Shown here one piece after another: positions 1 to 64,000 of a stretch of 64,000 bases of DNA. Source of the DNA: Acidimicrobiales bacterium (GTDB lineage Bacteria; Actinomycetota; Acidimicrobiia; Acidimicrobiales; Aldehydirespiratoraceae); NCBI GenBank assembly GCA_029263175.1, contig JAJCXZ010000069.1, forward strand, positions 1 through 64,000, read 5' to 3'. Within the stretch, counting starts at the first letter, position 1. The number at the start of each line of letters is the position of its first letter. The translations under genes and the position numbers were made by a program. The notes under the pieces are model-generated. The model did not search any database. It was not told where the DNA came from and saw only the letters and a list, made by a program, of their open reading frames with translations.

Positions 1-40
1 ACTAGAGTCGAGTGTTGGGAGCGGATGGACTAGCCGGTGG

Positions 41-679
41 TCATGCGACCTTGTAAGCCTTTCCCTCGACAGCCAGTGAATGGGCTGTGGTCAGGTGGAC
101 CACGGCTCTCTTCCCGGTATCGACGTATCGAACAGCGACGAATTCGTCGCTGGGTTGATCTATGCGGAGATGTTGGGAGGTCAATACAGAGATTGTGTCC
201 GTTGAACGGTCAGGCTGTTGTCCGCTGAACTGCCCGGTCACTGTCCGCTCAACCGCCGGGGCGGTGTCCGCTGAACGGCATGGCTCGATGCGTGGGAAGC
301 CGAGTGTCCTCCACACTGTTGAGCCGCGTTTCTTCTCGTCTCGCTCCCACCAGCCGACGGCTTCGGCTTCATGGGCGAGCTTGCCAACTGCCTGACGGCT
401 CGAACCTAGGTCTGCCGCAAGCGTTGAGAGCGAGACGTAGGTCTGCGCGAACCGCGGGTCCTTTACGGAGTAGGTGACGTAGGTCGACAAGGCGAGACCC
501 AAACCGACGCCCGCGGCGCTCGTTCGTCGACGTGGAAATGCTAGATGGCCGTATTCGCGAAACACGCGCCTCCACACGTCGACAGGGTGGCCAGTCGTAC
601 TCATGCCGAGGCCGGTCACCCAAGGAGGCAGACCGAATGCGTCGAGCAGCGAAACGCACACATCGTTGGTTCCGGTCAC
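41..679 (-). CDS. HTH protein, possible replication initiator of the element
   Basis: This 212-residue protein has no family I can name with certainty. Residues about 81-115 form a winged-helix-like HTH (SLSTLAADLGSSRQAVGKL followed by a basic wing), the kind found in N-terminal domains of phage and plasmid replication proteins. Residues about 135-162 are encoded by four iteron-like DNA repeats, and a short C-terminal domain follows. The layout (HTH, internal iterons, C-terminal domain) resembles lambda O, whose origin lies inside its own gene; that parallel is inference. The start used is GTG at 679; ATG at 604 is an alternative, and neither has a clear Shine-Dalgarno sequence. A transcription regulator is the main alternative. 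Confidence 0.55.
   Translation of the reverse strand: MTGTNDVCVSLLDAFGLPPWVTGLGMSTTGHPVDVWRRVFREYGHLAFPRRRTSAAGVGLGLALSTYVTYSVKDPRFAQTYVSLSTLAADLGSSRQAVGKLAHEAEAVGWWERDEKKRGSTVWRTLGFPRIEPCRSADTAPAVERTVTGQFSGQQPDRSTDTISVLTSQHLRIDQPSDEFVAVRYVDTGKRAVVHLTTAHSLAVEGKAYKVA
196..287 (+). repeat. Four iteron-like direct repeats, 23-bp period
   Basis: Four copies of a 12-bp core with consensus TGTCCGCTGAAC begin at 196, 219, 242 and 265, exactly 23 bp apart. The copies at 219 and 265 are identical; those at 196 and 242 differ by one base each. The 11-bp spacers are not conserved. Because 23 is not a multiple of three, the copies are read in three different frames of the overlapping gene and give unrelated peptides, so the conservation is at DNA level. 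Regular same-orientation spacing near two helical turns is typical of initiator-binding iterons. Confidence 0.75.
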
Positions 680-780
680 CTAGCGGCCTCGATGAGGTGT
701 GCGGTGATCGGGTTCACAAGAACCTACCCAGAGGGGGGTGGACTTCGGTCCGCAACGAGTGAGGGTCGCGGTCGGAAGGG

Positions 781-1164
781 TCATGCCGCATCGCTGGTGG
801 CCGCTAGGGTGATTTCGAGGGCCAAGAGGCGAATCTCAATCTCCTCAGCGTCACGCCAGCGCAACGCCGAGTCCAACACCGTCCTCGCTGCACCCAAGCG
901 CACTGACGGCGGCTGACTGGCGTCCAGCAGTTCGCTGAGCGTGTCAACGGCCCGACCGGTCGTTGCACACAACCGCGCTGTCGTTCGGGAAATCAGTTCC
1001 TGCTGAGCCTCCTCGACCCGAGCTACGAAATCGGTGTCATCACAACGCCGATACACGGTCCGCTCGCTCACCCCGGCAGCTTCGGCTGCCTCCTCTTTGG
1101 TTGAGCCTCCCGCGAGCGACGCGACCAACACCGCATCGGCTCTGCGTCTGCCGTCACCTGACAC
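781..1164 (-). CDS. Small HTH protein, terminase-small-subunit-like or regulator
   Basis: This 127-residue protein has an N-terminal helix-turn-helix (GSTKEEAAEAAGVSERTVYRR, about residues 20-40) followed by a helical region. Proteins of this shape occur in phages and integrative elements as small-terminase-like or resolvase-type HTH proteins, but no specific function can be read. Its start overlaps the end of the upstream gene by 11 bases, so the two are probably cotranscribed. The position inside the integrative element supports an accessory or regulatory role. Confidence 0.6.
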   Translation of the reverse strand: MSGDGRRRADAVLVASLAGGSTKEEAAEAAGVSERTVYRRCDDTDFVARVEEAQQELISRTTARLCATTGRAVDTLSELLDASQPPSVRLGAARTVLDSALRWRDAEEIEIRLLALEITLAATSDAA

Positions 1165-1525
1165 TGTCCGCCACCTCGTCTCGAACCTTGGTCACCTGAT
1201 CGAGGAGTTCTGCTCCCGTGGCCATTTGTGAGAAGCCGACAATCCACGTCCAATCTGAGAAGGTCCTATCGGCCGGTCTCTTGGCCTCTGCTTCCGAGCG
1301 GCAAAACTCGTCGAGCCTTTCGAGGCTCTCCATGACGCCCGTGGCGATATCTTCGTCGCTGAGTTTCTTGCTAGGAGGATCAGCCAGGTGGCGCTCACAG
1401 TGCGGACAGGACATATCTGATCGAAGTCTTGCTAGCCGGGTTGTCGCTCTGTGCATCACACTTCGAATCCGCTGAATCGTGTCAGATCTGACGGGACTTA
1501 CGTGACCGCATGGGTGAGCGTTCAA
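1154..1525 (-). CDS. Hypothetical protein with a CxxC motif
   Basis: This 123-residue protein is not recognised. It contains CPHCERHL near residue 40, which could be half of a zinc knuckle, then an acidic helical stretch and a Trp-rich segment (DWTWIVGF). It overlaps the start of the HTH gene at 781-1164. The start is uncertain: internal ATG codons at 1456 and 1414 would remove the basic N-terminus and leave the CPHC motif close to the beginning. It belongs to the integrative element. Confidence 0.5.
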   Translation of the reverse strand: MNAHPCGHVSPVRSDTIQRIRSVMHRATTRLARLRSDMSCPHCERHLADPPSKKLSDEDIATGVMESLERLDEFCRSEAEAKRPADRTFSDWTWIVGFSQMATGAELLDQVTKVRDEVADSVR

Positions 1526-1617
1526 CAGCTAGCGCGGCCGCGCAACGACCGGGCGATCGACTGCCTCTATCGAAGTCTTCGCGGCCGTGCGCCGGTGGAT
1601 ATGGAGACTTCATTGAT

Positions 1618-1836
1618 CTACGCCGGCTCCGGTAGATCAGGTTCACCGAGATCGAGCATCCGAGCGAGGGCCGCAGTCGGGATCACGAGTCGTCGCCCGA
1701 GTCGGATTGAGGGGATCTCTCCTGCCTGAACTGCCTGGTAGGCGCTACCGCGGGAGATGTGTAGGACTTCGGCAGCCTCTGACACTGACATCACGGGCTG
1801 CACACTCGCGTCGAGGAAGTGTGGGACTAGGTTCAC
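1618..1836 (-). CDS. Excisionase-like HTH protein
   Basis: This 72-residue protein has the MerR-like winged-helix signature of the excisionase (Xis/HTH_17) family: SVSEAAEVLHISRGSAY, then GEIPSIRLGRRLVIP as the wing. Such proteins bind DNA near att sites and direct element excision, or act as small regulators. The GTG start at 1836 is preceded by AAGGAGC at a spacing of about seven bases, which supports it. It is divergent from the gene at 1981, and a palindrome-rich control region separates them. Function as the Xis partner of the nearby integrase is inferred from family and position. Confidence 0.8.
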   Translation of the reverse strand: MNLVPHFLDASVQPVMSVSEAAEVLHISRGSAYQAVQAGEIPSIRLGRRLVIPTAALARMLDLGEPDLPEPA

Positions 1837-1869
1837 AAGAAGCTCCTTGGGTCTGTTTACAACGAATTA

Positions 1870-1949
1870 GTACAGAGAGTACATCGGCACTCAACGAATG
1901 TTGCGCTCTTTGCGGGAATTAGACGTCTAATCCGATATAAATAGATCTA
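1870..1949. promoter_or_regulatory. Divergent control region with palindromic operator candidates
   Basis: Between the excisionase-like gene and the gene at 1981 there is a locally AT-rich stretch. It holds GTAC-AGAGA-GTAC (1870-1882), a perfect 14-bp palindrome ATTAGACGTCTAAT (1918-1931), and a shorter palindrome TAGATCTA (1942-1949) sharing the same TAGA/TCTA half-sites. TATAAATA (1936-1943) could serve as a -10 for the rightward gene. The arrangement suggests operators for an element-encoded repressor; the binding protein is unknown. Confidence 0.5.
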
Positions 1950-1980
1950 ACGGGACACGACGGCACGAAAGGAAGCTGCT

Positions 1981-2643
1981 ATGGCGGTCATTCGCTTTGA
2001 GGTCGGCGGAGGCGGGTGGGCCAGGTACACCGAGCGGTCGAAGAGTCTCAGCGCCGAGGTGATGGTCCGGTTTGTCGTAGATCCTTTAGATGGGCGGGCG
2101 CAGGCTGTTCAGGCCGTCGTCTCGCGCGGCGACAACGGAGCGGAAGTGGCCCTCGGAGAAACGATGCGCCGCGTCCGCTGGGGCAAGATCGAAGCCTTCG
2201 CCAACCAGCCAGACTCACTACGGCTGCTCCAGGAACGCATCGATGAGGACATCGAGATTATGCTCGTGGCGACCGGCGACGAGGATCGTGAAAATACTCC
2301 GGAGACTGCGGCAAAGGTAGCCGAAGGAGCGTTTCACGAAGCTCTGAAACGAGCTAAGACGTTTGCTGACAGTGCAGTCGCCTCCGCCGCCGCTCCATGG
2401 GAGACGGCGAGTCTTGGCCCTCGACGAAGTCCGAAGCTGAGGGTTCCAGACGGCGGCAAGTACCCGGACTCCTTCTACAAGGACTTCGCAGAGGTGCACT
2501 CATCGCTGGCAGCGGAGGGCGCATCGCCCGCAGCAATCATCTCGGACGCCAACGGGGTAGCCCGAACAACGGTGCACAGGTGGGCGAAAGAAGCCAGACG
2601 AAGAGGACTCCTTGGACCCGGACGGAGAGGTCAAACAGGATGA
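1981..2643 (+). CDS. Unknown element protein with C-terminal HTH
   Basis: This 220-residue protein has no recognisable N-terminal domain; that part is mixed beta and acidic helix. The C-terminal third (residues about 165-220) contains a conserved-looking aromatic segment (PDSFYKDF) and an HTH (DANGVARTTVHRWAKEARRRG), ending in a basic tail. GAAAGGA lies about eight bases upstream of the ATG. The stop overlaps the integrase start in an ATGA at 2640-2643, so the two are translationally coupled. In actinobacterial elements such genes directly before a tyrosine integrase often encode DNA-binding partners, so a role in recombination or its control is plausible but not shown. Confidence 0.6.
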   Translation: MAVIRFEVGGGGWARYTERSKSLSAEVMVRFVVDPLDGRAQAVQAVVSRGDNGAEVALGETMRRVRWGKIEAFANQPDSLRLLQERIDEDIEIMLVATGDEDRENTPETAAKVAEGAFHEALKRAKTFADSAVASAAAPWETASLGPRRSPKLRVPDGGKYPDSFYKDFAEVHSSLAAEGASPAAIISDANGVARTTVHRWAKEARRRGLLGPGRRGQTG

Positions 2644-3800
2644 GTGGGCGCGGCAGTATCAAGAAGGACGATTCGGGCCGCTGGATGTTCGTCGTCGATG
2701 TTTCGGCCGGGCAGGGCCGACGACAGGTTCGACGCCGGGGTTTCGAAACGAAGAAGGCAGCTCAGGAAGCCCTAACGCAGCTACTTACAGAGATGCGCTC
2801 TGGTGCATGGGTCGAGCCGTCAAAGCAGACCCTGGCCGAATATCTGGTCGAGTGGACTGAGACGATCAAATCCACAGTGAGGGAGTCGACGCACTTTTCC
2901 TATGGACGTAACATCCGGTTGCACGTGATTCCGCGAATCGGCCAGATTCCACTCCAGGAGGTCGACGCAGGAGTTCTGAACTCCCTATACGCCGAACTAC
3001 TTCGAGACGGGCACCGAACAAAGCCAGGCGGCCTAGCACCGCGAACGGTTCGATACATACACACGATCCTTCACCGAGCGTTCAGAGATGCCACCAGGTG
3101 GGGACGACTGAGTCGGAACATCGCCGATGCAGCAGATCCACCCCGCGGCGGTCCAAGAGTTGAGATCGTGACTTGGTCTGCCGAGTCGGTCGGTCGATTC
3201 TTGAAGCAGAGCCGACATGAGGGCGACTCGTACGTCGCAGCATGGGAGCTGATCGCAACCACGGGAATGCGTCGTGGTGAGGCTCTTGGTTTGAGATGGG
3301 CAGACGTTGACCTAGATGAAGCGGTGCTGGCGATCCGACAAACCGTCGTCACTGTCAACCACGAGGTGCGGTACGGCACACCCAAGACGAAAGCTGGAAA
3401 CCGCAGAATCGATCTCGATCTCCGGACCATTGCGGCGCTCCGCGCCCATCGCAAACGCCAGAACGAAGAACGGCTCCTCATTGGCACCGGATGGAGGGAG
3501 AACGACCTGGTGTTCTGCAAGGTCGATGGCGAACCACTGCACCCGGACCATTTCTCTCGCGAGTTCGTCCGACGCGTTGCCCGGTGGCAGTTTCCGAAGC
3601 TTTCACTTCAGGGTCTGCGCCATACGTGGGCCACGCTGGCCTTGAAAGCTGGCGTACATCCCAAAGTCGTTCAGGAGCGCCTCGGGCACTCCACCATCGC
3701 GATCACGCTCGACACCTACTCTCACGTGACGGCCGGGATGCAGGCCGATGCAGCGGCGACGGTCGCCGAGATCATCGCTGGGACCGCGCACCTGGAGTGA
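2640..3800 (+). CDS. Tyrosine recombinase (integrase)
   Basis: The protein is 386 residues, normal for an actinobacterial phage-type integrase. It has an N-terminal arm-binding segment, a SAM-like core-binding domain (about 60-160) and a catalytic domain. Catalytic positions visible are Arg211 (TGMRRGEALGL), a beta-hairpin Lys (TPKTKAGNRR), Arg327 (LQGLRHTWATL), His350 (LGHS) and nucleophile Tyr360 (LDTYSHV). The usual His of the HxxR box is Gln324, which is uncommon. The ATG at 2640 is chosen because it forms an ATGA overlap with the upstream gene, although the frame is open further upstream. The gene ends 212 bases from the tRNA-Leu 3' end, its presumed target. Confidence 0.93.
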   Translation: MSGRGSIKKDDSGRWMFVVDVSAGQGRRQVRRRGFETKKAAQEALTQLLTEMRSGAWVEPSKQTLAEYLVEWTETIKSTVRESTHFSYGRNIRLHVIPRIGQIPLQEVDAGVLNSLYAELLRDGHRTKPGGLAPRTVRYIHTILHRAFRDATRWGRLSRNIADAADPPRGGPRVEIVTWSAESVGRFLKQSRHEGDSYVAAWELIATTGMRRGEALGLRWADVDLDEAVLAIRQTVVTVNHEVRYGTPKTKAGNRRIDLDLRTIAALRAHRKRQNEERLLIGTGWRENDLVFCKVDGEPLHPDHFSREFVRRVARWQFPKLSLQGLRHTWATLALKAGVHPKVVQERLGHSTIAITLDTYSHVTAGMQADAAATVAEIIAGTAHLE

Positions 3801-3942
3801 AGCATCTGGCACCCACAGCGAATGATCCTGCCCCACCCGCCAACCACTGGCGTCAGGACTAGGAAGGCCGCTCCAGTTTCTCCTCCCATACTCCGTCCTG
3901 AACGGGTGCGGTCGGGCTAGTAGTCATGGACTCTTAGGAGAT

Positions 3943-3963
3943 TCTGTGACCAATCTGTGACCA
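3943..3963 (+). repeat. Direct repeat, probable integrase arm-type sites
   Basis: TCTGTGACCA occurs twice, at 3943-3952 and 3954-3963, separated by one base, so the two lie one helical turn apart on the same face. The pair sits about 50 bp from the tRNA-Leu 3' end, between it and the integrase. Tyrosine integrases bind short tandem arm sites in this position; that assignment is inferred from location and spacing. Confidence 0.6.
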
Positions 3964-4012
3964 GTTCGCCCAAATCAATCGCTTCGCAGGCTCCTGACCT
4001 GCGACTTCGTTG

Positions 4013-4096
4013 TGCGGACGGGGGGATTTGAACCCCCACACCCTTCCGGGCACCAGGACCTAAACCTGGCGTGTCTGCCAATTCCACCACGTCCGC
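4013..4096 (-). tRNA. tRNA-Leu (anticodon UAG)
   Basis: The minus strand folds as an 84-nt cloverleaf. The acceptor stem GCGGACG (4090-4096) pairs with CGTCCGC (4014-4020), and the discriminator A is at 4013. The anticodon stem CCAGG/CCTGG encloses the loop TTTAGGT, giving anticodon TAG. A long variable arm and the T-arm motif GGTTCAAATCC are present. CCA is not encoded. The 3' end faces the integrase, so this gene is the probable attachment site. Confidence 0.97.
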
Positions 4097-4156
4097 GTGA
4101 TGCGCTCGTCAGGGTATCGGTCTCAAGATCCATGCTGAGGCGCCGAAGTTTGAAGT

Positions 4157-4870
4157 ATGTGGCGAAGGGTCGTGTTGCTCATCGCGGTTGGGCTGGTGGC
4201 CGCGGGCTGTGGCTTCAACTCTGACCCTGAAGACGCCGCGGGTGGAGCACGCGAGATCCCTGCTCCGAAGTCGTCGGGATGGGGAACGGTTCCGATAGAG
4301 AGCCTGGACGCGGACGCAGGTGCCGAGCGTGTTGTTTCCGACGATGTTGGCTCGGATGATTTTACCTCGGACGATGCTCTCTCTGATGACGACGAACTCG
4401 AGGTACCAGAGGCCGAACCGGTGGTTGCCCCAGAGGGTGTGTTGGTGCCGGTCAGCGAGGGGATCTGTGCCGTCTTCCTCGCAGTGATGGTGACGAGTCC
4501 GGCTGAATTCGGCTCGGACAGTGCCGCCACTGCTGCGTACCGTTCGGCGCTCGAGCCGATCAGCGTCGAGGCAGCCACTCTCCTTGACGAAGTGAGCAGC
4601 GGGGGAGCTTCCAGCGATCGCTTGTGGCAGCTTCTCGGCCGCCTCGACGAGATTACGCTGGCAGGATGTTCGGTGCCGTTCGCCAACGCTCAGATCATTC
4701 TGGCCACGTACGACGTCGATGATGTCGTCGCCGGATGGCCGTCGTCGATGCCGTGTTTCGTTGCGACGGGTGAACCATTGTCTGCGTTCACATTGAGCCA
4801 TGCTGCAGTCGACTGCAGCACTGGTCAGCAGGTCGGCTGGCGTGATGGGGAATGGCAGGTCGAGCCCTAA
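4157..4870 (+). CDS. Predicted lipoprotein, function unknown
   Basis: This 237-residue protein begins with a basic, hydrophobic signal peptide ending in the lipobox VAAGC, with the lipidated Cys at residue 18, so it should be anchored to the outer face of the membrane. An acidic low-complexity segment rich in Ser, Asp and Glu (about residues 50-90) acts as a spacer before a globular domain with two or more Cys pairs. No family is recognised. It sits between the tRNA-Leu and clpP on the same strand as clpP, with 51 bases between them. Confidence 0.7.
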   Translation: MWRRVVLLIAVGLVAAGCGFNSDPEDAAGGAREIPAPKSSGWGTVPIESLDADAGAERVVSDDVGSDDFTSDDALSDDDELEVPEAEPVVAPEGVLVPVSEGICAVFLAVMVTSPAEFGSDSAATAAYRSALEPISVEAATLLDEVSSGGASSDRLWQLLGRLDEITLAGCSVPFANAQIILATYDVDDVVAGWPSSMPCFVATGEPLSAFTLSHAAVDCSTGQQVGWRDGEWQVEP

Positions 4871-4921
4871 ACACCCGATGCGTCGCCAGTGCGGCGTGCG
4901 TGGGCGGTACCCTTTCAACAT

Positions 4922-5527
4922 ATGACCTCGCAGCAGAACGTCTCCTCGCAGTTCAACTCTTCGGCCATGCTCGCCAACCCGCAGGCCGACGTCTATCACC
5001 GGCTGCTTCAGGACCGCATCGTGGTTCTTGGCACCGACGTCAACGACGATATTGCCAATTACATCACCGCTCAGCTCCTGTACCTCGAGGGTCAGGACAA
5101 CGAGAAGCCGATCTGGCTCTACATCAACTCGCCGGGCGGTTCGGTGAGCGCCGGCATGGCCATTTACGACACGATGCAGTTCGTGGCGCCGGATGTCGGC
5201 ACAATTTGTATGGGCCTTGGCGCGTCGATGGGGCAGTTCTTGCTCTGTGCGGGAGCCCCGGGCAAGCGCTACGCGTTGCCCCATGCCCGCATCATGATGC
5301 ACCAGCCCCTTGGCGGTGTGCAGGGTCAGGCCACCGACATCGCCATCCAGGCCGAGCAGATGGCGTACACCAAGCGTCTGCTCCAAGAGCGCATCGCCGA
5401 GCACACCGGCCAGACGTATGAGCAGGTCGAGGCCGACTCCGATCGTGACCGCTGGTTCACCGCCGAAGAGGCGAAGGACTACGGCATCATCGACCACGTC
5501 ATCGTTCGACGTGGCGAGATGCTCTGA
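4922..5527 (+). CDS. clpP: ATP-dependent Clp protease proteolytic subunit
   Basis: This 201-residue serine protease subunit forms the barrel that degrades substrates fed by ClpX or ClpC in the cytoplasm. The catalytic triad is Ser102 (GLGASMGQ), His127 (RIMMHQP) and Asp176 (SDRDRW), with the oxyanion-strand motif INSPGGSV. Length matches the family. The ATG at 4922 (MTSQQN) gives a short propeptide; an upstream ATG at 4889 would add 11 residues. Many actinobacteria carry two adjacent clpP genes followed by clpX; here only one is present and the next gene is unrelated, so partners must be elsewhere. Confidence 0.96.
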
Positions 5528-5557
5528 ACCACCCACCCCGAAACTGCTGCCGCCAGA

Positions 5558-5572
5558 CCCCGCCAGGCGGGG
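5558..5572 (+). terminator. Hairpin downstream of clpP
   Basis: CCCCG at 5558-5562 and CGGGG at 5568-5572 flank a 5-nt loop, 31 bases after the clpP stop. No U-tract follows, so intrinsic termination is uncertain. Confidence 0.35.
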
Positions 5573-5606
5573 GAAACCGGGGGCAAATTCGGTTTGAGGG
5601 GGAGCA

Positions 5607-6761
5607 ATGCTCACGTCGGAGATGGTCGAACTGATCGACGCCTACAGCACGGCGGTCGTTGCCACCGTCACTGCTGAGGGGGGCGCCGCGGCGTCGGTCA
5701 AGGGCACATTCGTCGTGGAGGACGACTCTCACATCGCCTTCGGTGAGATCCGGTCGCCGGGCACCGTGGCGAACCTGCAGGCGAACCCCACGGTGGAAGC
5801 CGTGTTCACCGATGTGCTGACGCGCCGAGCGGTTCGTGTTGCGGGCACGGCCGAGATCGTCGACACGGCAGGTGATCTCGAGCTGGAGTTCTACGTCAAG
5901 TGGGCACGGTTCGTTCCCCTGATGAACCGCTTCGTAAGAATCACGGTCGAGCGCGCTGAGATCATCGTCTCGCCCTCGTACGACATCGGGATTGGCCGAG
6001 CCGAGCTCGTGGACTCCCAGCTGCAGCGGCTCGACAACCTGGCCGGCCTTGAGCGCGCGCCTGAGACTGCTGCGGTCAACGGGTTCGGCCAACCGGTCGG
6101 GTTGCCGTTCGACTTCCGCCAGCCCGATCCTCCGGCAACCAAGCCGGTTTCGGGTCAGTACTGCGACGTCGTCGCCCTCGATGCTGCGGCGCACGAGGTC
6201 GACCTGTTCGAGGCCTTCGCCGGGGCCGACGACGACAGCGACTGGACCTACCTGCCGTACGGGCCGTTCCATGAGTTCGAACCGTTCTCGGCATGGCTGC
6301 ACAGCGTGGCGAACCTGAGCGATCCGGTCTTCTACACGATCATCGAACAGCGGACCGGGAAGGCCACCGGGGTAGCGAGCTACCTGCGGGTCGCTCCACC
6401 CTTGGCCTCGATCGAAGTCGGCCATATTCACCTGTCGCGCTCGTTGCAGCGGACAGCGGCCGCCACCGAGGCCATGTACCTGATGATGAGGCGGGCGTTC
6501 GCCCAGGGATACCGGCGGTACGAGTGGAAGTGCGACAAGCTGAACGGTCCATCGCGGGTGGCGGCGAAACGGCTCGGTTTCCGGTTCGAGGGGACGTTCG
6601 TGCAGGCGGCTCACTACAAGGGACGCAATCGTGACACCGCGTGGTTCTCCGTCCTCGATTCCGAGTGGCCGCGTCTCGAGGCCGAGTTCGTCCGTTGGCT
6701 CGACCCGTCGAACTTCGACGCCAATGGCGACCAGCTCACCCGCCTGCAGGCGACATGTTGA
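5607..6761 (+). CDS. Fusion of PPOX-type flavin domain and GNAT acetyltransferase
   Basis: The protein is 384 residues in one uninterrupted frame with two domains. Residues 1 to about 150 resemble the pyridoxamine-5'-phosphate-oxidase-like FMN-binding split barrel. Residues about 160-384 match a RimJ/RimL-type GNAT family (GQPVGLPF near its start, DWTYLPYGPF, ATGVASYLR, EVGHIHLS, YEWKCD, GFRFEG, KGRNRDTAWFS). These GNAT proteins are normally free-standing and begin near the GQPVG motif, so this looks like a true gene fusion. A GAGGGGG Shine-Dalgarno precedes the ATG. The substrate of either half is unknown. It converges on rpe across a palindromic element. Confidence 0.85.
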   Translation: MLTSEMVELIDAYSTAVVATVTAEGGAAASVKGTFVVEDDSHIAFGEIRSPGTVANLQANPTVEAVFTDVLTRRAVRVAGTAEIVDTAGDLELEFYVKWARFVPLMNRFVRITVERAEIIVSPSYDIGIGRAELVDSQLQRLDNLAGLERAPETAAVNGFGQPVGLPFDFRQPDPPATKPVSGQYCDVVALDAAAHEVDLFEAFAGADDDSDWTYLPYGPFHEFEPFSAWLHSVANLSDPVFYTIIEQRTGKATGVASYLRVAPPLASIEVGHIHLSRSLQRTAAATEAMYLMMRRAFAQGYRRYEWKCDKLNGPSRVAAKRLGFRFEGTFVQAAHYKGRNRDTAWFSVLDSEWPRLEAEFVRWLDPSNFDANGDQLTRLQATC

Positions 6762-6804
6762 CCTGTCCCCGGTTCAAACGGGGGTCTGACCCCACTGTTT
6801 CAAC
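6757..6804. terminator. Palindromic convergent-gene junction, related to the 20-bp repeat
   Basis: Between the stops of the fusion gene and rpe lie nested inverted repeats: GTTGA/TCAAC at the ends (6757-6761 and 6800-6804) and GGGGT-CTG-ACCCC (6781-6793). The inner hairpin differs by one base from the core of the 20-bp element found at three other convergent junctions. A bidirectional terminator is the likely role. Confidence 0.5.
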
Positions 6805-7472
6805 TAGCGGGCGGATTCGGCGAGGGACCTGAGTTCGGCGACGCCGGCGGCACGGTCGTCGTAGTTGAACAGGGCGGATCCGCTGACGAAGACGTTTGCT
6901 CCGGCGGCGGCGCACTCGGCGATGGTGGTGGCACCGATGCCGCCGTCGACCTCGATATCGATCTCGTTGCCGCTGGCGTCGACCATGGCCTTCAGCTCGG
7001 CGATCTTGCTGGTGAGTGGGATGTAGGCCTGGCCGCCGAAGCCCGGGTTCACGGTCATCACGAGAATGTGATCGATGACGTCGAGGACGTGGCTGACAAC
7101 ACTGGCCGGGGTGTGCGGGTTGAGTACCACACCCGAACGTGCGCCGAGCTTTCCGATGTTGTCGAGTGAACGATGGAGATGAATGCTCGCCTCGGCGTGG
7201 ATCATGACTGTTTCGCATCCGGCGTCGATGTAGAGCGGTGCCATTTCGTCCGGCCGAGCCACCATCAGGTGGGCTTCGTAGTGGATCGAGGAGTGGGGCC
7301 GACAGCTGCTGATGATGTCGGGACCGATGCTGATATTCGGCACGAACACACCGTCCATCACGTCCCAATGGATGCGATCGACGCCTGCCTTCTCCAGGTC
7401 GACTATTTCCTCGCCCAGACGAGCGAAGTCGGCGGGAAGGACTGACGGGGCAATCTCAATGCTGCGGCTCAC
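6804..7472 (-). CDS. rpe: Ribulose-phosphate 3-epimerase
   Basis: This 222-residue TIM-barrel enzyme interconverts ribulose-5-phosphate and xylulose-5-phosphate in the pentose phosphate pathway. Diagnostic motifs are APSVLPADFARLGEE at the N-terminus, HWDVMDGVFVPN, HLMV, VMTVNPGFGGQ, DGGIG and VSGSALF. Metal and catalytic residues of the family (His and Asp of the WDVMDG and HLMV strands, Asp of the DGGI strand) are present. Length is normal. The divergent neighbour is the RNA methyltransferase gene at 7517. Confidence 0.96.
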   Translation of the reverse strand: MSRSIEIAPSVLPADFARLGEEIVDLEKAGVDRIHWDVMDGVFVPNISIGPDIISSCRPHSSIHYEAHLMVARPDEMAPLYIDAGCETVMIHAEASIHLHRSLDNIGKLGARSGVVLNPHTPASVVSHVLDVIDHILVMTVNPGFGGQAYIPLTSKIAELKAMVDASGNEIDIEVDGGIGATTIAECAAAGANVFVSGSALFNYDDRAAGVAELRSLAESAR

Positions 7473-7516
7473 GGGGCCGACCCTAATCGCGGCGAACGCC
7501 GATACCGTTCTGCCTC

Positions 7517-8689
7517 GTGGAGCTTCGCATCACCGCTACGGCGCGGGACGGAGCAGGGGTCGCCCGAGCAGACGACGGACGTGTTGTCTTCGTCGAGGGT
7601 GCGCTACCTGGCGAGACGGTCACGGCCGAGATCACGCGCGTCGACAAGCGCTGGTCGCGTGGTCGCGTCGTCGTTGTCTTGGACCCTTCACCAGATCGAG
7701 TTGCGGTTGCGTGCTCACATCAGCTCGAGGGCTGCGGTGGCTGTGATCTCCTCCACGTTGAGGCCGGTGCCGCGATCCGCATGAAGCAGTCGATGGTCGT
7801 GGATCAACTTGTCCGCGCCGAGGTCGATGCTCCGGCACCGGGCCTGCGAGATCTTGATGACGACCATGGTCGCACCACGGTGCGAGCTGCCGTCTCTGGC
7901 GGCCGGGCCGGCTACCGCATCCGTTCCTCCAACGACATCATCATTCCGGATGAGTGTGACGCCGTCGATCCCCTGGTCGAGGAGCTCCTCGTCGATGGCC
8001 GATACGGCGATGCCGAAGAGATCCAGATCCGTGTGGGTAATCGCACGGGCGAACGACTCGTCGTCGTCACCGGTTCCGACTTCGGAGTCGAACTGCCCGA
8101 CGACGTTGCCATCGTGACCGACACCCAGCTCGTGGCAGGAAAGCGTGCTTGGATCCACGAAGAGGCAGCGGGTCGATCATGGCGTATCTCGGCTCGCTCG
8201 TTCTTCCAGAACCGACCCGCCGGCGTCGACGCTCTGGTGGCTGAAGTGCAGGAGATGGTCGACGAGTATGGGGCCGACGGTCCGCTGGTCGACGCCTACG
8301 CCGGGATTGGGATCTTCGCCGGCACAATCGGTGCGAACCGCCCGGTGCACGCCATCGAACGTGGCCGTGACTCCGTTGCTGACGCTCGCGTGAATCTGGT
8401 TGATGCCGACGCCAAGATCGTCAGGACCGACGTCGCCCGGTGGCGATCGTCTCCGGCTGGGGTCGTCATTGCCGATCCGGCCCGAGAGGGACTCGGCAAG
8501 GGTGCGGTCCAGACGCTGGTGCGTGCCGAGCCCGCCGTGCTCGTACTGGTGAGCTGTGATCCTGGAGCTTTCGGGCGCGATGCCAAGCTGCTCGCAGATG
8601 CCGGCTATGACCTGCAGCGTTACACCGTGATCGACATGTTCCCCGGCACCTCTCACGTCGAGACCGTGGCGGCATTCACCCCGGCCTAG
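7517..8689 (+). CDS. 23S rRNA or tRNA (uracil-5-)-methyltransferase, RlmD/TrmA family
   Basis: This 390-residue protein has an N-terminal TRAM RNA-binding domain (residues 1-55), an iron-sulfur motif (CSHQLEGCGGC) and a C-terminal SAM methyltransferase domain with DAYAGIGIFAG as motif I, ADPAREGLG in place of the usual DPPRxG, and the catalytic Cys in VLVSCDPGAFGRD. These features assign it to enzymes that make 5-methyluridine in rRNA or tRNA; the target cannot be read. The start is GTG at 7517. Its stop overlaps the convergent gene at 8686 by four bases. Confidence 0.9.
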   Translation: MELRITATARDGAGVARADDGRVVFVEGALPGETVTAEITRVDKRWSRGRVVVVLDPSPDRVAVACSHQLEGCGGCDLLHVEAGAAIRMKQSMVVDQLVRAEVDAPAPGLRDLDDDHGRTTVRAAVSGGRAGYRIRSSNDIIIPDECDAVDPLVEELLVDGRYGDAEEIQIRVGNRTGERLVVVTGSDFGVELPDDVAIVTDTQLVAGKRAWIHEEAAGRSWRISARSFFQNRPAGVDALVAEVQEMVDEYGADGPLVDAYAGIGIFAGTIGANRPVHAIERGRDSVADARVNLVDADAKIVRTDVARWRSSPAGVVIADPAREGLGKGAVQTLVRAEPAVLVLVSCDPGAFGRDAKLLADAGYDLQRYTVIDMFPGTSHVETVAAFTPA

Positions 8690-9426
8690 CCGGTGTGAAT
8701 CATTCCGAAGACCGAGGACGACGTGCCGTCACCAACGGTGACGCTGAACGCCTCATTCAGTGGCGCGGTCGGGAACTCCACGCGGATGAACCAGTCGCCG
8801 TTAGCATCCGCGGTGACCTGGGCGGGGGAGTTGTACGGCGACGTGACCATGATGGTCGCTCCCGGGTTCGCGGTGCCCGAGTACTCGTCGTAGGACGGAT
8901 CCTCGGCACAGCTCTCGTAGCGGGCGCTGGCCGTGAACCCGACCGCAGACGCCGTCGTGGAGGTGATCGGGACCGTGGTGGTCGTCGGCGAGATGGTGGT
9001 CGTTGCCGCAACGGTTGTGGTTGGCGGAACCGTCGTCACGACCGTGGCAGTGGTGTTGGCTGGTTCCGCCTCGGTTGTGGCGAGATGATCAGGAGTGCCG
9101 GCCGTCGTCGCGGGGCTCGTCGTGGGAACGGCTGTCGCCGACTCGGAGTCAGGGTCATCGACAACCGGAAGCGCGGCATCGGAGTCGTTGGGAACAGTCG
9201 GAGTGGGCTGATCCACGACATCGAGCGGAGTAGCGTCTTCGCCCTGGGTGGATGCCACCGCCCCGAAGGTCACGATGGCGGTGGCGACACAGGCGAGGCT
9301 GGTCATCTTGATCGATCGAAGTCGATCGGTTCGCGCCATGCCCGCCGACAAGCGGTCGATATTGACAGCAGGCGTCACCGAGGCGGCGTGACCGGCGAAA
9401 GCCTGACGGAGTTCGTTCTCGTTCAT
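8686..9426 (-). CDS. Membrane-anchored partner of the ECF sigma factor (anti-sigma candidate)
   Basis: This 246-residue protein has a short cytoplasmic N-terminus (about 38 residues), one membrane segment (about 41-61), a long Thr/Pro-rich stalk (about 90-160) and a small extracytoplasmic beta domain. The topology and the 4-base ATGA overlap with the sigma factor gene upstream suggest an anti-sigma or sensor protein, but no zinc-binding HxxxCxxC anti-sigma motif is visible, so the assignment rests on context. The outer domain (NPGATIMVTSPYNSPAQVTA) resembles Ig-like bacterial surface modules. Confidence 0.6.
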   Translation of the reverse strand: MNENELRQAFAGHAASVTPAVNIDRLSAGMARTDRLRSIKMTSLACVATAIVTFGAVASTQGEDATPLDVVDQPTPTVPNDSDAALPVVDDPDSESATAVPTTSPATTAGTPDHLATTEAEPANTTATVVTTVPPTTTVAATTTISPTTTTVPITSTTASAVGFTASARYESCAEDPSYDEYSGTANPGATIMVTSPYNSPAQVTADANGDWFIRVEFPTAPLNEAFSVTVGDGTSSSVFGMIHTG

Positions 9427-10037
9427 CGTTCTCCCTCCTGTTCCAGGAGTTTCTCGAGTGATTGCATGCCTCGATGGACATGGGTGCGGACCGAGCCGAC
9501 GGAGATCCCGAGGATCTCGGCGATCTGGGTCTCGGTTCGATCTTCGTAGTGCCGTAGGACCAGGCAGGCCCGCTGTCGGGCGCTGAGGTGGCGGAGCGCC
9601 TGCACAACACGCTCACGCGAGTCGTTTCGCATGGCTCCCCACTCGGCCGAGGCCTGCTCGGGTGGGGGTTCGGGACGATTCCGCCGGATGACCCCGAGGT
9701 GACGGGCTCGGCCGCGAGCAAGGTTGAGCACGGTTGTGCGGAGGTACGCCCCGACCTTGCGCGGGTCGTCGATGCGCCGCCAAGCGCTGTAGAGCTTCAG
9801 GAACGCCTCGTGGGCCAGGTCCTCGGCCATCCCGTCCTCGGGTGCGACGAAGCTCGCGAAGCGTACGAGTTCTGTGTGGTGGGTGCGGTACATCGCCAGA
9901 ACCTCGTCCTGCACAGCGGCGCGTCGTTCGCGGCGCGACCGGGGCTGCACTGCCGCAGGCGAGGCCGCCTGGGGGGAGAGGGTTGCGTCTATGGTCACCA
10001 CCCTGTCAGACGCGTGAGACACTCCGATCTCTGACAT
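9423..10037 (-). CDS. ECF RNA polymerase sigma factor, SigE-like
   Basis: This 204-residue protein has sigma region 2 (about 45-110, RTHHTELVRFASFV and DLAHEAFLKLYSAW) and region 4 (about 140-195, with ETQIAEILGISVGSVRTHVHRG as the HTH). It directs RNA polymerase to a stress or envelope regulon. An extra N-terminal basic, Ala/Pro-rich stretch of about 40 residues precedes region 2, so a later start is possible. The downstream membrane gene overlaps by four bases and probably encodes its regulator. Confidence 0.92.
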   Translation of the reverse strand: MSEIGVSHASDRVVTIDATLSPQAASPAAVQPRSRRERRAAVQDEVLAMYRTHHTELVRFASFVAPEDGMAEDLAHEAFLKLYSAWRRIDDPRKVGAYLRTTVLNLARGRARHLGVIRRNRPEPPPEQASAEWGAMRNDSRERVVQALRHLSARQRACLVLRHYEDRTETQIAEILGISVGSVRTHVHRGMQSLEKLLEQEGER

Positions 10038-10065
10038 GAAGGAGTTATCGGCAGGAGATTCTCTG

Positions 10066-11121
10066 TCAGGAGATCGGGAACGGCACGATGACCTCGCTAC
10101 CGCCGAGTGGGAACACCTGCTTCAAACGCCACCGGCCACTCGTATCGAGAAGGAGGCGAGCTTCGAGCTCCATCGTCTCGGTGGTGATGATGACCGCGGC
10201 GGTGGTGGCTCCGGCCGCGGTGATGGGCTCTCCGCCCTGCAGCTGGACGATCTTGTCGAGGTCGTAGGGGAATCCCGTGGTATCGAGCCGCTCATCGAGC
10301 GCTGCCGGCCCGAGCCAGTGCTCGACGCCACCGAAGTGGGGTAGGTCGTTGAGGGGGATCAGCGCTTGTCTTTGGGAAGCAGCGGAGAGCAGGAGGTAGA
10401 TCGAGAGGTGATCACCCTTGGCCACGAGACGGCCGACGGTCTCGACGGTCGCCTTCGGCGTGTTCGCCGGGAGCAGTTGGTACCACTCGTCGAACGATGT
10501 CAGTTCGGTCACATCGCTGGCGATCGCTGGGTCGCCCGAGAACGGGAAGTCGTTCATCCCGCCATTCGTGTACCGAACCTGGCGGATGCGCCAGTCGTCG
10601 CCCTGCTTCGCCAGCTCAACCGTGGCCGTCAGCCCCGTGGCGCGCATGGTCACGTCAACCAGCGCGGCGCGGCTGTCTTCGGTTGTGGTGACGACTTCGG
10701 TCGCCCCTTCGGTGAGGTCGAAACGGAGGCCACCGGCGGTTGCCGCCGACTGCATGGCAAGGTCGAACATCCGCAGAGTCTCGAGATAGTGGTCGCCGCC
10801 CAGCTCCGCGGTGAGACGATCAACGAGTGCTTCCTGCCCCGGCCCGTCCACCCAGTCGTAGAACGTTTCGTCATCCATTGCCCGCTGCATTGCGTCCTGG
10901 GTCATCGGATGGAAGACCAGCGCGGCGCTGATGAAGTCGCCGTCGGCGAACGCATCGACGAAGACGTTGACCGCCAACTCGGGCGTCGACAGGTCGAGTT
11001 CGTCGTAGCTGATCGGGAGAAGCCCGCCGCTGTGGGTCTTCTCACCGTCGGACCCGCACCCGAGCGCGAACAGGCTGCAGACTGCCAGCATCGAAACGCC
11101 CCGAGCCCCCAACCCGAACAT
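10066..11121 (-). CDS. Predicted lipoprotein with NTF2-like repeats
   Basis: This 351-residue protein has a signal peptide ending in LFALGC, with Cys22 as the lipidation site. The mature part contains two segments of the type NVFVDAFADGDFISAALVFHP and LEARLLLDTSGRWRLKQV that look like NTF2/DUF4878-type folds, which often bind small ligands outside the cell. The substrate is unknown. It lies upstream of the sigma factor gene on the same strand with 28 bases between, so cotranscription is possible. Confidence 0.65.
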   Translation of the reverse strand: MFGLGARGVSMLAVCSLFALGCGSDGEKTHSGGLLPISYDELDLSTPELAVNVFVDAFADGDFISAALVFHPMTQDAMQRAMDDETFYDWVDGPGQEALVDRLTAELGGDHYLETLRMFDLAMQSAATAGGLRFDLTEGATEVVTTTEDSRAALVDVTMRATGLTATVELAKQGDDWRIRQVRYTNGGMNDFPFSGDPAIASDVTELTSFDEWYQLLPANTPKATVETVGRLVAKGDHLSIYLLLSAASQRQALIPLNDLPHFGGVEHWLGPAALDERLDTTGFPYDLDKIVQLQGGEPITAAGATTAAVIITTETMELEARLLLDTSGRWRLKQVFPLGGSEVIVPFPIS

Positions 11122-11177
11122 GGGGCGACAGACTAGTCGCTGCTGCCGTAGCGTTCCTGGGCCGAGCGTCGCTCGAC

Positions 11178-11792
11178 TCAGCCGGTCATATCGCGGGCGG
11201 GACGAAGGCTGAACATCAGCTCATCGGCCACATCGTTGTAGTCCTCGTGCATCGCCACAGTGCGGTGGGCGAGGTGGCGGTACGGTTCGACGAACGTGTC
11301 GTGCATCGGCGCCACGGTTTGGGCGAACTGGCGTCGTACATCGTTGGGCACCCGGCCACGCTCGCGGACGTCACGCAGGATCCGCCGTTCGAGTCGCACG
11401 TCCTCGGGTACGTCGATGAACACGGCGACGTCGAGCGCCTCCGCGATAGCGTCGAAGCTGAGGAGCAGGATGCCCTCGACGATAACCACGTTTCGGGCTT
11501 CGATGCGTTGGACCTCGCGGGTGCGGGTGTGGGTGGCGAAGTCGTAGACAGGGGCCTCGATGTCGGAGCCGGTGCGAAGGGCCTCGACATGGGCGGCGAA
11601 GAGGTCGTGGTCGAGCGAGTCCGGGTGGTCGTAGTTGACCAGCGACCGATCGGCAGGCGGGAGATGGCCCTGGTCGCGGTAGTAGGCATCAAAGGCGAGG
11701 ACGGAGACCTCGGATTGGCCGAGCCGTTCGAGGAGGTGGCGGGTGAGCGTGGTCTTGCCGGCCCCTGAGCCGCCACTGATTCCGCACGTCAT
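11178..11792 (-). CDS. udk: Uridine kinase
   Basis: This 204-residue P-loop kinase phosphorylates uridine and cytidine in pyrimidine salvage. The Walker A motif GGSGAGKT is at residues 7-14, followed by FDAYYRDQ and the lid region with ERRILRDVRERGR. The ATG at 11792 puts the P-loop in the normal position; the frame is open 30 codons further but would then overlap the divergent aminotransferase gene. Length agrees with the family. A phosphoribulokinase-like paralogue is less likely given the size. Confidence 0.88.
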   Translation of the reverse strand: MTCGISGGSGAGKTTLTRHLLERLGQSEVSVLAFDAYYRDQGHLPPADRSLVNYDHPDSLDHDLFAAHVEALRTGSDIEAPVYDFATHTRTREVQRIEARNVVIVEGILLLSFDAIAEALDVAVFIDVPEDVRLERRILRDVRERGRVPNDVRRQFAQTVAPMHDTFVEPYRHLAHRTVAMHEDYNDVADELMFSLRPARDMTG

Positions 11793-11847
11793 CGTCACGG
11801 GAGCACAGCGTACTGCGTCTCGGGCGGCCGTCTCTAGAATCGGTGAC

Positions 11848-12993
11848 ATGACTCGCACTGCTGCCTCTCGCGCTCGGATCAATCCGTTCTATGTCATGGA
11901 GGTGATGCGGGCCGCGGAGTTGCGCCTCGCTGAAGGTGGTGATGTGCTGCACCTCGAGGTCGGTCAACCATCAACCCCGGCCCCACCCAAGGTCATCGCT
12001 GAGGCTCACCGGGTTCTCGATGAGGATGTGCTCGGCTACACGACCTCCGGCGGTCTCGAACCGCTGCGGGCCCGCATCGCCCAGCACTATGACGAGTGGT
12101 ACCGAATCGACGTCGCTGCGGACGCCGTGATGGTCACCCTGGGAGCGACTGGTGCGTTTGTGGCTGTGTTCATGGCGGCCTTCGACCAGGGCGACCGAGT
12201 GGTCGTACCGTCGCCCGGCTACCCCTGCTATTCGAACGCGCTGGAGATCCTGGGTGTGGAAGTCGTCGACCTGCCGACCACCATCGAGACTCGCTTTCAG
12301 CCGACCGTGGAACAGTTGGAGGCGCTCGGGTCGGTCGATGGGTTGATTCTCAGTTCTCCGTCGAATCCCACGGGCACGATGCTCGAGGCCGACGACATGA
12401 GGGCCCTGACCGACTGGTGCAAGGCCAACGACGTGTGGTTCATCTCCGATGAGATCTATCACGGCATCACCTTCGGCCAGTCGGCGCCAACGGCACTCGA
12501 GTTCGACCCCGACGCAATCGTGATCAATTCATTCTCGAAGTACTTCTCGATGACGGGCTGGCGCCTCGGCTGGGTCGTCATGCCGGAAGTGCTGCGGGAG
12601 CCCCTCACACGAATCAACCAGAACGCCACGATCTCGGCGCCGACCCTTTCGCAGATGGCCGCGGTGGTGGCGTTCGACTGTGAGGATGTCGCGGAGTCGA
12701 ACATCGCCAACTACGCCATCAACCGTCAGATCCTTCTCGACGGTCTTCAGGCCGCCGGAATCGACAAGGTCGCTCCGGCAGACGGCGCGTTCTACATCTG
12801 GGCCGACGTGAGCCACCTGACCGACGACTCTCAGGCGCTTGGCGAGCAATGGCTCGATGAGTTGGGGATCGCGGTTGCCCCGGGCCTCGACTTCGACCGG
12901 GTGAACGGGCACCGGTTCATCCGGTTCTCGTTCGCGGGTACGTCCAGTGACTGCAACGAGGCGATGTGTCGCCTCAAGGAGTGGGTGAGCTAA
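11848..12993 (+). CDS. Class I/II PLP-dependent aminotransferase
   Basis: This 381-residue fold-type I enzyme has the PLP lysine at Lys231 in NSFSKYFSMTGWRLGW, and family motifs SPSNPTG, SDEIYHGI and RFSFAG near the C-terminus, which holds the carboxylate-binding Arg. It transfers an amino group between an amino acid and a 2-oxo acid in the cytoplasm; aspartate or alanine type specificity is plausible but unproven. The ATG at 11848 is chosen over upstream codons that run into the divergent udk gene. Its stop overlaps the convergent gene at 12990 by four bases. Confidence 0.9.
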   Translation: MTRTAASRARINPFYVMEVMRAAELRLAEGGDVLHLEVGQPSTPAPPKVIAEAHRVLDEDVLGYTTSGGLEPLRARIAQHYDEWYRIDVAADAVMVTLGATGAFVAVFMAAFDQGDRVVVPSPGYPCYSNALEILGVEVVDLPTTIETRFQPTVEQLEALGSVDGLILSSPSNPTGTMLEADDMRALTDWCKANDVWFISDEIYHGITFGQSAPTALEFDPDAIVINSFSKYFSMTGWRLGWVVMPEVLREPLTRINQNATISAPTLSQMAAVVAFDCEDVAESNIANYAINRQILLDGLQAAGIDKVAPADGAFYIWADVSHLTDDSQALGEQWLDELGIAVAPGLDFDRVNGHRFIRFSFAGTSSDCNEAMCRLKEWVS

Positions 12994-13397
12994 CCGCCGA
13001 GCCGCGCTCGTGCGGCTGCGGCCTTGTCGAGCCAGCTCTGGGCGAGGAACACACCGTTGATCTCGACGCCGCCACCGGCGCTGGCGTCGTCACCGCCACC
13101 TGAGCTGGCTTGGGGTGCGGAGGCTGCCTCGGCGGCGGCCTTCTCGGCTTCGATGGCCTCACGCTCACGACAGACGAGGAACTTGTCATAGTCCTTGGCC
13201 CTCACCACAGAGCTGTGGCTGACGTGGCCGACGGACGATCCATCGCTCATACGAACCCAGTACCGCTTCCAGGTGATGCCGTTGGCGAGGGCGACCTTGC
13301 CCGTGGAACCGGCGTCGTAGCCCGGAACATCGTCGACGAGGCGAACCTTGGTCCCGCTCTTGAAGGTTGATGCCTGGAGTTCAGCTGTGGAGGTCAC
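12990..13397 (-). CDS. Hypothetical protein with SH3-like N-terminal domain
   Basis: This 135-residue protein has a small beta-rich N-terminal region (VRLVDDVPGYDAGSTGKVAL and WVRMSDGSSVGHVSH) that resembles a KOW or SH3-like barrel, then a charged helix and an Ala/Gly/Ser-rich low-complexity linker before a short C-terminal helix. No function is recognised. It converges on the aminotransferase gene and its start is 106 bases from the divergent CDF transporter gene. Confidence 0.6.
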   Translation of the reverse strand: MTSTAELQASTFKSGTKVRLVDDVPGYDAGSTGKVALANGITWKRYWVRMSDGSSVGHVSHSSVVRAKDYDKFLVCREREAIEAEKAAAEAASAPQASSGGGDDASAGGGVEINGVFLAQSWLDKAAAARARLGG

Positions 13398-13503
13398 GGG
13401 CAGGAATCTAGCGGGTTGGTGGGCCAGGCGGCGACACCGCCGGATGTGCGCAATCGATTCACGCCGCTGACCCGCCGGGCGGATCTGTCACACTGGTGAA
13501 GCG

Positions 13504-14397
13504 ATGGCACCCGACGCTCACGCTCACAGCCACGGCAGCGACGACAGCCGGGGCGCGCTCGCGCTCGCAGCAGGAGCGAACACGATTCTCCTGGTCGTAC
13601 AGGTGGCCGGCGCGCTCGCGTTCGGCTCGGTGGCGCTGCTGGCCGACTCGGTCCATCAGGCGTCAGACGTCGTCTCGTTGATCCTCGCAGTCGGGATCGC
13701 CGTGCTCGTGGCTCGGCCGGCGAGCAGTCGCTACACGTTCGGTTTCCGGCGCGCCGATGCCCTCGGGGGAATGCTGCATGCCCTCCTTCTGCTCGTTGGC
13801 GCGGCGCTGGTGATACGGGAAGCCATCGACCGGTGGGGCGGGGATCACGAGATCGATGGCCTGGGCGTCGTTGTGATCGCGGTGGCGGGGCTGCTGGTCA
13901 ACGGCTTGAGCGCGAAGTGGCTGCATGGTGCTCACGGGCACTCGCTGAATGTCGAAGGCGCGGTCCTGCATCTGGTCGCCGATGCGCTCGGCTCGCTGGC
14001 GGTGCTGGTCGGGGGAGTGGTGGTGTTGATCACCGGCGAGCCCCGGGTCGATGCGGTGGCCTCGTTCGCCGTTGTCGCCTTGATCATCTGGTCCGCCTAT
14101 CGGCTGGCGCAGGCGTCGCTTCACGTTCTCATGGATGGCGTGCCGAAGGGATTCGATCCCGCTGAACTCCGCGACTCGATGCTTGCCGATCCAATGGTCG
14201 TCGACGCACACCACATGCACGTCCGCACCCTCGACGGTGCGACCGTCAGCCTCACCGCCCACGTCCAGGTCGACACACAGGAGCTGCACGAGGCCCAAGT
14301 GGTCGTCGGTCGGCTCACCACAATGCTCGCCGAGCGGGGTGTCGCCCATGTCACTCTTCAAGCCGAGTGCCACCCCTGCGACGACGACGATTGCTGA
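13504..14397 (+). CDS. Cation diffusion facilitator (CDF) family metal exporter
   Basis: This 297-residue protein has six predicted membrane segments and a C-terminal cytoplasmic domain of about 80 residues. Metal-site motifs are DSVHQASD in the second segment and HLVADALGS in the fifth, typical of proton-coupled zinc, cobalt or cadmium efflux. The His-rich N-terminus (HAHSHG) and the Cys/Asp/His C-terminal tail (ECHPCDDDDC) are extra metal-binding features. ATG at 13504 follows a weak GAAGCG ribosome site. Confidence 0.93.
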   Translation: MAPDAHAHSHGSDDSRGALALAAGANTILLVVQVAGALAFGSVALLADSVHQASDVVSLILAVGIAVLVARPASSRYTFGFRRADALGGMLHALLLLVGAALVIREAIDRWGGDHEIDGLGVVVIAVAGLLVNGLSAKWLHGAHGHSLNVEGAVLHLVADALGSLAVLVGGVVVLITGEPRVDAVASFAVVALIIWSAYRLAQASLHVLMDGVPKGFDPAELRDSMLADPMVVDAHHMHVRTLDGATVSLTAHVQVDTQELHEAQVVVGRLTTMLAERGVAHVTLQAECHPCDDDDC

Positions 14398-14464
14398 GAT
14401 GCAGCGTTTGGTCCGAGGTGTGCTGCAACTTTCGAAACAAGTGAACGCTCGCTAACATACGGGT

Positions 14465-15715
14465 ATGACTGAACTCAGCGTCGAAGAGGTCCGGGCCGAG
14501 GTCGAGGCGTGGCTTGATGCCAACTGGAGCGAGGATCTCACCGTTGGTGAATGGTGGGACATCCTCGGTCCGAGTGGTTACGCCCACCCGATCCTGCCTG
14601 AGAACGCCTATGGCAAGGGTTGGGGTCGCTCTCAGGCCGGCACCGTGATGGCGACCATGGCGGACCGAAATGTGATGGGTCCTGCTGCTGGTCTCGGCCG
14701 GATGCTCGCGGCCCCCACGATCGCCACGCATGGCACCCAGGCCCAGATCGACGAGTTCATCCCTCCGATCCTCGATGGCACAGTCGGATGGTGTCAGCTC
14801 TTCTCCGAACCCGGCGCGGGCTCCGACCTCGCCGGTCTCACCACCAAGGCGGAGCGTGACGGCGACGAATGGGTCATCACCGGGCAGAAGGTGTGGACCT
14901 CGGGCGGCCAGATCGCCGACATGGGCATGCTCATCGCCCGCACGAACCCCGACGCTCCCAAGCACCGTGGCATCACGTGGTTCGCGATCAGCATGGACCA
15001 GCCTGGAATCGAGGTACGTCCGCTCGTCGAGATGACCGGCTCTGCGATGTTCAACGAGGTGTTCATCGACGAAGCCCGCGTCCCCCACGCCAACATGCTC
15101 GGCGAGGAGGGCCAGGGTTGGGCCGCCGCCAACACGACGCTCATGTTCGAGCGTGCGTCGCTCGGATCGGCGGGCAAGAGTCCCGCCACTGCGTCTGGGT
15201 CCGGCATCCGCAGCGTGCGCCACAAACCCGTGACGGACTTCACGCAGCGCTCCGGTGGAGAAGCCGGCCTGCCCCCGATCGGCATGCGGATGTGGGAGAA
15301 GCTGGTCGACGTTGCCCGTAAGCGCGGCATGGAAACCGATCCGGTTCTCCGCCAGGAGTTCGTCAAGATGTGGAGCCTGCTCGAGGTCAATCGCATGTCG
15401 CAGGTCCGAGCCAAGGATCCAGGCCAGCGCACCGGCGCGGAACCCAACATCGGCAAACTCATCATGAGTGATCTGTTCCGGGGCTTCCGTGAGCTCGGCA
15501 ACCTGGTCATCCAGGCCGACGGCATGCTGACCGGCGGGGATGAGCCGAACACGGGCGGCCTCGTGGCGGAGACAACCATGTTTTCGCCCGGCCCGTCCAT
15601 CTACGGCGGAACCGACCAGATCCAGCGCAACATCATCGGCGAACGAATTCTCGGCCTCCCCCGTGAACCGGGCCCCGGCAAGGACACGCCGTTCAAGGAC
15701 CTGCCCAAGAACTAG
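14465..15715 (+). CDS. Acyl-CoA dehydrogenase family protein
   Basis: This 416-residue FAD enzyme has the family signatures LFSEPGAGSDLAGL (flavin/substrate loop), GQKVWTSGGQIADMG, and the C-terminal IYGGTDQIQRNIIGERILGLP. It oxidises an acyl-CoA or related CoA ester at the alpha-beta position; the chain type is unknown. An unusually polar stretch (residues about 235-280) separates the middle beta domain from the C-terminal helical domain. The ATG follows a 67-base gap after the CDF gene, and the 3' end converges on the VOC gene across a palindromic repeat. Confidence 0.9.
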   Translation: MTELSVEEVRAEVEAWLDANWSEDLTVGEWWDILGPSGYAHPILPENAYGKGWGRSQAGTVMATMADRNVMGPAAGLGRMLAAPTIATHGTQAQIDEFIPPILDGTVGWCQLFSEPGAGSDLAGLTTKAERDGDEWVITGQKVWTSGGQIADMGMLIARTNPDAPKHRGITWFAISMDQPGIEVRPLVEMTGSAMFNEVFIDEARVPHANMLGEEGQGWAAANTTLMFERASLGSAGKSPATASGSGIRSVRHKPVTDFTQRSGGEAGLPPIGMRMWEKLVDVARKRGMETDPVLRQEFVKMWSLLEVNRMSQVRAKDPGQRTGAEPNIGKLIMSDLFRGFRELGNLVIQADGMLTGGDEPNTGGLVAETTMFSPGPSIYGGTDQIQRNIIGERILGLPREPGPGKDTPFKDLPKN

Positions 15716-15717
15716 GT

Positions 15718-15737
15718 CACACTGGGGACAGACCCCA
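15718..15737 (-). repeat. 20-bp palindromic element, copy 1 (inverted)
   Basis: This site is the exact reverse complement of the 20-bp sequence at 35749-35768 and 40238-40257. CTGGGG and CCCCAG (15722-15727, 15733-15738) form a hairpin with a 5-nt loop. It lies between the stops of two convergent genes (15715 and 15741), consistent with bidirectional termination. Confidence 0.75.
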
Positions 15738-15740
15738 GCG

Positions 15741-16232
15741 TTACTTGGCGCCCGATCCGGACGCGCCACGGCCAGGGGTGTCGCCGCCGAAGCGGGCGAA
15801 GTCGGCGTCGAAGTCCAGGGGGAGATTGGACGGTTCGTCGTCGGCAATGAGATCCTGCGGCACTTCCCACATGATCTCGAACTCGATGCCGTCGGGGTCC
15901 TGGCAGTAGAGGCTGCGGCTCGCACCGTGGTTGTTCTCGCCGGCCAGCGCACCCATCTCGGCCAGACGAGCCTTGGTCTCCTGGAGCTCGGCGAGTGTGG
16001 CCACCTCCCATGCCAGGTGGTACAGCCCGATCTGGCGAGGGTCGGGATGCTCTTGCACCGGCGCCTCGAAGAGCGCCAGGTCATGATCGGTTGCCGATAG
16101 GGGAGCGCTAAGAAACGCACCCCCAGGAAATGACGACTTCACCTCGAGGCCGAGTGCCTCGACGTAGAACTCAGCGGACGCTTCGGGATCAGAGACCCAC
16201 AGCACCGCATGACGCAAACCGAGCGTGGACAT
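15741..16232 (-). CDS. VOC superfamily protein, possible type I extradiol dioxygenase
   Basis: This 163-residue protein has two VOC beta-alpha-beta-beta-beta modules. Candidate metal ligands are His8 (LRHAVLWVSD), His72 (GLYHLAWEV) and Glu119 (DPDGIEFEI), the 2-His-1-Glu set of type I extradiol dioxygenases and other VOC metalloenzymes. It is the last gene of the six-gene left operon of the aromatic cluster, two bases after the FAD oxidase gene. A glyoxalase, fosfomycin-resistance-like or ring-cleavage role is possible; context favours ring cleavage. The C-terminal 25 residues are a low-complexity tail. Confidence 0.75.
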   Translation of the reverse strand: MSTLGLRHAVLWVSDPEASAEFYVEALGLEVKSSFPGGAFLSAPLSATDHDLALFEAPVQEHPDPRQIGLYHLAWEVATLAELQETKARLAEMGALAGENNHGASRSLYCQDPDGIEFEIMWEVPQDLIADDEPSNLPLDFDADFARFGGDTPGRGASGSGAK

Positions 16233-16234
16233 CG

Positions 16235-17662
16235 CTAGACCTCCGGGTCAGGAATCAGCTTGCCCGGGTTGAAGAGATTCTCGGGATCAAGCGCACGCTT
16301 GATGCAACGCATCATCTCCCACTCCAATTCCTGCTTTTGGGGACCGATCCGGTCTCGCAGCAGCAGGCCGACGCCATGCTCGGCCGACAGGGTGCCGTGC
16401 AGACCGAAGACGGTCTCGTCAATGGCGGCCTCCATCGCCGGCTTTGCCGCGAGCCACGGCTCGATCGCTTCGTCGCTGGTCGGCAGGATCATCATGTGGA
16501 TGTTGCCGTCGCCCACATGACCAAAGCCGTAGCAGAGGGCACCAGGGGCGATCTCGGCCGAACGAGCAGAGATCTGGCGCACGAACTCGGCGATCTGGTC
16601 GATCGGCACGGCGGTGTCCAGCTTCAGACCGAGGTGCTGATGCTCGGTCCAGAGCGTCATCGGCGTGATCTCGTCACGCATGACCCACAGCGTGGCTTCC
16701 TGGTCCGCGGTGCCGGCCACGACGGCGTCGACAATGTGACCCGCCTCTACACCGGCCTTGAGGAAGCCGGCGATCATGTCGTCGACCGGCTCTGAGGAAG
16801 CGAGCCGCACGAGCACGCAGTACTCCGTGCCGGCATCGATGAACCGGGGGATGCCGAGAACCTCTGTCAATCGATCCATGGCCATGTCGGGGATCAACTC
16901 GAACCCGCTGATCGCGCCGGGCGCATGTTGCTCGCCGAGTTCGAGCAGGGGCATCAGGTCGTCGAGGCCCGTGATGGCGGCGAGCGTGGACGTCTCATAC
17001 GGCGTTGCGGGCACCAGCTTGAGCACCGCCGACGTGACGACGCCGAGCGTGCCCTCGCCGCCGATGAAGAGATGTTTGAGGTCGTAGCCCGACGAGTCCT
17101 TGCGAAGAGACCTTCGGCCGTCCCACACACGGCCGTCAGCGAGCACGGCCTCGATTCCCATGACGTTGTCGCGCATGTTGCCGTAGCGAACGACGTTGGT
17201 GCCGCCGGCATCCGTCGAGATGCCTCCGCCCACGGTGGCCGTTCCTCGGGCACCCCAGTCGGGGGCGAACTTGCGGCCGACTGACGAGGCGGCCTCTTGA
17301 ATAGCCTGGATGGAGACGCCGGCCTGGGCGGTGATGGTCCACCGGTCGGGGTCGACAGACTCGATCCGGTTGAGCCGCGACACCGACAACAGGATCGCGG
17401 GTCGATCCGCGGGTAGATGTGTGCCGTAGGACAACCCGGTATTGCCGCCCTGCGGGACGATCGCCACGCCTGCCTCAGCACACGCGGCGACGGTTGCTGC
17501 CACGCCAACGACGTCAGCCGGCCGAACCACCACGACTGGTTCCCTCGACAGCACACCACGAGGGTCGGCGGTGCGGTCGAGCGCGTCGGTGCCGGTGAGG
17601 ATCGCTCGGTCGTCGAGAAGCGAGCGGAGATGATCGACGAAGGCGTCAGTTGGTACAGGCAT
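16235..17662 (-). CDS. FAD-linked oxidase, D-2-hydroxyacid dehydrogenase (GlcD-like)
   Basis: This 475-residue protein has a PCMH-type FAD-binding domain (about 40-215; VPQGGNTGLSYG, GGGISTDAGGTN, GGEGTLGVVT) and a C-terminal FAD-oxidase domain with the metal/substrate motifs FGHVGDGNIH and SAEHGVG. Such enzymes oxidise D-lactate, D-2-hydroxyglutarate or glycolate, and some act on aromatic hydroxyacids such as mandelate. Its place between the P450 and VOC genes, one base from the P450 stop, suggests an aromatic side-chain hydroxyacid as substrate; this is inference. Confidence 0.88.
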   Translation of the reverse strand: MPVPTDAFVDHLRSLLDDRAILTGTDALDRTADPRGVLSREPVVVVRPADVVGVAATVAACAEAGVAIVPQGGNTGLSYGTHLPADRPAILLSVSRLNRIESVDPDRWTITAQAGVSIQAIQEAASSVGRKFAPDWGARGTATVGGGISTDAGGTNVVRYGNMRDNVMGIEAVLADGRVWDGRRSLRKDSSGYDLKHLFIGGEGTLGVVTSAVLKLVPATPYETSTLAAITGLDDLMPLLELGEQHAPGAISGFELIPDMAMDRLTEVLGIPRFIDAGTEYCVLVRLASSEPVDDMIAGFLKAGVEAGHIVDAVVAGTADQEATLWVMRDEITPMTLWTEHQHLGLKLDTAVPIDQIAEFVRQISARSAEIAPGALCYGFGHVGDGNIHMMILPTSDEAIEPWLAAKPAMEAAIDETVFGLHGTLSAEHGVGLLLRDRIGPQKQELEWEMMRCIKRALDPENLFNPGKLIPDPEV

Positions 17663-17663
17663 G

Positions 17664-18941
17664 TCAGTCCCAGGTTAGGTGGAGCCGGGACGGGCCTCGG
17701 AAGGTGATGTTGGGGAAGTAGTCGAACTCTTGATCAACGAGTCGCAGCGACGGCAGACGCCGGCTCACGGCCTCCAGCATCAACGCAGTCTCGAACTTGG
17801 CGAACTTGGCGCCCAGACAGAAGTGCACACCCTTGCCGAACGAGATGTGGCGGTTGGCGTTAGGGCGATGGATGTCGAACTCGTCGGGGTTGTCCCAGAT
17901 GTCGTCCTGGCGGTGAGCGGACGCGAAATTCAAGAAGATTCCGGTCCCTGCAGGAACATCGAATCCGCCGACCTGTGTGTCCTCGGTGGTGACCCGCCGC
18001 CATGCGATCTGGCTCGAGTTGTACCGCAGGACCTCTTCGACCGCGTTCGGAATCAGCAATGGATCGGCGCACACCTCGTCCCACTGCTCGCGATGGTTGA
18101 GAAGGCACAGCAACGAGTTGCAGATGAGGGCGGTGACGGCTTCGTGGCCGGCGAACGACAAGCCGTAGATCACCGACTCGACCTCTTGGTAGGTCATTGC
18201 GCCGGGATTTTGTTCATGAGCGGTGATCAGCTCAGAGGCCAGGTCATCGCCACGGTTCTTTCGCTTGTCGGCGGTGAATTCTCGGCAATACCGCCAGTAG
18301 GCCAGCATCTGCTCGGCGATCTCGGCCTGCTGCTCCTCGGTGGGGAGACCCCACGAAAACGCCTTGCGGTCACCGCACCAGCCCTTCAACAACTCGTCAT
18401 CGCCCTCCGGGAAGCCGATGAATCGGAACACCGTCTCGCCGGGAAGGGGAAAGGCGAATGCTTGCACGAACTCGGTCGGTGGCCGGGCCTGGACCATGGT
18501 GTCAATCAGCTCATCGCTGCGGCGCCGGATGTAGGGCTCGAGCGTCTTGATCCGCTTGTTCGAGAACCCCTGACGAGTGTGGACGCGGATTCGGCCATGG
18601 TCTGGCTCCGGCCTGTTCGACATGACGGCCACAGGGTTGAAGTCAGGGGCAGACAGGACCTCCTGCGCCTCGGGACAGAGCTTGTACATCGGGTCTTGCA
18701 CATTGGTCGAGGCGAACGTCTCGTGATCGGTGAAGATCCGATCGAGCTCCTCCATTTCGGTGACCACGACGTACCCCAGCTTCTCGCTGTAGAACGTCGG
18801 GTGGTCGGCCTGAAGCTGACCGGCGATCGCGTAGGGCTCTTCGAGATAGTCGGCATTCAGCGGGCTCCAATCTCGGTGGACGGGGCAGCCGGCGGGCGGC
18901 GGAGGGACCTCCCCACGATCCTGGTGATACGTGTTCCCCAT
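17664..18941 (-). CDS. Cytochrome P450
   Basis: This 425-residue soluble class I-type P450 has heme-ligand Cys375 in ISFGKGVHFCLG, the I-helix motif LSFAGHEAVT, and ExxR in EEVLRYNSS. The N-terminal PPPPAGCPVHRDW resembles CYP116-like proteins, but no reductase domain is fused. No ferredoxin or reductase gene is in the neighbourhood, so electrons must come from elsewhere. It starts at the ATG at 18941, which shares its A with the TGA of the upstream hydratase gene. In this catabolic operon it may hydroxylate or O-demethylate the aromatic substrate; substrate identity is inferred only from context. Confidence 0.93.
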   Translation of the reverse strand: MGNTYHQDRGEVPPPPAGCPVHRDWSPLNADYLEEPYAIAGQLQADHPTFYSEKLGYVVVTEMEELDRIFTDHETFASTNVQDPMYKLCPEAQEVLSAPDFNPVAVMSNRPEPDHGRIRVHTRQGFSNKRIKTLEPYIRRRSDELIDTMVQARPPTEFVQAFAFPLPGETVFRFIGFPEGDDELLKGWCGDRKAFSWGLPTEEQQAEIAEQMLAYWRYCREFTADKRKNRGDDLASELITAHEQNPGAMTYQEVESVIYGLSFAGHEAVTALICNSLLCLLNHREQWDEVCADPLLIPNAVEEVLRYNSSQIAWRRVTTEDTQVGGFDVPAGTGIFLNFASAHRQDDIWDNPDEFDIHRPNANRHISFGKGVHFCLGAKFAKFETALMLEAVSRRLPSLRLVDQEFDYFPNITFRGPSRLHLTWD

Positions 18942-19750
18942 CAATCGAATCCTACGGTGAACGAGGCGAGCGGTCCGAAGTCGAACCGGAACTCGTCGCC
19001 GGCACGGACATCGATCGGACGGGTGAATGAGCCAGCCAGGATCGTTTGACCCGCTTCGAGGGTGAGACCCTGCTCGGCGCAGCGGCGGGCCAGCCAGACG
19101 ATGCCGGTCGCCGGGTGATCGAGCACACCCGCCGCAACGCCGGTCTCTTCGATTACGCCGTTGCGGTAGCCGAGAGCGCTGATCCAACGAAGATCGACCT
19201 CCCGCGGCAAGACCCTGTGTCCGCCGCAGATGATCCCGGCGTCGGCCGCGTTGTCGGCGATCGTGTCGATGACGGTGCGCGTGCGCCCCTCGCTGTTTGT
19301 GCGGGGCGTGCGGGCCGCAATCAGTTCCACTGCCGGCGTGACATAGTCGGTCGCGTCGAGAACGTCGTCCACGGTGAGGTCGGAGCCGGAGAGATCGCGG
19401 GCGAGCACGAACGCCAACTCGATCTCGATTTTCGGATCGGTGAACTCGGCGGCGGTCATGGTCGAGTCAGGGGCGAACACCATGTCGGCGGTGAGGAAGC
19501 CCGAGTCCGGGGTCGAGATCTTCATCGCCGCTTGCATGGCCCGGGAAGTGAGGCCGATCTTGTGGCCGACCAGGCGTTCGCCGCGGTCTACCTTGAGATC
19601 GCGCCACGCTGCTTGGATCCGGTAGGCGTCGTCCATCGACATGTCGGGGTAGACCGACGTCGTTTGACGAACCTGGGTGCAGGTGTGCTCTGCCCGATCA
19701 AGGATCTCGGCCTCGGCAGCGATCTGGTCAGCGCTCAAACGTGTGCTCAC
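18941..19750 (-). CDS. hpaH: 2-oxo-hept-3-ene-1,7-dioate hydratase (HpaH/MhpD family)
   Basis: This 269-residue protein matches 2-keto-4-pentenoate hydratases: VGHKIGLTSRAMQ, PKIEIELAFVLARDL, VTPAVELIAAR and ILAGSFTRPIDV. The metal-binding Glu pair of the KIEIE motif is present. It hydrates the oxo-enoic acid that follows isomerisation and decarboxylation in homoprotocatechuate meta-cleavage. HpaH is preferred over MhpD because hpaF, hpaE and a FAH decarboxylase surround it. It overlaps the upstream regulator gene by four bases and the downstream P450 gene by one. Confidence 0.88.
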   Translation of the reverse strand: MSTRLSADQIAAEAEILDRAEHTCTQVRQTTSVYPDMSMDDAYRIQAAWRDLKVDRGERLVGHKIGLTSRAMQAAMKISTPDSGFLTADMVFAPDSTMTAAEFTDPKIEIELAFVLARDLSGSDLTVDDVLDATDYVTPAVELIAARTPRTNSEGRTRTVIDTIADNAADAGIICGGHRVLPREVDLRWISALGYRNGVIEETGVAAGVLDHPATGIVWLARRCAEQGLTLEAGQTILAGSFTRPIDVRAGDEFRFDFGPLASFTVGFD

Positions 19751-20220
19751 GCTGTCTCGCCATCGATGATCATTTCGTGCCCGACGGTTTCCGCCAGATC
19801 TTTGAGTTCCGCCAAGAGATCAGAGAGCCGATCGGCTCCGAACCTCTCCTCGATCCTGTTGTAGACGGCTTCGGACTCGGGGGCGATCCGTCGCACCAGC
19901 GAATTTCCCGTGCGTGTGAGTCGCAGTCGGGCGCGCCGTTGGTCGTGAGCGACGATAGTGCGGACGATCAGACCGCGCTCCTCGAGGTTGGCCACGATCC
20001 GCGAGACGCTTGGTCCGAGGAGGGCCACACGCTCTGCGAGTTCGGTGACTTCATAGGGCTCCTCTCGAGACGCCAGCGCCCGCAGGACACGCCACTGCTG
20101 CTCCGTGACGTCATGGCTGGCCAGAACCGGGCGAAAATGATGCATCGCCGACTCGCGCGCTCGCAGAAGCGCAAGTGGGAGGGACTCGGAGAACGGACGC
20201 ATTGGCACGGGCTTGGCCAT
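19747..20220 (-). CDS. hpaR: MarR-family regulator, HpaR-like
   Basis: This 157-residue winged-helix protein has the family pattern LPLALLRARESAMHHFRPVLASHDVTEQQWRVLRAL in its dimerisation and first DNA-binding helices (cited across two segments, about residues 13-47), then VTELAERVALLGPSVSRIV as the recognition HTH and an Arg-rich wing. HpaR proteins repress homoprotocatechuate genes and release DNA when they bind the aromatic acid. The ATG at 20220 overlaps the stop of the FAH gene. Its location inside the operon implies autoregulation; a palindrome at 21167-21175 is a candidate operator. Confidence 0.88.
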   Translation of the reverse strand: MAKPVPMRPFSESLPLALLRARESAMHHFRPVLASHDVTEQQWRVLRALASREEPYEVTELAERVALLGPSVSRIVANLEERGLIVRTIVAHDQRRARLRLTRTGNSLVRRIAPESEAVYNRIEERFGADRLSDLLAELKDLAETVGHEMIIDGETA

Positions 20221-21110
20221 CAGAAGGGTTCCGGGGCGGTGGGGGACGAGCCATCGGGGAACTCGTCGGCGACAGTGTTTCGTAGCACGCCGAGTTCGGG
20301 CACGGAGACCTCGACGACATCGCCTGGCCGCAGCCAGATCGGGGGGTCGAAGCGGGCGCCTGCCCCGGTGGGTGTGCCGGAGAAGATGAGGTCGCCCGGC
20401 TGAAGTGTGACGAACGTCGACAGATAGTGGATCTGGTACTCGATCGGGTACTTCATGGTGGCGGGTGTGTCGTCCTGGCGGAGCTCGCCGTTGACATGGG
20501 TTCGCAACTGGAGTTGCTCGAGATCGCCGATCTCGTCGATCGGCACGAGCCACGGTCCGATGGCACCGGTGGACTCCCAGTTCTTGCCCTGGGTGACGTT
20601 GAACTTGGCGTGGCGCACCCAGTCTCGGATCGTGCCTTCGTTGCCGAGGGTGAGGCCGACGATGTGATCGCGAGCGCTCGCCATCGGAATACGTCGGCCG
20701 GCCTTGCCGATGACCACGACGATCTCGCCCTCGTAGTCGAGCTGGTCGCTCTCGGGCGGTCGGATCAGATCGCGGTCGTGACCGGTGAAGGACTCTGGGA
20801 GCCGGAGGAAGACCGACGGATAGGCCGCATCGGAGGTGTCGGTGTATTCGGCGGCCCGGCCGCCGTAGTTGACGCCGATGCAAAAGATCTTGGCCGGGTT
20901 GGGGAGGAGGCGTTCGTAGGTGACGTCAGCCAGCTGATGGTCGGCGGCTTCGTCCGTGAACGCAGCGGCCGCGCCGAGACCTTCCGAGGCGATCAGCGAG
21001 CCGAGGTCGGCGACCCCGAGGCGCTCGCTCAGATCGACGATGCCGGTGCCGTCGGCCGAGAGAATGCCAAAGCTCGAACCAGCAGGCGTGGAGTAGGACA
21101 GCAGGCGCAT
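20220..21110 (-). CDS. hpaG: FAH-family decarboxylase/isomerase (HpaG-like)
   Basis: This 296-residue protein has the fumarylacetoacetate hydrolase fold: CIGVNYGGRAAEY, YEGEIVVVIGK with the metal-binding Glu pair, NEGTIRDW where the third ligand is Glu rather than the commoner Asp, and FSGTPTGAGARFDPP. In this context it should decarboxylate 5-oxopent-3-ene-1,2,5-tricarboxylate in the homoprotocatechuate pathway. The ATG at 21110 (MRLLSYST) starts the fold directly; an upstream start would add a basic 19-residue leader. It is the first gene of the left operon. Confidence 0.86.
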   Translation of the reverse strand: MRLLSYSTPAGSSFGILSADGTGIVDLSERLGVADLGSLIASEGLGAAAAFTDEAADHQLADVTYERLLPNPAKIFCIGVNYGGRAAEYTDTSDAAYPSVFLRLPESFTGHDRDLIRPPESDQLDYEGEIVVVIGKAGRRIPMASARDHIVGLTLGNEGTIRDWVRHAKFNVTQGKNWESTGAIGPWLVPIDEIGDLEQLQLRTHVNGELRQDDTPATMKYPIEYQIHYLSTFVTLQPGDLIFSGTPTGAGARFDPPIWLRPGDVVEVSVPELGVLRNTVADEFPDGSSPTAPEPF

Positions 21111-21166
21111 CGGGGAACTTTCGGTCAGAGTCCTTCGGCGAAGAGGTTTCGCCGAGATGCTACACA

Positions 21167-21175
21167 TGTTAAACA
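21167..21175. promoter_or_regulatory. Candidate HpaR operator between divergent hpaG and hpaF
   Basis: TGTTAAACA is a perfect inverted repeat around a central A, in the only AT-rich patch of the 71-bp divergent intergenic region, ending 6 bases before the hpaF GTG. A repressor bound here would block rightward expression and could affect the leftward promoter. MarR proteins bind such short dyads; binding by the local HpaR is inferred. Confidence 0.45.
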
Positions 21176-21181
21176 GTTCGG

Positions 21182-21571
21182 GTGCCGCACATCCTGATCG
21201 AGTACTCCGCCAACGTCGTCGACCACCACGACGTGGACGCGTTGGTCACGACAATCCACGAGGCAGCGGAGGCGACGGGTATCGGTCCGTTGGGCGGATT
21301 ACGCACTCGAGCAGTGGCGCGTGAGAAGTACCGGATCGCCGACGGTCATCCGAACAACGCCATGATCGCCATCGTCGCCCGCGTCGGCCCCGGCCGAGAG
21401 CCGGACGAGAAGGTGGCCTTCATCGCCACGGTGCTCGACGCGGCGGAGGCTCGGATCGCCGCGGACGACGGACCCCTCGCCATCGCCTGGTCGATGGAGA
21501 TCCAGGAAATCGATACCCGATTCCGAACGAACCGCAACTATGTCACCGCTCGCTTGACGGAGGAGTCCTAG
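21182..21571 (+). CDS. hpaF: 5-carboxymethyl-2-hydroxymuconate isomerase
   Basis: This 129-residue tautomerase-fold protein begins MPHILIEYSANV, the diagnostic N-terminus of the family with catalytic Pro2. It isomerises 5-carboxymethyl-2-hydroxymuconate in the homoprotocatechuate pathway. The internal GLRTRAVAREKYRIADG and C-terminal IDTRFRTNRNYV also match. The start is GTG at 21182 with no Shine-Dalgarno sequence. It leads the right operon and ends two bases before hpaE. Confidence 0.93.
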   Translation: MPHILIEYSANVVDHHDVDALVTTIHEAAEATGIGPLGGLRTRAVAREKYRIADGHPNNAMIAIVARVGPGREPDEKVAFIATVLDAAEARIAADDGPLAIAWSMEIQEIDTRFRTNRNYVTARLTEES

Positions 21572-21573
21572 AG

Positions 21574-23100
<1,527 letters not shown>

Positions 23101-23158
23101 GGACAATGGTTGACCGCATGCTGCGGGCGGTCTCGACCGGAAGTGTCGAGGATGCAAG

Positions 23159-23509
23159 ATGAGTTTGTACTACGTGCAGAAATTCCTCTTTGAGATCAAT
23201 CGTGATCCAGCGGTTCAAGAGCGGTATCGGGCCGACCGCCATGCGGCGATCGCGTCGTTCGAGTTGACCGACGAAGAGGCGGCCGCCCTCACGAAACCCG
23301 ACATCGGGAAGCTCTTCCACCTCGGGGTCAACGGTCAGATCCTCATGCACTTCGCCGCGTTCCACCAGATCGAGTGGGCCGACTACCTCCAGCAGATGAG
23401 AGACGGCATCGATGCCTACGGTCCGGTACGGGAGGGGGTCTATGCCATCACCGGGTATGAAGGAACCGAGGCGCACACCGAGCGCCTCATGCAGGAAGGA
23501 AGCGACTGA
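23159..23509 (+). CDS. ligA: Extradiol dioxygenase small subunit, LigA-like
   Basis: This 116-residue helical protein matches the alpha subunit of protocatechuate 4,5-dioxygenase-type enzymes (NRDPAVQERYRAD, LHLGVNGQILMHFA-like core, short of the usual 139 residues). It caps the active site of the LigB subunit encoded immediately downstream; the stop and the next start overlap by one base. In this hpa context the complex probably cleaves 3,4-dihydroxyphenylacetate rather than protocatechuate, which is inference. Confidence 0.88.
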   Translation: MSLYYVQKFLFEINRDPAVQERYRADRHAAIASFELTDEEAAALTKPDIGKLFHLGVNGQILMHFAAFHQIEWADYLQQMRDGIDAYGPVREGVYAITGYEGTEAHTERLMQEGSD

Positions 23510-24342
23510 TGCCCCTCGTCTACGCCGGCGTCTGCAGCCACGCCCCCGGGATCACCGGACGCGCTCATCTGGCTCAACGGTCGCAGCGCGATGGAGTCCA
23601 CACCGCGTTTGAGCAGATGCGTCTCGACATCGAGGCGACAAAGCCCGACGCCATAATGATGATCGCGGCCGAACATTTCGCCAACTTCTTCATGAACAAC
23701 ATGCCGTCGTTCGCGGTGGGCATGGCCGACTTCTACGACGGGCCCATCGAAGATCCGGAGTGGCTGAAGATCGACAGGTTCCGTGCTCCCGGCAATCGTG
23801 ACCTGTCGCTTCGACTGATCACCGAGATGATGAACTCGGTCGACGTTGCCTATGCGGAGGAGTGGTTGTTCGATCATGGCATCGCCGTCCCGCTGAGCTT
23901 TCTGACGCCGAAGTGGGATCTCCCGGTCATCCCGGTCAACATCAATTGTCAGGGTCCGCCGCTCACGCCCCTTCACCGCGCCTGGGCGTTCGGCGATGCC
24001 ATCCGGCGAGCTGCGGACTCGGTGCCCGAACGACTTGCGCTGGTGGGTACCGGTGGTATCTCGCACTGGCCGGCCACGCCCGACTCCGGAAAGATCAACG
24101 AGGATTGGGATCGTGACTTCCTCGATCGTTGGTGCCGCAACGACAAGGATGCACTCCTCGATTACGACGATCTCACCGTCTACGCCGATGCTGGGCAGGG
24201 TGGTTTCGAGATCCGCACCTTCGTCGCGGTGAGCGCTGCCGCCCTGGGCGCGACAGGCAGAGTCCGCTTCTACGAACCCGTTCCGATCTTCGCCGTCGGT
24301 TGCACCGTCGCCGACTATCAACTCGCCGAGGTCCCCTCCTAG
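23509..24342 (+). CDS. ligB: Class III extradiol dioxygenase catalytic subunit, LigB-like
   Basis: This 277-residue protein has the LigB fold with iron ligands His11 (VCSHAPG) and His56 (AAEHFANFF), a C-terminal Glu candidate (GGFEIRTFVAV) and the catalytic His in GTGGISHWP. It opens a catechol ring next to the hydroxyls using Fe(II) and O2. Unlike E. coli HpaD, it has a separate LigA partner. It follows ligA with a one-base overlap. The substrate is inferred to be homoprotocatechuate from the surrounding hpa genes. Confidence 0.93.
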   Translation: MPLVYAGVCSHAPGITGRAHLAQRSQRDGVHTAFEQMRLDIEATKPDAIMMIAAEHFANFFMNNMPSFAVGMADFYDGPIEDPEWLKIDRFRAPGNRDLSLRLITEMMNSVDVAYAEEWLFDHGIAVPLSFLTPKWDLPVIPVNINCQGPPLTPLHRAWAFGDAIRRAADSVPERLALVGTGGISHWPATPDSGKINEDWDRDFLDRWCRNDKDALLDYDDLTVYADAGQGGFEIRTFVAVSAAALGATGRVRFYEPVPIFAVGCTVADYQLAEVPS

Positions 24343-24356
24343 GGCAGACTCTCGGA

Positions 24357-25478
24357 GTGGTGGCCGCTGACCCAATCGTCTCGATCCGCGCGGATGCGCC
24401 CGATCTCGACCCCGCCCGTCACGGTGCGAAGGCGTGTGGGCTCCAGGAACTCATACGGCGCGGCCTGCCTGTTCCTCCGGCGTTCGTCATCCCGATGGCG
24501 ACAGCGGCGGCGATCAACGATGGCGACCACCACGATGAGCTGAGAGCTGCGGTGGATGACCTGACCGGTGGTGACTCCGAGCGGCGGCTGGCTGTTCGAT
24601 CCGGCGCCGAAGTTTCCCTTCCGGGTGCGTTCGAGACGATGCTCGATGTTCTGCCCGAAGCCACGGCTTCGGCCATCACGGCCGTCGCCCAGTCGACCAA
24701 AGGCTTGCGCGTGATGACGATCGCGGCCTCTCTGGGCTACGACGAAGTACCGCCGACGGCGGTGGTCGTTCAACTTCAGGTCGACTCGACGGGTGGGGCA
24801 CACTCAGGGGCGGGCGCCGCGGCATCGTGCAACCCCGTGACCGGCGAACCGGGTGCCGTCGGTTCATTCGTTTGGGGCATCCGCGGAGATGCAGTCATGG
24901 CGGGCACGGTTCCGGTGCTTGCGCTCACGGCGCTCGACGATCGATGCCCGGAGGCGGCTGCGCAGCTACAGCGCGATCTGATCGAACTCGAGGGTCTCTT
25001 CCGACAACCCGTGGAGCTGGAGTTCGCCGTCGCCGACGGCGAGCTCTGGTATCTCCAGCTTCAACTCTTCGAGGTCGCCGACACCGGTGTCTCCGACTTC
25101 GACGACAACGTGGTCGTGCTGGCGGAGGGTCATCCGGGATCAGCGGGGATCGGCGAGGGGTATCTGCACGTCGATATCGATGCTGCGTTGGACGCGGTCG
25201 AGCAGGGGCAGCCGGTGGTGCTTGCGCTGCAGTGGACGTCACCGAGCGACGCAAGCGCAATGGTCCGCTCGGCTGCCGTGCTGACCAAGGTCGGCGGACG
25301 AGAGAGCCATGCCGCCGTGGTGACGAGAAGCGCGAACGTGCCGGCGGTCTTGTCCGTCCAGGGTATGGAGATCGGCCCCGACCATGTTGTGCTCGGCGAC
25401 GAACGCATCGAGGTGGGCGAGTGGCTGATCGTCGATGGCACAACCGGGCGAGTAGCGCGGCGCGGTCAGCCGGACTGA
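24357..25478 (+). CDS. Miniature PPDK-like protein (partial nucleotide-binding plus phosphohistidine domain)
   Basis: This 373-residue protein resembles pyruvate phosphate dikinase but is less than half its usual length of about 880. Residues 1-240 match parts of the ATP-grasp-like nucleotide-binding region (GAKACGLQELIRRGLPVPPAF, AVRSGAEVSLPGAFETML, NPVTGEPG, QPVELEFAV). The end holds the swivelling phosphohistidine domain (TKVGGRESHAAVVTRS, with the phosphorylatable His). The PEP/pyruvate-binding TIM barrel is absent. The start is GTG at 24357 or 24360. It lies 14 bases after ligB, so it is probably cotranscribed with the catabolic genes. It may transfer phosphate to an unknown acceptor or be degenerate. 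Confidence 0.7.
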   Translation: MVAADPIVSIRADAPDLDPARHGAKACGLQELIRRGLPVPPAFVIPMATAAAINDGDHHDELRAAVDDLTGGDSERRLAVRSGAEVSLPGAFETMLDVLPEATASAITAVAQSTKGLRVMTIAASLGYDEVPPTAVVVQLQVDSTGGAHSGAGAAASCNPVTGEPGAVGSFVWGIRGDAVMAGTVPVLALTALDDRCPEAAAQLQRDLIELEGLFRQPVELEFAVADGELWYLQLQLFEVADTGVSDFDDNVVVLAEGHPGSAGIGEGYLHVDIDAALDAVEQGQPVVLALQWTSPSDASAMVRSAAVLTKVGGRESHAAVVTRSANVPAVLSVQGMEIGPDHVVLGDERIEVGEWLIVDGTTGRVARRGQPD

Positions 25479-25493
25479 GCTACCGTCCGGCCA

Positions 25494-26150
25494 ATGCCTG
25501 ATGATCCGTATGAGGCTCCCGGCCTCGAGGATGCGTACGCACTCGAGTCGCCGGATGACAGCCGGTTGCTCTACGCAAAGTGGGCCGACAGCTACGACGA
25601 GACGTTCATCAAGGCGACTGGCTATCGGTATCACGAGCATGTGGCCGACCTGCTGGTGGGTGGAGTGCGCCCCGATGGTCCGGTGATCGACGTCGGTTGC
25701 GGTACAGGAGCGGTCGGAGAAGCGCTCCGCTCCCGGGGAGTCGGCGTTATCGACGGCGTCGACATCTCGGCTGAGATGCTCGAGCAAGCCTCCCAGAAGG
25801 AGCTTGACGGGCCGATCTACCGGAACCTGCTTGAGGCCGATGTGACCGAGCCGCTCGACATCGCCGATGACACCTATGCAGGAATGACGAGCTCGGGCAC
25901 GTTCACCCATGGTCACTTGCTCGCGTCGCCGCTGACGGGACTTGTGCGCATCGTGAAGTCCGGCGGACGGTGCGCCATCGGGGTCAACTCCTCGCATTGG
26001 GTCGATCATGGATTCGAGCGCTGGTTCGATGGTGCTGTGGTGGACGGACTGATCCATCCGTTCGAGGTACATCGCAAGAAGGTGTACGAGGAGTCCGATC
26101 CGACCAACCCGGACGACATGACCAACATCGTGGTCTTCGTCGTTCGCTGA
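25494..26150 (+). CDS. SAM-dependent methyltransferase (class I)
   Basis: This 218-residue protein has methyltransferase motif I (VIDVGCGTGAVGE, about residues 64-76) and motif II region (IDGVDISAEMLEQA). The upstream helix LYAKWADSYDETF is the common Williams-Beuren-type substrate-lid start. The acceptor is unknown. It lies 15 bases after the PPDK-like gene and 6 before AlkD, so it may be part of the right catabolic operon. Confidence 0.85.
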   Translation: MPDDPYEAPGLEDAYALESPDDSRLLYAKWADSYDETFIKATGYRYHEHVADLLVGGVRPDGPVIDVGCGTGAVGEALRSRGVGVIDGVDISAEMLEQASQKELDGPIYRNLLEADVTEPLDIADDTYAGMTSSGTFTHGHLLASPLTGLVRIVKSGGRCAIGVNSSHWVDHGFERWFDGAVVDGLIHPFEVHRKKVYEESDPTNPDDMTNIVVFVVR

Positions 26151-26156
26151 CCGGCC

Positions 26157-26843
26157 ATGGGGGAGTGGACCGACAACGCAATCGAGACGGTACGAAGGCA
26201 CTTCGAAGCGACGGCTGATCCAGAGCGGGCCGAGCAGATGGCGGCCTACATGAGGAATCAGTTTCCGTTCTACGGCATCGGCGCCACTGATCGAAAGGCG
26301 ATCTGTCGCGATGTCTGGGCGCTGCTTCCGCCACCAACTGACAGCGGTGAACTCGCAGCCTTCGCCCGCGGCTGCTACGCGCTGTCGCAGCGCGAATGGC
26401 ACAACACGGCGGTGTCCCTTTTGCGCCGCCAGGCAAAACACCTCACACCGGCTGATCTGCCACTCATTCGAGAGCTGATCGTCACGCACGCGTGGTGGGA
26501 CACGGTCGATGAGATGGCAGCTCACGTGCTCGGTCGCATCGTGTTCGACCATCCCCAATCAGTCTCCGAGATGGATGAGTGGGTGAGGTCGGATCAACTC
26601 TGGGTGGCGCGAGCGGCGATCCTTCACCAACTCGGCTACAAGAATCGCACCGACCCTGAGCGCCTTTTCGCCTATTGCGATCTACGAGCCGACGAAAAGG
26701 ATTTCTTCTATCGCAAGGCCATCGGCTGGGCGCTGCGCCAATACGCTCGAACCGACCCCGAGGCCGTGCGGGCCTATGTCGAGTCCCGTCGGGATCGATT
26801 GTCAGCCCTCTCGATTCGAGAGGCGCTCAAGCACCTGGAGTGA
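26157..26843 (+). CDS. AlkD-like DNA alkylation repair protein
   Basis: This 228-residue all-helical HEAT-repeat protein matches the AlkD DNA glycosylase family: RNQFPFYGIGATDRKA, TAVSLLRRQAKHL, THAWWDTVD with the conserved Trp/Asp pair, and DEKDFFYRKAIGWALRQYART. AlkD excises bulky or positively charged alkylated bases. It is the last gene of the rightward run and converges on the DUF2207 gene with three bases between stops. Confidence 0.9.
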   Translation: MGEWTDNAIETVRRHFEATADPERAEQMAAYMRNQFPFYGIGATDRKAICRDVWALLPPPTDSGELAAFARGCYALSQREWHNTAVSLLRRQAKHLTPADLPLIRELIVTHAWWDTVDEMAAHVLGRIVFDHPQSVSEMDEWVRSDQLWVARAAILHQLGYKNRTDPERLFAYCDLRADEKDFFYRKAIGWALRQYARTDPEAVRAYVESRRDRLSALSIREALKHLE

Positions 26844-26846
26844 CCA

Positions 26847-28592
26847 CTACCAGGAGCCCCCGCCACCGCCGCCACCGCCGCCACCGGCACCGCCGGAGAA
26901 GCCGCCGCCGCCCGACGAGCTCGGCGCCGTGGACGCGGCCCGAGCCGCCGATGAGATGTGGGCGCCTGCCGCCATGAAGGCGAGGTCGCTTCGGTAGCTT
27001 CGGGCCATCTCTGGATTCCGGCTCGCCGCCGCGTCAACCGCGTTGAACCATGCGTCCGACTCGCCAAGCGACACAGCCCACGCCGAGTAGTGCCGCAGAA
27101 CGCCACGCTCAGCCGCATCATCCACGTGTTCGGCCTCTGAAGCCGCCAGGAAGCGACGGAACGACTCGATTCGCAACCAGAGCGCCGAGCCGATCTCGGT
27201 TCGCACCAGCAGCTCGAAGGAACTCACGAGGGCCCCGACGGCACCACCGGCGACAGCGCTGCCGATGACGAGTGCGAGCAATCCCGCTCCACCGGAACGG
27301 GCTGCCATCACCGCGCCGACGACAAGAGCCAGCAGGCCAGTGAGGAAGGCCAGGACCGAGAACACCCGAACCAGCGTGCGGCGTCGACGGCCGGTTTCGT
27401 CCCAGTGAGCCGACCCGTTGAGCCAGGCGCCGAGATCGCCGTTGAGACGCTTCCAACCCGCCGCGAAATCGCTGTCGTACGAATCGAGTTCGATCGACGA
27501 CCGTCCGTCGAACATCGCGTCGAGGATCGGGTGCACGCTCGGGTGCGGGGGAGATGTGCCGCGGTGCAACACGGGATCGTCATCGCCCTCGATCCGGATC
27601 TCGTCACGGATGGCGGATTCGAGCAACCAGGCCGACATGTGCTGGTCCCGAACCCGTTCTTCCAACAGCAATCCCCCTTCGACTGCGCTCATGTCACGGG
27701 GCGGCTCGAACTCGATGGTGGCGAGCTCGGCCAGATCCTTCTCATCGAGCCGTTCGGAGGTCATGCCGTCCTCCGTCTCGCCGAAGGCCGCGTCGGCGGC
27801 TCCGCCCGACCAGACCCGCTCGCGACCTGCCCGTCGCACGGCCACGGTGGCGCACAACGCTCCTGCCAACGCGATGAGCGCGGCCAGCAGCGCCGGGCGA
27901 ACGATGCCGCTACCGGGATCGGTGGCCGGCCCTTCTGGCGGAATCGGAGTCGCATCAACGGTGGACTCGTCGCCGAGAACTCCCGAGAGGGTGAGGCCCT
28001 CGCCCGCGCCCAGGGATTCCACGCGTACCACCGAGCGTGTGGCTGCCTCGCGGACAAGCGTGCAGTCGGTTTCGTCCCACGCCGTGCCGGTCACACAACC
28101 GGGTGATGTCAGATCGTTGGGAAGAACGAGCGCAACCGTGATCTCCTCCAGAGGAACCGTCCAGTCGGTGCCGACGGCATCCCAGGCGAAGAATCCCCCT
28201 TGGACGACCGCCTCGACCGGCAGCACGTAGTCGATGCGATAGCGGTGCCGACCGGTGATCGTGCGATCCGGATCGCCGATCCGTATCGAGATGTCGAGGT
28301 ACCCCTCCGAGACCGTGGCCTGGTCGGGTGCGGTTGGCGACTGGACCGCCACCGACCTGGAGAGGGCATCGGGGATGTCGCGGTAGATGCCATGCCGAGG
28401 CGTTATCCCGAAGTCGTAGTCGATCACCTCGGTCACGACCAGGCCATCGTCGGTGAGCATCCCACTGATCCAGTACCCGGCGATCCGTTCAGAATCACCC
28501 GCCGCGGCGGCGATGGCCGCAATCACCCCGATCCCGAGCGAGACCAGGACTGTGATGAGGATGGCGATACGGCGACGACGTTTGATCGGCAT
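26847..28592 (-). CDS. DUF2207 membrane protein
   Basis: This 581-residue protein has an N-terminal membrane segment (about 8-30) and an extracytoplasmic beta-rich domain typical of DUF2207 (GYWISGMLTDDGLVVTEVIDYDF, HGIYRDIP; about 35-235). A membrane segment near 245 and a hairpin of two near 440-490 follow, and the tail is Gly-rich, ending in GGGGGGSW. The function of the family is unknown. ATG at 28592 is chosen because it starts a basic stretch before the first membrane segment and leaves room for the divergent add gene. Confidence 0.85.
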   Translation of the reverse strand: MPIKRRRRIAILITVLVSLGIGVIAAIAAAAGDSERIAGYWISGMLTDDGLVVTEVIDYDFGITPRHGIYRDIPDALSRSVAVQSPTAPDQATVSEGYLDISIRIGDPDRTITGRHRYRIDYVLPVEAVVQGGFFAWDAVGTDWTVPLEEITVALVLPNDLTSPGCVTGTAWDETDCTLVREAATRSVVRVESLGAGEGLTLSGVLGDESTVDATPIPPEGPATDPGSGIVRPALLAALIALAGALCATVAVRRAGRERVWSGGAADAAFGETEDGMTSERLDEKDLAELATIEFEPPRDMSAVEGGLLLEERVRDQHMSAWLLESAIRDEIRIEGDDDPVLHRGTSPPHPSVHPILDAMFDGRSSIELDSYDSDFAAGWKRLNGDLGAWLNGSAHWDETGRRRRTLVRVFSVLAFLTGLLALVVGAVMAARSGGAGLLALVIGSAVAGGAVGALVSSFELLVRTEIGSALWLRIESFRRFLAASEAEHVDDAAERGVLRHYSAWAVSLGESDAWFNAVDAAASRNPEMARSYRSDLAFMAAGAHISSAARAASTAPSSSGGGGFSGGAGGGGGGGGGGSW

Positions 28593-28642
28593 GGTTAGAC
28601 CGTAGAGGGCGGCCGGCACCCGATCGGGTAGCGTGCCGAACC

Positions 28643-29653
28643 ATGTCGGAGACCGCCCCGTTTCCTGCCGCTTTTGCGCGGCGATTGCCGAAGGCAGAAC
28701 TCCACGTTCATCTGGAGGGATCAGTCGGTCCCGCCACGCTTCTTGCATTGGCCGAGAAGCACGGTGTTGTCCCACCCGCCTATGACGAAGCCGGAATCGT
28801 GGACTGGCTCCGCACCGACAGTTTCCCGGGGTTCCTCGAGCGCTACTTCTTCATCTGTCGGCTCCTGCGGGATCCCGACGACTTTCGCCGCGTCGCCTAC
28901 GACTATCTGGCCAGCGCCCACGATCAAGGCGCGGTGCACGTGGAGTTCCACGTGTCGTCGAGCTATCACATCGTCGAGCAGGTGGCGGATTGGGCTTCGA
29001 TTCTCTCGGGAATCGTGGCCGGGTGCGACGAGGCAGAGAATGCGTTGGGCGTGTCGTCGCTACTGATTCCGGACCTCTCGCCGCATCTCGGCGCTGAAGC
29101 GGCTCATCGTGCGCTCGATTCGGTGCTCACCAATATCGACAACCGAACAGTGGCCATCGGCATGGGCGGTCCGGCTGACACCTGGCGCATCGACGACTAC
29201 GGCCCGTGCTATGACCGGGCGCGTGCCTCGGGTTTGCGGGCAGTGAGTCATGCCGGCGAACACGGCCCAGCGTGGGAGGTTCGCCACGCCATAGAGGTGT
29301 TCGGCGCCGAGCGAATCCAGCATGGAATCGGAGCAATGCAAGACCCTGAGGTCGTCAAGATGCTGGTCGACGAAGGCATTGCGTGTGACGTCTGCCCGGG
29401 CAGCAATGTTGCACTGGGGGCGGTCTCATCGATGGCGGAGCACCCGTTGGCAGCGATGCTGGACGCCGGGATCACGGTCACCCTGGGATCCGATGATCCC
29501 CCGCTGATGGCCACCAATCTATTGGCGGAGTACGAGCACGCATGGAACCTGGCATCACTCGACGAGGACGGCTTGCGACAGCTCGCTCATAACTCGCTTG
29601 TGGAGAGCTTTGCTCCCGTCGAATTGGTTGAGGCATGGCTCTCGGACGATTGA
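28643..29653 (+). CDS. add: Adenosine deaminase
   Basis: This 336-residue amidohydrolase-fold enzyme deaminates adenosine to inosine in purine salvage. Zinc and catalytic motifs are AELHVHLEGS, AVSHAGEHGP with the catalytic Glu, RIQHG and TLGSDDPP. Length is normal. An adenine deaminase role is possible within the same family and cannot be excluded. It is divergent from the DUF2207 gene (50 bases apart) and followed closely by the MOSC gene. Confidence 0.92.
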   Translation: MSETAPFPAAFARRLPKAELHVHLEGSVGPATLLALAEKHGVVPPAYDEAGIVDWLRTDSFPGFLERYFFICRLLRDPDDFRRVAYDYLASAHDQGAVHVEFHVSSSYHIVEQVADWASILSGIVAGCDEAENALGVSSLLIPDLSPHLGAEAAHRALDSVLTNIDNRTVAIGMGGPADTWRIDDYGPCYDRARASGLRAVSHAGEHGPAWEVRHAIEVFGAERIQHGIGAMQDPEVVKMLVDEGIACDVCPGSNVALGAVSSMAEHPLAAMLDAGITVTLGSDDPPLMATNLLAEYEHAWNLASLDEDGLRQLAHNSLVESFAPVELVEAWLSDD

Positions 29654-29695
29654 TTTCCGATGTTGTCGCTGCCGCATCGTGACAGACTCTCCGCC

Positions 29696-30244
29696 ATGGA
29701 CCACCTCACCACTGCTGAACTCGAGTCCCGTCTTGGCGAAGTCCGCGAATCGCCCACCGATGGCGGCACGCTGAAGCTGATTGTGCAGCGGCCGGACGTC
29801 GACATGAGAGTGGTCCTCGCCGAGGGTGAACTGAATCGTGAGGAAGGTCTGGCCGGCGACAGCTGGAATCAGCGTTCGTCCAATCGCACCGAAGATGGTG
29901 GCCCGCACCCTGGCATGCAGCTGAACATCATCAATTCTCGCTTTCTCGCGATGGTGGCGCAGTCTGAGGAGCGGATGCCACTCGCCGGTGACCAGCTGGT
30001 TGTCGATCTCGATATCAGCGCGGCCAACCTTCCCGCGTGGACGAAGCTGTCGATCGGCGAGGCTGTCATCGAGATCACCGATCAGCCCCATACCGGCTGC
30101 GCCAAGTTCACGCAGCGCTTCGGTCTCGATGCCCAACGTTTCGCCAACTCGGAACTCGGTTCCGAGATGAAGCTTCGTGGCGTCAACGCCCGTGTCATCA
30201 CACCCGGCCGAATTCGGCAGGGTGACAAGATCACGAAGCTGTAG
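29696..30244 (+). CDS. MOSC domain protein
   Basis: This 182-residue protein has the MOSC beta-barrel pattern: DVDMRVVLAEGELNREEGLAG near the start, GDQLVVDLDISAANLPAW, and the conserved Cys region TDQPHTGCAKFTQRFG. MOSC domains bind sulfur carriers or the molybdenum cofactor as in sulfurases and mARC-type reductases; a free-standing version is uncharacterised. ATG at 29696 begins the conserved part; an upstream ATG at 29660 is possible. Confidence 0.83.
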   Translation: MDHLTTAELESRLGEVRESPTDGGTLKLIVQRPDVDMRVVLAEGELNREEGLAGDSWNQRSSNRTEDGGPHPGMQLNIINSRFLAMVAQSEERMPLAGDQLVVDLDISAANLPAWTKLSIGEAVIEITDQPHTGCAKFTQRFGLDAQRFANSELGSEMKLRGVNARVITPGRIRQGDKITKL

Positions 30245-30248
30245 CTGG

Positions 30249-31139
30249 TTGCCACTCACCCATCGCAGGGGTGCACTGATGGTGCTGGGCGCCGGTGTGG
30301 TCTTCAGTTTCGGCTCCTTGTTCTTCCGGGCAACCGACACGCTGGACGCGTGGCAGTACCTGACGTTTCGGGGCTACGGCGCATTCCTTGCGGTGTTGCC
30401 GGTGATTTGGTTCCAGAACCGAGGAGATCTCGGCGCGGTGGCCCGCCGCGTCGAGGTGCGTCATGTGCTCGCCGGCCTCGTTGTCAGCTCGATGATGATC
30501 GCGTTCATCGTGGCGCTGACCTACACGGATACCGCTTTCATCCTGCTGTTCCAAGCAGCGGGGCCGATCTCGGCGGCGGTGTTCAGCTGGCTGCTCCTTC
30601 GAGAGCGGATGTCTCGCGACGCCCGCATCTCGGCCGCCGGCGCGGCGCTCGGTGTGGTCATCATGGTCTCAGGGGGAGTCGACGCCGGCGTCGGTTGGGC
30701 CATCCTGATCGTGCTGGTCATCCCGGTCGGAATCGGGCTCTACGGGACCCTGGTGCGCTCGGCCGCGACCATCGATCCTCTCGTGCCGGTGCTCATCGCC
30801 GGCTTTGTGGCCGGCTCTGTCGGGCTCATCGTCAGCGCTGCCGGGTCGGGTTTCGACGTCGCCGGAAGAGATGTCGCCATCGCACTACTGGCCGGCATGG
30901 CGCTGATCGCCTTGCCCTTGCCCTTCTTCAACCACGCCCAAAAGGTGGTGCCTGCGCCTGAAGCCACATTGCTCTTGATGGCGGAGGTCGTGCTCGCCCC
31001 GTTTTGGGTGTGGTTGGTCTACGCCGAGGAGCCGACGGGTGCGACGTTGGTCGGCGGAGCAGTCATGCTGGCGTCGGTGGTCTGGCTCACCCAACGGAGC
31101 ATGAGCCCGGATCGCCGGATCAGGACCAGCCGGGGCTAG
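30249..31139 (+). CDS. EamA/DMT-superfamily transporter
   Basis: This 296-residue protein has about ten membrane segments in two EamA halves (FRGYGAFLAVLPV, FILLFQAAGPISAAVFSWLL in the first; PAPEATLLLMAEVVLAP in the second). It probably exports metabolites or amino acids; the substrate is unknown. The start is uncertain: TTG at 30249, just after the MOSC stop, or ATG at 30279; an upstream overlapping start at 30177 is less likely. Confidence 0.83.
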   Translation: MPLTHRRGALMVLGAGVVFSFGSLFFRATDTLDAWQYLTFRGYGAFLAVLPVIWFQNRGDLGAVARRVEVRHVLAGLVVSSMMIAFIVALTYTDTAFILLFQAAGPISAAVFSWLLLRERMSRDARISAAGAALGVVIMVSGGVDAGVGWAILIVLVIPVGIGLYGTLVRSAATIDPLVPVLIAGFVAGSVGLIVSAAGSGFDVAGRDVAIALLAGMALIALPLPFFNHAQKVVPAPEATLLLMAEVVLAPFWVWLVYAEEPTGATLVGGAVMLASVVWLTQRSMSPDRRIRTSRG

Positions 31140-31146
31140 CGCTAGC
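31135..31146. terminator. Perfect 12-bp palindrome holding both convergent stops
   Basis: GCTAGCGCTAGC is a perfect palindrome that contains the TAG stop of the EamA gene (31137-31139) and the TAG stop of the convergent selO gene (31142-31144 on the minus strand). It is short for a terminator by itself. Confidence 0.35.
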
Positions 31147-32743
31147 TGCTGCAGCTGAGCATCGAGCACCCGGCCCGCGTGCGGGCCCAGTCGGGCCGTT
31201 TCTCGGAGAACCGTTCGCGACCCGGTTGTTCGGTGTACGGGTTGCGCAGCACATCGAGGAGTTCGTTGACGAGGGCAGGGTCTCCCTTTTCGGCGTCGTC
31301 GATGGCGAGTTGGGCTAGGTAGTTGCGAAGGACGTAGATCGGGTTGACCTGGTCCATCGCGGCCTTCCGGTCGGCGTCGGCTCGACTCTCAGCTGCGATC
31401 CGCTCGCGATAGCGGCGAAGCCATGCGAGCGTTTCGACTCGCACGTCGCCGGTGAGGAGAATCGGGTCGTAGTACGCGCCGAGCAGCGGCGCGAGCAACA
31501 TTTCGTCGGAGGGTTCGGCGTCGCCTTCGCTCACGGCCACATCGGCAAGCGAGCGGAAGAACAGGGTCATGTCCACTTCGGTCTTGGGTAGGAGGTCCAG
31601 GAGATCGCCGATGAGCGGCTGATCGCGTTCGGGATCGGGGGCCGCAATGCCGAGCTTGGCGGCCATCATCGCCCCCCACTCGTCGTTGAACCGGTTGACG
31701 TACACCTCGAGCGCGGCCTGGAGGGGTTCGACGTCCTCCACCAGTGGATAGATCGCGTTGGCGAGCTGGGTCAGGTTCCACTGGCCGATGTGGGGCTGGG
31801 CGCCATGTCGGTAGCGCTTGTGTTGGGCGTCGGTGGTGTTGGGAGTCCAGCCGGGGTCGTAGTCCTCGAGCCAGCCGTAGGGCCCGTAGTCGATGGTGAG
31901 GCCGTGGATCGACATGTTGTCGGTGTTCATCACACCGTGCACGAACCCGACCCGCTGCCAGTGCACGATCATGTCGGCGGTCCGGCGGGCGACTTCGGCG
32001 AACCATGCCGTGTAGACCTCAGGCGAGGGATCGCCAAGCTCGGGGAAATGGGTGGTGATCGTGTGATCGGCAAGCTGTCGCAACAGATCGAGATCGTCTC
32101 GTGAACGGGCGAGTTCGAACGATCCGAATCGGATGAACGACGGTGCCACACGGCAGACGACGGCTCCCGGCTCGAGTCCGGGGCGCCCGTCGTAGAACAT
32201 GTCGCGCATCACCTGATCACCAGTGGTGGCGAGGCTGAGTGCTCGCGTGGTGGGCACGCCGAGATGGTGCATCGCCTCGCTGCACAGGAACTCGCGGACC
32301 GAGCTCCGAAGAACTGCGAGACCGTCAGCGGTCCGGGAGTACGGGGTCGGGCCGGCGCCCTTCAGCTGCAGCATGTGTCGTTCACCCGCCCCGGTCACGA
32401 TCTCGCCGAGTGTGATCGCTCGACCATCACCGAGCTGACCCGCCCAGTTGCCGAACTGGTGGCCGCCGTAGCAGGCCGCGTGGGGGTCCATCGCGTCGAT
32501 CGTGGCGTTGCCGGAGAACACTTGGAGGAATTCGTCGGTGGCGGCGACAGCGGGGTCGAGGCCGAGCATGTCGAGGACCTCGGGGGAGTGGGCCAGCAGT
32601 CTCGGTGCTGTAGTCGCCGTCGGTTGAACTCGCGAGAACGCGGCCTGGTGGACCTGACGCGGACGGTTGAGATCCACCGGATCGCCCGGCAGTTGCTCGG
32701 TGAAACGATTGTCGAAGTTCAGCTCTGACAGGGTTGTGACCAC
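31142..32743 (-). CDS. selO: Protein adenylyltransferase SelO (YdiU/UPF0061)
   Basis: This 533-residue pseudokinase-fold enzyme transfers AMP from ATP to protein side chains during redox stress. Diagnostic motifs are YGGHQFGNWAGQLGDGRA, GVMNTDNMSIHGLTIDYGP and FNDEWGAMMAAKLG. It ends in a Cys-containing tail MLSCSS; the antepenultimate Cys occupies the place where eukaryotic SelO has selenocysteine. The start is uncertain: GTG at 32743 fits the usual N-terminus, but GGGGAGG lies almost on top of it. The divergent ridA-like gene begins 30 bases away. Confidence 0.92.
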   Translation of the reverse strand: MVTTLSELNFDNRFTEQLPGDPVDLNRPRQVHQAAFSRVQPTATTAPRLLAHSPEVLDMLGLDPAVAATDEFLQVFSGNATIDAMDPHAACYGGHQFGNWAGQLGDGRAITLGEIVTGAGERHMLQLKGAGPTPYSRTADGLAVLRSSVREFLCSEAMHHLGVPTTRALSLATTGDQVMRDMFYDGRPGLEPGAVVCRVAPSFIRFGSFELARSRDDLDLLRQLADHTITTHFPELGDPSPEVYTAWFAEVARRTADMIVHWQRVGFVHGVMNTDNMSIHGLTIDYGPYGWLEDYDPGWTPNTTDAQHKRYRHGAQPHIGQWNLTQLANAIYPLVEDVEPLQAALEVYVNRFNDEWGAMMAAKLGIAAPDPERDQPLIGDLLDLLPKTEVDMTLFFRSLADVAVSEGDAEPSDEMLLAPLLGAYYDPILLTGDVRVETLAWLRRYRERIAAESRADADRKAAMDQVNPIYVLRNYLAQLAIDDAEKGDPALVNELLDVLRNPYTEQPGRERFSEKRPDWARTRAGCSMLSCSS

Positions 32744-32773
32744 CTCCCCAGGGTAGATGCGCCAAACTGCGGT

Positions 32774-33157
32774 ATGCGTTCTCCCCTCACCAGCGCCCGC
32801 GCTCGAGCCGTCGGCCCCTACAGCCATGGGATCGCCTCTGACCCATTCGTGTACTTGTCTGGCCAGACACCACTTGACCCCGACAGCGCGGAACTGGTCG
32901 CCGGTGGTGTCGACGCCCAGACCGGTCAGTGCTTTGACAACCTCATGGCCGTGCTCGCCGACGCCGGGCTCGACGAGAGCGACGTCGTGAAGGTCAACGT
33001 CTACCTGACGGACATGGCGACGTTCGAAGCGATGAACGCCACCTACGCCACCCGATTCTCCGAACCGTTCCCCGCCCGCACCACGATCGGGGTGGCCGCC
33101 CTGCCCCTCGGCGCCGCGGTGGAGATCGAGTTGATCGCTCGACGCAGGGATCGTTGA
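32774..33157 (+). CDS. RidA/YjgF family protein
   Basis: This 127-residue protein matches the RidA family of enamine/imine deaminases that detoxify 2-aminoacrylate: GPYSHGIASDPFVYLSGQ, NVYLTDMATFEAMN and the substrate-binding Arg in PARTTIGVAALP, followed by EIELIA. It probably acts as a cytoplasmic trimer. It is divergent from selO and one base upstream of the MerR regulator gene, so it may share that transcript. Confidence 0.93.
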   Translation: MRSPLTSARARAVGPYSHGIASDPFVYLSGQTPLDPDSAELVAGGVDAQTGQCFDNLMAVLADAGLDESDVVKVNVYLTDMATFEAMNATYATRFSEPFPARTTIGVAALPLGAAVEIELIARRRDR

Positions 33158-33158
33158 C

Positions 33159-33569
33159 GTGAAGATCGGTGAACTGGCGGCGCAGGTCGACGTAACCCCG
33201 AAGACCGTGCGGTACTACGAGTCGATCGGTGTGTTGCCCGAGCCGGATCGTGGGCCCTCGGGCTATCGGGACTACGACGATGAGGCGGTCGAGCGGCTGC
33301 GGTTCGTCCGAGATGCACAGGCAACGGGGCTGACACTGGCCGAGATCTCGTCGGTGCTGGAGTTGAAGGACGCCGGATCGGGGAGTTGTCAACACACGAC
33401 AGAGCTCTTGAAGCGGCATCTGAGCGAGTTGGACCAGCAGATCGAACGCCTCCAGGAGGCCCGTGCTGAGCTCGTACGACTCTCTGAACGGGCCCAGGGG
33501 CTTGATCCCGCGTCATGCACGGATCCCAACCGATGCCAGGTGATCTCGGGATCTGACATCATCGCTTGA
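33159..33569 (+). CDS. MerR-family copper-type regulator (CueR-like)
   Basis: This 136-residue protein has the MerR winged HTH (KIGELAAQVDVTPKTVRYYESIG), a long dimerisation helix and a C-terminal metal loop with CTDPNRC, the spacing of monovalent-ion sensors such as CueR. A further Cys lies in GSCQH. It probably activates the copA gene downstream by twisting a promoter with an overlong spacer. The start is GTG at 33159. Its TGA stop overlaps the -35 box of the copA promoter. Confidence 0.88.
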   Translation: MKIGELAAQVDVTPKTVRYYESIGVLPEPDRGPSGYRDYDDEAVERLRFVRDAQATGLTLAEISSVLELKDAGSGSCQHTTELLKRHLSELDQQIERLQEARAELVRLSERAQGLDPASCTDPNRCQVISGSDIIA

Positions 33570-33597
33570 CCTTCCAGCCGACTGGAAGCTTTAGACT
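33566..33597 (+). promoter_or_regulatory. MerR-type promoter of copA
   Basis: A -35 TTGACC (33566-33571) and a -10 TAGACT (33592-33597) are separated by a 20-bp spacer that contains the dyad CTTCCAG-CCGA-CTGGAAG (33571-33588). Long spacers with a central dyad are the hallmark of MerR/CueR-controlled promoters. Transcription would begin around 33603-33605, at or next to the copA ATG at 33604. Confidence 0.85.
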
Positions 33598-33603
33598 GAT
33601 GGC

Positions 33604-35745
33604 ATGGTAGAAACCTCAACGCTCGAGCGGACTGACATCTCTGTGGCGGGCATGACTTGTGCGGCCTGCTCGAACCGGGTCGAAGGCGGCCTGGCCGGTC
33701 TCCCCGGGGTCAGCGATGCCCAGGTCAATTTCGCCTCGGGCCGGGCCACCGTCCGCCATGACCCGTCCCTTGACCTCGCCACCATGCACGCCACGATCAA
33801 AGGCCTCGGCTACGAAGTCGTCGACGATGGCGACGCAGCCGATGAGGCCGAGCAGCGTCGAGAGCAGGATCTCTTTCACCGGTTCGTCGCCGCGGCGACA
33901 CTCGCGCTTCCGGTGGTGCTCATCTCGATGGTTCGTCCGCTGCGGTTCACCGGTTGGGAATGGGTGGCAGGCGGTCTGACCATTCCCATCGTCTTCTGGT
34001 CTGGACTGCCCTTCCACCGTGGAGCGCTGGTCAACCTTCGTCACCGCGCCACCAACATGGACACGCTCGTGTCGATGGGCACGCTGTCCGCCTTCATCTG
34101 GTCGACCGTCGTCCTCCTCGGCGACATCTCCGGTGCTCATGTCTATTTCGAGACTGCCGCGGTGATCGTCGCGCTGATATTGCTGGGCAAGTGGTTCGAA
34201 GCGAAGGCCAAGCGACGCTCCGGCGATGCGATTCGGGCTCTGGCAGAGCTGGGTGCGCCGATCGCCACGCTTGAGGACGGACGTGAGATCGCGATAGCGG
34301 ACCTGGCCGTTGGAGACCGTTTCGTCGTGAAGCCCGGCGACAAAATCGCCACCGATGGCGTGATCGTCGACGGCACAGCGGCGGTCAACATGGCGATGAT
34401 CAGCGGCGAGCCCGTTCCTGTCGACCTCGGGCCCGGCGACGAGGTGATCGGGGCCACGATCAACACCAACGGCTCGCTGGTTGTCGAGGCCACCAAGGTC
34501 GGCGCCGACACCGCTCTTGCCCAGATCATGCGGCTCGTCGACGAAGCGCAAGGGAGCCGGGCCGAGGTACAGCGGCTCGCCGATCGTGTGGCATCAGTGT
34601 TCGTTCCCTCGGCCATCGGCGCGGCGCTGGTCACCCTGGTCGCCTGGCTGGTGCTCGGCGACTCTGTGAGCGACGCATTCACCGCGGCAGTGGCCGTTCT
34701 GATCATCGCCTGTCCGTGTGCCCTTGGCCTTGCCACACCTCTCGGAATCATGGTTGGAACCGGGCGTGGCGCTCAGCTCGGGGTGATCATCAAGGGCGGC
34801 GAGGTGCTCGAGGACACTCGCGCCATCGACACTGTGATTCTCGACAAGACCGGCACTCTCACCACCGGACGTATGGAGCTGGCCGAGGTCATCGCGCCAA
34901 CAGTTGATCCTTCAGAGGTCGTGCCACTGGTGGCGTCGTTGGAAGCCCGGTCGGAACACCCCATCGCCCGAGCTGTCGCCACGGCGGCCCCGGTGCCGTT
35001 CGAGGTCGATGCCTTCGAGAACCATGCCGGGCGAGGTGTCAGTGGCACAGTGGCCGGCACCGAAGTGGCCATCGGCAAGCCTGAGCTGTTCGACACGATG
35101 CCCGAGGCTGTACTGGCTGCCGGCCGCGCCGCGGCGGAAATGGGGTCAACGGTGGTCTATGGAGGCCGTGAGGGTGTGGCCGAGGTCGTCTTCGTCATCG
35201 CCGACCACGTCAAGGAGACGTCCGGTGAGGCCATCAGGGCGCTCGACAGCCAGGGTCTGCACACGATCCTGCTGACCGGCGACAACCAACGGACCGCCGA
35301 GGCCGTCGCCGCGCAGGTCGGAATCGGCCAGGTCATCGCCGAGGTCCTGCCCGACGACAAAGCCGCCACGGTGGCCAAGCTCCAAGCCGAGGGTCACCGT
35401 GTCGCGATGGTCGGCGACGGCATCAATGATGCGCCGGCACTCGCTCAGGCCGACCTCGGAATTGCGGTCGGCACCGGCACCGACGTTGCCATCGAGGCCT
35501 CTGATCTCACGATCGTGGCGGGCGATCTGCGTGCGGTTGCCGATGCAATAGCGCTCTCGCGTCGCACCCTGGCCACGATCAAGGGCAACCTGTTCTGGGC
35601 ATTCGCCTACAACGCCGCGGCGATCCCGCTGGCGGCGTTCGGCGTCCTCAGCCCGATGATCGCCGCCGGCGCCATGGGCATCTCGTCGGTCTTTGTGGTC
35701 ACCAACTCGTTGCGTCTTCGCCGTTTCACCGGCTACCGCAAGTAA
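33604..35745 (+). CDS. copA: Copper-translocating P-type ATPase
   Basis: This 713-residue P1B-type ATPase exports Cu(I). It has one N-terminal heavy-metal domain with GMTCAAC (Cys19, Cys22), the membrane CPC at 370-372 ([15 protein letters not shown]), phosphorylation Asp414 in DKTGTLT, the SEHPIARAV motif of the nucleotide domain and [10 protein letters not shown]. Eight membrane segments are expected. It is controlled by the MerR-type promoter just upstream, and its mRNA is probably leaderless. It converges on the DinB-like gene across the 20-bp repeat. Confidence 0.96.
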
Positions 35746-35748
35746 CGG

Positions 35749-35768
35749 TGGGGTCTGTCCCCAGTGTG
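35749..35768 (+). repeat. 20-bp palindromic element, copy 2
   Basis: TGGGGTCTGTCCCCAGTGTG is identical to 40238-40257 and to the complement of 15718-15737. The hairpin here is TGGGG/CCCCA with a 5-nt loop. It lies between the stops of copA (35745) and the convergent DinB-like gene (35771). Confidence 0.75.
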
Positions 35769-35770
35769 AC

Positions 35771-36310
35771 TTAGTTGGAGCGGACGTCCCAGAGATGGTG
35801 CACGGGGTCGTGGAGGAGATAGCGGGCGAACGTGTCGACTGTGAACTCGGCGCCGTCGCTGCGATAGCCGGTCCGGCTCCAGTCGGCACCTGAAACGGCG
35901 TCGAACCGGGTCGCCAATGCATCGGCGGCCGACTCGAGTTCGACCCGCACCACGTTTGGGTCCTGCTCGTTGTAGCGCTCGGCCAGGGCGGTCTCGTCCT
36001 GGTCCCAGTTCGGAAAGCTGGGCCCGTCCTGGGTGAGCATGAGATCGAGGCGAAAGAGGTAGAGCCGATACACATCGCGAACGTGAGCCGAGTACTCGAG
36101 CAGCGACCACTTGTCGGGGCGGGGTCGTTCGGTGCAACTCTCGGCGTGAGCCAGCAGGTCAGACCACTCTCGGCCGTTCTCGCGGATGAGTTCACCGACG
36201 GTCTCGACGGGGAAACTCCGGACATCGATCCGACACTGTGGGCACACCCGCTCGAGGACCCACGTCCAATCCTTCTCGTCAGGCACGATCTCATCGGAGG
36301 AATAGCTCAT
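35771..36310 (-). CDS. DinB-like protein
   Basis: This 179-residue protein has the DinB/DUF664-type four-helix pattern: KWSLLEYSAHVRDVYRLYLFRL with a metal-type His, then TVDTFARYLLHDPVHHLWDV near the C-terminus with two or three His. These proteins are metal-dependent thiol transferases or isomerases; the substrate is unknown. An N-terminal CPQC near residue 24 is an extra feature. Confidence 0.75.
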   Translation of the reverse strand: MSYSSDEIVPDEKDWTWVLERVCPQCRIDVRSFPVETVGELIRENGREWSDLLAHAESCTERPRPDKWSLLEYSAHVRDVYRLYLFRLDLMLTQDGPSFPNWDQDETALAERYNEQDPNVVRVELESAADALATRFDAVSGADWSRTGYRSDGAEFTVDTFARYLLHDPVHHLWDVRSN

Positions 36311-36585
36311 TCCCGCAAGATAGTTCGCTGAGGCCGGACAGGATCAGCGACTACCGAGCCGGCGTGCCGCCCACCGGGCGAAGTGGAGCGACGGCGCATC
36401 CATGACCGCGGAGAACCGGCCGCCATCGAATGCCGGTCAGCGGCGACCTCGCTGCGTGTCTTCCACAACACCCTGGTCCTCGATGAAGACCTGCTTCCAC
36501 GTTGCGGTCCGCTGCGTCCGGACGTCAGGTAGTCATGGTCTGCCTGGCGTGGCCTCGCTCATTCGGTTGAACGAGACCGACTCAC
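36311..36585. other. Intergenic region without a recognisable gene
   Basis: This is a 275-base stretch between the start of the DinB-like gene and the stop of the VanY-SLH gene. I see short open frames on the plus strand but no family motif, no ribosome site and no clear repeat. It may hold a decayed gene or the promoter of the DinB-like gene. Confidence 0.5.
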
Positions 36586-37854
36586 TCATGCAACGCCGCC
36601 GGTGAGTTGTAGGCCGAGCGTGTCATAGCGGTGGAGGAACGCTGCCGCTTGGCCCCGAGTGGCAGTGGCCGATGGCGAGAACTCGGTTGACGAGGTCCCG
36701 GTCGTGACACCGACCTCGGCCGCCCATGCGATCGCAGCGGCCGAGAATCCGTCGGGGTCGACGTCGTCGAACGGAACAGGCTCGTTTGGTGTCGGTCTAC
36801 CCGCCACTCGCCACAGGAAGGTCACGAACTGCTCACGGGTGAGGTCGCTGTCGGGTGTGAATGTGGTGGCTGAGGTGCCGGTGGTGTAGCCGTTCTCGAC
36901 CATCCAGCGCACGGCCTCGGTGTAGTACGCATCGGCGCGCACGTCCTCGAACTCGATCGTGGCCGACGCTGCCGGCATGAGCTCCATGCGCCACAGGAAC
37001 GTTGCGGCCTGGGCCCGGCTCACGTTGTGGTTCGTGCAGAAGCGATCTTCGCGACACCCGGTGGTGATTTCCTCGGCCAGCAGCCAGGCAACGTCTCCTC
37101 CGAACGGTGACCCGAAGGTGTCGCAGAACGGCTCACCTTCGGTGGCGTCGGCGTCGCCGCAGAGGATGTTGCCGGCTCCGACCCACACGAACTCCCAGGG
37201 TTCGGGGTTCGGGCCGGCATTGACGATGCCTTCGGGGTAGCTCGGGATGAACCCATGGGCTTTCGCTCGCTCGAAGTTGTTCTCAGCGAGCCATGCATAT
37301 TCGGGTGAGGCCGCGAAGTCGAAGAGCAGATGGGTGTCAGACTTCATGTCGAGCGCGTAGCCGGTGTGGTGCTTCGAATAGCCGGGCACGGCGACGATGT
37401 CGAGAAGCGTTTCGATCGACGCGTCGTCGTAGCCGGTGCTTCGTGCCCTCATCAGCGACGCCTGGTGTGAACCGCTGCGATAGCCAGAGGTGATGATGAG
37501 GGTCTGCCCCTCGGCGCGCGCCGCAGCCTGGAGTGATTCCCACGCAGTGGAAGCATCTGGCTGGAGCAACACGCCGTCGGTCCAGACGAGATCCCGGCTC
37601 GGTTCAGGTCGACGGATGTAGCCGCGGGCTTCGCCGAGCTCGCGAATGCGGTTGTCGATCTCGGTATTGCCGGTGATCGACGGAGGATCGCCGATATCGG
37701 CCAGCCCGGGGAGCAGGGCTTGGTCAAACGTGGCCAGGTACTCATCTGGAGTGTGGGCGCTGGCCGCGACCGCATCCTCCACAACACCAGCTGCTGCTGG
37801 TGCCGCAAGCGAGGCGAGGAGCGTGACGGCGACGAGTATGAGCCGCGTTCTCAC
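36586..37854 (-). CDS. Secreted D-Ala-D-Ala carboxypeptidase (VanY-like) with three SLH-type repeats
   Basis: This 422-residue protein starts with a signal peptide (RTRLILVAVTLLASLAAPAAAG). A VanY/DdpX-type zinc peptidase domain follows (SGYRSGSHQ, VPGYSKHHTGYALDM, EPWEFVWVG). Three S-layer-homology-like repeats (SRAQAATFLWRM, TREQFVTFLWRVAG, TRGQAAAFLHRY) make up the C-terminal 180 residues. It should trim peptidoglycan stems while held to the cell envelope. The GTG at 37854 is chosen because GGAGG lies ten bases upstream. SLH repeats of this Acidimicrobiia style are often linked to diverse catalytic domains. Confidence 0.87.
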   Translation of the reverse strand: MRTRLILVAVTLLASLAAPAAAGVVEDAVAASAHTPDEYLATFDQALLPGLADIGDPPSITGNTEIDNRIRELGEARGYIRRPEPSRDLVWTDGVLLQPDASTAWESLQAAARAEGQTLIITSGYRSGSHQASLMRARSTGYDDASIETLLDIVAVPGYSKHHTGYALDMKSDTHLLFDFAASPEYAWLAENNFERAKAHGFIPSYPEGIVNAGPNPEPWEFVWVGAGNILCGDADATEGEPFCDTFGSPFGGDVAWLLAEEITTGCREDRFCTNHNVSRAQAATFLWRMELMPAASATIEFEDVRADAYYTEAVRWMVENGYTTGTSATTFTPDSDLTREQFVTFLWRVAGRPTPNEPVPFDDVDPDGFSAAAIAWAAEVGVTTGTSSTEFSPSATATRGQAAAFLHRYDTLGLQLTGGVA

Positions 37855-37907
37855 CGTTACTCGTCCTCCGTGTCGACCGTCGGAGGAGACGATACAACGG
37901 CGCACGG

Positions 37908-39155
37908 CTACGAGCGTGCGCCCTGGGGGAGGTACACGTCGTGATGCTGTGGATCGAGTTCTCGACTCAGCTCACGGAGTCGCCCGTGGAACTCGTCACG
38001 GGGCACGTGGCACAGCCGAATGTGGCGTCCGAATGATGGATCGAACCCAGTGCGGCCATGCATCACGCGGTGATTGTCGATCAGCATCCCGTTGCCTGGT
38101 GCAACACGAATCTCGGCGAGAAATGCCGGGTCGATCATCCGACGGTTGTATTCCCGCACCGCGTCGTAGAACGCATCCATGAGCTCGGCGTCCACGTCGA
38201 GCGGAGCCAGCGCACGGTCGAAGTAGCGGATCCCCTGTGGCCGTCCGAACTCGTCGAGGGAGATGAGCGGGCCGCGGTTTCGCAGGTCGATCTCACCGGG
38301 GTGTCGGCGGATCTGGGAGATCGGAAGAGTGGTGAGGAGGTGGTAGGCGCCGGGTTCGTCGGCGGCGAGCGACTCCGCGATAGCGAACCCGTCGACATAG
38401 GTTGACATGCCGCCCTCATCGGTGTTGACGAGGCAGTGGAAGACATCGATGCCGGGAGGGGAGTAGTAGAAGGCGTCGTCGATGTGCGGTGCCTGGGGCA
38501 TGCCGGTCTTGGCGCCGAGCTTGGCGACCGGTTCGGCCTTCACGTCGTAGATTCGGCCGTAGACGGTGGTCTCATGGATCGGGCCGACCAGATTCGCGAG
38601 TTGCTCGGTTGCTACGGGGTCCACGCCGATGTCGGCGATCTGCACGATGCCGTAGTCGCGCAGTTTCTGGAAGGCCTCGAGTTGGCCAGCCCCGCCGTCG
38701 GTTGCATCCGCCCAGGACACGGTCGGGAAATGGTCGGCCAGCTCCGACCGCCATGTAGTTGGACGCCAACCGGCCCGCTGCCGGCGAGCCGTTGAGTCGT
38801 AGGCGTGGTGCTGCAGCCAGTCGGGGCCGTAGATCGACTCGTGGCCATCGGGCCAGGTGACGCAGAGGTCGCCATCGGTTGCCGTTGCCACTGACGGGGC
38901 GATGTCGCTCCCGAATGAGATAACGGTATTGAAGCGGATGCCGTCGGCGGGGTTGCCGCACTCTGCGCAGTAGCAGCAGTGCCGTAGCCATTGGTGGTGA
39001 AACGAGGTGACTGAGCCGTCCGCGAACTCCACGTGAACCGCTCGTTCGGCGACAGACGCAACCGTGACACGGGACGCATCGAGTCCGAGCCGATTGCCCT
39101 GGAACGGGTTGTAGGTCGTGATCGCCTCCGGCGCGTCATGGCTCGCTGCTTCCAT
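37908..39155 (-). CDS. Gamma-butyrobetaine hydroxylase-like Fe(II)/2-oxoglutarate dioxygenase
   Basis: This 415-residue protein has an N-terminal DUF971-like zinc domain (LRHCCYCAECGNP) and a C-terminal TauD-type double-stranded beta helix with the iron motif HIDD, the distal His in LIDNHRVMHGRTGFD and a 2-oxoglutarate-binding Arg (RHIRLCHV). This two-domain layout is that of gamma-butyrobetaine and trimethyllysine hydroxylases. The substrate may be a quaternary amine; carnitine-pathway partners are not seen nearby. The divergent LLM gene starts 61 bases away. Confidence 0.88.
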   Translation of the reverse strand: MEAASHDAPEAITTYNPFQGNRLGLDASRVTVASVAERAVHVEFADGSVTSFHHQWLRHCCYCAECGNPADGIRFNTVISFGSDIAPSVATATDGDLCVTWPDGHESIYGPDWLQHHAYDSTARRQRAGWRPTTWRSELADHFPTVSWADATDGGAGQLEAFQKLRDYGIVQIADIGVDPVATEQLANLVGPIHETTVYGRIYDVKAEPVAKLGAKTGMPQAPHIDDAFYYSPPGIDVFHCLVNTDEGGMSTYVDGFAIAESLAADEPGAYHLLTTLPISQIRRHPGEIDLRNRGPLISLDEFGRPQGIRYFDRALAPLDVDAELMDAFYDAVREYNRRMIDPAFLAEIRVAPGNGMLIDNHRVMHGRTGFDPSFGRHIRLCHVPRDEFHGRLRELSRELDPQHHDVYLPQGARS

Positions 39156-39216
39156 GGGAGGACGCTACTGGACAGTCGTTCAGCCGATCGAGGCCGGTCG
39201 ATACACTGCATCAGCG

Positions 39217-40230
39217 ATGGACTTCAACTTCTTCCTGTCGAGCTACTATCCGGACCCGACCTACGGCGGTCGGCAGCTCTACGTCGACATGGTGGCCGAG
39301 GCAAAGCTCGCCGAGCAGCTCGGCTTCAACAGTGTCTCGATTCCCGAGCACCACCTCATCAACGTGCTGCTCAATCCTGCTCCGCTTCAACTGGCCGTCA
39401 AGGTCGCGACGGTGACGGAGACGATCGATGTCGTCACCTCGGTAGCGGTGTTGCCGCTTCACGACATGCGGGTGTTCGCCGGCGAGGTGGCGATGGCCGA
39501 CATCCTCACCGATGGTCGGTTGGTGCTCGGGGTCGGACGGGGCGCATTCGCCTACGAGATGGCCCGCCTCGGCACGCCGATCGAGGAGAGCCGGGCGAAG
39601 TTCGACGAATCGCTCGACGTGTTGCTCCGATTGCTCGCTGAATACGAAGTTGAGCACCACGGCCATTACTACGACTTCGAGCCGATCACGATCATGCCGC
39701 GGCCGCTCACGCAGCCCCGCCCACGGATGATGATCGCCACCATGAACTACGAGGGCATCCGCAACTCGACGTTGCGCGGCTTCAACATTCAGACCACCCC
39801 ACTGTCGGGCGATCCGGAGTTGTTTCGAATGCAGGTGGATGCCCACAAGGAGGCAAAGGCCGAGATGGGCGCGGCAGGGGATGATCTGCGGATCATGCTC
39901 AGCCGTATCGCCTATTGCGCTGCTGATGAGGCCGATGCTCGGCAGAAGTTGGAGATGGCCTATGACTACTACTCCAGATTCGACAATGTCTTCACCGGCC
40001 CCGGCGAGGTCAAGGACGGTTGCATCGCGGTGCTGCCGCGTAACCAGACGATCGAAGAGCTCGACGCCAACCTCATGGTCTGCACGTCGGAGCAGATGAT
40101 CGAGAAGATCTCCGAATACGACGAGCGCGAGATCGACGAGCTGATCCTGAGTTCCCATCTCGGTCAATCGTCCGGGGAGACGACCGAGATGATGGAACGG
40201 TTCGCAGCAGAGGTGATGCCGGCCTTCTAA
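39217..40230 (+). CDS. LLM-class flavin-dependent oxidoreductase
   Basis: This 337-residue luciferase-like TIM-barrel protein has FNFFLSSYYPDP at the start, SVSIPEHHL, VLPLHDMR, GRLVLGVGRGAF and PRPLTQPRPRMMI. These enzymes use reduced FMN for monooxygenation or hydride transfer; the substrate is unknown. The ATG at 39217 starts the barrel; the frame is open upstream. Its TAA stop is inside a perfect 15-bp inverted repeat shared with the convergent acyl-CoA dehydrogenase gene. Confidence 0.9.
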   Translation: MDFNFFLSSYYPDPTYGGRQLYVDMVAEAKLAEQLGFNSVSIPEHHLINVLLNPAPLQLAVKVATVTETIDVVTSVAVLPLHDMRVFAGEVAMADILTDGRLVLGVGRGAFAYEMARLGTPIEESRAKFDESLDVLLRLLAEYEVEHHGHYYDFEPITIMPRPLTQPRPRMMIATMNYEGIRNSTLRGFNIQTTPLSGDPELFRMQVDAHKEAKAEMGAAGDDLRIMLSRIAYCAADEADARQKLEMAYDYYSRFDNVFTGPGEVKDGCIAVLPRNQTIEELDANLMVCTSEQMIEKISEYDEREIDELILSSHLGQSSGETTEMMERFAAEVMPAF

Positions 40231-40262
40231 CGCACACTGGGGTCTGTCCCCAGTGTGCGTTA
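40228..40262. terminator. Perfect 15-bp inverted repeat with both convergent stops (contains the 20-bp element, copy 3)
   Basis: TAACGCACACTGGGG (40228-40242) and its exact complement (40248-40262) surround a TCTGT loop. The TAA stops of the LLM gene and of the minus-strand acyl-CoA dehydrogenase gene are the outermost three bases of each arm. The central 40238-40257 is identical to the 20-bp element at 35749. A bidirectional terminator is likely. Confidence 0.8.
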
Positions 40263-41507
40263 GCGCTTGGCCTTCTTGCCGAACATGATGCCGGCGACGC
40301 GGCGGATCTGGATCTCTTCGGCCCCTTCGGTGATGCGGTAGCGCCGGTGATGGCGGTAAATGTGTTCGAACGGCATGTGGCGCGTGTAGCCGATGCCGCC
40401 GCAGGTCTGCATGGCCTGGTCAGCGGCATTGCAGACCAGCCGGTTGGCGCGGTAGTTGCACATGCTGACCTGGTCGCTGATCTCCATGTGGCCGTACTTG
40501 TCCATATGCCATGCGGTCTGACGGATCAGCGCTCGCAACATGGCGGCCTCGGTCTGAAGTTCGGCCAGCGGGAACTGGATGGCCTGGTTGAGCCAGAGCG
40601 GCTTGCCGAACGGTTTGCGTTCCTTGGCGTACTCGACCGCAAGGTCGATGCAGTGCTGGGCTGCGCCGAGGCTCGATGCCGCTTGGCGGATGCGGTTCTC
40701 GTGCACGAACATGTTGGCCAACTCGAGGCCACGACCGAGCTCACCGAAGATCGCGTCGTCCCCGACGCGGACGTCGGTGAAGTGCACGTCGGGATGATCC
40801 GTCGGCATGTTGAACGTCCACCAGAACGTGCCGAGTTCGACCCCAGGCAGATCGGTGGGCACGAGGAAGCAGGTGATGCCGTCGGCGTCGCCCGCCTCAC
40901 CGCTCGTGCGTGCGTAAACCATGTCGTGGGTGGCGTGATGCATGCCGGTGTTGAACCGCTTGTCGCCGTTGATCGCCCACTCGTCTCCGTCCTTGACAGC
41001 AGTGGTGTCGAGATGGGTGGCGTCGCTGCCATGGTTGGGCTCGGTGAGCCCGAACGCCACTCGACGCTCCCCGATGAGACATGCCTCGATGAACTCCGCC
41101 TTCTGCGCATCGGTGCCCTTGGCGATCATCATCTTGATGAACGGATGGTTGCCGACAATGGACGACTCGTTCTGCAGGTCGTTGTGCAACCCAAGCCCTC
41201 GGGTAGCGAGGTGCTCCCGAATGATCGCCATCTGGAGGTTGGTGCCGTCGCTCCCCCCGACGTCGGCGGGCAGAGCGAACCGATAGTGGCCGGCCGCATC
41301 GGCCAACCGCCGCATCTCGCCGAGGAGATTCTCCCAGTCCTGCATCGGGAGACCGTCGTTGTCCCAATCGGTCCGAGCGTGCTCGCGACGGTGGTCGAAG
41401 AAGCGCTCGTTGTCGTCGCGGGCCTGAAGCGGCTCGATCTCGCTCTTTATGAAGCCGTCGAGCGCATCGAGGTAGGCCAGAACATCGTCCGGGATATCGA
41501 AGTCCAT
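40260..41507 (-). CDS. Acyl-CoA dehydrogenase
   Basis: This 415-residue FAD enzyme carries AFGLTEPNHGSDATHLDT, INGDKRFNTGMHHATHD, FVHENRIRQAASSLGAA, CGGIGYTRHMPFEHIYRH and the C-terminal RITEGAEEIQIRRVAG, all acyl-CoA dehydrogenase signatures. The acyl group is unknown. It is the first of four minus-strand genes read in turn toward 40260 from 43181, but the gaps are too wide to claim a single operon. Confidence 0.92.
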   Translation of the reverse strand: MDFDIPDDVLAYLDALDGFIKSEIEPLQARDDNERFFDHRREHARTDWDNDGLPMQDWENLLGEMRRLADAAGHYRFALPADVGGSDGTNLQMAIIREHLATRGLGLHNDLQNESSIVGNHPFIKMMIAKGTDAQKAEFIEACLIGERRVAFGLTEPNHGSDATHLDTTAVKDGDEWAINGDKRFNTGMHHATHDMVYARTSGEAGDADGITCFLVPTDLPGVELGTFWWTFNMPTDHPDVHFTDVRVGDDAIFGELGRGLELANMFVHENRIRQAASSLGAAQHCIDLAVEYAKERKPFGKPLWLNQAIQFPLAELQTEAAMLRALIRQTAWHMDKYGHMEISDQVSMCNYRANRLVCNAADQAMQTCGGIGYTRHMPFEHIYRHHRRYRITEGAEEIQIRRVAGIMFGKKAKR

Positions 41508-41524
41508 CGTCGGCGCCCGCGGGC

Positions 41525-41812
41525 TCAGCCGAAGCCGTCGACGATGACCAGGCGGCCGTTGGCCGTGGCCTTGTGACGCATGCCAACCACCGATTGGTAC
41601 GACTCCGACTCGTATGCCGCCACGGCGGCTTCCTTGGTGGGGTATTCGATGACGACGGTCATGTGACCAGCCTCGCCTTCCTTACCCTCGGAGGCCTTGT
41701 CGAGAACGAGGAGCTTGCCGCCGCCATCGAGGATCGGTGACGAGTTCTGCTGATACTCGCGATATCCGTCGAGGTCGGTCACGTTGTAGTTGCCAATGAG
41801 GTATGCGGCCAT
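41525..41812 (-). CDS. DUF1330 family protein
   Basis: This 95-residue ferredoxin-like alpha/beta dimer protein has the family pattern AYLIGNYNVTDLDGYREYQ, followed by GGKLLVLD and VVIEYPTKEAAVAAYES. The family has no established function; related stress-responsive dimeric barrels act on small ligands. It ends 17 bases upstream of the acyl-CoA dehydrogenase start and may be cotranscribed with it. Confidence 0.88.
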   Translation of the reverse strand: MAAYLIGNYNVTDLDGYREYQQNSSPILDGGGKLLVLDKASEGKEGEAGHMTVVIEYPTKEAAVAAYESESYQSVVGMRHKATANGRLVIVDGFG

Positions 41813-41857
41813 GGTCGTGCTCCTGGTTGGTTTCGCGGAAACGGTAGTCGAGAGGGT

Positions 41858-42589
41858 TCAGTCGCCCTGCAACGCGGCGAGCATTGCGTTGGCGCCGGCG
41901 AGCAGGGCATCGGCTTGTGTCTCACTGAGCCCCGCGAAGCCATGGGCCGTGATCTTGTTGGTGAGGTCTTCGGCACCGGCGAGGGAATGTCGATGACGAT
42001 CCTCGAGCACCGGCTCCTCCTCCCAACCGAACTGGGCGACCATGTCGGGGCGCTTGATCGCATGGGCTTCGACAGGGCTGAGGCCTGAAGCGATCACCGC
42101 GGCGATGTGGGCGCTGCCGCGCAGTTCTCGAAGTGTGATCGCCAGCTGCATCGCTCGAGCCGGAGCATCGTCGGGGAGGGGCTCGGCGGCGTAGCCGGCG
42201 TAGAGCGCCAGGCCGGCGGGGTCGGTCGCGGCAATGACTGCCTCGGCGGCCTCGTTGAACGCGTCAAGCCCGTCGATGTCGCTGAACTCGGCGCGACCGA
42301 TGGCATGACCACAGGCGAGCAACTCCCGGGCGGCTTGGCGAGGATCGAGGGTCTCACGAGCGCTGTTCCACATCTTGGCGATCAAGCCACCGTTGAACCA
42401 ACCGAACGCGCTCTGAACGACCGGCGCCTCCACGTCGCCCAGCACGCCACCGCGTCCGAGCACGTAGAAGCGGAAGCCGTCGAGACCCAGTTCCTTGCTA
42501 CGAGCGACGGAGTCCGGGTGGAAGTAGTAGGCCCCGCCGACCGTGTTCAACGGTGCGCCGACGGCTGCAGCAAGCTCTTCTGGTTTCAT
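41858..42589 (-). CDS. SCO6745-like conserved actinobacterial protein
   Basis: This 243-residue helical protein has the pattern FHPDSVARSKELGLDGFRFYVLGRGGVLGDV, given here in part as GLDGFRFYVLGRGGVLG, and LPDDAPARAMQLAITLRELRG-type segments typical of the SCO6745 family. I recognise the family only by this resemblance and no function is known. The ATG at 42589 begins the conserved part and follows AGGAG eight bases upstream; the frame is open further upstream. Confidence 0.6.
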   Translation of the reverse strand: MKPEELAAAVGAPLNTVGGAYYFHPDSVARSKELGLDGFRFYVLGRGGVLGDVEAPVVQSAFGWFNGGLIAKMWNSARETLDPRQAARELLACGHAIGRAEFSDIDGLDAFNEAAEAVIAATDPAGLALYAGYAAEPLPDDAPARAMQLAITLRELRGSAHIAAVIASGLSPVEAHAIKRPDMVAQFGWEEEPVLEDRHRHSLAGAEDLTNKITAHGFAGLSETQADALLAGANAMLAALQGD

Positions 42590-42611
42590 GCGATTCTCCT
42601 GGGGTCGGACC

Positions 42612-43181
42612 TCAGCGGCCCATTGTGTAGAACTCGTCGTTGGGACGCATCGCCGAGAGGTTGGCAAGGCGATTCGACATGGCGAAGAAGCCGGTGATGG
42701 CGCCGATGTCCCAGATCTCGTCATCAGTGAAGCCGCGGTCGCGCATCTCATCGAGGTCGTCGTCGGAAAGCGATGCCGAGTCGTTCACCATGCGCAGCGC
42801 GAAGTCGACCATGTGGCGTTCGCGCTCAGAAAGGTCCGCCTTCCACGGATTGAGCGCCACCTGGTCGGCGAGCTGGGGGCGTTTGGAACGAATACGCAGG
42901 ATTGCTCCGTGGGCGATCACACAATAGAGACACCCGTTGACTGCACTGGTGGCAACGACGATGAGTTCGCGCTCCGCCTTCGACAGCCCGTCGCTCTTGT
43001 CCATGAGGGCGTCGTGCATGGCCATGAACGGTCGGAACTCGTCGGGCCGATGGGCCAGCGCGATGAAGACGTTGGGAATGAAGCCCGACTTCTCCTGGAC
43101 GGTTTCGATCTGGGTGCGGATGTCGTCTGGCAGGTCCGCGAGCTCGGGAACAGGAAAGCGCGAGATTGCGTGTTCGCTCAT
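42612..43181 (-). CDS. Carboxymuconolactone decarboxylase/AhpD-like peroxidase-related protein
   Basis: This 189-residue protein has the AhpD-like fold with the redox motif NGCLYCVIAHGA and the upstream SKAERELIVVATSAV, a pattern of the uncharacterised peroxidase-related family. The two Cys likely form the reactive disulfide pair of an alkylhydroperoxidase. Electron donor and substrate are unknown. It lies 22 bases upstream of the SCO6745-like gene on the same strand. Confidence 0.88.
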   Translation of the reverse strand: MSEHAISRFPVPELADLPDDIRTQIETVQEKSGFIPNVFIALAHRPDEFRPFMAMHDALMDKSDGLSKAERELIVVATSAVNGCLYCVIAHGAILRIRSKRPQLADQVALNPWKADLSERERHMVDFALRMVNDSASLSDDDLDEMRDRGFTDDEIWDIGAITGFFAMSNRLANLSAMRPNDEFYTMGR

Positions 43182-43230
43182 GAGTCGAGCGTAGACATGC
43201 TTGTCCTTCGGAGCCCAAACGCGAAGACGA

Positions 43231-43255
43231 CACGCCGGGCACGAGTCCCGGCGTG
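43231..43255 (-). terminator. Strong hairpin terminator
   Basis: CACGCCGGG (43231-43239) and CCCGGCGTG (43247-43255) form a perfect 9-bp stem with a 7-nt loop, 51 bases beyond the stop of the gene at 43306-43779. A T-rich run follows only on the plus strand, so the direction of action is uncertain. Confidence 0.55.
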
Positions 43256-43305
43256 CCTTCTTCTTGCCCGCTTGCGATTGTTGGGGTGGTCAAAGCGTCC
43301 GGCGG

Positions 43306-43779
43306 CTAGCGCCTCGCGGCTGCAACCTCGGCGAGCGCCTCGGGCTTTGCGCCCTTGACGGCCTCGACCTGAGCGATCGACTCGTCGGAGAAGATGATGT
43401 TGACCTTGCTGGTGAGCTTGCCCTTTTCGAGATCGATTCTGACGATCTGATCGAGCGGCCATTCGGCGAGTACGCCCTTCGGCCCACCCGACATCACGCT
43501 CTGCTCGAACAGAATCCAACGCTGGTTGCTGATGGCGAGGATCGCCTGTTTGGCATTGGGGAACGAGTCAGCAAGCGAGCCGGATTCGGCTTTCTCGGCA
43601 CTGCCCTTCACGGCCTGCCCGATGGCGGCGCCGACGAGTCCGCCGACCGCGCCGAACGCGACCTGCTTCTTGAATTGCCCGACTGCCTGAACGACAGCTG
43701 CTCCCTCGATCTTCTCCGCGGCGTTCAAGAACTCAGCGCCCTTCTTGTGAACCTTCTTCACCATGTCGACCATGGTCAA
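43306..43779 (-). CDS. Hypothetical PH-like domain protein
   Basis: This 157-residue protein has a helical N-terminus with a Gly/Ala-rich segment that could insert in or touch the membrane (FGAVGGLVGAAIGQAV, about 42-57). The rest is beta-rich (AILAISNQRWILFEQ, LDQIVRIDLEKGKLTSKVNIIFSD) and resembles a bacterial PH domain. No function is known. It is divergent from the membrane coiled-coil gene at 43845. Confidence 0.6.
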   Translation of the reverse strand: MTMVDMVKKVHKKGAEFLNAAEKIEGAAVVQAVGQFKKQVAFGAVGGLVGAAIGQAVKGSAEKAESGSLADSFPNAKQAILAISNQRWILFEQSVMSGGPKGVLAEWPLDQIVRIDLEKGKLTSKVNIIFSDESIAQVEAVKGAKPEALAEVAAARR

Positions 43780-43844
43780 CTCCTTTCGGATCCCGCTGGT
43801 TGTTGATCGGCAGGATGAGCGCGGTTCTGAGCACGTAACCTCCC

Positions 43845-44327
43845 ATGATGCGTGAGGTGGTCGTCGGGAAGAGGCGTCGAGTGATAGCGCTCGTTCTCGT
43901 TGCTGTAGTGGCGGGCATTCCGGGAGCTGTCGTCATTTTCCTCGAGCCCAGTGCCGATGCGGCATCGGCGCTGAGCGTCGTATGCGCGGTGCTCGTCGCA
44001 CTTCTGCTCGTGAAGCTTCTGCTGGAGCTGGAGCAGTCGGATCGTCAGCTCGCCAAAGCCACGAATTCGTTTGTCGCCGAGACTGCGAACCAGATTTGTG
44101 CCCTTGAGGTGGCAATGGATCTGATTCGCGAGCGACACGACGTGCAGACTCGTGAACTGAACGAGGTGATGGCGGAGCTGGATGTCTCGGTCGCCGCTCT
44201 CGAGACCCAGATGAAGGTCGATTCGCGGCGCAAGGACATGGACCGAGAAGAAGACAGGAGAGAAATCGCGCGGACACTCGTGGCGCTCCACGAGGCCATG
44301 ACAGGAACATCACTACGTGAGCCATGA
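43845..44327 (+). CDS. Hypothetical two-segment membrane protein with coiled coil
   Basis: This 160-residue protein has two adjacent hydrophobic segments (about 12-32 and 40-60) and then a long charged helix (about 62-150) with heptad-like spacing, predicted to form a coiled coil in the cytoplasm. No family is recognised. Its end overlaps the GTG start of the glycosyltransferase gene by 11 bases, so the two are coupled and it may organise or anchor that enzyme. Confidence 0.6.
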   Translation: MMREVVVGKRRRVIALVLVAVVAGIPGAVVIFLEPSADAASALSVVCAVLVALLLVKLLLELEQSDRQLAKATNSFVAETANQICALEVAMDLIRERHDVQTRELNEVMAELDVSVAALETQMKVDSRRKDMDREEDRREIARTLVALHEAMTGTSLREP

Positions 44328-45480
44328 TCTAGAGCTACCCAGGGTCGTAGTCGTGTCGACGACGCCGATGTCTGCCTCATCGGCGTCGGGATTCTGCCTC
44401 GCTTCGCTCTTCGACGAATGGCCGAGTAGTCGGCTTCTCGAGGTCACGATCGCGGGTCCGTCCCCGGATTCTGCTTCGCGAGCCGGCACCTCGATCTCGT
44501 GCCCGAGCGGAGCGCTGAGCGACGCCGACGTCGCCGTCATCGAGAGCTTCTCTCCGCACGTTGTCTATGTCCGAGCGAACGAGTGGCCGGAAGCGTGGTG
44601 GGAACTCGGCCGGACGGTGGCGGCCCGATTCGACATTCCGTATGTCGCTCATGTCTTCGACGATGTGGTTGCGTGGCAGTTGGCTCGATTCGACCCACCG
44701 TTCAACGAACTTCGGGCGATTCGGCGCGACCTGAGTCTCCGTCGGCTGGTTGGCGATGCGGTCGCCACGTTCTCTTGCTCTGACGCCCACAGCGAATCAA
44801 TGTTCGCTCGATACGGCGTGGTCGCCTCGCCCTTTGTTCGGTGGGTGGATCCGATCGTCGTCCCACGAGTGGAGCACGGCGACGTCTTTCGATTCGCATA
44901 TGCAGGCCGATGCAATTCGGTCCAGCACAGTGGGGCGCTGCGCGATGTTGCGTTCGCTGCACTTGCGCTGGCTGATGAGGGCCTCCGCATTGCCATCGAT
45001 TGCATCGGTCCAAATGCTGACGACTTCGGCACCTTCTTCGCGCAATACCCAGAGACACAAGCGGTGGTGTCGTTCCATGGCAACCTTGCGGATCGAGCTG
45101 ATCAGCTCGAGTTCATGTTCAGCCGGGACGCCACACTGGTCACGTTGAACTTCGATGCTGAGTCGATCGGCTACGTCGGTCGAGCCACGTCGTCGAAAGC
45201 GCTTGATTGTCTCGCCGGTGACCGTCCAACGCTGGTGTACGGCCCGCCCGAGATGGAGACGGTGGCATGGGCTGCTCGTACCGGTTGGGCGGATGTTGCC
45301 TCTGACCGTGACCCTGCGGCGCTCACGGCCACGCTGCGCGCCGTCGTCACTCGCGGCACGCTCACCGATGCGCAGCACGAAGCGCGGACCCGAGAGCGCG
45401 CCCGGTGGAGCCGAGCGACAGTGTTGGAGGCGTTTGTGAAGCAGATGCGACTGGCAGCCGGCGACCGTCAGTCGACGTAG
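44317..45480 (+). CDS. Glycosyltransferase family 4-like protein
   Basis: This 387-residue protein has the two-Rossmann layout of GT-B enzymes: an N-terminal VVVVSTTPMSASSASGF, a middle FRFAYAGRCNSVQHSG typical of the start of the donor domain, and VGRATSSKALDCLAGDRPTLVYGPPE corresponding to the nucleotide-sugar-binding ExxG region (quoted in part: SSKALDCLAGDRPTLVYGPP). It likely transfers a sugar to a surface polymer; acceptor unknown. The start is GTG at 44317. It overlaps the convergent helicase gene by 13 bases. Confidence 0.75.
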   Translation: MSHDLELPRVVVVSTTPMSASSASGFCLASLFDEWPSSRLLEVTIAGPSPDSASRAGTSISCPSGALSDADVAVIESFSPHVVYVRANEWPEAWWELGRTVAARFDIPYVAHVFDDVVAWQLARFDPPFNELRAIRRDLSLRRLVGDAVATFSCSDAHSESMFARYGVVASPFVRWVDPIVVPRVEHGDVFRFAYAGRCNSVQHSGALRDVAFAALALADEGLRIAIDCIGPNADDFGTFFAQYPETQAVVSFHGNLADRADQLEFMFSRDATLVTLNFDAESIGYVGRATSSKALDCLAGDRPTLVYGPPEMETVAWAARTGWADVASDRDPAALTATLRAVVTRGTLTDAQHEARTRERARWSRATVLEAFVKQMRLAAGDRQST

Positions 45481-47234
45481 CGACGGGCGCGAGCCTTCTT
45501 GCCGCGAATCATCGTGGCGCCGATGGCGGTGATGACCGTGTCGACCGACTCTTCGGGCACGCCGACGACCGAATAGTTCTCGGTGATGCGGATCGGGCCG
45601 ATGTCTCGACCGGTCAACCCGGTTTCGTTGGCAATGCAACCGACAAGGTCGCCGGGGCGCATGCCGGACTTCCGGCCGAGCCCGACGAAGATCAGGCCGG
45701 TGCCGGGGCCGACATTGCCGACCGCCTTACCACCCTTGCCTCCGGGCTTGCCGCCACCGGGCTTGCTCGCACGGTCGCCGGCATGGTCACGTTTGCCCTT
45801 GCCGCCCTTGCCCGGGCGGTCGTCGCGCAGCATGCGTTCGGAGGCATCGGGGATCTCGACTTCGTCGGTGGTGGCGCCGCGACCCTGGTGGAACAGTTTG
45901 ATGGCGGCGAGCGCGATGTTGCGCTCGCTTCCTTCGGAAGCCAGCCCGAAGAGGACGGAATTGTAACCCTCGAGATCGTCTCCCATCATTGCTTCGCGGA
46001 TGGCCTCGACAGTGACCTCAATCTGCTTCTCGCGGAGATCGCCGACCGTTGGTACCTTCCGGATGTCGAATGTCTGCTTGGTGAGGCGCTCGATGTTGTT
46101 GAGAAGCCGGCGCTGCTTCGGCTCGGCCAACGTGATGGCGACACCTTCGCGACCGGCGCGGCCGACGCGACCGATGCGGTGTACGTAGCTCTCCGCTGAG
46201 CTGGGAACGTCGTAGTTGACGACGTGAGTGAGCGTGTCGACATCGAGGCCACGGGCCGCAACATCGGTGGCCACGAGCAGTTCGGCGGTGCCTTCGCGCA
46301 GACGGCTCATCACCCGGTCGCGCTGCTGCTGGTCCATGCCGCCGTGGAGGGCCTCGGCGCGGTAGCCGCGGCCATTCATGGTGGCGGTGAGCTGGTCGAC
46401 CTCACCGCGGGTACGGCAGAAGACGATGGCCGAGCTCGGCCCCTCCATGTCGAGGATTCGACCGAGTGCGTTGGACTTGTGGTGGCGGGTGACGACGTAG
46501 GCGGTCTGTCGAATCAGCGCCTTGTCGGCCGCAGACTCGGCGGCCCCAACCGTGATCTGCTTCGGATCGCGCTGGTACTTCTCGGCGATCTTCATGATGC
46601 GGCGAGGCATCGTGGCCGAGAACAGAACCGTCTGGCGGTCCTTCGGCGTTGTCTCCAGGATCGTCTCGATGTCCTCGGTGAAGCCCATGTCGAGCATCTC
46701 ATCGGCTTCGTCGAGCACAACGGTGCGAATCGAGTCGAGCGCCAGAGAACCTCGACGGATGTGATCGATCGCTCGACCGGGTGTGGCAACGACGACATGC
46801 ACACCGCGGCGCAGTGCCTGGAGCTGGCGATGGATCGGTTGCCCGCCGTAGATCGGCACAACCTGGATTCGTTGCTCGGCGCCGTACTTGAAAATCGCTT
46901 CGCTGACCTGAACGGCGAGCTCGCGGGTCGGCACCACGACCAATGCAGTCGGCACCGCAGGAGCGTTGGGTTCGATCCCGTTCAGGATCGGCAATGCGAA
47001 TGCGGCGGTCTTGCCCGTGCCGGTGGCGGCTTGGCCCAGAATGTCCTGGCCGGTGAGCATCTCGGGAATGGCGAGCCGCTGAATCGGCGTCGGCTCTTCG
47101 TAACCGAGGAAGGTGGTGGTGGCGACGAGTTCGGCGCGCAAACCAAGCGCGGCAAATCCGGTTGGATCGGTTTCAGACGAGTCAGACGATTCAGACGGTT
47201 CTGATTCGCTCTCGTCCGTTTGGGGCTCGCTCAT
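45468..47234 (-). CDS. DEAD-box RNA helicase with DbpA-type RNA-binding domain
   Basis: This 588-residue protein has the Q motif (PTPIQRLAIP), Walker A ATGTGKTAAF, DEAD, SAT, and HRIGRVGRAG in the second RecA domain. A Gly/Lys-rich linker (about 455-500) and a C-terminal DbpA-type RNA recognition fold (GLIFVGLGRKSGMRPGDLVG) follow, as in DeaD/CsdA. It unwinds structured RNA in ribosome assembly or cold adaptation. The N-terminal 30 residues are acidic and Ser-rich. The 3' end overlaps the glycosyltransferase gene. Confidence 0.94.
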   Translation of the reverse strand: MSEPQTDESESEPSESSDSSETDPTGFAALGLRAELVATTTFLGYEEPTPIQRLAIPEMLTGQDILGQAATGTGKTAAFALPILNGIEPNAPAVPTALVVVPTRELAVQVSEAIFKYGAEQRIQVVPIYGGQPIHRQLQALRRGVHVVVATPGRAIDHIRRGSLALDSIRTVVLDEADEMLDMGFTEDIETILETTPKDRQTVLFSATMPRRIMKIAEKYQRDPKQITVGAAESAADKALIRQTAYVVTRHHKSNALGRILDMEGPSSAIVFCRTRGEVDQLTATMNGRGYRAEALHGGMDQQQRDRVMSRLREGTAELLVATDVAARGLDVDTLTHVVNYDVPSSAESYVHRIGRVGRAGREGVAITLAEPKQRRLLNNIERLTKQTFDIRKVPTVGDLREKQIEVTVEAIREAMMGDDLEGYNSVLFGLASEGSERNIALAAIKLFHQGRGATTDEVEIPDASERMLRDDRPGKGGKGKRDHAGDRASKPGGGKPGGKGGKAVGNVGPGTGLIFVGLGRKSGMRPGDLVGCIANETGLTGRDIGPIRITENYSVVGVPEESVDTVITAIGATMIRGKKARARRYVD

Positions 47235-47377
47235 TGCGGCAACTTCCGTAGACGGGTGGACAACCCGTGGAGAACAGCCGTCAATCCTACGGCCGATCCT
47301 TCCGATGTCTCCTGACGTGGGTTCTGCTGTGACATCTGCGACACCAAGAGGGGCAGTTCGAACCCATTTGTCGGCCT

Positions 47378-47459
47378 ACTCTCTGGGGTAGGTGCAAGAG
47401 GACCGATTGGGTTTTACTGCTGCCGAGGCGACACAGGTCGCTGGCCAACCCCTGAGGGT
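47378..47459 (+). ncRNA. Structured leader candidate upstream of the SulP gene
   Basis: A 12-position stem pairs 47378-47389 with 47448-47459 (11 pairs including one G-U, one T-T mismatch), enclosing 58 bases that contain a smaller hairpin GCGAC-ACAG-GTCGC (47428-47441). The stem ends eight bases before the ATG at 47468, and the leader has no separate Shine-Dalgarno sequence. I do not recognise it as a known riboswitch class. Confidence 0.5.
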
Positions 47460-47467
47460 CCCCCCGA

Positions 47468-48988
47468 ATGAGTTCCCAAACACTTTCCGCTGTGCCGTCG
47501 CGCGCGGCACGACTCCGCGCTGAGTGGTTCACCAACCCGAAGGTCGAGCTTCTCTCCGGCCTGGTTGTCGCACTCGCACTGATCCCCGAAGCGATCTCCT
47601 TCTCGATCATCGCCGGCGTCGACCCGAAGGTCGGTCTCTACGCTTCGTTCTCGATTGCCATCATCATCTCGATCGCCGGTGGGCGCTCCGGCATGATCTC
47701 GGCGGCAACCGGCGCCATGGCACTCGTTCTCGTGCCGCTGGTCAAGGACTACGGCATCGAATACCTCTTCGCCGCAACGATCCTCGCCGGCGCCATCCAG
47801 ATCGGCTTCGGCTATCTCGGCGTCGGTTCGCTGATGCGTTTCGTGCCCCGCACCGTGATGGTCGGCTTCGTGAACGCTCTCGCGATTCTGATCTTCCTCG
47901 CTCAGGTGCCGCACATTCTTCTCAACGGCGATGACGCGGACTCCAGCCAGATGCCGCTCAATCTGGCGTTCGTCGCCGCCGGCCTCGTCATCATCTACGG
48001 CCTTCCACGCGTCACCAGGGCCGTGCCGTCTCCACTCGTCGCCATCGTTGTGCTGGCCGGCGGCGCGATGTTCTTCGATCTCGAACTCCCGACCGTCGGC
48101 GACATGGGCGAACTGCCGTCTGCGTTGCCGTTCGTTGCGCTCCCCGAGTTGCCGTTCACCCTCGGCACGCTCCAGATCATCCTTCCCTACGCCTTCACGC
48201 TCGCCATGGTCGGCTTGCTGGAGTCGCTCCTGACGGCCCAGCTTCTCGACGACCTCACCGACACACCGTCGGACAAGAACCTCGAGTCCCGCGGCCAGGG
48301 CATCGCCAACGTCGCCACCGGCTTCCTCGGCGGCATGGCCGGCTGCGCCATGATCGGCCAGTCGGTCATCAACTACCGCTCCGGGGGACGCACCCGCCTT
48401 TCCACGCTCGCTTCCGGCGTGTTCCTGCTCATCCTTGTGATGGGTCTCGGCGACCTCGTGGCCCGCATCCCGATGGCCGCCCTGGTGGCAGTCATGGTCA
48501 TGGTCTCCGTCGGTACGTTCAACTGGCGCAGCGTTCGTCGCGGCACGCTCAAGCACACGCCGATCAGCGAGTCGCTGATCATGGCGGTCACGGTGGTCAC
48601 CGTGGTTCTCACGCACAATCTCGCCTACGGCGTCGGTGCCGGTGTGGTGTTGTCGGCCGTCTTCTTCGCTCGCCACGTGTCGGGCGTGGTCAAGGTCACA
48701 AGCGTCGTCGACCCCGACGGTGTCGAGCGGCTCTATGCCGTCACCGGCGAGCTGTTCTTCGCCTCGACCAACGATCTCGTCCATGCGTTCGACTACGACG
48801 CGGTGAAGGTCCCCATGGTCGAGATCGATCTGAGCGGCGCCCGAGTCTGGGACACGTCAGCGGTTGCCGCCCTCGACGCTGTCGTCGCCAAGTTCGCCGA
48901 CCGGGGCATCGAGGCGCACCTCGTCGGTCTCAACCGTCACGCCGAAGATCTCCACAGCCGCAACACCGGCAATGTTTCCGCGCACTAA
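47468..48988 (+). CDS. SulP/SLC26 family anion transporter
   Basis: This 506-residue protein has 10-12 membrane segments with family motifs [24 protein letters not shown] (quoted in part: [19 protein letters not shown]), [16 protein letters not shown] and [19 protein letters not shown], and a C-terminal STAS domain (about 415-500; [20 protein letters not shown]). Substrates of this family are sulfate, bicarbonate or dicarboxylates; none can be assigned here. A structured leader directly precedes the gene and may regulate translation. Confidence 0.92.
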
Positions 48989-48994
48989 CTGCGC

Positions 48995-49609
48995 CTACTG
49001 GTCGTAGAACTCGTCGGGGTTCCGACCCAGCTCGATGAGTCGTCGCACCGCAGGCAGAGGCGGATCGCTTCGTTCGCCTCGGCGAATGCTCTGGATCCGC
49101 TCACCGTCCTCGGCATAGATGTGACACGTGTTGAGGTTGCGCATCTGGGCCTCGGCCGGCGACATGGACGAGTCTGAGCCGGTGACCTTCGACAAGCTCC
49201 AAGTGGACTGGATGATCGCTGGTGCGAGTGCCTGAAGCAAGGCGACGACATGTGTGCATCCACGTGGCCCGCCGAAGAGCTCGCGGATCTTGTGGGTGAA
49301 CCCGCGCGCGATGCTGAGACCGACGAGGCCGTCGTATGCCGTGACGATCGATGGACATTCGTGGTTGGGAAACTCTTCGAAACCGAGGTTCACGGCTGCG
49401 ATCTCGAGGCTTGGGACCGCGATCCGAAGCTCGATCACCATGTGGTGCATCACGATGGACTCGGTGTCATCGGCAATCAGCGTGCCAGGCGGCTTGCGGT
49501 CACAGATCGCGCCACGGGCGATGATGTCCGTGCCGTCGGTGTAGATCTTCGTGTCGTACGTGCGATGGTGCAGGATCCGGAGATCCCCGTCAGGGGGGAG
49601 AATCGACAT
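48995..49609 (-). CDS. DUF2889 family protein
   Basis: This 204-residue protein has the DUF2889 pattern: RTYDTKIYTDGTDIIARGAI, MHHMVIELRIAV, FPNHECPSI, YDGLVGLSIARGF and GGPRGCTHVVALLQAL with conserved His and Cys. The family is of unknown function and sometimes sits in aromatic-degradation neighbourhoods. The ATG at 49609 is preferred to a TTG at 49645. It converges on the SulP gene with 6 bases between stops. Confidence 0.82.
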   Translation of the reverse strand: MSILPPDGDLRILHHRTYDTKIYTDGTDIIARGAICDRKPPGTLIADDTESIVMHHMVIELRIAVPSLEIAAVNLGFEEFPNHECPSIVTAYDGLVGLSIARGFTHKIRELFGGPRGCTHVVALLQALAPAIIQSTWSLSKVTGSDSSMSPAEAQMRNLNTCHIYAEDGERIQSIRRGERSDPPLPAVRRLIELGRNPDEFYDQ

Positions 49610-49671
49610 CCGGACTTCGTAGTGGGGAATGGCGGCGGCAGCCAATCGGGGCGACCAGCGCGAGATCGCCC

Positions 49672-49923
49672 CTGCGTCCGCAGGATCAGCTGACGACGAT
49701 CAGAACGATCGCCGATCACGCCCCCGACCGGCGCAAACACGAGCCACGGCAAGAACTGGGCAGCGGTGACGCCCGCAACAGCCAGTGGAGAGTCGGTCAG
49801 GGTCGCGGTAAGGAGCGGCAGGGTGGCGAGTCGAACACCATCACCGAGATTGGTGATAGCGGTCGCAACCAGGAGCGCTTCGAACGTGTGACCGAGAGAT
49901 CGGGATGGGCGGTCTTGGCGCAC
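49672..49923 (-). pseudogene. Truncated MFS transporter, N-terminal remnant
   Basis: About 84 residues encode the first two membrane helices of an EntS-like MFS exporter (HTFEALLVATAITNLGDGVRL, ending at the conserved loop GDRSDRRQLILR; first part quoted to 21 letters is residues 12-32). The homologous sequence stops there and runs into unrelated sequence ahead of the DUF2889 gene; no other MFS part follows. This is a deletion remnant and not a functional transporter. Confidence 0.7.
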
Positions 49924-49984
49924 CAGCGGGGCCTAGGCAACTCGGGTTGGGGTGCGGTTTGTCCGGCGTGGCAGGATCAGGGCG

Positions 49985-50938
49985 ATGGCCATCGAGATTC
50001 TGCTGATTCAGGGTTGGAGCCTCGGTTCGGTCTATGCGCTCGTGGCGTTCGGCTTTGTGGCGACCTACAAGACCAACAAGATCCTGAATTTCACGCTGCC
50101 GTTCCTAGGCGCGGCCGGCGCGCTGATCATGTCGAGCCTTGTGTCCGACGGCGCCCTCGGGATCAGTTCGCTTCGCGGCAAGAACCCCCTCACCTCGATC
50201 GCCGATCATCCCGTGGGGTGGGTGCTGTGCCTTTTGGTTGCACTGGCGCTGGTTGGCGCGCTCGGCGTATTCGTCGAGCGGCTCGTAATTCGGCCGCTCG
50301 CAGGACGCACTCCGTTCATCTTGACGATGGCAACCCTGGCTGGAGCCCTCGTGCTCGACATTCTCGTCGGCAACGCTCCGATCAGTCGTCACCTGGCCAT
50401 GCCGTGGGGCACGGCCAGTGTCGAGGTAGCGGGAGCAGACGTCAGCATCTCGACGCTTGTCGTCTGCGCCCTGGCCCCGGCTGCGCTGCTCGGCGTCGCC
50501 GGTTTCAACCGCACCTGGTTCGGCACGGCAGCGCGGGCGATGGCCAACGACGAGGAAGCGGCAGTGTCGATGGGCATCAACCGCTCGCGGGTAATGGCAA
50601 CGGGTTGGGCGCTCGCGGCTGGGCTGGCGACGTTCGCGGCGATGGCGTTTGCCGTTCCGCCGCTCGGCGCGGGCATCTTCGCCACCCGATCGATGCCGGA
50701 TCTGTTCTTTCGAGCGATCCCGGTCCTGGCCATCGGCGGTTGGGACTCATACGGGGGCGTCTATGCCGCAGGGATCACCATAGGAATGATGCAGGTCATG
50801 GTCGGCGGACTGTGGGGCAACTACGCGTCGTTCCTCGGCGGTGGCTACACGACGATCCTGCCGTACGTCACCATGATCGTTGTGCTGATGGTTCGCCCGA
50901 CCGGGCTCTTCGGACAGGCGTCGGTTCGCCGGATCTGA
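49985..50938 (+). CDS. Branched-chain amino acid-type ABC permease (LivH-like), orphan
   Basis: This 317-residue protein has eight or more membrane segments and the LivH pattern: IQGWSLGSVYALVAFGFVATYKTNKILNF (quoted in part: GSVYALVAFGFVATYKTNKI), FGTAARAMANDEEAAVSMGINRSRV and GGWDSYGGVYAAG. Such permeases import branched-chain amino acids, amides or urea together with LivM, two ATPases and a binding protein, none of which are in the window. The ATG at 49985 starts the first helix. Confidence 0.85.
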   Translation: MAIEILLIQGWSLGSVYALVAFGFVATYKTNKILNFTLPFLGAAGALIMSSLVSDGALGISSLRGKNPLTSIADHPVGWVLCLLVALALVGALGVFVERLVIRPLAGRTPFILTMATLAGALVLDILVGNAPISRHLAMPWGTASVEVAGADVSISTLVVCALAPAALLGVAGFNRTWFGTAARAMANDEEAAVSMGINRSRVMATGWALAAGLATFAAMAFAVPPLGAGIFATRSMPDLFFRAIPVLAIGGWDSYGGVYAAGITIGMMQVMVGGLWGNYASFLGGGYTTILPYVTMIVVLMVRPTGLFGQASVRRI

Positions 50939-50968
50939 CTACTCGAAACCCTGCATCTCGGAGCCCTG

Positions 50969-52438
50969 CTACTCGAAGACCAACCCGTCGTTGTCGAGGT
51001 CGACGAGGGGTAGCTCGCGGCGTTCGGTCCAGTAGTCCTGCGTATGTGCCCAGCGGGGTGCTTCACCGCTCTTGGGCATGAGGTGCATGCTTCGCATGAG
51101 GTAGCCGGGGTTGAAGTTCTCGGGGTCCATCCAGGGCCCGATCTCCATGTGCTCATCCTCGGCCCGAAGCTGTGGGGTGACCTGACGGGCACCGGCGGCA
51201 TCCATGTGTTCGAACATGCGGCACATGAAGTCGGCCATCAGATCGACTCGCAGTGTCCAACTGGCACGGAAGTAGCCGAACACCCAGGCCAGGTTGGGCA
51301 CGCCCGTGAACATCATCCCGCGGTAGGTGACCGTGTCGGCGAAGTCGATGGCCTGGCCGTCGACCGTGAAGTCGATGTTGCCCAGCACCGAGAGATGGAA
51401 TCCGGTGGCGGTCACGATGATGTCGGCGATGAGTTCGTCACCGGATTTGGTGAGGATGCCCTTCTCGGTGAACCGTTCGATCTCGTCGGTCACCATCGAT
51501 GCCTTGCCCGAGCTGATGCCGGCGAACAGATCCCCGTCGGGTACGAAGGCCAACCGTTGCCGCCATGGCCGATAGCTCGGCGTGAAGTGCTTCTCCATGT
51601 CGTAGCCCTCGGGCAGGAGTTCCTTGATGTCGTTGATCAGGGCTTCCTTGACCTCTTCGGGATAGTCGAACGACATCTTGGTGAACGCGTCCTGCTCGAA
51701 GAGGGTCTTGCGGCGTACGATCTCGTGGATCCATTCCTCTTGAATGTCCAGAGTGCGCAGTTCGTCGGCGAGCTCCACGGCGTTGCGGCCGGCGCGAAAG
51801 TAGGTCGGGGAGCGCTGGAGCACGGTGACATGGCTGCAATCGCCGGCGATGGCGGGGACGAGCGTGGCCGCGGTGGCGCCCGACCCGATCACGATGACTT
51901 CCTTGCCTTCGACCTCGATGTCGTCGGGCCAGGTCTGAGGGTGCACGATCTGCCCGTCGTAGTCGTCCATGCCGGGCCACTCGGGCGTGTAGCCCTCGTC
52001 ATGCTTGTAGTAGCCCTGGCACATCCACAGGAAGCCGGCGGTGAACTGCCGGCTCTCACCGGAGGCCGTGTTCCTGGCGTTGACGGTCCACCTGGCGTCC
52101 TCGCTCGACCACGAGGCGTCGCTGATGTGGTGGTGGTAGCGGATGTGCTGGTCGAGATCGTTCTCCTCGATCACCTCGCCCATGTACCTCAGGATTTCCT
52201 CGGCTGACGCGATCGGTGCTCCGACCCACGGCTTGAACCGATAGCCGAACGTGTAGAGGTCGCTGTCGGATCGAATACCCGGATAGGTGTGGGTCACCCA
52301 CGTGCCGCCGAACGTGTCCTTGGCCTCGAGAGCGACGAAGGTCGTGCCGGGTCGCTGGTCGAGAAGGTGATACGCCGCGCCGACGCCGGAGATTCCCGCG
52401 CCGACGATCAGAACGTCGAAGTGTTCGGTCGAAGTCAT
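50969..52438 (-). CDS. Flavin-containing/Baeyer-Villiger-type monooxygenase
   Basis: This 489-residue protein has an FAD Rossmann motif (VLIVGAGISGVGAAYHL), FGGTWVTHTYPGIRSDSDLYTF in the flavin domain (quoted in part: FGGTWVTHTYPGIRSDS), an NADPH Rossmann motif (VIVIGSGATAATLVPAI), and ATGFHLSVLGN near the C-terminus. It inserts oxygen into a ketone or oxidises a nitrogen or sulfur centre using NADPH and O2. The ATG at 52438 starts the FAD fold; the divergent molybdopterin gene begins 131 bases away. Confidence 0.92.
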   Translation of the reverse strand: MTSTEHFDVLIVGAGISGVGAAYHLLDQRPGTTFVALEAKDTFGGTWVTHTYPGIRSDSDLYTFGYRFKPWVGAPIASAEEILRYMGEVIEENDLDQHIRYHHHISDASWSSEDARWTVNARNTASGESRQFTAGFLWMCQGYYKHDEGYTPEWPGMDDYDGQIVHPQTWPDDIEVEGKEVIVIGSGATAATLVPAIAGDCSHVTVLQRSPTYFRAGRNAVELADELRTLDIQEEWIHEIVRRKTLFEQDAFTKMSFDYPEEVKEALINDIKELLPEGYDMEKHFTPSYRPWRQRLAFVPDGDLFAGISSGKASMVTDEIERFTEKGILTKSGDELIADIIVTATGFHLSVLGNIDFTVDGQAIDFADTVTYRGMMFTGVPNLAWVFGYFRASWTLRVDLMADFMCRMFEHMDAAGARQVTPQLRAEDEHMEIGPWMDPENFNPGYLMRSMHLMPKSGEAPRWAHTQDYWTERRELPLVDLDNDGLVFE

Positions 52439-52569
52439 CTCTCCGCTTTCCGGTGTTTGGGGCGACGGTGCCAGGGTCGACCATATGTCACCAGGGCCGT
52501 TGGTCATGAAACCGAAGCGGGACCATTGGTGTCCGGATCTGACCTCGCGAATGGGCCACACTGCTGTTC

Positions 52570-54615
52570 ATGAGTGCACCGTTGGTCGTCCGTGGGTCGT
52601 GCCATCACGACTGTCCCGACACCTGCGTCTGGGATGTGACTGTCGCCGACGGCCGAGCGGTGAAGCTACGGGGCAACGCCGACCACCCGACAACACAAGG
52701 GGTGTTGTGCCCCAAGGTGAACCGGTTCTTGGAACGCGTCTATCACCCCGATCGTCTGGCAACGCCGCTGCGTCGGGTGGGCCAGAAGGGCGATGGGCGG
52801 TTCGAGCCGATCAGCTGGGACGAGGCACTGGAGACCATCGCGACTCGCATCTCAGGACTGATCCACGCAGTCGGAGCGGAGTCGGTCCTTCAGTTCTCGT
52901 TCGACGGCACTCAGGGCCTGATCCAGAAGGGGATCATGGCCGACCGCTTCTTCAACACAATCGGCGCGTCCGACATTCATCGCCATCTCTGCGGTGCCAC
53001 GGCCTGGCTGGGCGCCGGCGACGTGTCGGGCCAGCCGTTCGGGATCGATCCGGAGGATCTGGTCCATGCCCGCACGATCATCTTGTGGGGCACCAACACG
53101 TATCTCACCAACCGTCACCTCTGGCCCGTGATCGAGCAGGCGAGAGCGGACGGCGCGACCGTCATCGTGATCGACCCGGTGCGCACATCGACAGCCGAGC
53201 GGGCCGACGTGTTCCTGCAGCTTCGGCCTGGCACCGACGTGGCTTTGGTGCTGGCCATGATCCACGTGCTCGACCGGGATGACCTGATCGACGCCGATTG
53301 GATCGGTGCCGAGACGTCGGGTTGGAACGAACTCGCCGCGTCGGCTCGCCCGATGAGCCCGGGTCCGGCTGCGGAGATCACGGGTCTCACGACCGAACGA
53401 ATCGAATGGCTGGCTCACACCTACGCCACGCGTCGACCGGCTGCGATTCGGATGCTGGTTGGCCCCGAGCATCGACAGCACGGGCGCGACATCATGCGCG
53501 CCGTTGCGATGTTGCCCGCGGTGACCGGCTCGTGGGCGGTCACCGGAGGGGGGCTGGCTCGGTCCACCCAGGTGTACTTCGAGACGGCGCTCAACTACCC
53601 CGCACCGCCAGACCCGCCCCGGCGCACATTCAACATGGCCCGGCTCGGCGAGATCCTCAACGATCGAACACTCGATCCGCCGATCGACGCGCTCGTCGTC
53701 CACAACTCGAACCCCGCCGTGATCGTGCCCGACACGAACCCGGTCATCGAAGGTCTCGAGCGCGAGGACCTGTTCACCGTCGTCATCGAGCAGTTCATGA
53801 CCGACACGGCTCGCTACGCCGACATCGTCCTGCCCGCCACCACCCAGATCGAGCACCTCGATCTCGGCATCGCGTGGGGCCATCTCAACCTGGCGCTCAA
53901 TCAGCCGGCGATCGAGCCGGTCGGCGAGGCGCTGCCCAACACAGAGATCTTCCGCCGGCTTGCCGCCGCGATGGGTCTCGACTCACCCGAGCTCCAGGCC
54001 GACGACGAGACGCTCATCCGCGAGCTGCTCGACTCGGATCACGAGTGGCTCGATGGCATCACCTACGAGCGCTTGACCGAGGAGACGTGGGCTCGGCTCA
54101 ACATCAAGCCCGGCACGAGGCCGTATGTCGACACCGCCCCCGAAACCGACGACGGCAGGCTGCACCTCGGCGTGTTGACGTTCGAACCCGGCGCCGAGAC
54201 GCCGCGCGGGAACACCGCCCTCGCGGCTCGGTTCCCGCTTGTCCTGATGACGCGCAAGCAGCACGTGAAGTTCCTCAACGCCAACTACGCCCAGTTCGAC
54301 GAACACCTGCCGACGTCCGGTGAGCCGTTGCTTCAGATCCATCCCGACGACGCGACATCGCGGGGCGTGTCACCAGGCGATCGCGTCGAGGTCTTCAACG
54401 ATCGAGGTCGGCTCACGCTTGGCGTCGAGATCACCGACGACGTCCTGCCGGGGGTCGTCGCAGTGCCGTTCGGTTGGCACCTTCGTCATTCCCGCCAGGG
54501 CCGGGCGGTCAATGCGCTCACGAACCCGGCGGTGCCCGCCGACGATCAGGGTTCGGCGGCCTTTCACGACACGCTCGTGGAGGTGGCCGGTCGCCTAAGG
54601 TCCGCAGATGACTGA
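52570..54615 (+). CDS. Molybdopterin-dependent oxidoreductase (DMSO reductase family)
   Basis: This 681-residue protein has a [4Fe-4S] motif with Cys11, Cys15, Cys19 and Cys47, then the molybdopterin domain (WDEALETIA, ILWGTNTYLTNRH, RYADIVLPATTQIEHLD) and a C-terminal dinucleotide-binding domain (GDRVEVFNDRGRLTLGVEIT). No Tat signal is present, so it is probably cytoplasmic. The substrate is unknown; subunits with this compact form often work without partners. The end overlaps the cyclase gene by eight bases. Confidence 0.92.
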   Translation: MSAPLVVRGSCHHDCPDTCVWDVTVADGRAVKLRGNADHPTTQGVLCPKVNRFLERVYHPDRLATPLRRVGQKGDGRFEPISWDEALETIATRISGLIHAVGAESVLQFSFDGTQGLIQKGIMADRFFNTIGASDIHRHLCGATAWLGAGDVSGQPFGIDPEDLVHARTIILWGTNTYLTNRHLWPVIEQARADGATVIVIDPVRTSTAERADVFLQLRPGTDVALVLAMIHVLDRDDLIDADWIGAETSGWNELAASARPMSPGPAAEITGLTTERIEWLAHTYATRRPAAIRMLVGPEHRQHGRDIMRAVAMLPAVTGSWAVTGGGLARSTQVYFETALNYPAPPDPPRRTFNMARLGEILNDRTLDPPIDALVVHNSNPAVIVPDTNPVIEGLEREDLFTVVIEQFMTDTARYADIVLPATTQIEHLDLGIAWGHLNLALNQPAIEPVGEALPNTEIFRRLAAAMGLDSPELQADDETLIRELLDSDHEWLDGITYERLTEETWARLNIKPGTRPYVDTAPETDDGRLHLGVLTFEPGAETPRGNTALAARFPLVLMTRKQHVKFLNANYAQFDEHLPTSGEPLLQIHPDDATSRGVSPGDRVEVFNDRGRLTLGVEITDDVLPGVVAVPFGWHLRHSRQGRAVNALTNPAVPADDQGSAAFHDTLVEVAGRLRSADD

Positions 54616-57295
54616 GCCAGGGCTGAGCGAGGGTTTGCCGAGCGGGACGGTCTCGTTCTTGTTCACCGACATCGAAGGCTCGACCCGGCTCTGGGACACG
54701 CAGCCCTCGGCGATGCAAGCAGCGTTGGCTCGTCACGACGACATCCTGCGCAAGACGATCGACGACGCCGAGGGCTACATCTTCTCGACTGGCGGCGACG
54801 GATTTGCCGTCGTGTTCTCGCGCGCCGGCAACGCGGTCTCCGCGGCCGTGTCCGCCCAACGCGAGTTGGCGGCCGAGCCGTGGCCGGAGGGTGTCGAACT
54901 GCGGGTCCGGATGGGGGTCAACACCGGTGAGGTGCAGGAGCGCGGCGGTGATTACTTCGGACCGCCGGTAAACCGGGCGGCACGACTCATGGGCGCGGCC
55001 AACGGTGGCCAGATTGTGGTTTCCGGAGTCACCGCGGCGCTGCTCGACGACTCGACCGGTGTCGAGCTGATCGATCTTGGCACGGTGCAGCTCAAGGGCA
55101 TGGTCGAGCTCGTCCACGCCTTCGGGGTCGACACCCCTGATGCGGACTGGGCCGAAAGGCCGCTCGTCTCCACTCAGACGACAGCTGGCAACCTTCCGCG
55201 ACCACAGACAGAACTCGTGGGTGATCTTGCCGACCTCCAGCGCCGCGTGTCGACGCTTGCCTCGGCGCGTTTGGTGACGCTGACGGGATCGGGTGGCGTG
55301 GGCAAGACCCGTGCCTCGATCGAGATCGGATGGCTGGTGGTCGATGAGTTCGTCGACGGAGTCTGGATGGTCGAGTTGGCTCCGGTCGCTGATGCCGAGG
55401 TGGTGATCGCCGCAGTGGCCTCGACGTTGGCGGTTCAGCCCCAGCCGGGTGTCCCGCTACCGGAGTCGGTCGTCGACTGGTTCGTCGGTCGCCGCCTGCT
55501 CCTCATCGTCGACAACTGTGAACATGTCCTTGCTCCTGTCATTGAGCTCGTTGAAGCGGTCGGGGCGAGGTGTCCAACCGTGACGATCGTGGCAACCAGT
55601 CGCGAGCCGCTCGGCCTTCCCGGCGAGCAGGTCATCCGTGTCCCATCACTCGAGCCGAACTTTGGTGTGGAGCTGTTCTGCGACCGCGCCAGAGCGGCGA
55701 ACAGCTCATTCGCGGCATCGGCGGATGACCTCGCGACGATCGAGGCAATCTGCGCCCGCCTCGATGGGATCCCGCTCGCCATCGAGCTTGCGGCGGCTCG
55801 GGGCCGATCGTTGAGCCCCGATGAGGTTCTCGCGCGCCTCGACGACCGCTTTCGCCTCCTTCGCGGCAGTAGCCGCGGCGGATTGGAACGTCACCAGACT
55901 CTTCGGGCAACCGTCACCTGGTCATACCAGCTGCTGAGTTCCGACGATCAGCTGCTCTTCGATCGATTGTCGGTCTTCGCCGGCGGGTTCGACCTCCAGG
56001 CCGCGGAACGGATATGCGCCGGCGACGACGTCGACGAGTACGACGTGATCGATCTCATCGGTGAGCTGGTGGACAAGTCGATGGTCATCGCCGAACGAAC
56101 TGGTGCAACGACTCGATACCGGTTGCTGGAGACACTCCGGCAATACGGCGAGGACCGACTTGACGACCGAGGGGAGATCGCTGCAGTCAGAGATCGGCAT
56201 TTGGCGTACTACCGGGAGCTCGCCGGCCGGGTGGTTCCCCTATGGTGCACGCCGGATCAACTCGAAGCCGATGAGCTCTGCGACCGCGAGTGGGACAACT
56301 TTCGGGCAGCGCATGGGTGGGCCCTCGCCCGTGGGGATGTCGGCCAAGCCATCGAGATCATTTGGGGGGCTCGTATGTACGCTGCGAGTCGGCTGCGCTT
56401 CGAGGCCCAGGACTGGACGACGAGGACGACCCAGCTGGCTGACGGGGAGCAGATGTCGGACGGACGCCTCTTGGCCTCCGGTGCATTTTGGGCCTTCTTC
56501 TCCGGGGACTTTGAGCGCTCTCACGAGCTTGCATCAGCGTGCATCGATTCCGAACTTGCCGATGACTCGGTGATGGCGCTCGGTCAGATGATGAGGCTCT
56601 ACGGCCTCATGGGGTCAGGACGAGTCGACGAGGCCGTGGCCGCTGTGTCCGAGGCCCGCGAGTTGGTGGCCCGCCTGGTTGATCCCTTGGACAGGTTTGC
56701 GCTGCTGCAGGCTTTGATCGACCTCCTTGTCGGTGAGGCTGATATCTCCGCCGATGTCGCGGCGCACCGGGCCGCGGCGAAAGAACTGGGCGGTCCCACG
56801 CCGCTCGCAGAGGCGAGCCGGGCGACCGGCAACCTGCTCCTCGTCTCGACGGATAGGCGTGACCTCGATGAGGCTCTCGCCGCTTTTCAGGAGTCGGTTG
56901 TGCTCGCTGACCGATCGGGCGCAATACAAACCGGATCGTGGGCACGACTTGGAGTCGCCATGTCGCTTCTCTACGCCGGCCAGGACGGCTTCGTGGCCGC
57001 GGTTCGAGAGACCTTTCGCCACGCGCGAGATGCCAGATACGGCATCGCCATCACGTCAGCACTGGAGGTCTGCGCGCTGCACGTTGCGAGCGGGCAACAT
57101 CTTGATGCCACCGCAATCCTGCTCGGTCACCTCGAGCGGCAGCCTCCGCGCTTTCGCGAGCTCGGCAAGGTCCGTGCGCGGAGCTTCGAGGCGGTCGCGG
57201 GACTCGCCAATCTGGATGAGCTCCGGGCAACGGGAGCGGGAATGAGCCAGTCCGAGGCTGTCGACTACACCCTCGACCTGCTCGGATCGGAGTGA
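54608..57295 (+). CDS. Class III nucleotide cyclase fused to STAND ATPase and TPR-like region
   Basis: This 895-residue protein has a class III cyclase domain (1 to about 180; FLFTDIEGSTRLWD with metal Asp21, STGGDGFAVVF with the second metal Asp, PPVNRAARL), an NB-ARC/STAND ATPase (P-loop GSGGVGKT, Walker B LLIVDNCEHV, then ATSREPLGLPGEQV) and a C-terminal helical repeat region. The usual purine-reading Lys before GDG is replaced by Ser, so substrate choice is uncertain. It is cotranscribed with the molybdopterin gene and probably acts as a ligand-triggered switch. Confidence 0.9.
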   Translation: MTEPGLSEGLPSGTVSFLFTDIEGSTRLWDTQPSAMQAALARHDDILRKTIDDAEGYIFSTGGDGFAVVFSRAGNAVSAAVSAQRELAAEPWPEGVELRVRMGVNTGEVQERGGDYFGPPVNRAARLMGAANGGQIVVSGVTAALLDDSTGVELIDLGTVQLKGMVELVHAFGVDTPDADWAERPLVSTQTTAGNLPRPQTELVGDLADLQRRVSTLASARLVTLTGSGGVGKTRASIEIGWLVVDEFVDGVWMVELAPVADAEVVIAAVASTLAVQPQPGVPLPESVVDWFVGRRLLLIVDNCEHVLAPVIELVEAVGARCPTVTIVATSREPLGLPGEQVIRVPSLEPNFGVELFCDRARAANSSFAASADDLATIEAICARLDGIPLAIELAAARGRSLSPDEVLARLDDRFRLLRGSSRGGLERHQTLRATVTWSYQLLSSDDQLLFDRLSVFAGGFDLQAAERICAGDDVDEYDVIDLIGELVDKSMVIAERTGATTRYRLLETLRQYGEDRLDDRGEIAAVRDRHLAYYRELAGRVVPLWCTPDQLEADELCDREWDNFRAAHGWALARGDVGQAIEIIWGARMYAASRLRFEAQDWTTRTTQLADGEQMSDGRLLASGAFWAFFSGDFERSHELASACIDSELADDSVMALGQMMRLYGLMGSGRVDEAVAAVSEARELVARLVDPLDRFALLQALIDLLVGEADISADVAAHRAAAKELGGPTPLAEASRATGNLLLVSTDRRDLDEALAAFQESVVLADRSGAIQTGSWARLGVAMSLLYAGQDGFVAAVRETFRHARDARYGIAITSALEVCALHVASGQHLDATAILLGHLERQPPRFRELGKVRARSFEAVAGLANLDELRATGAGMSQSEAVDYTLDLLGSE

Positions 57296-57314
57296 CGCGT
57301 CCGCGGACGCGTCA
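57293..57314. terminator. Perfect 22-bp palindrome with both convergent stops
   Basis: The 11-base arms TGACGCGTCCG and CGGACGCGTCA are exact complements with no spacer. The first TGA is the cyclase-STAND stop and the final TCA is the minus-strand TGA stop of the aminotransferase gene. Bidirectional termination is likely. Confidence 0.6.
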
Positions 57315-58595
57315 GACCGAAGCGGACGCGGCCGCCGCGTCGATGGTGGGTTTTGCCCCGTCGACGATCAGGTCGTTGTGTTCGTCGGTGATGGTGAAGG
57401 GTGGGCCGATCAGGAGCGCGTCGGACACCGGCCCCGAGCCGCAGGGGTAGAGCCACACGCCCTGCTTGATCGCCTCAGCCGCGGCCTTCGCCGCGAAGTC
57501 GACCGAGCGGGGGAAGTCCTCCCCGGTCTCCCGGTCGCGGACCAGTTCGAGGCCCTGCATGAGCCCCAGTCCACGGATGTCGCTGACGTTCGGGTGACCA
57601 CCGAGTTGCTCGTCGAGCCGTTGCCGAAGTCGAGCGCCCATCACCGCCGAACGCTCGACCAGGCCCTCCTCGCGCATGATGCGAAGCACCTCGACACTCA
57701 CCGCACAGCCCAGGTCGGCGCCGCTGAACGTGAAGTACATCATCCCCATTCCCGCTGCTGCGATCGGGTCGACCACGGCGTCGGTGGAGTACACCCCGCC
57801 CATGGGCGTGTAGCCGCCGGAGAGGCCCTTGCCGGCCACGATGATGTCGGGCGTGATCCCGAAGTGCTCGTGACCCCAGTTGAGGCCGGTACGGCCGAAA
57901 CCGGTCATCACCTCGTCGACGATCAGCAGAATGTCGTTCGCACGGCAGACCTCTTCGACGGCCGGCCAATAGCCGTCTGGCGGCACCATCGCTCCCGCGG
58001 ACGCGCCGTTGATCGGCTCACCGATGAAGGCGGCGATCGTGTTGGCGTCCTCTCGCTCGATCACCTTGGCGAGCGATTCGGGATCGAGCCAGTCGCTCTT
58101 CGGATGATCGGTGAGCATCGGGTCGAAACCTGCTCGGCGGCGATCGTGGTTGCCGACGCTCAGGCCCGACAGCGTGGAGCCGTGATACGACACGTCACGC
58201 CCGATGACCTTCCACCGCTCGGGGCGACCAGCGGCGAGGTGGTGAGTGCGTGCGACTCGGACGGCGGCATCCACCGACTCTGAACCGCCGCAGAAGAAGG
58301 AAGCGCGGGTGAACCGGGCGGGCAGCCAGTGTTCGGTGAGTTCCTCCACGAGCGCAACACGATTCTCGGTGGTCCAAACCGGCAGCACATAGTCGATGGT
58401 GCCGAGCGCTCGTGCCGCGGCCTCGACCACCTCGGGTCGGCCGTGCCCGATGTTGCTGACGATTGCCCCTCCGCCTGCATCGAGAATCCGCGTACCGTCG
58501 TCTCGGATCAGCCAGACGCCTTCCGTACGGTCGATGACGACGGGCGGACTCTCGGTGGGGATGAAGGGGAAGGATGCAGCGCGACTCGGGTCCAT
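57312..58595 (-). CDS. Class III PLP-dependent aminotransferase
   Basis: This 427-residue fold-type I enzyme has FFCGGSESVDAAVRVAR, SYHGSTLSGLSVGNH, LIVDEVMTGFGRTG and the PLP Lys in VAGKGLSGGYTPMGGV. It transfers an amino group from an omega-amino acid or amine to a 2-oxo acid. It is the last gene of the minus-strand operon behind the Rieske oxygenase, with a 33-base gap after DUF664, so it may use an amine product of that pathway. Confidence 0.92.
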   Translation of the reverse strand: MDPSRAASFPFIPTESPPVVIDRTEGVWLIRDDGTRILDAGGGAIVSNIGHGRPEVVEAAARALGTIDYVLPVWTTENRVALVEELTEHWLPARFTRASFFCGGSESVDAAVRVARTHHLAAGRPERWKVIGRDVSYHGSTLSGLSVGNHDRRRAGFDPMLTDHPKSDWLDPESLAKVIEREDANTIAAFIGEPINGASAGAMVPPDGYWPAVEEVCRANDILLIVDEVMTGFGRTGLNWGHEHFGITPDIIVAGKGLSGGYTPMGGVYSTDAVVDPIAAAGMGMMYFTFSGADLGCAVSVEVLRIMREEGLVERSAVMGARLRQRLDEQLGGHPNVSDIRGLGLMQGLELVRDRETGEDFPRSVDFAAKAAAEAIKQGVWLYPCGSGPVSDALLIGPPFTITDEHNDLIVDGAKPTIDAAAASASV

Positions 58596-58628
58596 GGCCC
58601 CGATCCTCGCGTCAAAGCTGCGGTCGGG

Positions 58629-59204
58629 CTAGTGCCCGGCGACTCCGGCAGCGACGTTGACCTTGGCCACATAGGCGGCCCAATCGAAGTCTTCAGGCAT
58701 GCTTTGGTCACCGGCGAACCGGCCGGCTTGGCCATCGATCATCTCCCTGACGATGTCGAGGTGCCCGGCGTGGCGTGCGGTCTCCACAGTCATGTGAACC
58801 AACACCGTGCCGAGCGTCGGGTTGCGCCGCTCCTCGGGCCACCACGGCACAAGGCCGGTGTCGTCGAGATTGGTCACGGCGAAGGTCTCCGAGGCATGGA
58901 TCCACGACCGGCGGTAGAAGTCCCGGACCCAATCGCTTGTCTGATCTTCGGTGGCGAACATGTCGTCGTTGATCCCGGCGCCGAGGCCGAGCCATGGCAT
59001 CGGCTCTGGCCATGGCCGGCCGAAGACATCGCCGAAGTAGCCCGCCTGAACGCTGGCCAGGTGCTTGACGATGCCGAGAAGGTTCGTGCCGGTCGGTGTC
59101 ATCGGTCGCCGAAGATCGTGCTCGCTCAGTCCCTCGAGCTTTTGTGGCACGGCGTCGTTCAACGTCTCCAGCGCGGCGATCAGGTCGGTCTTTGCTGCGG
59201 TCAT
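58629..59204 (-). CDS. DUF664/DinB-like protein
   Basis: This 191-residue four-helix-bundle protein has GTNLLGIVKHLASVQAGYFGDVFGRPWP (quoted in part: NLLGIVKHLASVQAGYFGD) and TLGTVLVHMTVETARHAGHLDIVRE-type metal-His helices (VHMTVETARHAGHLDI). DinB-like proteins include mycothiol-dependent isomerases and transferases. It overlaps the phosphotriesterase-like gene by four bases, which suggests a coupled step in the same pathway. Specific function unknown. Confidence 0.83.
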   Translation of the reverse strand: MTAAKTDLIAALETLNDAVPQKLEGLSEHDLRRPMTPTGTNLLGIVKHLASVQAGYFGDVFGRPWPEPMPWLGLGAGINDDMFATEDQTSDWVRDFYRRSWIHASETFAVTNLDDTGLVPWWPEERRNPTLGTVLVHMTVETARHAGHLDIVREMIDGQAGRFAGDQSMPEDFDWAAYVAKVNVAAGVAGH

Positions 59205-60256
59205 GGGGCGAAAGCGTAGATCCGCTGGGGGTTGTCGACGATCAGGGTGGCAACATCGGCCTCGGTGAGGCCGCGGCGGAGAAGTCGCGGCGCGACGTTG
59301 GTGATGAGATGGTCGTAGCCCAGGCCGCCGTATTGGTGGAGCCGGTGCTTGGTGGCGATGTCGTGCGAGAGCAACACCTGGCCTTCAGAGCCCTGTTCAA
59401 AGTGCCAGAGGACGACGTCCATTCGTTCCGCATCGGAGGGCATGTCGACCGATGGGTTCGGTGGGTACCAGGAACTCTCGTTGCCGAACAGGTCGTACTC
59501 GAGATAGCAGCCCGTCGCAGCCATGTCGGCGAGCCAGGCGCGATCGATACAAGTGCGGTCGATGTGACAGATGATCGTGCGGGTGAGATCGCCGCCTTCC
59601 TCGTCGACGATTTGCGCGATCTCGACTGGCGACAACGGGTCTCGGCCCGGGTGCACCATCAGCGGGGCGCCGGTCTCGAGTTGGGCCGCCACCGCGGCGC
59701 GCAGGCTCTTCTTCTCGTTGGGAAGCCACGGGTAGCTGCACCCGATCTCGCCGATCAGGCCGGCTTTGACGTCGGTACCGTCGACACCGAGCTCGATGTC
59801 GGCGACGATCTCCGCGGTGATCGAGTCGGGTGATCGATCGGCCATACCTGAAGGATGGGTTCCGCCCAGGTAGTAGCCGGCTCCCATCAAGATGTGTGCG
59901 CCGGTGGCCTCGGCGATGCGAACGAGAGGGGCGGGATCTCGTCCCAGCCCGACGTTGGTCGGGTCGACGACGGTGCGGCCCCCGGCATTCACAAAACGCT
60001 GAAGCTCGCTGACTGCGAGGGCTTCTGAGTCGAGCTGGACGTTGTGGTGATTCGATGTCCAGTGGTAGGCCACCCAGCCCCGGTTCTGCAGGGTGATGGT
60101 CTCGTCGGCCATGTGCTGGTCGTCGTCAGCAGGAGGGTCGACGTACATGAACGAGCCATCCATGAGGACGTGGTCGTGGGCGAGTGTGATCCCAAGCTCT
60201 CGTGCGTCGACCGGGCCGAGCACGGTCTGGGCCTGACCCGGCTGAGCCCTGGTCAA
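59201..60256 (-). CDS. Phosphotriesterase-family metal hydrolase
   Basis: This 351-residue amidohydrolase has His27-x-His29 (LAHDHVL), the carboxylated-Lys segment VKAGLIGEIGCS, HPGRDP, ICHIDRT and the metal Asp in LLSHDIATKH. Members hydrolyse lactones, phosphotriesters or amides; in a catabolic operon a lactonase or amidase role is likely. The TTG start at 60256 overlaps the stop of the RidA gene as TTGA, which supports it; the frame is open further upstream but would overlap RidA extensively. Confidence 0.88.
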   Translation of the reverse strand: MTRAQPGQAQTVLGPVDARELGITLAHDHVLMDGSFMYVDPPADDDQHMADETITLQNRGWVAYHWTSNHHNVQLDSEALAVSELQRFVNAGGRTVVDPTNVGLGRDPAPLVRIAEATGAHILMGAGYYLGGTHPSGMADRSPDSITAEIVADIELGVDGTDVKAGLIGEIGCSYPWLPNEKKSLRAAVAAQLETGAPLMVHPGRDPLSPVEIAQIVDEEGGDLTRTIICHIDRTCIDRAWLADMAATGCYLEYDLFGNESSWYPPNPSVDMPSDAERMDVVLWHFEQGSEGQVLLSHDIATKHRLHQYGGLGYDHLITNVAPRLLRRGLTEADVATLIVDNPQRIYAFAP

Positions 60257-60645
60257 GACAAGACCGCCCGGGCGCTGATCTCCACGAGAAGCCCTTCGAA
60301 GGCGAGGTCGACTCCGCCGACAACGGTGGCGCTCGGGCCCGGGGCGTCGAAGAACTCGGCTCGGGCCTGGCCGGCCGCGGGGCGGTGGCGGATGTCGGTG
60401 AGAAAGATGTCGAGCGACACGATGTCGTCGAGCGTGCCGCCCGCCGCGGTGACGAAGCTGTCGATGTGGCGCAGACACTGCCGGCACTGCTCGAGCGGAT
60501 CGTTGGGGCCCACGAGTTCGCCGTTGTCGAGCGATATCTGGCCCGAGATGAACAACAGATCTCCGGTGCGGATGCACTGCGAACCCGCTCGTGGATCGGC
60601 CGGTTCGCCGACGTTGGGGATCGAGATGCTGTTGCGTTCAGTCAT
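60253..60645 (-). CDS. RidA-family protein, operon-linked
   Basis: This 130-residue protein has the RidA fold: RTGDLLFISGQISLDNGELVG, SLDIFLTDIRHRPA and VVGGVDLAFEGLLVEISARA. The conserved substrate-binding Arg of RidA proper (PxRxT) is replaced by a PSAT segment, so it probably belongs to a subgroup with another activity, for example an aminoacrylate-hydrolase-like step in ring degradation. It overlaps the Rieske gene by four bases and the phosphotriesterase-like gene by four. Confidence 0.88.
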   Translation of the reverse strand: MTERNSISIPNVGEPADPRAGSQCIRTGDLLFISGQISLDNGELVGPNDPLEQCRQCLRHIDSFVTAAGGTLDDIVSLDIFLTDIRHRPAAGQARAEFFDAPGPSATVVGGVDLAFEGLLVEISARAVLS

Positions 60646-61799
60646 TTCGGCCCCAGGACGCGGTCGAGGACATAGTTCGAGAACTCATGGACGGTGCGCT
60701 CCTCGGAGGGTGAATAGCGAGAGAGGGATGCCATATGGCCGCCGATGCCTCGATGCACGAGCTCACACACGCCCTTGTCCTCGGCGAGGAACATGTCCAT
60801 CGACGGGTAGTACATCTCCTCCACATCGGTCTCGAAGTTCGGCAGCTCGACTGTCGACTTCGGAAAGCAACACCACGACGTGATTCGCACCCAGTCTGGC
60901 CCCTCGGGGAAGTATTGATGGAATGTGATTCGATCCGGCGGGACGTTCAGCAGCAGGTGGGGGTAATGGATGATGAAGTGTGTGGCTTCGTTGTCGGAGT
61001 CGGACAGTCCATCAACGAATGGCAGCGTGTGGCCGCGAGGCACGTAGAGCCCGTTCTCGTTGTCGCTGCTGTTGATCGCGTAGACCATCGGTTCGCCTTC
61101 CGCGTGGAACGCGGTGCGGACGGCACCGGGGTAGAAGGTGTCGAGGGAGCCGCGATGCACGGTGCGCACGTGATATCCCTCGCGGGAGTTCTCGACCCAT
61201 ATCTTCCAATTCGATTGGAAGCGGTTCTCCCACTTCTTCGTGACCACCATGTCTTCCATGCGGTAGCTGGCGAGCCGGTCGACGAGTCCGCCGAGCGACT
61301 GCAGCAGGGGAGTGGCGTCGGGGTCGAAGTTGATGAAGACGAATCCGGCCCAGGTCTCGGCCCGCAGCGACGGGAGCGGATAGTCGTTCTTGTCGAAGTC
61401 GACGGCGTCCTGCATCGACGGGGTTGCCTGGAGACGGCCGTCGAGCGCGTAGGTCCACGAGTGGTAGGGGCACACGATCTTGCGACAGTTGCCGGATCCT
61501 GCCATGAGCTCGGAACCGCGATGGCGACACGATGCTGATAGGGCCCGAATGACGCCATCATCGCCCCGAATGATCACCAGCGGTTCGTCCACGATGTCGA
61601 GCCGCACGTAATCGCCGGGGTTCGGGATCTCCTCCTCGCGTGTGGCGACGAGCCACTCCTTGCGGAAGATCGTTTCGACCTCTCGCTCGTACCACTCTTC
61701 GGAGAAGTAGACATCGGGCGGCAGGGGCGTGGCCTCCTCGATCGGTAGGCGCGTTGCGGCATACCGCTCGGGGGCAAATATCGAGTCGCGCGCTGGCAC
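60642..61799 (-). CDS. Rieske-type ring-hydroxylating/demethylating oxygenase, alpha subunit
   Basis: This 385-residue protein has the Rieske cluster motif SCRHRGSEL and CPYHSWTYALDG (Cys-X-His and Cys-X2-His) and the mononuclear-iron motif ENSREGYHVRTVH. It needs an electron-transfer partner, which is not encoded nearby. The motif pattern resembles oxygenases acting on quaternary amines or aromatic acids, but the substrate is open. The GTG at 61799 is chosen because AGGAGG lies seven bases upstream; it leads a five-gene coupled operon. Confidence 0.92.
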   Translation of the reverse strand: MPARDSIFAPERYAATRLPIEEATPLPPDVYFSEEWYEREVETIFRKEWLVATREEEIPNPGDYVRLDIVDEPLVIIRGDDGVIRALSASCRHRGSELMAGSGNCRKIVCPYHSWTYALDGRLQATPSMQDAVDFDKNDYPLPSLRAETWAGFVFINFDPDATPLLQSLGGLVDRLASYRMEDMVVTKKWENRFQSNWKIWVENSREGYHVRTVHRGSLDTFYPGAVRTAFHAEGEPMVYAINSSDNENGLYVPRGHTLPFVDGLSDSDNEATHFIIHYPHLLLNVPPDRITFHQYFPEGPDWVRITSWCCFPKSTVELPNFETDVEEMYYPSMDMFLAEDKGVCELVHRGIGGHMASLSRYSPSEERTVHEFSNYVLDRVLGPK

Positions 61800-61857
61800 T
61801 GGGCTACCTCCTAGGCGTAGGAACAGTAGAACACCCGACGACACGCACGAGACGACC

Positions 61858-62052
61858 GTGGCCGACAACGCCGACTCATGGACCATCAACTACATCCCTG
61901 CCGAGATCGGCTCGGTGATGGCGACGAAAAATCGCCTCATGAAACGTGCCGAGATCACCATGATCAACGGCGAAGAGTTCGTCTTCGACTACGGCATGCT
62001 TTCGGTCAAGAATCTGGTCGCCGCGGTCGAGGCCAGCATCGCCGGCAGCTGA
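61858..62052 (+). CDS. Small hypothetical protein
   Basis: This 64-residue protein (ADNADSWTINYIPAEIGSVM at its start) is mixed beta and helix with no recognised family. The GTG at 61858 is the likely start; earlier in-frame starts would enter the leader of the divergent Rieske gene. It ends one base before the stop of the convergent gene at 62054. Confidence 0.45.
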   Translation: MADNADSWTINYIPAEIGSVMATKNRLMKRAEITMINGEEFVFDYGMLSVKNLVAAVEASIAGS

Positions 62053-62053
62053 G

Positions 62054-62617
62054 CTAGAGCACCGCGGAGCGTAGGAATTCCCAGCCCGGATAGCTGTGTC
62101 CGAGGAGCTCGAGATGCTCGCTCCATGAGGAGAGCGGCAGCACTTTCGCCTCCCGTGGAGTGACCTCCCCTCGGTCAAGGAGGAAACCCCATGTGAACGC
62201 CGCCACAGCCACCGCCTCTCGTGCCATCGGCGATGTTGGTGCGAAGCAGAGGTAGCTCTCGGCCTGCCAATCGAGGTAGCGGCTGCGATCGCTCCGGGAG
62301 GGAGCATCGAAGAGCGTCGGTGCGATCCCGTGGAACCCGAAGGGCGTGTCCAGGTGTCCGTAGATCTCCAGGGGGTCCACGACCCACTGATCATCTGGTG
62401 TGAGATGTGGCGATCGCATGCGAACAACCTGGACCCAACCGAGGATCGCCGCGTATCCGGTCGCGCTGAAGTCGACTCTCGCCTCACAGACCGGGAAACC
62501 CAGCGCCGAGAGCGGGCAACCGATTGCCTCGGGGGCTTCGTTCGCTCTGATCGACACGGTGACGTCACCGCGATACCCGCGTGCCTCGAACGGCACACTC
62601 AGCCTGCTGTCGGTCAT
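62054..62617 (-). CDS. Hypothetical protein
   Basis: This 187-residue protein is not recognised. It is beta-rich with many aromatic residues (VDFSATGYAAILGWVQVVRM, DTPFGFHGIAPTLFDAPS, YLDWQAESYLCFAP) and a Trp-containing C-terminal helix. The ATG at 62617 starts the conserved-looking part; the longer open frame would overlap the gene at 62664. No context clue to function. Confidence 0.6.
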   Translation of the reverse strand: MTDSRLSVPFEARGYRGDVTVSIRANEAPEAIGCPLSALGFPVCEARVDFSATGYAAILGWVQVVRMRSPHLTPDDQWVVDPLEIYGHLDTPFGFHGIAPTLFDAPSRSDRSRYLDWQAESYLCFAPTSPMAREAVAVAAFTWGFLLDRGEVTPREAKVLPLSSWSEHLELLGHSYPGWEFLRSAVL

Positions 62618-62663
62618 GGAGCGAGTCTCGCCGAAAGCGGGTGTGGTAGGAAGTCTGAGCGAC

Positions 62664-63086
62664 CTACGCTCGACGGCTGTAGCGGACCGCCCATCGCTCG
62701 GTCCACTCTTCGCCGTCGGGTGATGACTCCCAGCGCCAATCGAATGCGTCGGCGGTGATGCCGGTGAAGACCATCCGCTTGAACAGGGGATCGGCATCGA
62801 CTGGCTCCGGTGTGCCGAACGATGGGTTGTCGTCCACGAGTCCTCCGACGAAGTGCCAGTAGCTCCCGTCGTTGTCGACCCAGGTCTGGCGCCAGAGATC
62901 GACCTTCGGGTCGTAGACCGACACGCTCATGCCCCGCCATGCTTGCGGCGAGTCCATGACGAACCGCTCGGTCAGTACGTTGCCCTCGAACTCGCGGGTG
63001 ATCGTGTTGACGGCGTGCCCTCCGTCGAACACGCAGTCCCACTCGCCGATCCAAAAGTCGAAGGATTCTGCGTCCAATGCGGCCAT
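62664..63086 (-). CDS. DUF1579-like/lipocalin-like protein
   Basis: This 140-residue protein begins FDFWIGEWDCVFDGGHAVNT and continues with alternating Trp/aromatic beta strands (RQTWVDNDGSYWHFVGGL, FDWRWESSPDGEEWTERW), the pattern of small beta-barrel DUF1579-type proteins. The ligand is unknown. It lies 46 bases upstream of the gene at 62054-62617 on the same strand. Confidence 0.7.
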   Translation of the reverse strand: MAALDAESFDFWIGEWDCVFDGGHAVNTITREFEGNVLTERFVMDSPQAWRGMSVSVYDPKVDLWRQTWVDNDGSYWHFVGGLVDDNPSFGTPEPVDADPLFKRMVFTGITADAFDWRWESSPDGEEWTERWAVRYSRRA

Positions 63087-63125
63087 GGATCCGACCTTAG
63101 ATTGTCGGTGATGGCATTGCGCTCG

Positions 63126-64000
63126 TCACGTGATCGAGGAGTTGCTCACCATCGGGGCGCCGTTGCCCAGATAGAAGATGCCGGGGTAGCCGTTTGTCTC
63201 GAAGCCGAGGCTGTCGTTGCGCGCCAGGGTCGAGTCGCTGATCACGAGATGACCGGTGCGGTTGTTGCTGACGAAGAAGACGCCCCCACCGCCTTCGTTG
63301 GCGACGTTGTCGGTGATCACCGTGTCGCTGAGCGTGAGCGTGAACAGGTTGCCGTCGTTGGCGATGGCGCCGCCGTTGCCGCCGCCCGGGGTGCCGGCAC
63401 GCAGCGGGTTCGCGCCCCAGCCGGTGGCGGTGTTGTCGCTGAGCAGGCTGTTCGTGAATGTCATCGACACACCGATGCTGCCGATTGCGCCGCCGTTCGA
63501 ACAGTCGTTGCCCTGGCCGGCAGCGCCACCGAACGTCGAGTTGGTGATGTACACCGGGAGTCCCTGGTACTGGCTGAACACGCGGACGGCCCCTCCGGCG
63601 ACGTCGGGCCCGGTCGAGGCACAGGTGTTGGAGAAGAAGCGGCTGTTGACGATCTTGAACCGGCCACCCCGCACCCAGATCGCGCCCCCGCCACCCTCCA
63701 GATCGATTCCGTGGTCCGTTGCGTCACCGTCGATGAAGGTGAGATTCTGCACGGTCAACCGCGGGTGATCCTGATTCTGGCAGTGCGGCGTCGTCCACAC
63801 CTGCGCCTGGTCACAGGTGTTCATGTACAGGATTCGGCGTTCGCCCCGGCCGGACAGGGTCACGAGACCGCCACCGTCGATTACGATTTCGGGGCCGGTG
63901 TTGTTGAACACCTTTGCGGTACTCAGCATCTCAATCGTGATCGGGGCAGGGCCGCAGTCGAACGTGATCACGCCGCCCTGAGAGACAGCGGCCACAACCG
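63126..64000 (-). CDS. Beta-helix repeat surface protein, partial at the window edge
   Basis: At least 289 residues form a right-handed parallel beta-helix with repeated GG-A-I/V rungs (LEGGGGAIWVRGG, SNGGAIGSIG, NGGAIANDGN, NEGGGGVFFVSNN), as in pectate-lyase-like and polymorphic surface proteins. The frame stays open to base 64000, so the N-terminus and any signal peptide are outside the window. The C-terminus ends in NSSIT without an anchor. Function is likely adhesion or polysaccharide contact. Confidence 0.75.
   Translation of the reverse strand, partial: VVAAVSQGGVITFDCGPAPITIEMLSTAKVFNNTGPEIVIDGGGLVTLSGRGERRILYMNTCDQAQVWTTPHCQNQDHPRLTVQNLTFIDGDATDHGIDLEGGGGAIWVRGGRFKIVNSRFFSNTCASTGPDVAGGAVRVFSQYQGLPVYITNSTFGGAAGQGNDCSNGGAIGSIGVSMTFTNSLLSDNTATGWGANPLRAGTPGGGNGGAIANDGNLFTLTLSDTVITDNVANEGGGGVFFVSNNRTGHLVISDSTLARNDSLGFETNGYPGIFYLGNGAPMVSNSSIT

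Follow-up and report, generated by a model that had tools for sequence, protein, structure and literature searches.

We consider it likely, with a probability of roughly 80%, that the beginning of this stretch of DNA contains an iteron origin that lies within the gene for its own initiator, a phage-type replisome organizer. The analysis covered the whole 64-kb stretch (64,000 nucleotides, hereafter the window), which forms the start of contig C69 in a genome of 4.4 Mb and 111 contigs. Four copies of a 12-bp repeat, TGTCCGYTSAAC, were identified at 196-276 inside the open reading frame at 41-679 on the minus strand, and the spacing of successive copies was exactly 23, 23, and 23 bp. The gene and the features within it are as follows:

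41-679, minus strand: putative initiator gene, 212 aa, with a predicted winged-helix, an iteron linker, and a short C-terminal tail; no direct Pfam or PHROG match
141-207, no strand: putative DNA-unwinding segment with the lowest G+C of the gene, 3' of the array in the coding orientation and overlapping copy 1
196-207, plus strand: iteron copy 1, TGTCCGTTGAAC, proximal to the low-G+C segment
219-230, plus strand: iteron copy 2, TGTCCGCTGAAC
242-253, plus strand: iteron copy 3, TGTCCGCTCAAC
265-276, plus strand: iteron copy 4, TGTCCGCTGAAC

Repeat array and coding gene

The earlier note had described four 12-bp repeats every 23 bp, two identical and two with one change, and this description was confirmed at 196, 219, 242, and 265, with the identical copies at 219-230 and 265-276. 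The range that it gave, 196-287, was correct at its start, but the array proper ended at 276. With at most one mismatch allowed, the motif had four matches in the 64-kb window, all in the array, whereas dinucleotide shuffles of the window yielded a mean of 0.51 matches and never reached four. Paired copies 10-12 bp apart occurred in the 4.4-Mb genome only in this array, and the reversed control pattern gave a count of 0.

The copies started at gene nucleotides 404, 427, 450, and 473, corresponding to phases 2, 1, 0, and 2; all three reading frames were thus used, and two copies shared one frame. Synonymous-codon shuffles of the gene, in which the protein and codon usage were held constant, never attained the observed score of 46/48 (0/200; maximum 40), and neither did mononucleotide shuffles (0/200; maximum 35). 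The array is not explained by the protein sequence. Because codon shuffling that preserves the protein never reproduced the array, selection on the DNA rather than on the peptide is the sensible reading, as the earlier note had argued from the use of all three frames.

The encoded protein comprises a predicted winged-helix N-terminal domain (approximately aa 30-130), a linker carrying the iterons (aa 135-162), and a C-terminal tail of approximately 51 aa that is conserved in close homologues. In the homologues as in the window protein, the array occupies the linker immediately after the predicted winged-helix domain; the domain boundary was taken from homology and a low-confidence model. Searches of the protein against Pfam and PHROG gave no significant match and no replication family, and its two close homologues (L003 and L004) likewise had no match in either collection. 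A PDB sequence search returned nothing meaningful, and the AlphaFold2 model built from three sequences had a pLDDT of 41, too low for a fold search. A weak match to MprA (E 0.0033) was far below the cut-off. Since neither Pfam nor PHROG gives the protein itself a significant match, the label of HTH protein that it had received in the earlier note depends on the homologues, from which a winged-helix is predicted. The winged-helix fold of the protein itself is accordingly a prediction from sequence.

At the C-terminus (window 41-140), the protein shares with L003 and L004 a short conserved tail after the variable linker, with GKA..A at its end. This conserved tail is a candidate for helicase recruitment.

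Element, homologues, and replication slot

The genes next to the array form the right arm of an integrated element, the left arm of which was lost at the contig end (base 1). The remaining features of this arm are as follows:

781-1164, minus strand: terminase-small-subunit-like HTH protein (phrog_2538, E 2.4e-8)
1154-1525, minus strand: small ORF with no family match
1618-1836, minus strand: excisionase-like HTH_17 protein (PF12728, E 6.1e-12)
1981-2643, plus strand: protein with an HTH, encoded upstream of the integrase; L004/L010 and L046 have an ORF at the same place
2640-3800, plus strand: tyrosine integrase (PF00589, 1.2e-19; phrog_1, 2.9e-74)
4012-4096, minus strand: tRNA-Leu, probably the site of integration, at the element's right end; no second att copy was located

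Candidate PICIs have been defined by integration machinery together with a capsid gene (PMC10654092). Integrase and excisionase genes at a tRNA gene are present in the window element; an HK97-type capsid gene is present in its relatives, and the only copy in its own genome lies in the other element, on contig C58. Like candidate PICIs and phiRv1/phiRv2-like actinobacterial elements, these elements are short and tRNA-integrated, with an integrase, an HTH_17 excisionase, and an HK97-type capsid (relatives L010, L008, L046, and L047); the difference is that no capsid was seen in the window element, which is truncated by the contig end at base 1. A tRNA-integrated element of the candidate-PICI type is the best reading, and the element may still be mobile. 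The array might instead be a former origin, built as we describe, in an element that has decayed and no longer functions. In favour of decay, just one genome was seen to contain the element, the contig end truncates it, and no second att copy emerged. Against it, the right-arm ORFs remain open, the repeats are close to perfect, and the initiator gene has an uninterrupted frame of 212 aa; decay appears very improbable.

A family search of 51 genomes yielded two homologues of the protein, L003 and L004, in other genera (39% identity, E 4.5e-19 and 1.1e-16). They belong to the Acidimicrobiales MAGs OFTM10 and OFTM81 and share 36% identity with the window protein over the N-terminal domain. The genome collection contained no homologues beyond these two. 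No relatives emerged when the viral collection was scanned for the protein and the repeats, searches of named phage and plasmid records with the window and L003 proteins were likewise negative, and an order-wide search returned weak profile matches, mostly large unrelated ORFs. In L004/L010, the order is integrase, HTH gene, excisionase, iteron gene, SWIM protein, and capsid, at a tRNA-Leu; in L003/L008/L009, a WhiB protein and the capsid lie on one side and the integrase and a tRNA-Pro on the other.

The linkers of L003 and L004 are longer than that of the window protein, encode other peptides, and contain ACCTGCCC repeats, the last copies of which are 26, 23, and 22 bp apart. The window motif runs opposite to its gene, unlike the repeats of these two homologues. 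The array position and the rough period were kept, whereas the repeat sequence and the encoded peptides differed. This is the opposite of the case that the earlier note had named as a refutation, namely homologues that lack the repeats while keeping the peptides. The 23-bp periodicity that it proposed for related elements was found at the same gene position, but the period was kept only roughly (22-26 bp between the last copies). Palindromic TGCCCC-N7-GGGGCA sites also occur in the repeat linker of L003 (1236-1458) and L004 (1942-2108); palindromes of this type are absent from the window array.

A weaker homologue, L014/L047 (E 5.2e-4), was found in a complete genome of another family; by hhalign, L014 matched the window family at 81.5% (E 1.1e-5, 37% over 67 columns). 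Its gene lies between the excisionase and capsid genes, with the integrase at the element end. The L014 protein matched HTH_36 (1.9e-8) and a run of replication-initiation and O-like PHROGs, the best being 'replication initiation O-like' (1.2e-11). Through these matches, L014 provides an indirect link between the window protein and the O-like replication-initiation family. The L014 linker carries AGTCCCGAAC repeats 24, 56, 21, and 21 bp apart, which are partly in frame and encode a repeated peptide; because 1/200 synonymous shuffles equalled the observed score, the protein could contribute to the repeats in L014, and in L014 only.

The same genome as the window contains a further array on contig C58 (L046), where TCACTGCCCG repeats are spaced by 33, 23, and 23 bp in a gene of the same slot. 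Since the L046 protein is not alignable to the window family, the agreement consists of synteny and array layout. L046 (1766-7661) is apparently a more complete element, with tRNA-Pro, integrase, HTH gene, excisionase, iteron gene, SWIM-like protein, HNH, and HK97 capsid.

In other elements of the order, the slot between integrase/excisionase and capsid was occupied by a Prim-Pol (L060), a D5_N/DUF5906 primase (L063), or AAA_25 RepA-like ATPases (L055 and L069). Because a Prim-Pol, a D5-type primase/helicase, and RepA-like ATPases take this place in sibling elements, we regard the slot as a replication module that can be occupied by replication genes of unrelated families. This occupancy bears on another reading of the array, in which the winged-helix protein would be a MarR/MprA-like regulator repressing its own operon through the repeats as intragenic operators. 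The weak MprA match points in that direction, and many small winged-helix proteins of such elements are regulators. At least four phased sites deep inside a gene would, however, be unusual for operators, and the L014 matches to replication-initiation PHROGs, together with a slot otherwise filled by replication genes, make regulation unlikely.

A terminase-small-like gene (781-1164) lies directly upstream of the iteron gene in the window; none was noticed there in four other elements. Packaging sites of the pac or cos type can lie inside genes and contain repeats, and the TerS-like neighbour (E 2.4e-8) might recognise the array as such a site. We consider this highly unlikely: the four other elements retain the array, although no TerS-like gene was noticed beside it; its position is always behind the HTH-coding part of the gene that fills this slot; and the layout is shared by lambda O and the Pseudomonas phage gene L072. 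Arm-type integrase sites were also considered and were rejected because in every element several genes separate the array from the integrase end.

Comparison with known origins and proposed mechanism

An origin inside the initiator gene is a layout already known from lambda and SPP1, and the window gene would be a highly diverged case of it. In a control, the same script applied to lambda O recovered the known iterons and the A+T-rich segment (24% G+C) right behind them. Ori-lambda resembles the window array in having four iterons in the linker behind a winged-helix, at annotated spacings of 20/24/23 bp against 23/23/23 bp, and a low-G+C segment directly 3' of the iterons. The likeness to lambda O drawn in the earlier note was borne out by the homologue arrays, the O-like PHROG match of L014, the replication genes in the slot, and the 3' dip in G+C. 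Several differences were also evident. Direct search detected no homology between lambda O and the window protein; approximately 155 aa follow the array in lambda O compared with approximately 51 aa in the window protein (about 44-63 aa across these proteins); lambda has a P-like loader gene, whereas none was seen near the window gene in an element cut at base 1; and the segment of 24% G+C in lambda compares with 48% in the window, a much weaker A+T bias.

In SPP1, oriL lies inside gene 38, which encodes the replisome organizer gp38, and comprises direct repeats and an A+T-rich unwinding element within the initiator gene (PMC6316719). The window shares with SPP1 repeats and a low-G+C segment inside the initiator gene; SPP1 differs in having its own loader gp39, helicase gp40, and a second origin, and the likeness drawn here is one of layout. 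L072, a Pseudomonas phage gene annotated 'replisome organizer', contained AACGGGGTGCA in three exact copies at 22-bp steps and one more 40 bp before them. These in-gene repeats (40, 22, and 22 bp) are followed by the G+C minimum of the gene, as in the layout seen here, but L072 and L073 come from complete phages, in which they have replicative helicase genes as neighbours.

The segment at 141-207 had 46-48% G+C (50-bp windows) compared with 61% for the whole gene. Across five elements, the dip was 46-50% compared with 61-64%, always on the same (3') side of the array, and it was the gene-wide minimum in three of the five. With lambda O and L072 included, a low-G+C segment lay 3' of the array in all seven genes. 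The dip was not significant in the window alone (p = 0.13); the combined value over the five elements (p = 0.006) is only indicative, because both the dip test and its 40-nt search range were settled once the pattern had already come to light, and because the five genes include two close homologues.

In lambda and SPP1, the initiator assembles on phased iterons, the adjacent segment is opened, and the helicase is loaded (PMC7466680, PMC6316719). We consider a comparable sequence of events the most likely for the window element. The protein would bind the repeats in its own gene, and the linker-coding DNA would double as the origin. Integrase and excisionase would release the element from the tRNA-Leu site, and the phased sites would then be occupied by multiple protein copies, which would bind through their N-terminal winged-helix domains and wrap the DNA; because 23 bp is about two helical turns, the bound copies would lie roughly on one face. 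Strand opening would follow in the low-G+C segment 3' of the array, and the helicase and primase of the host or a helper phage would be recruited for theta replication. DNA binding, strand opening, and helicase recruitment are thus putative activities of the protein.

No helicase or helicase-loader gene was found among the examined ORFs of the window element, the left part of which is cut off, or of its relatives. The earlier note had called the element self-replicating; this is not supported, given that no such gene was seen, that a lambda-O-sized C-terminal domain is lacking, and that the contig end cuts the element. The element may depend on proteins from the host or a helper; alternatively, a loader gene may lie in the missing left arm. 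A narrower proposal, which is possible but somewhat doubtful, is a minimal single-gene replicon in which a winged-helix protein of 190-300 aa has linker DNA serving as the origin, with neither a lambda-O-sized C-terminal domain nor a loader or helicase gene. Because these components are lacking, such an initiator would recruit the helicase of the host or a helper phage by its short tail.

The protein family and its candidate-satellite setting appear undescribed in the sources searched, a scope outside which most subscription journals fell. If the reading of an origin within the initiator gene is true, it describes a replication module that goes undetected by family searches in prophage-like and satellite elements of actinobacteria. 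Because a phased linker array reveals function where Pfam and PHROG give no match, it would serve as a sequence-independent marker for origins in unannotated elements. Bacteria for which genetic tools are scarce would also gain a very small replicon.

Other repeats in the order

Short repeats were located directly behind the replication genes of L060 (4327-4489; GTCCCCCCTAG) and L069 (4567-4739; GGTGAGTTCCC in both orientations), and these repeats are probably origins. Most of the 23 further capsid-gene regions listed in a survey looked like full prophages or fragments, some with other replication genes, and a strict three-copy filter revealed no further array in a wHTH gene among them. The repeats of L053 were rejected as a comparable array since they look like DnaA boxes and probably mark a chromosomal origin. 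G140 (L048) was rejected as a relative because it proved to be a plasmid-like contig whose 8-bp repeat lies outside the initiator gene. Its near-perfect 8-bp repeats, TACGTGCC, lie at 3555-3626 on a contig with ParA, relaxase-like, and HTH genes and may represent an origin or a partition site.
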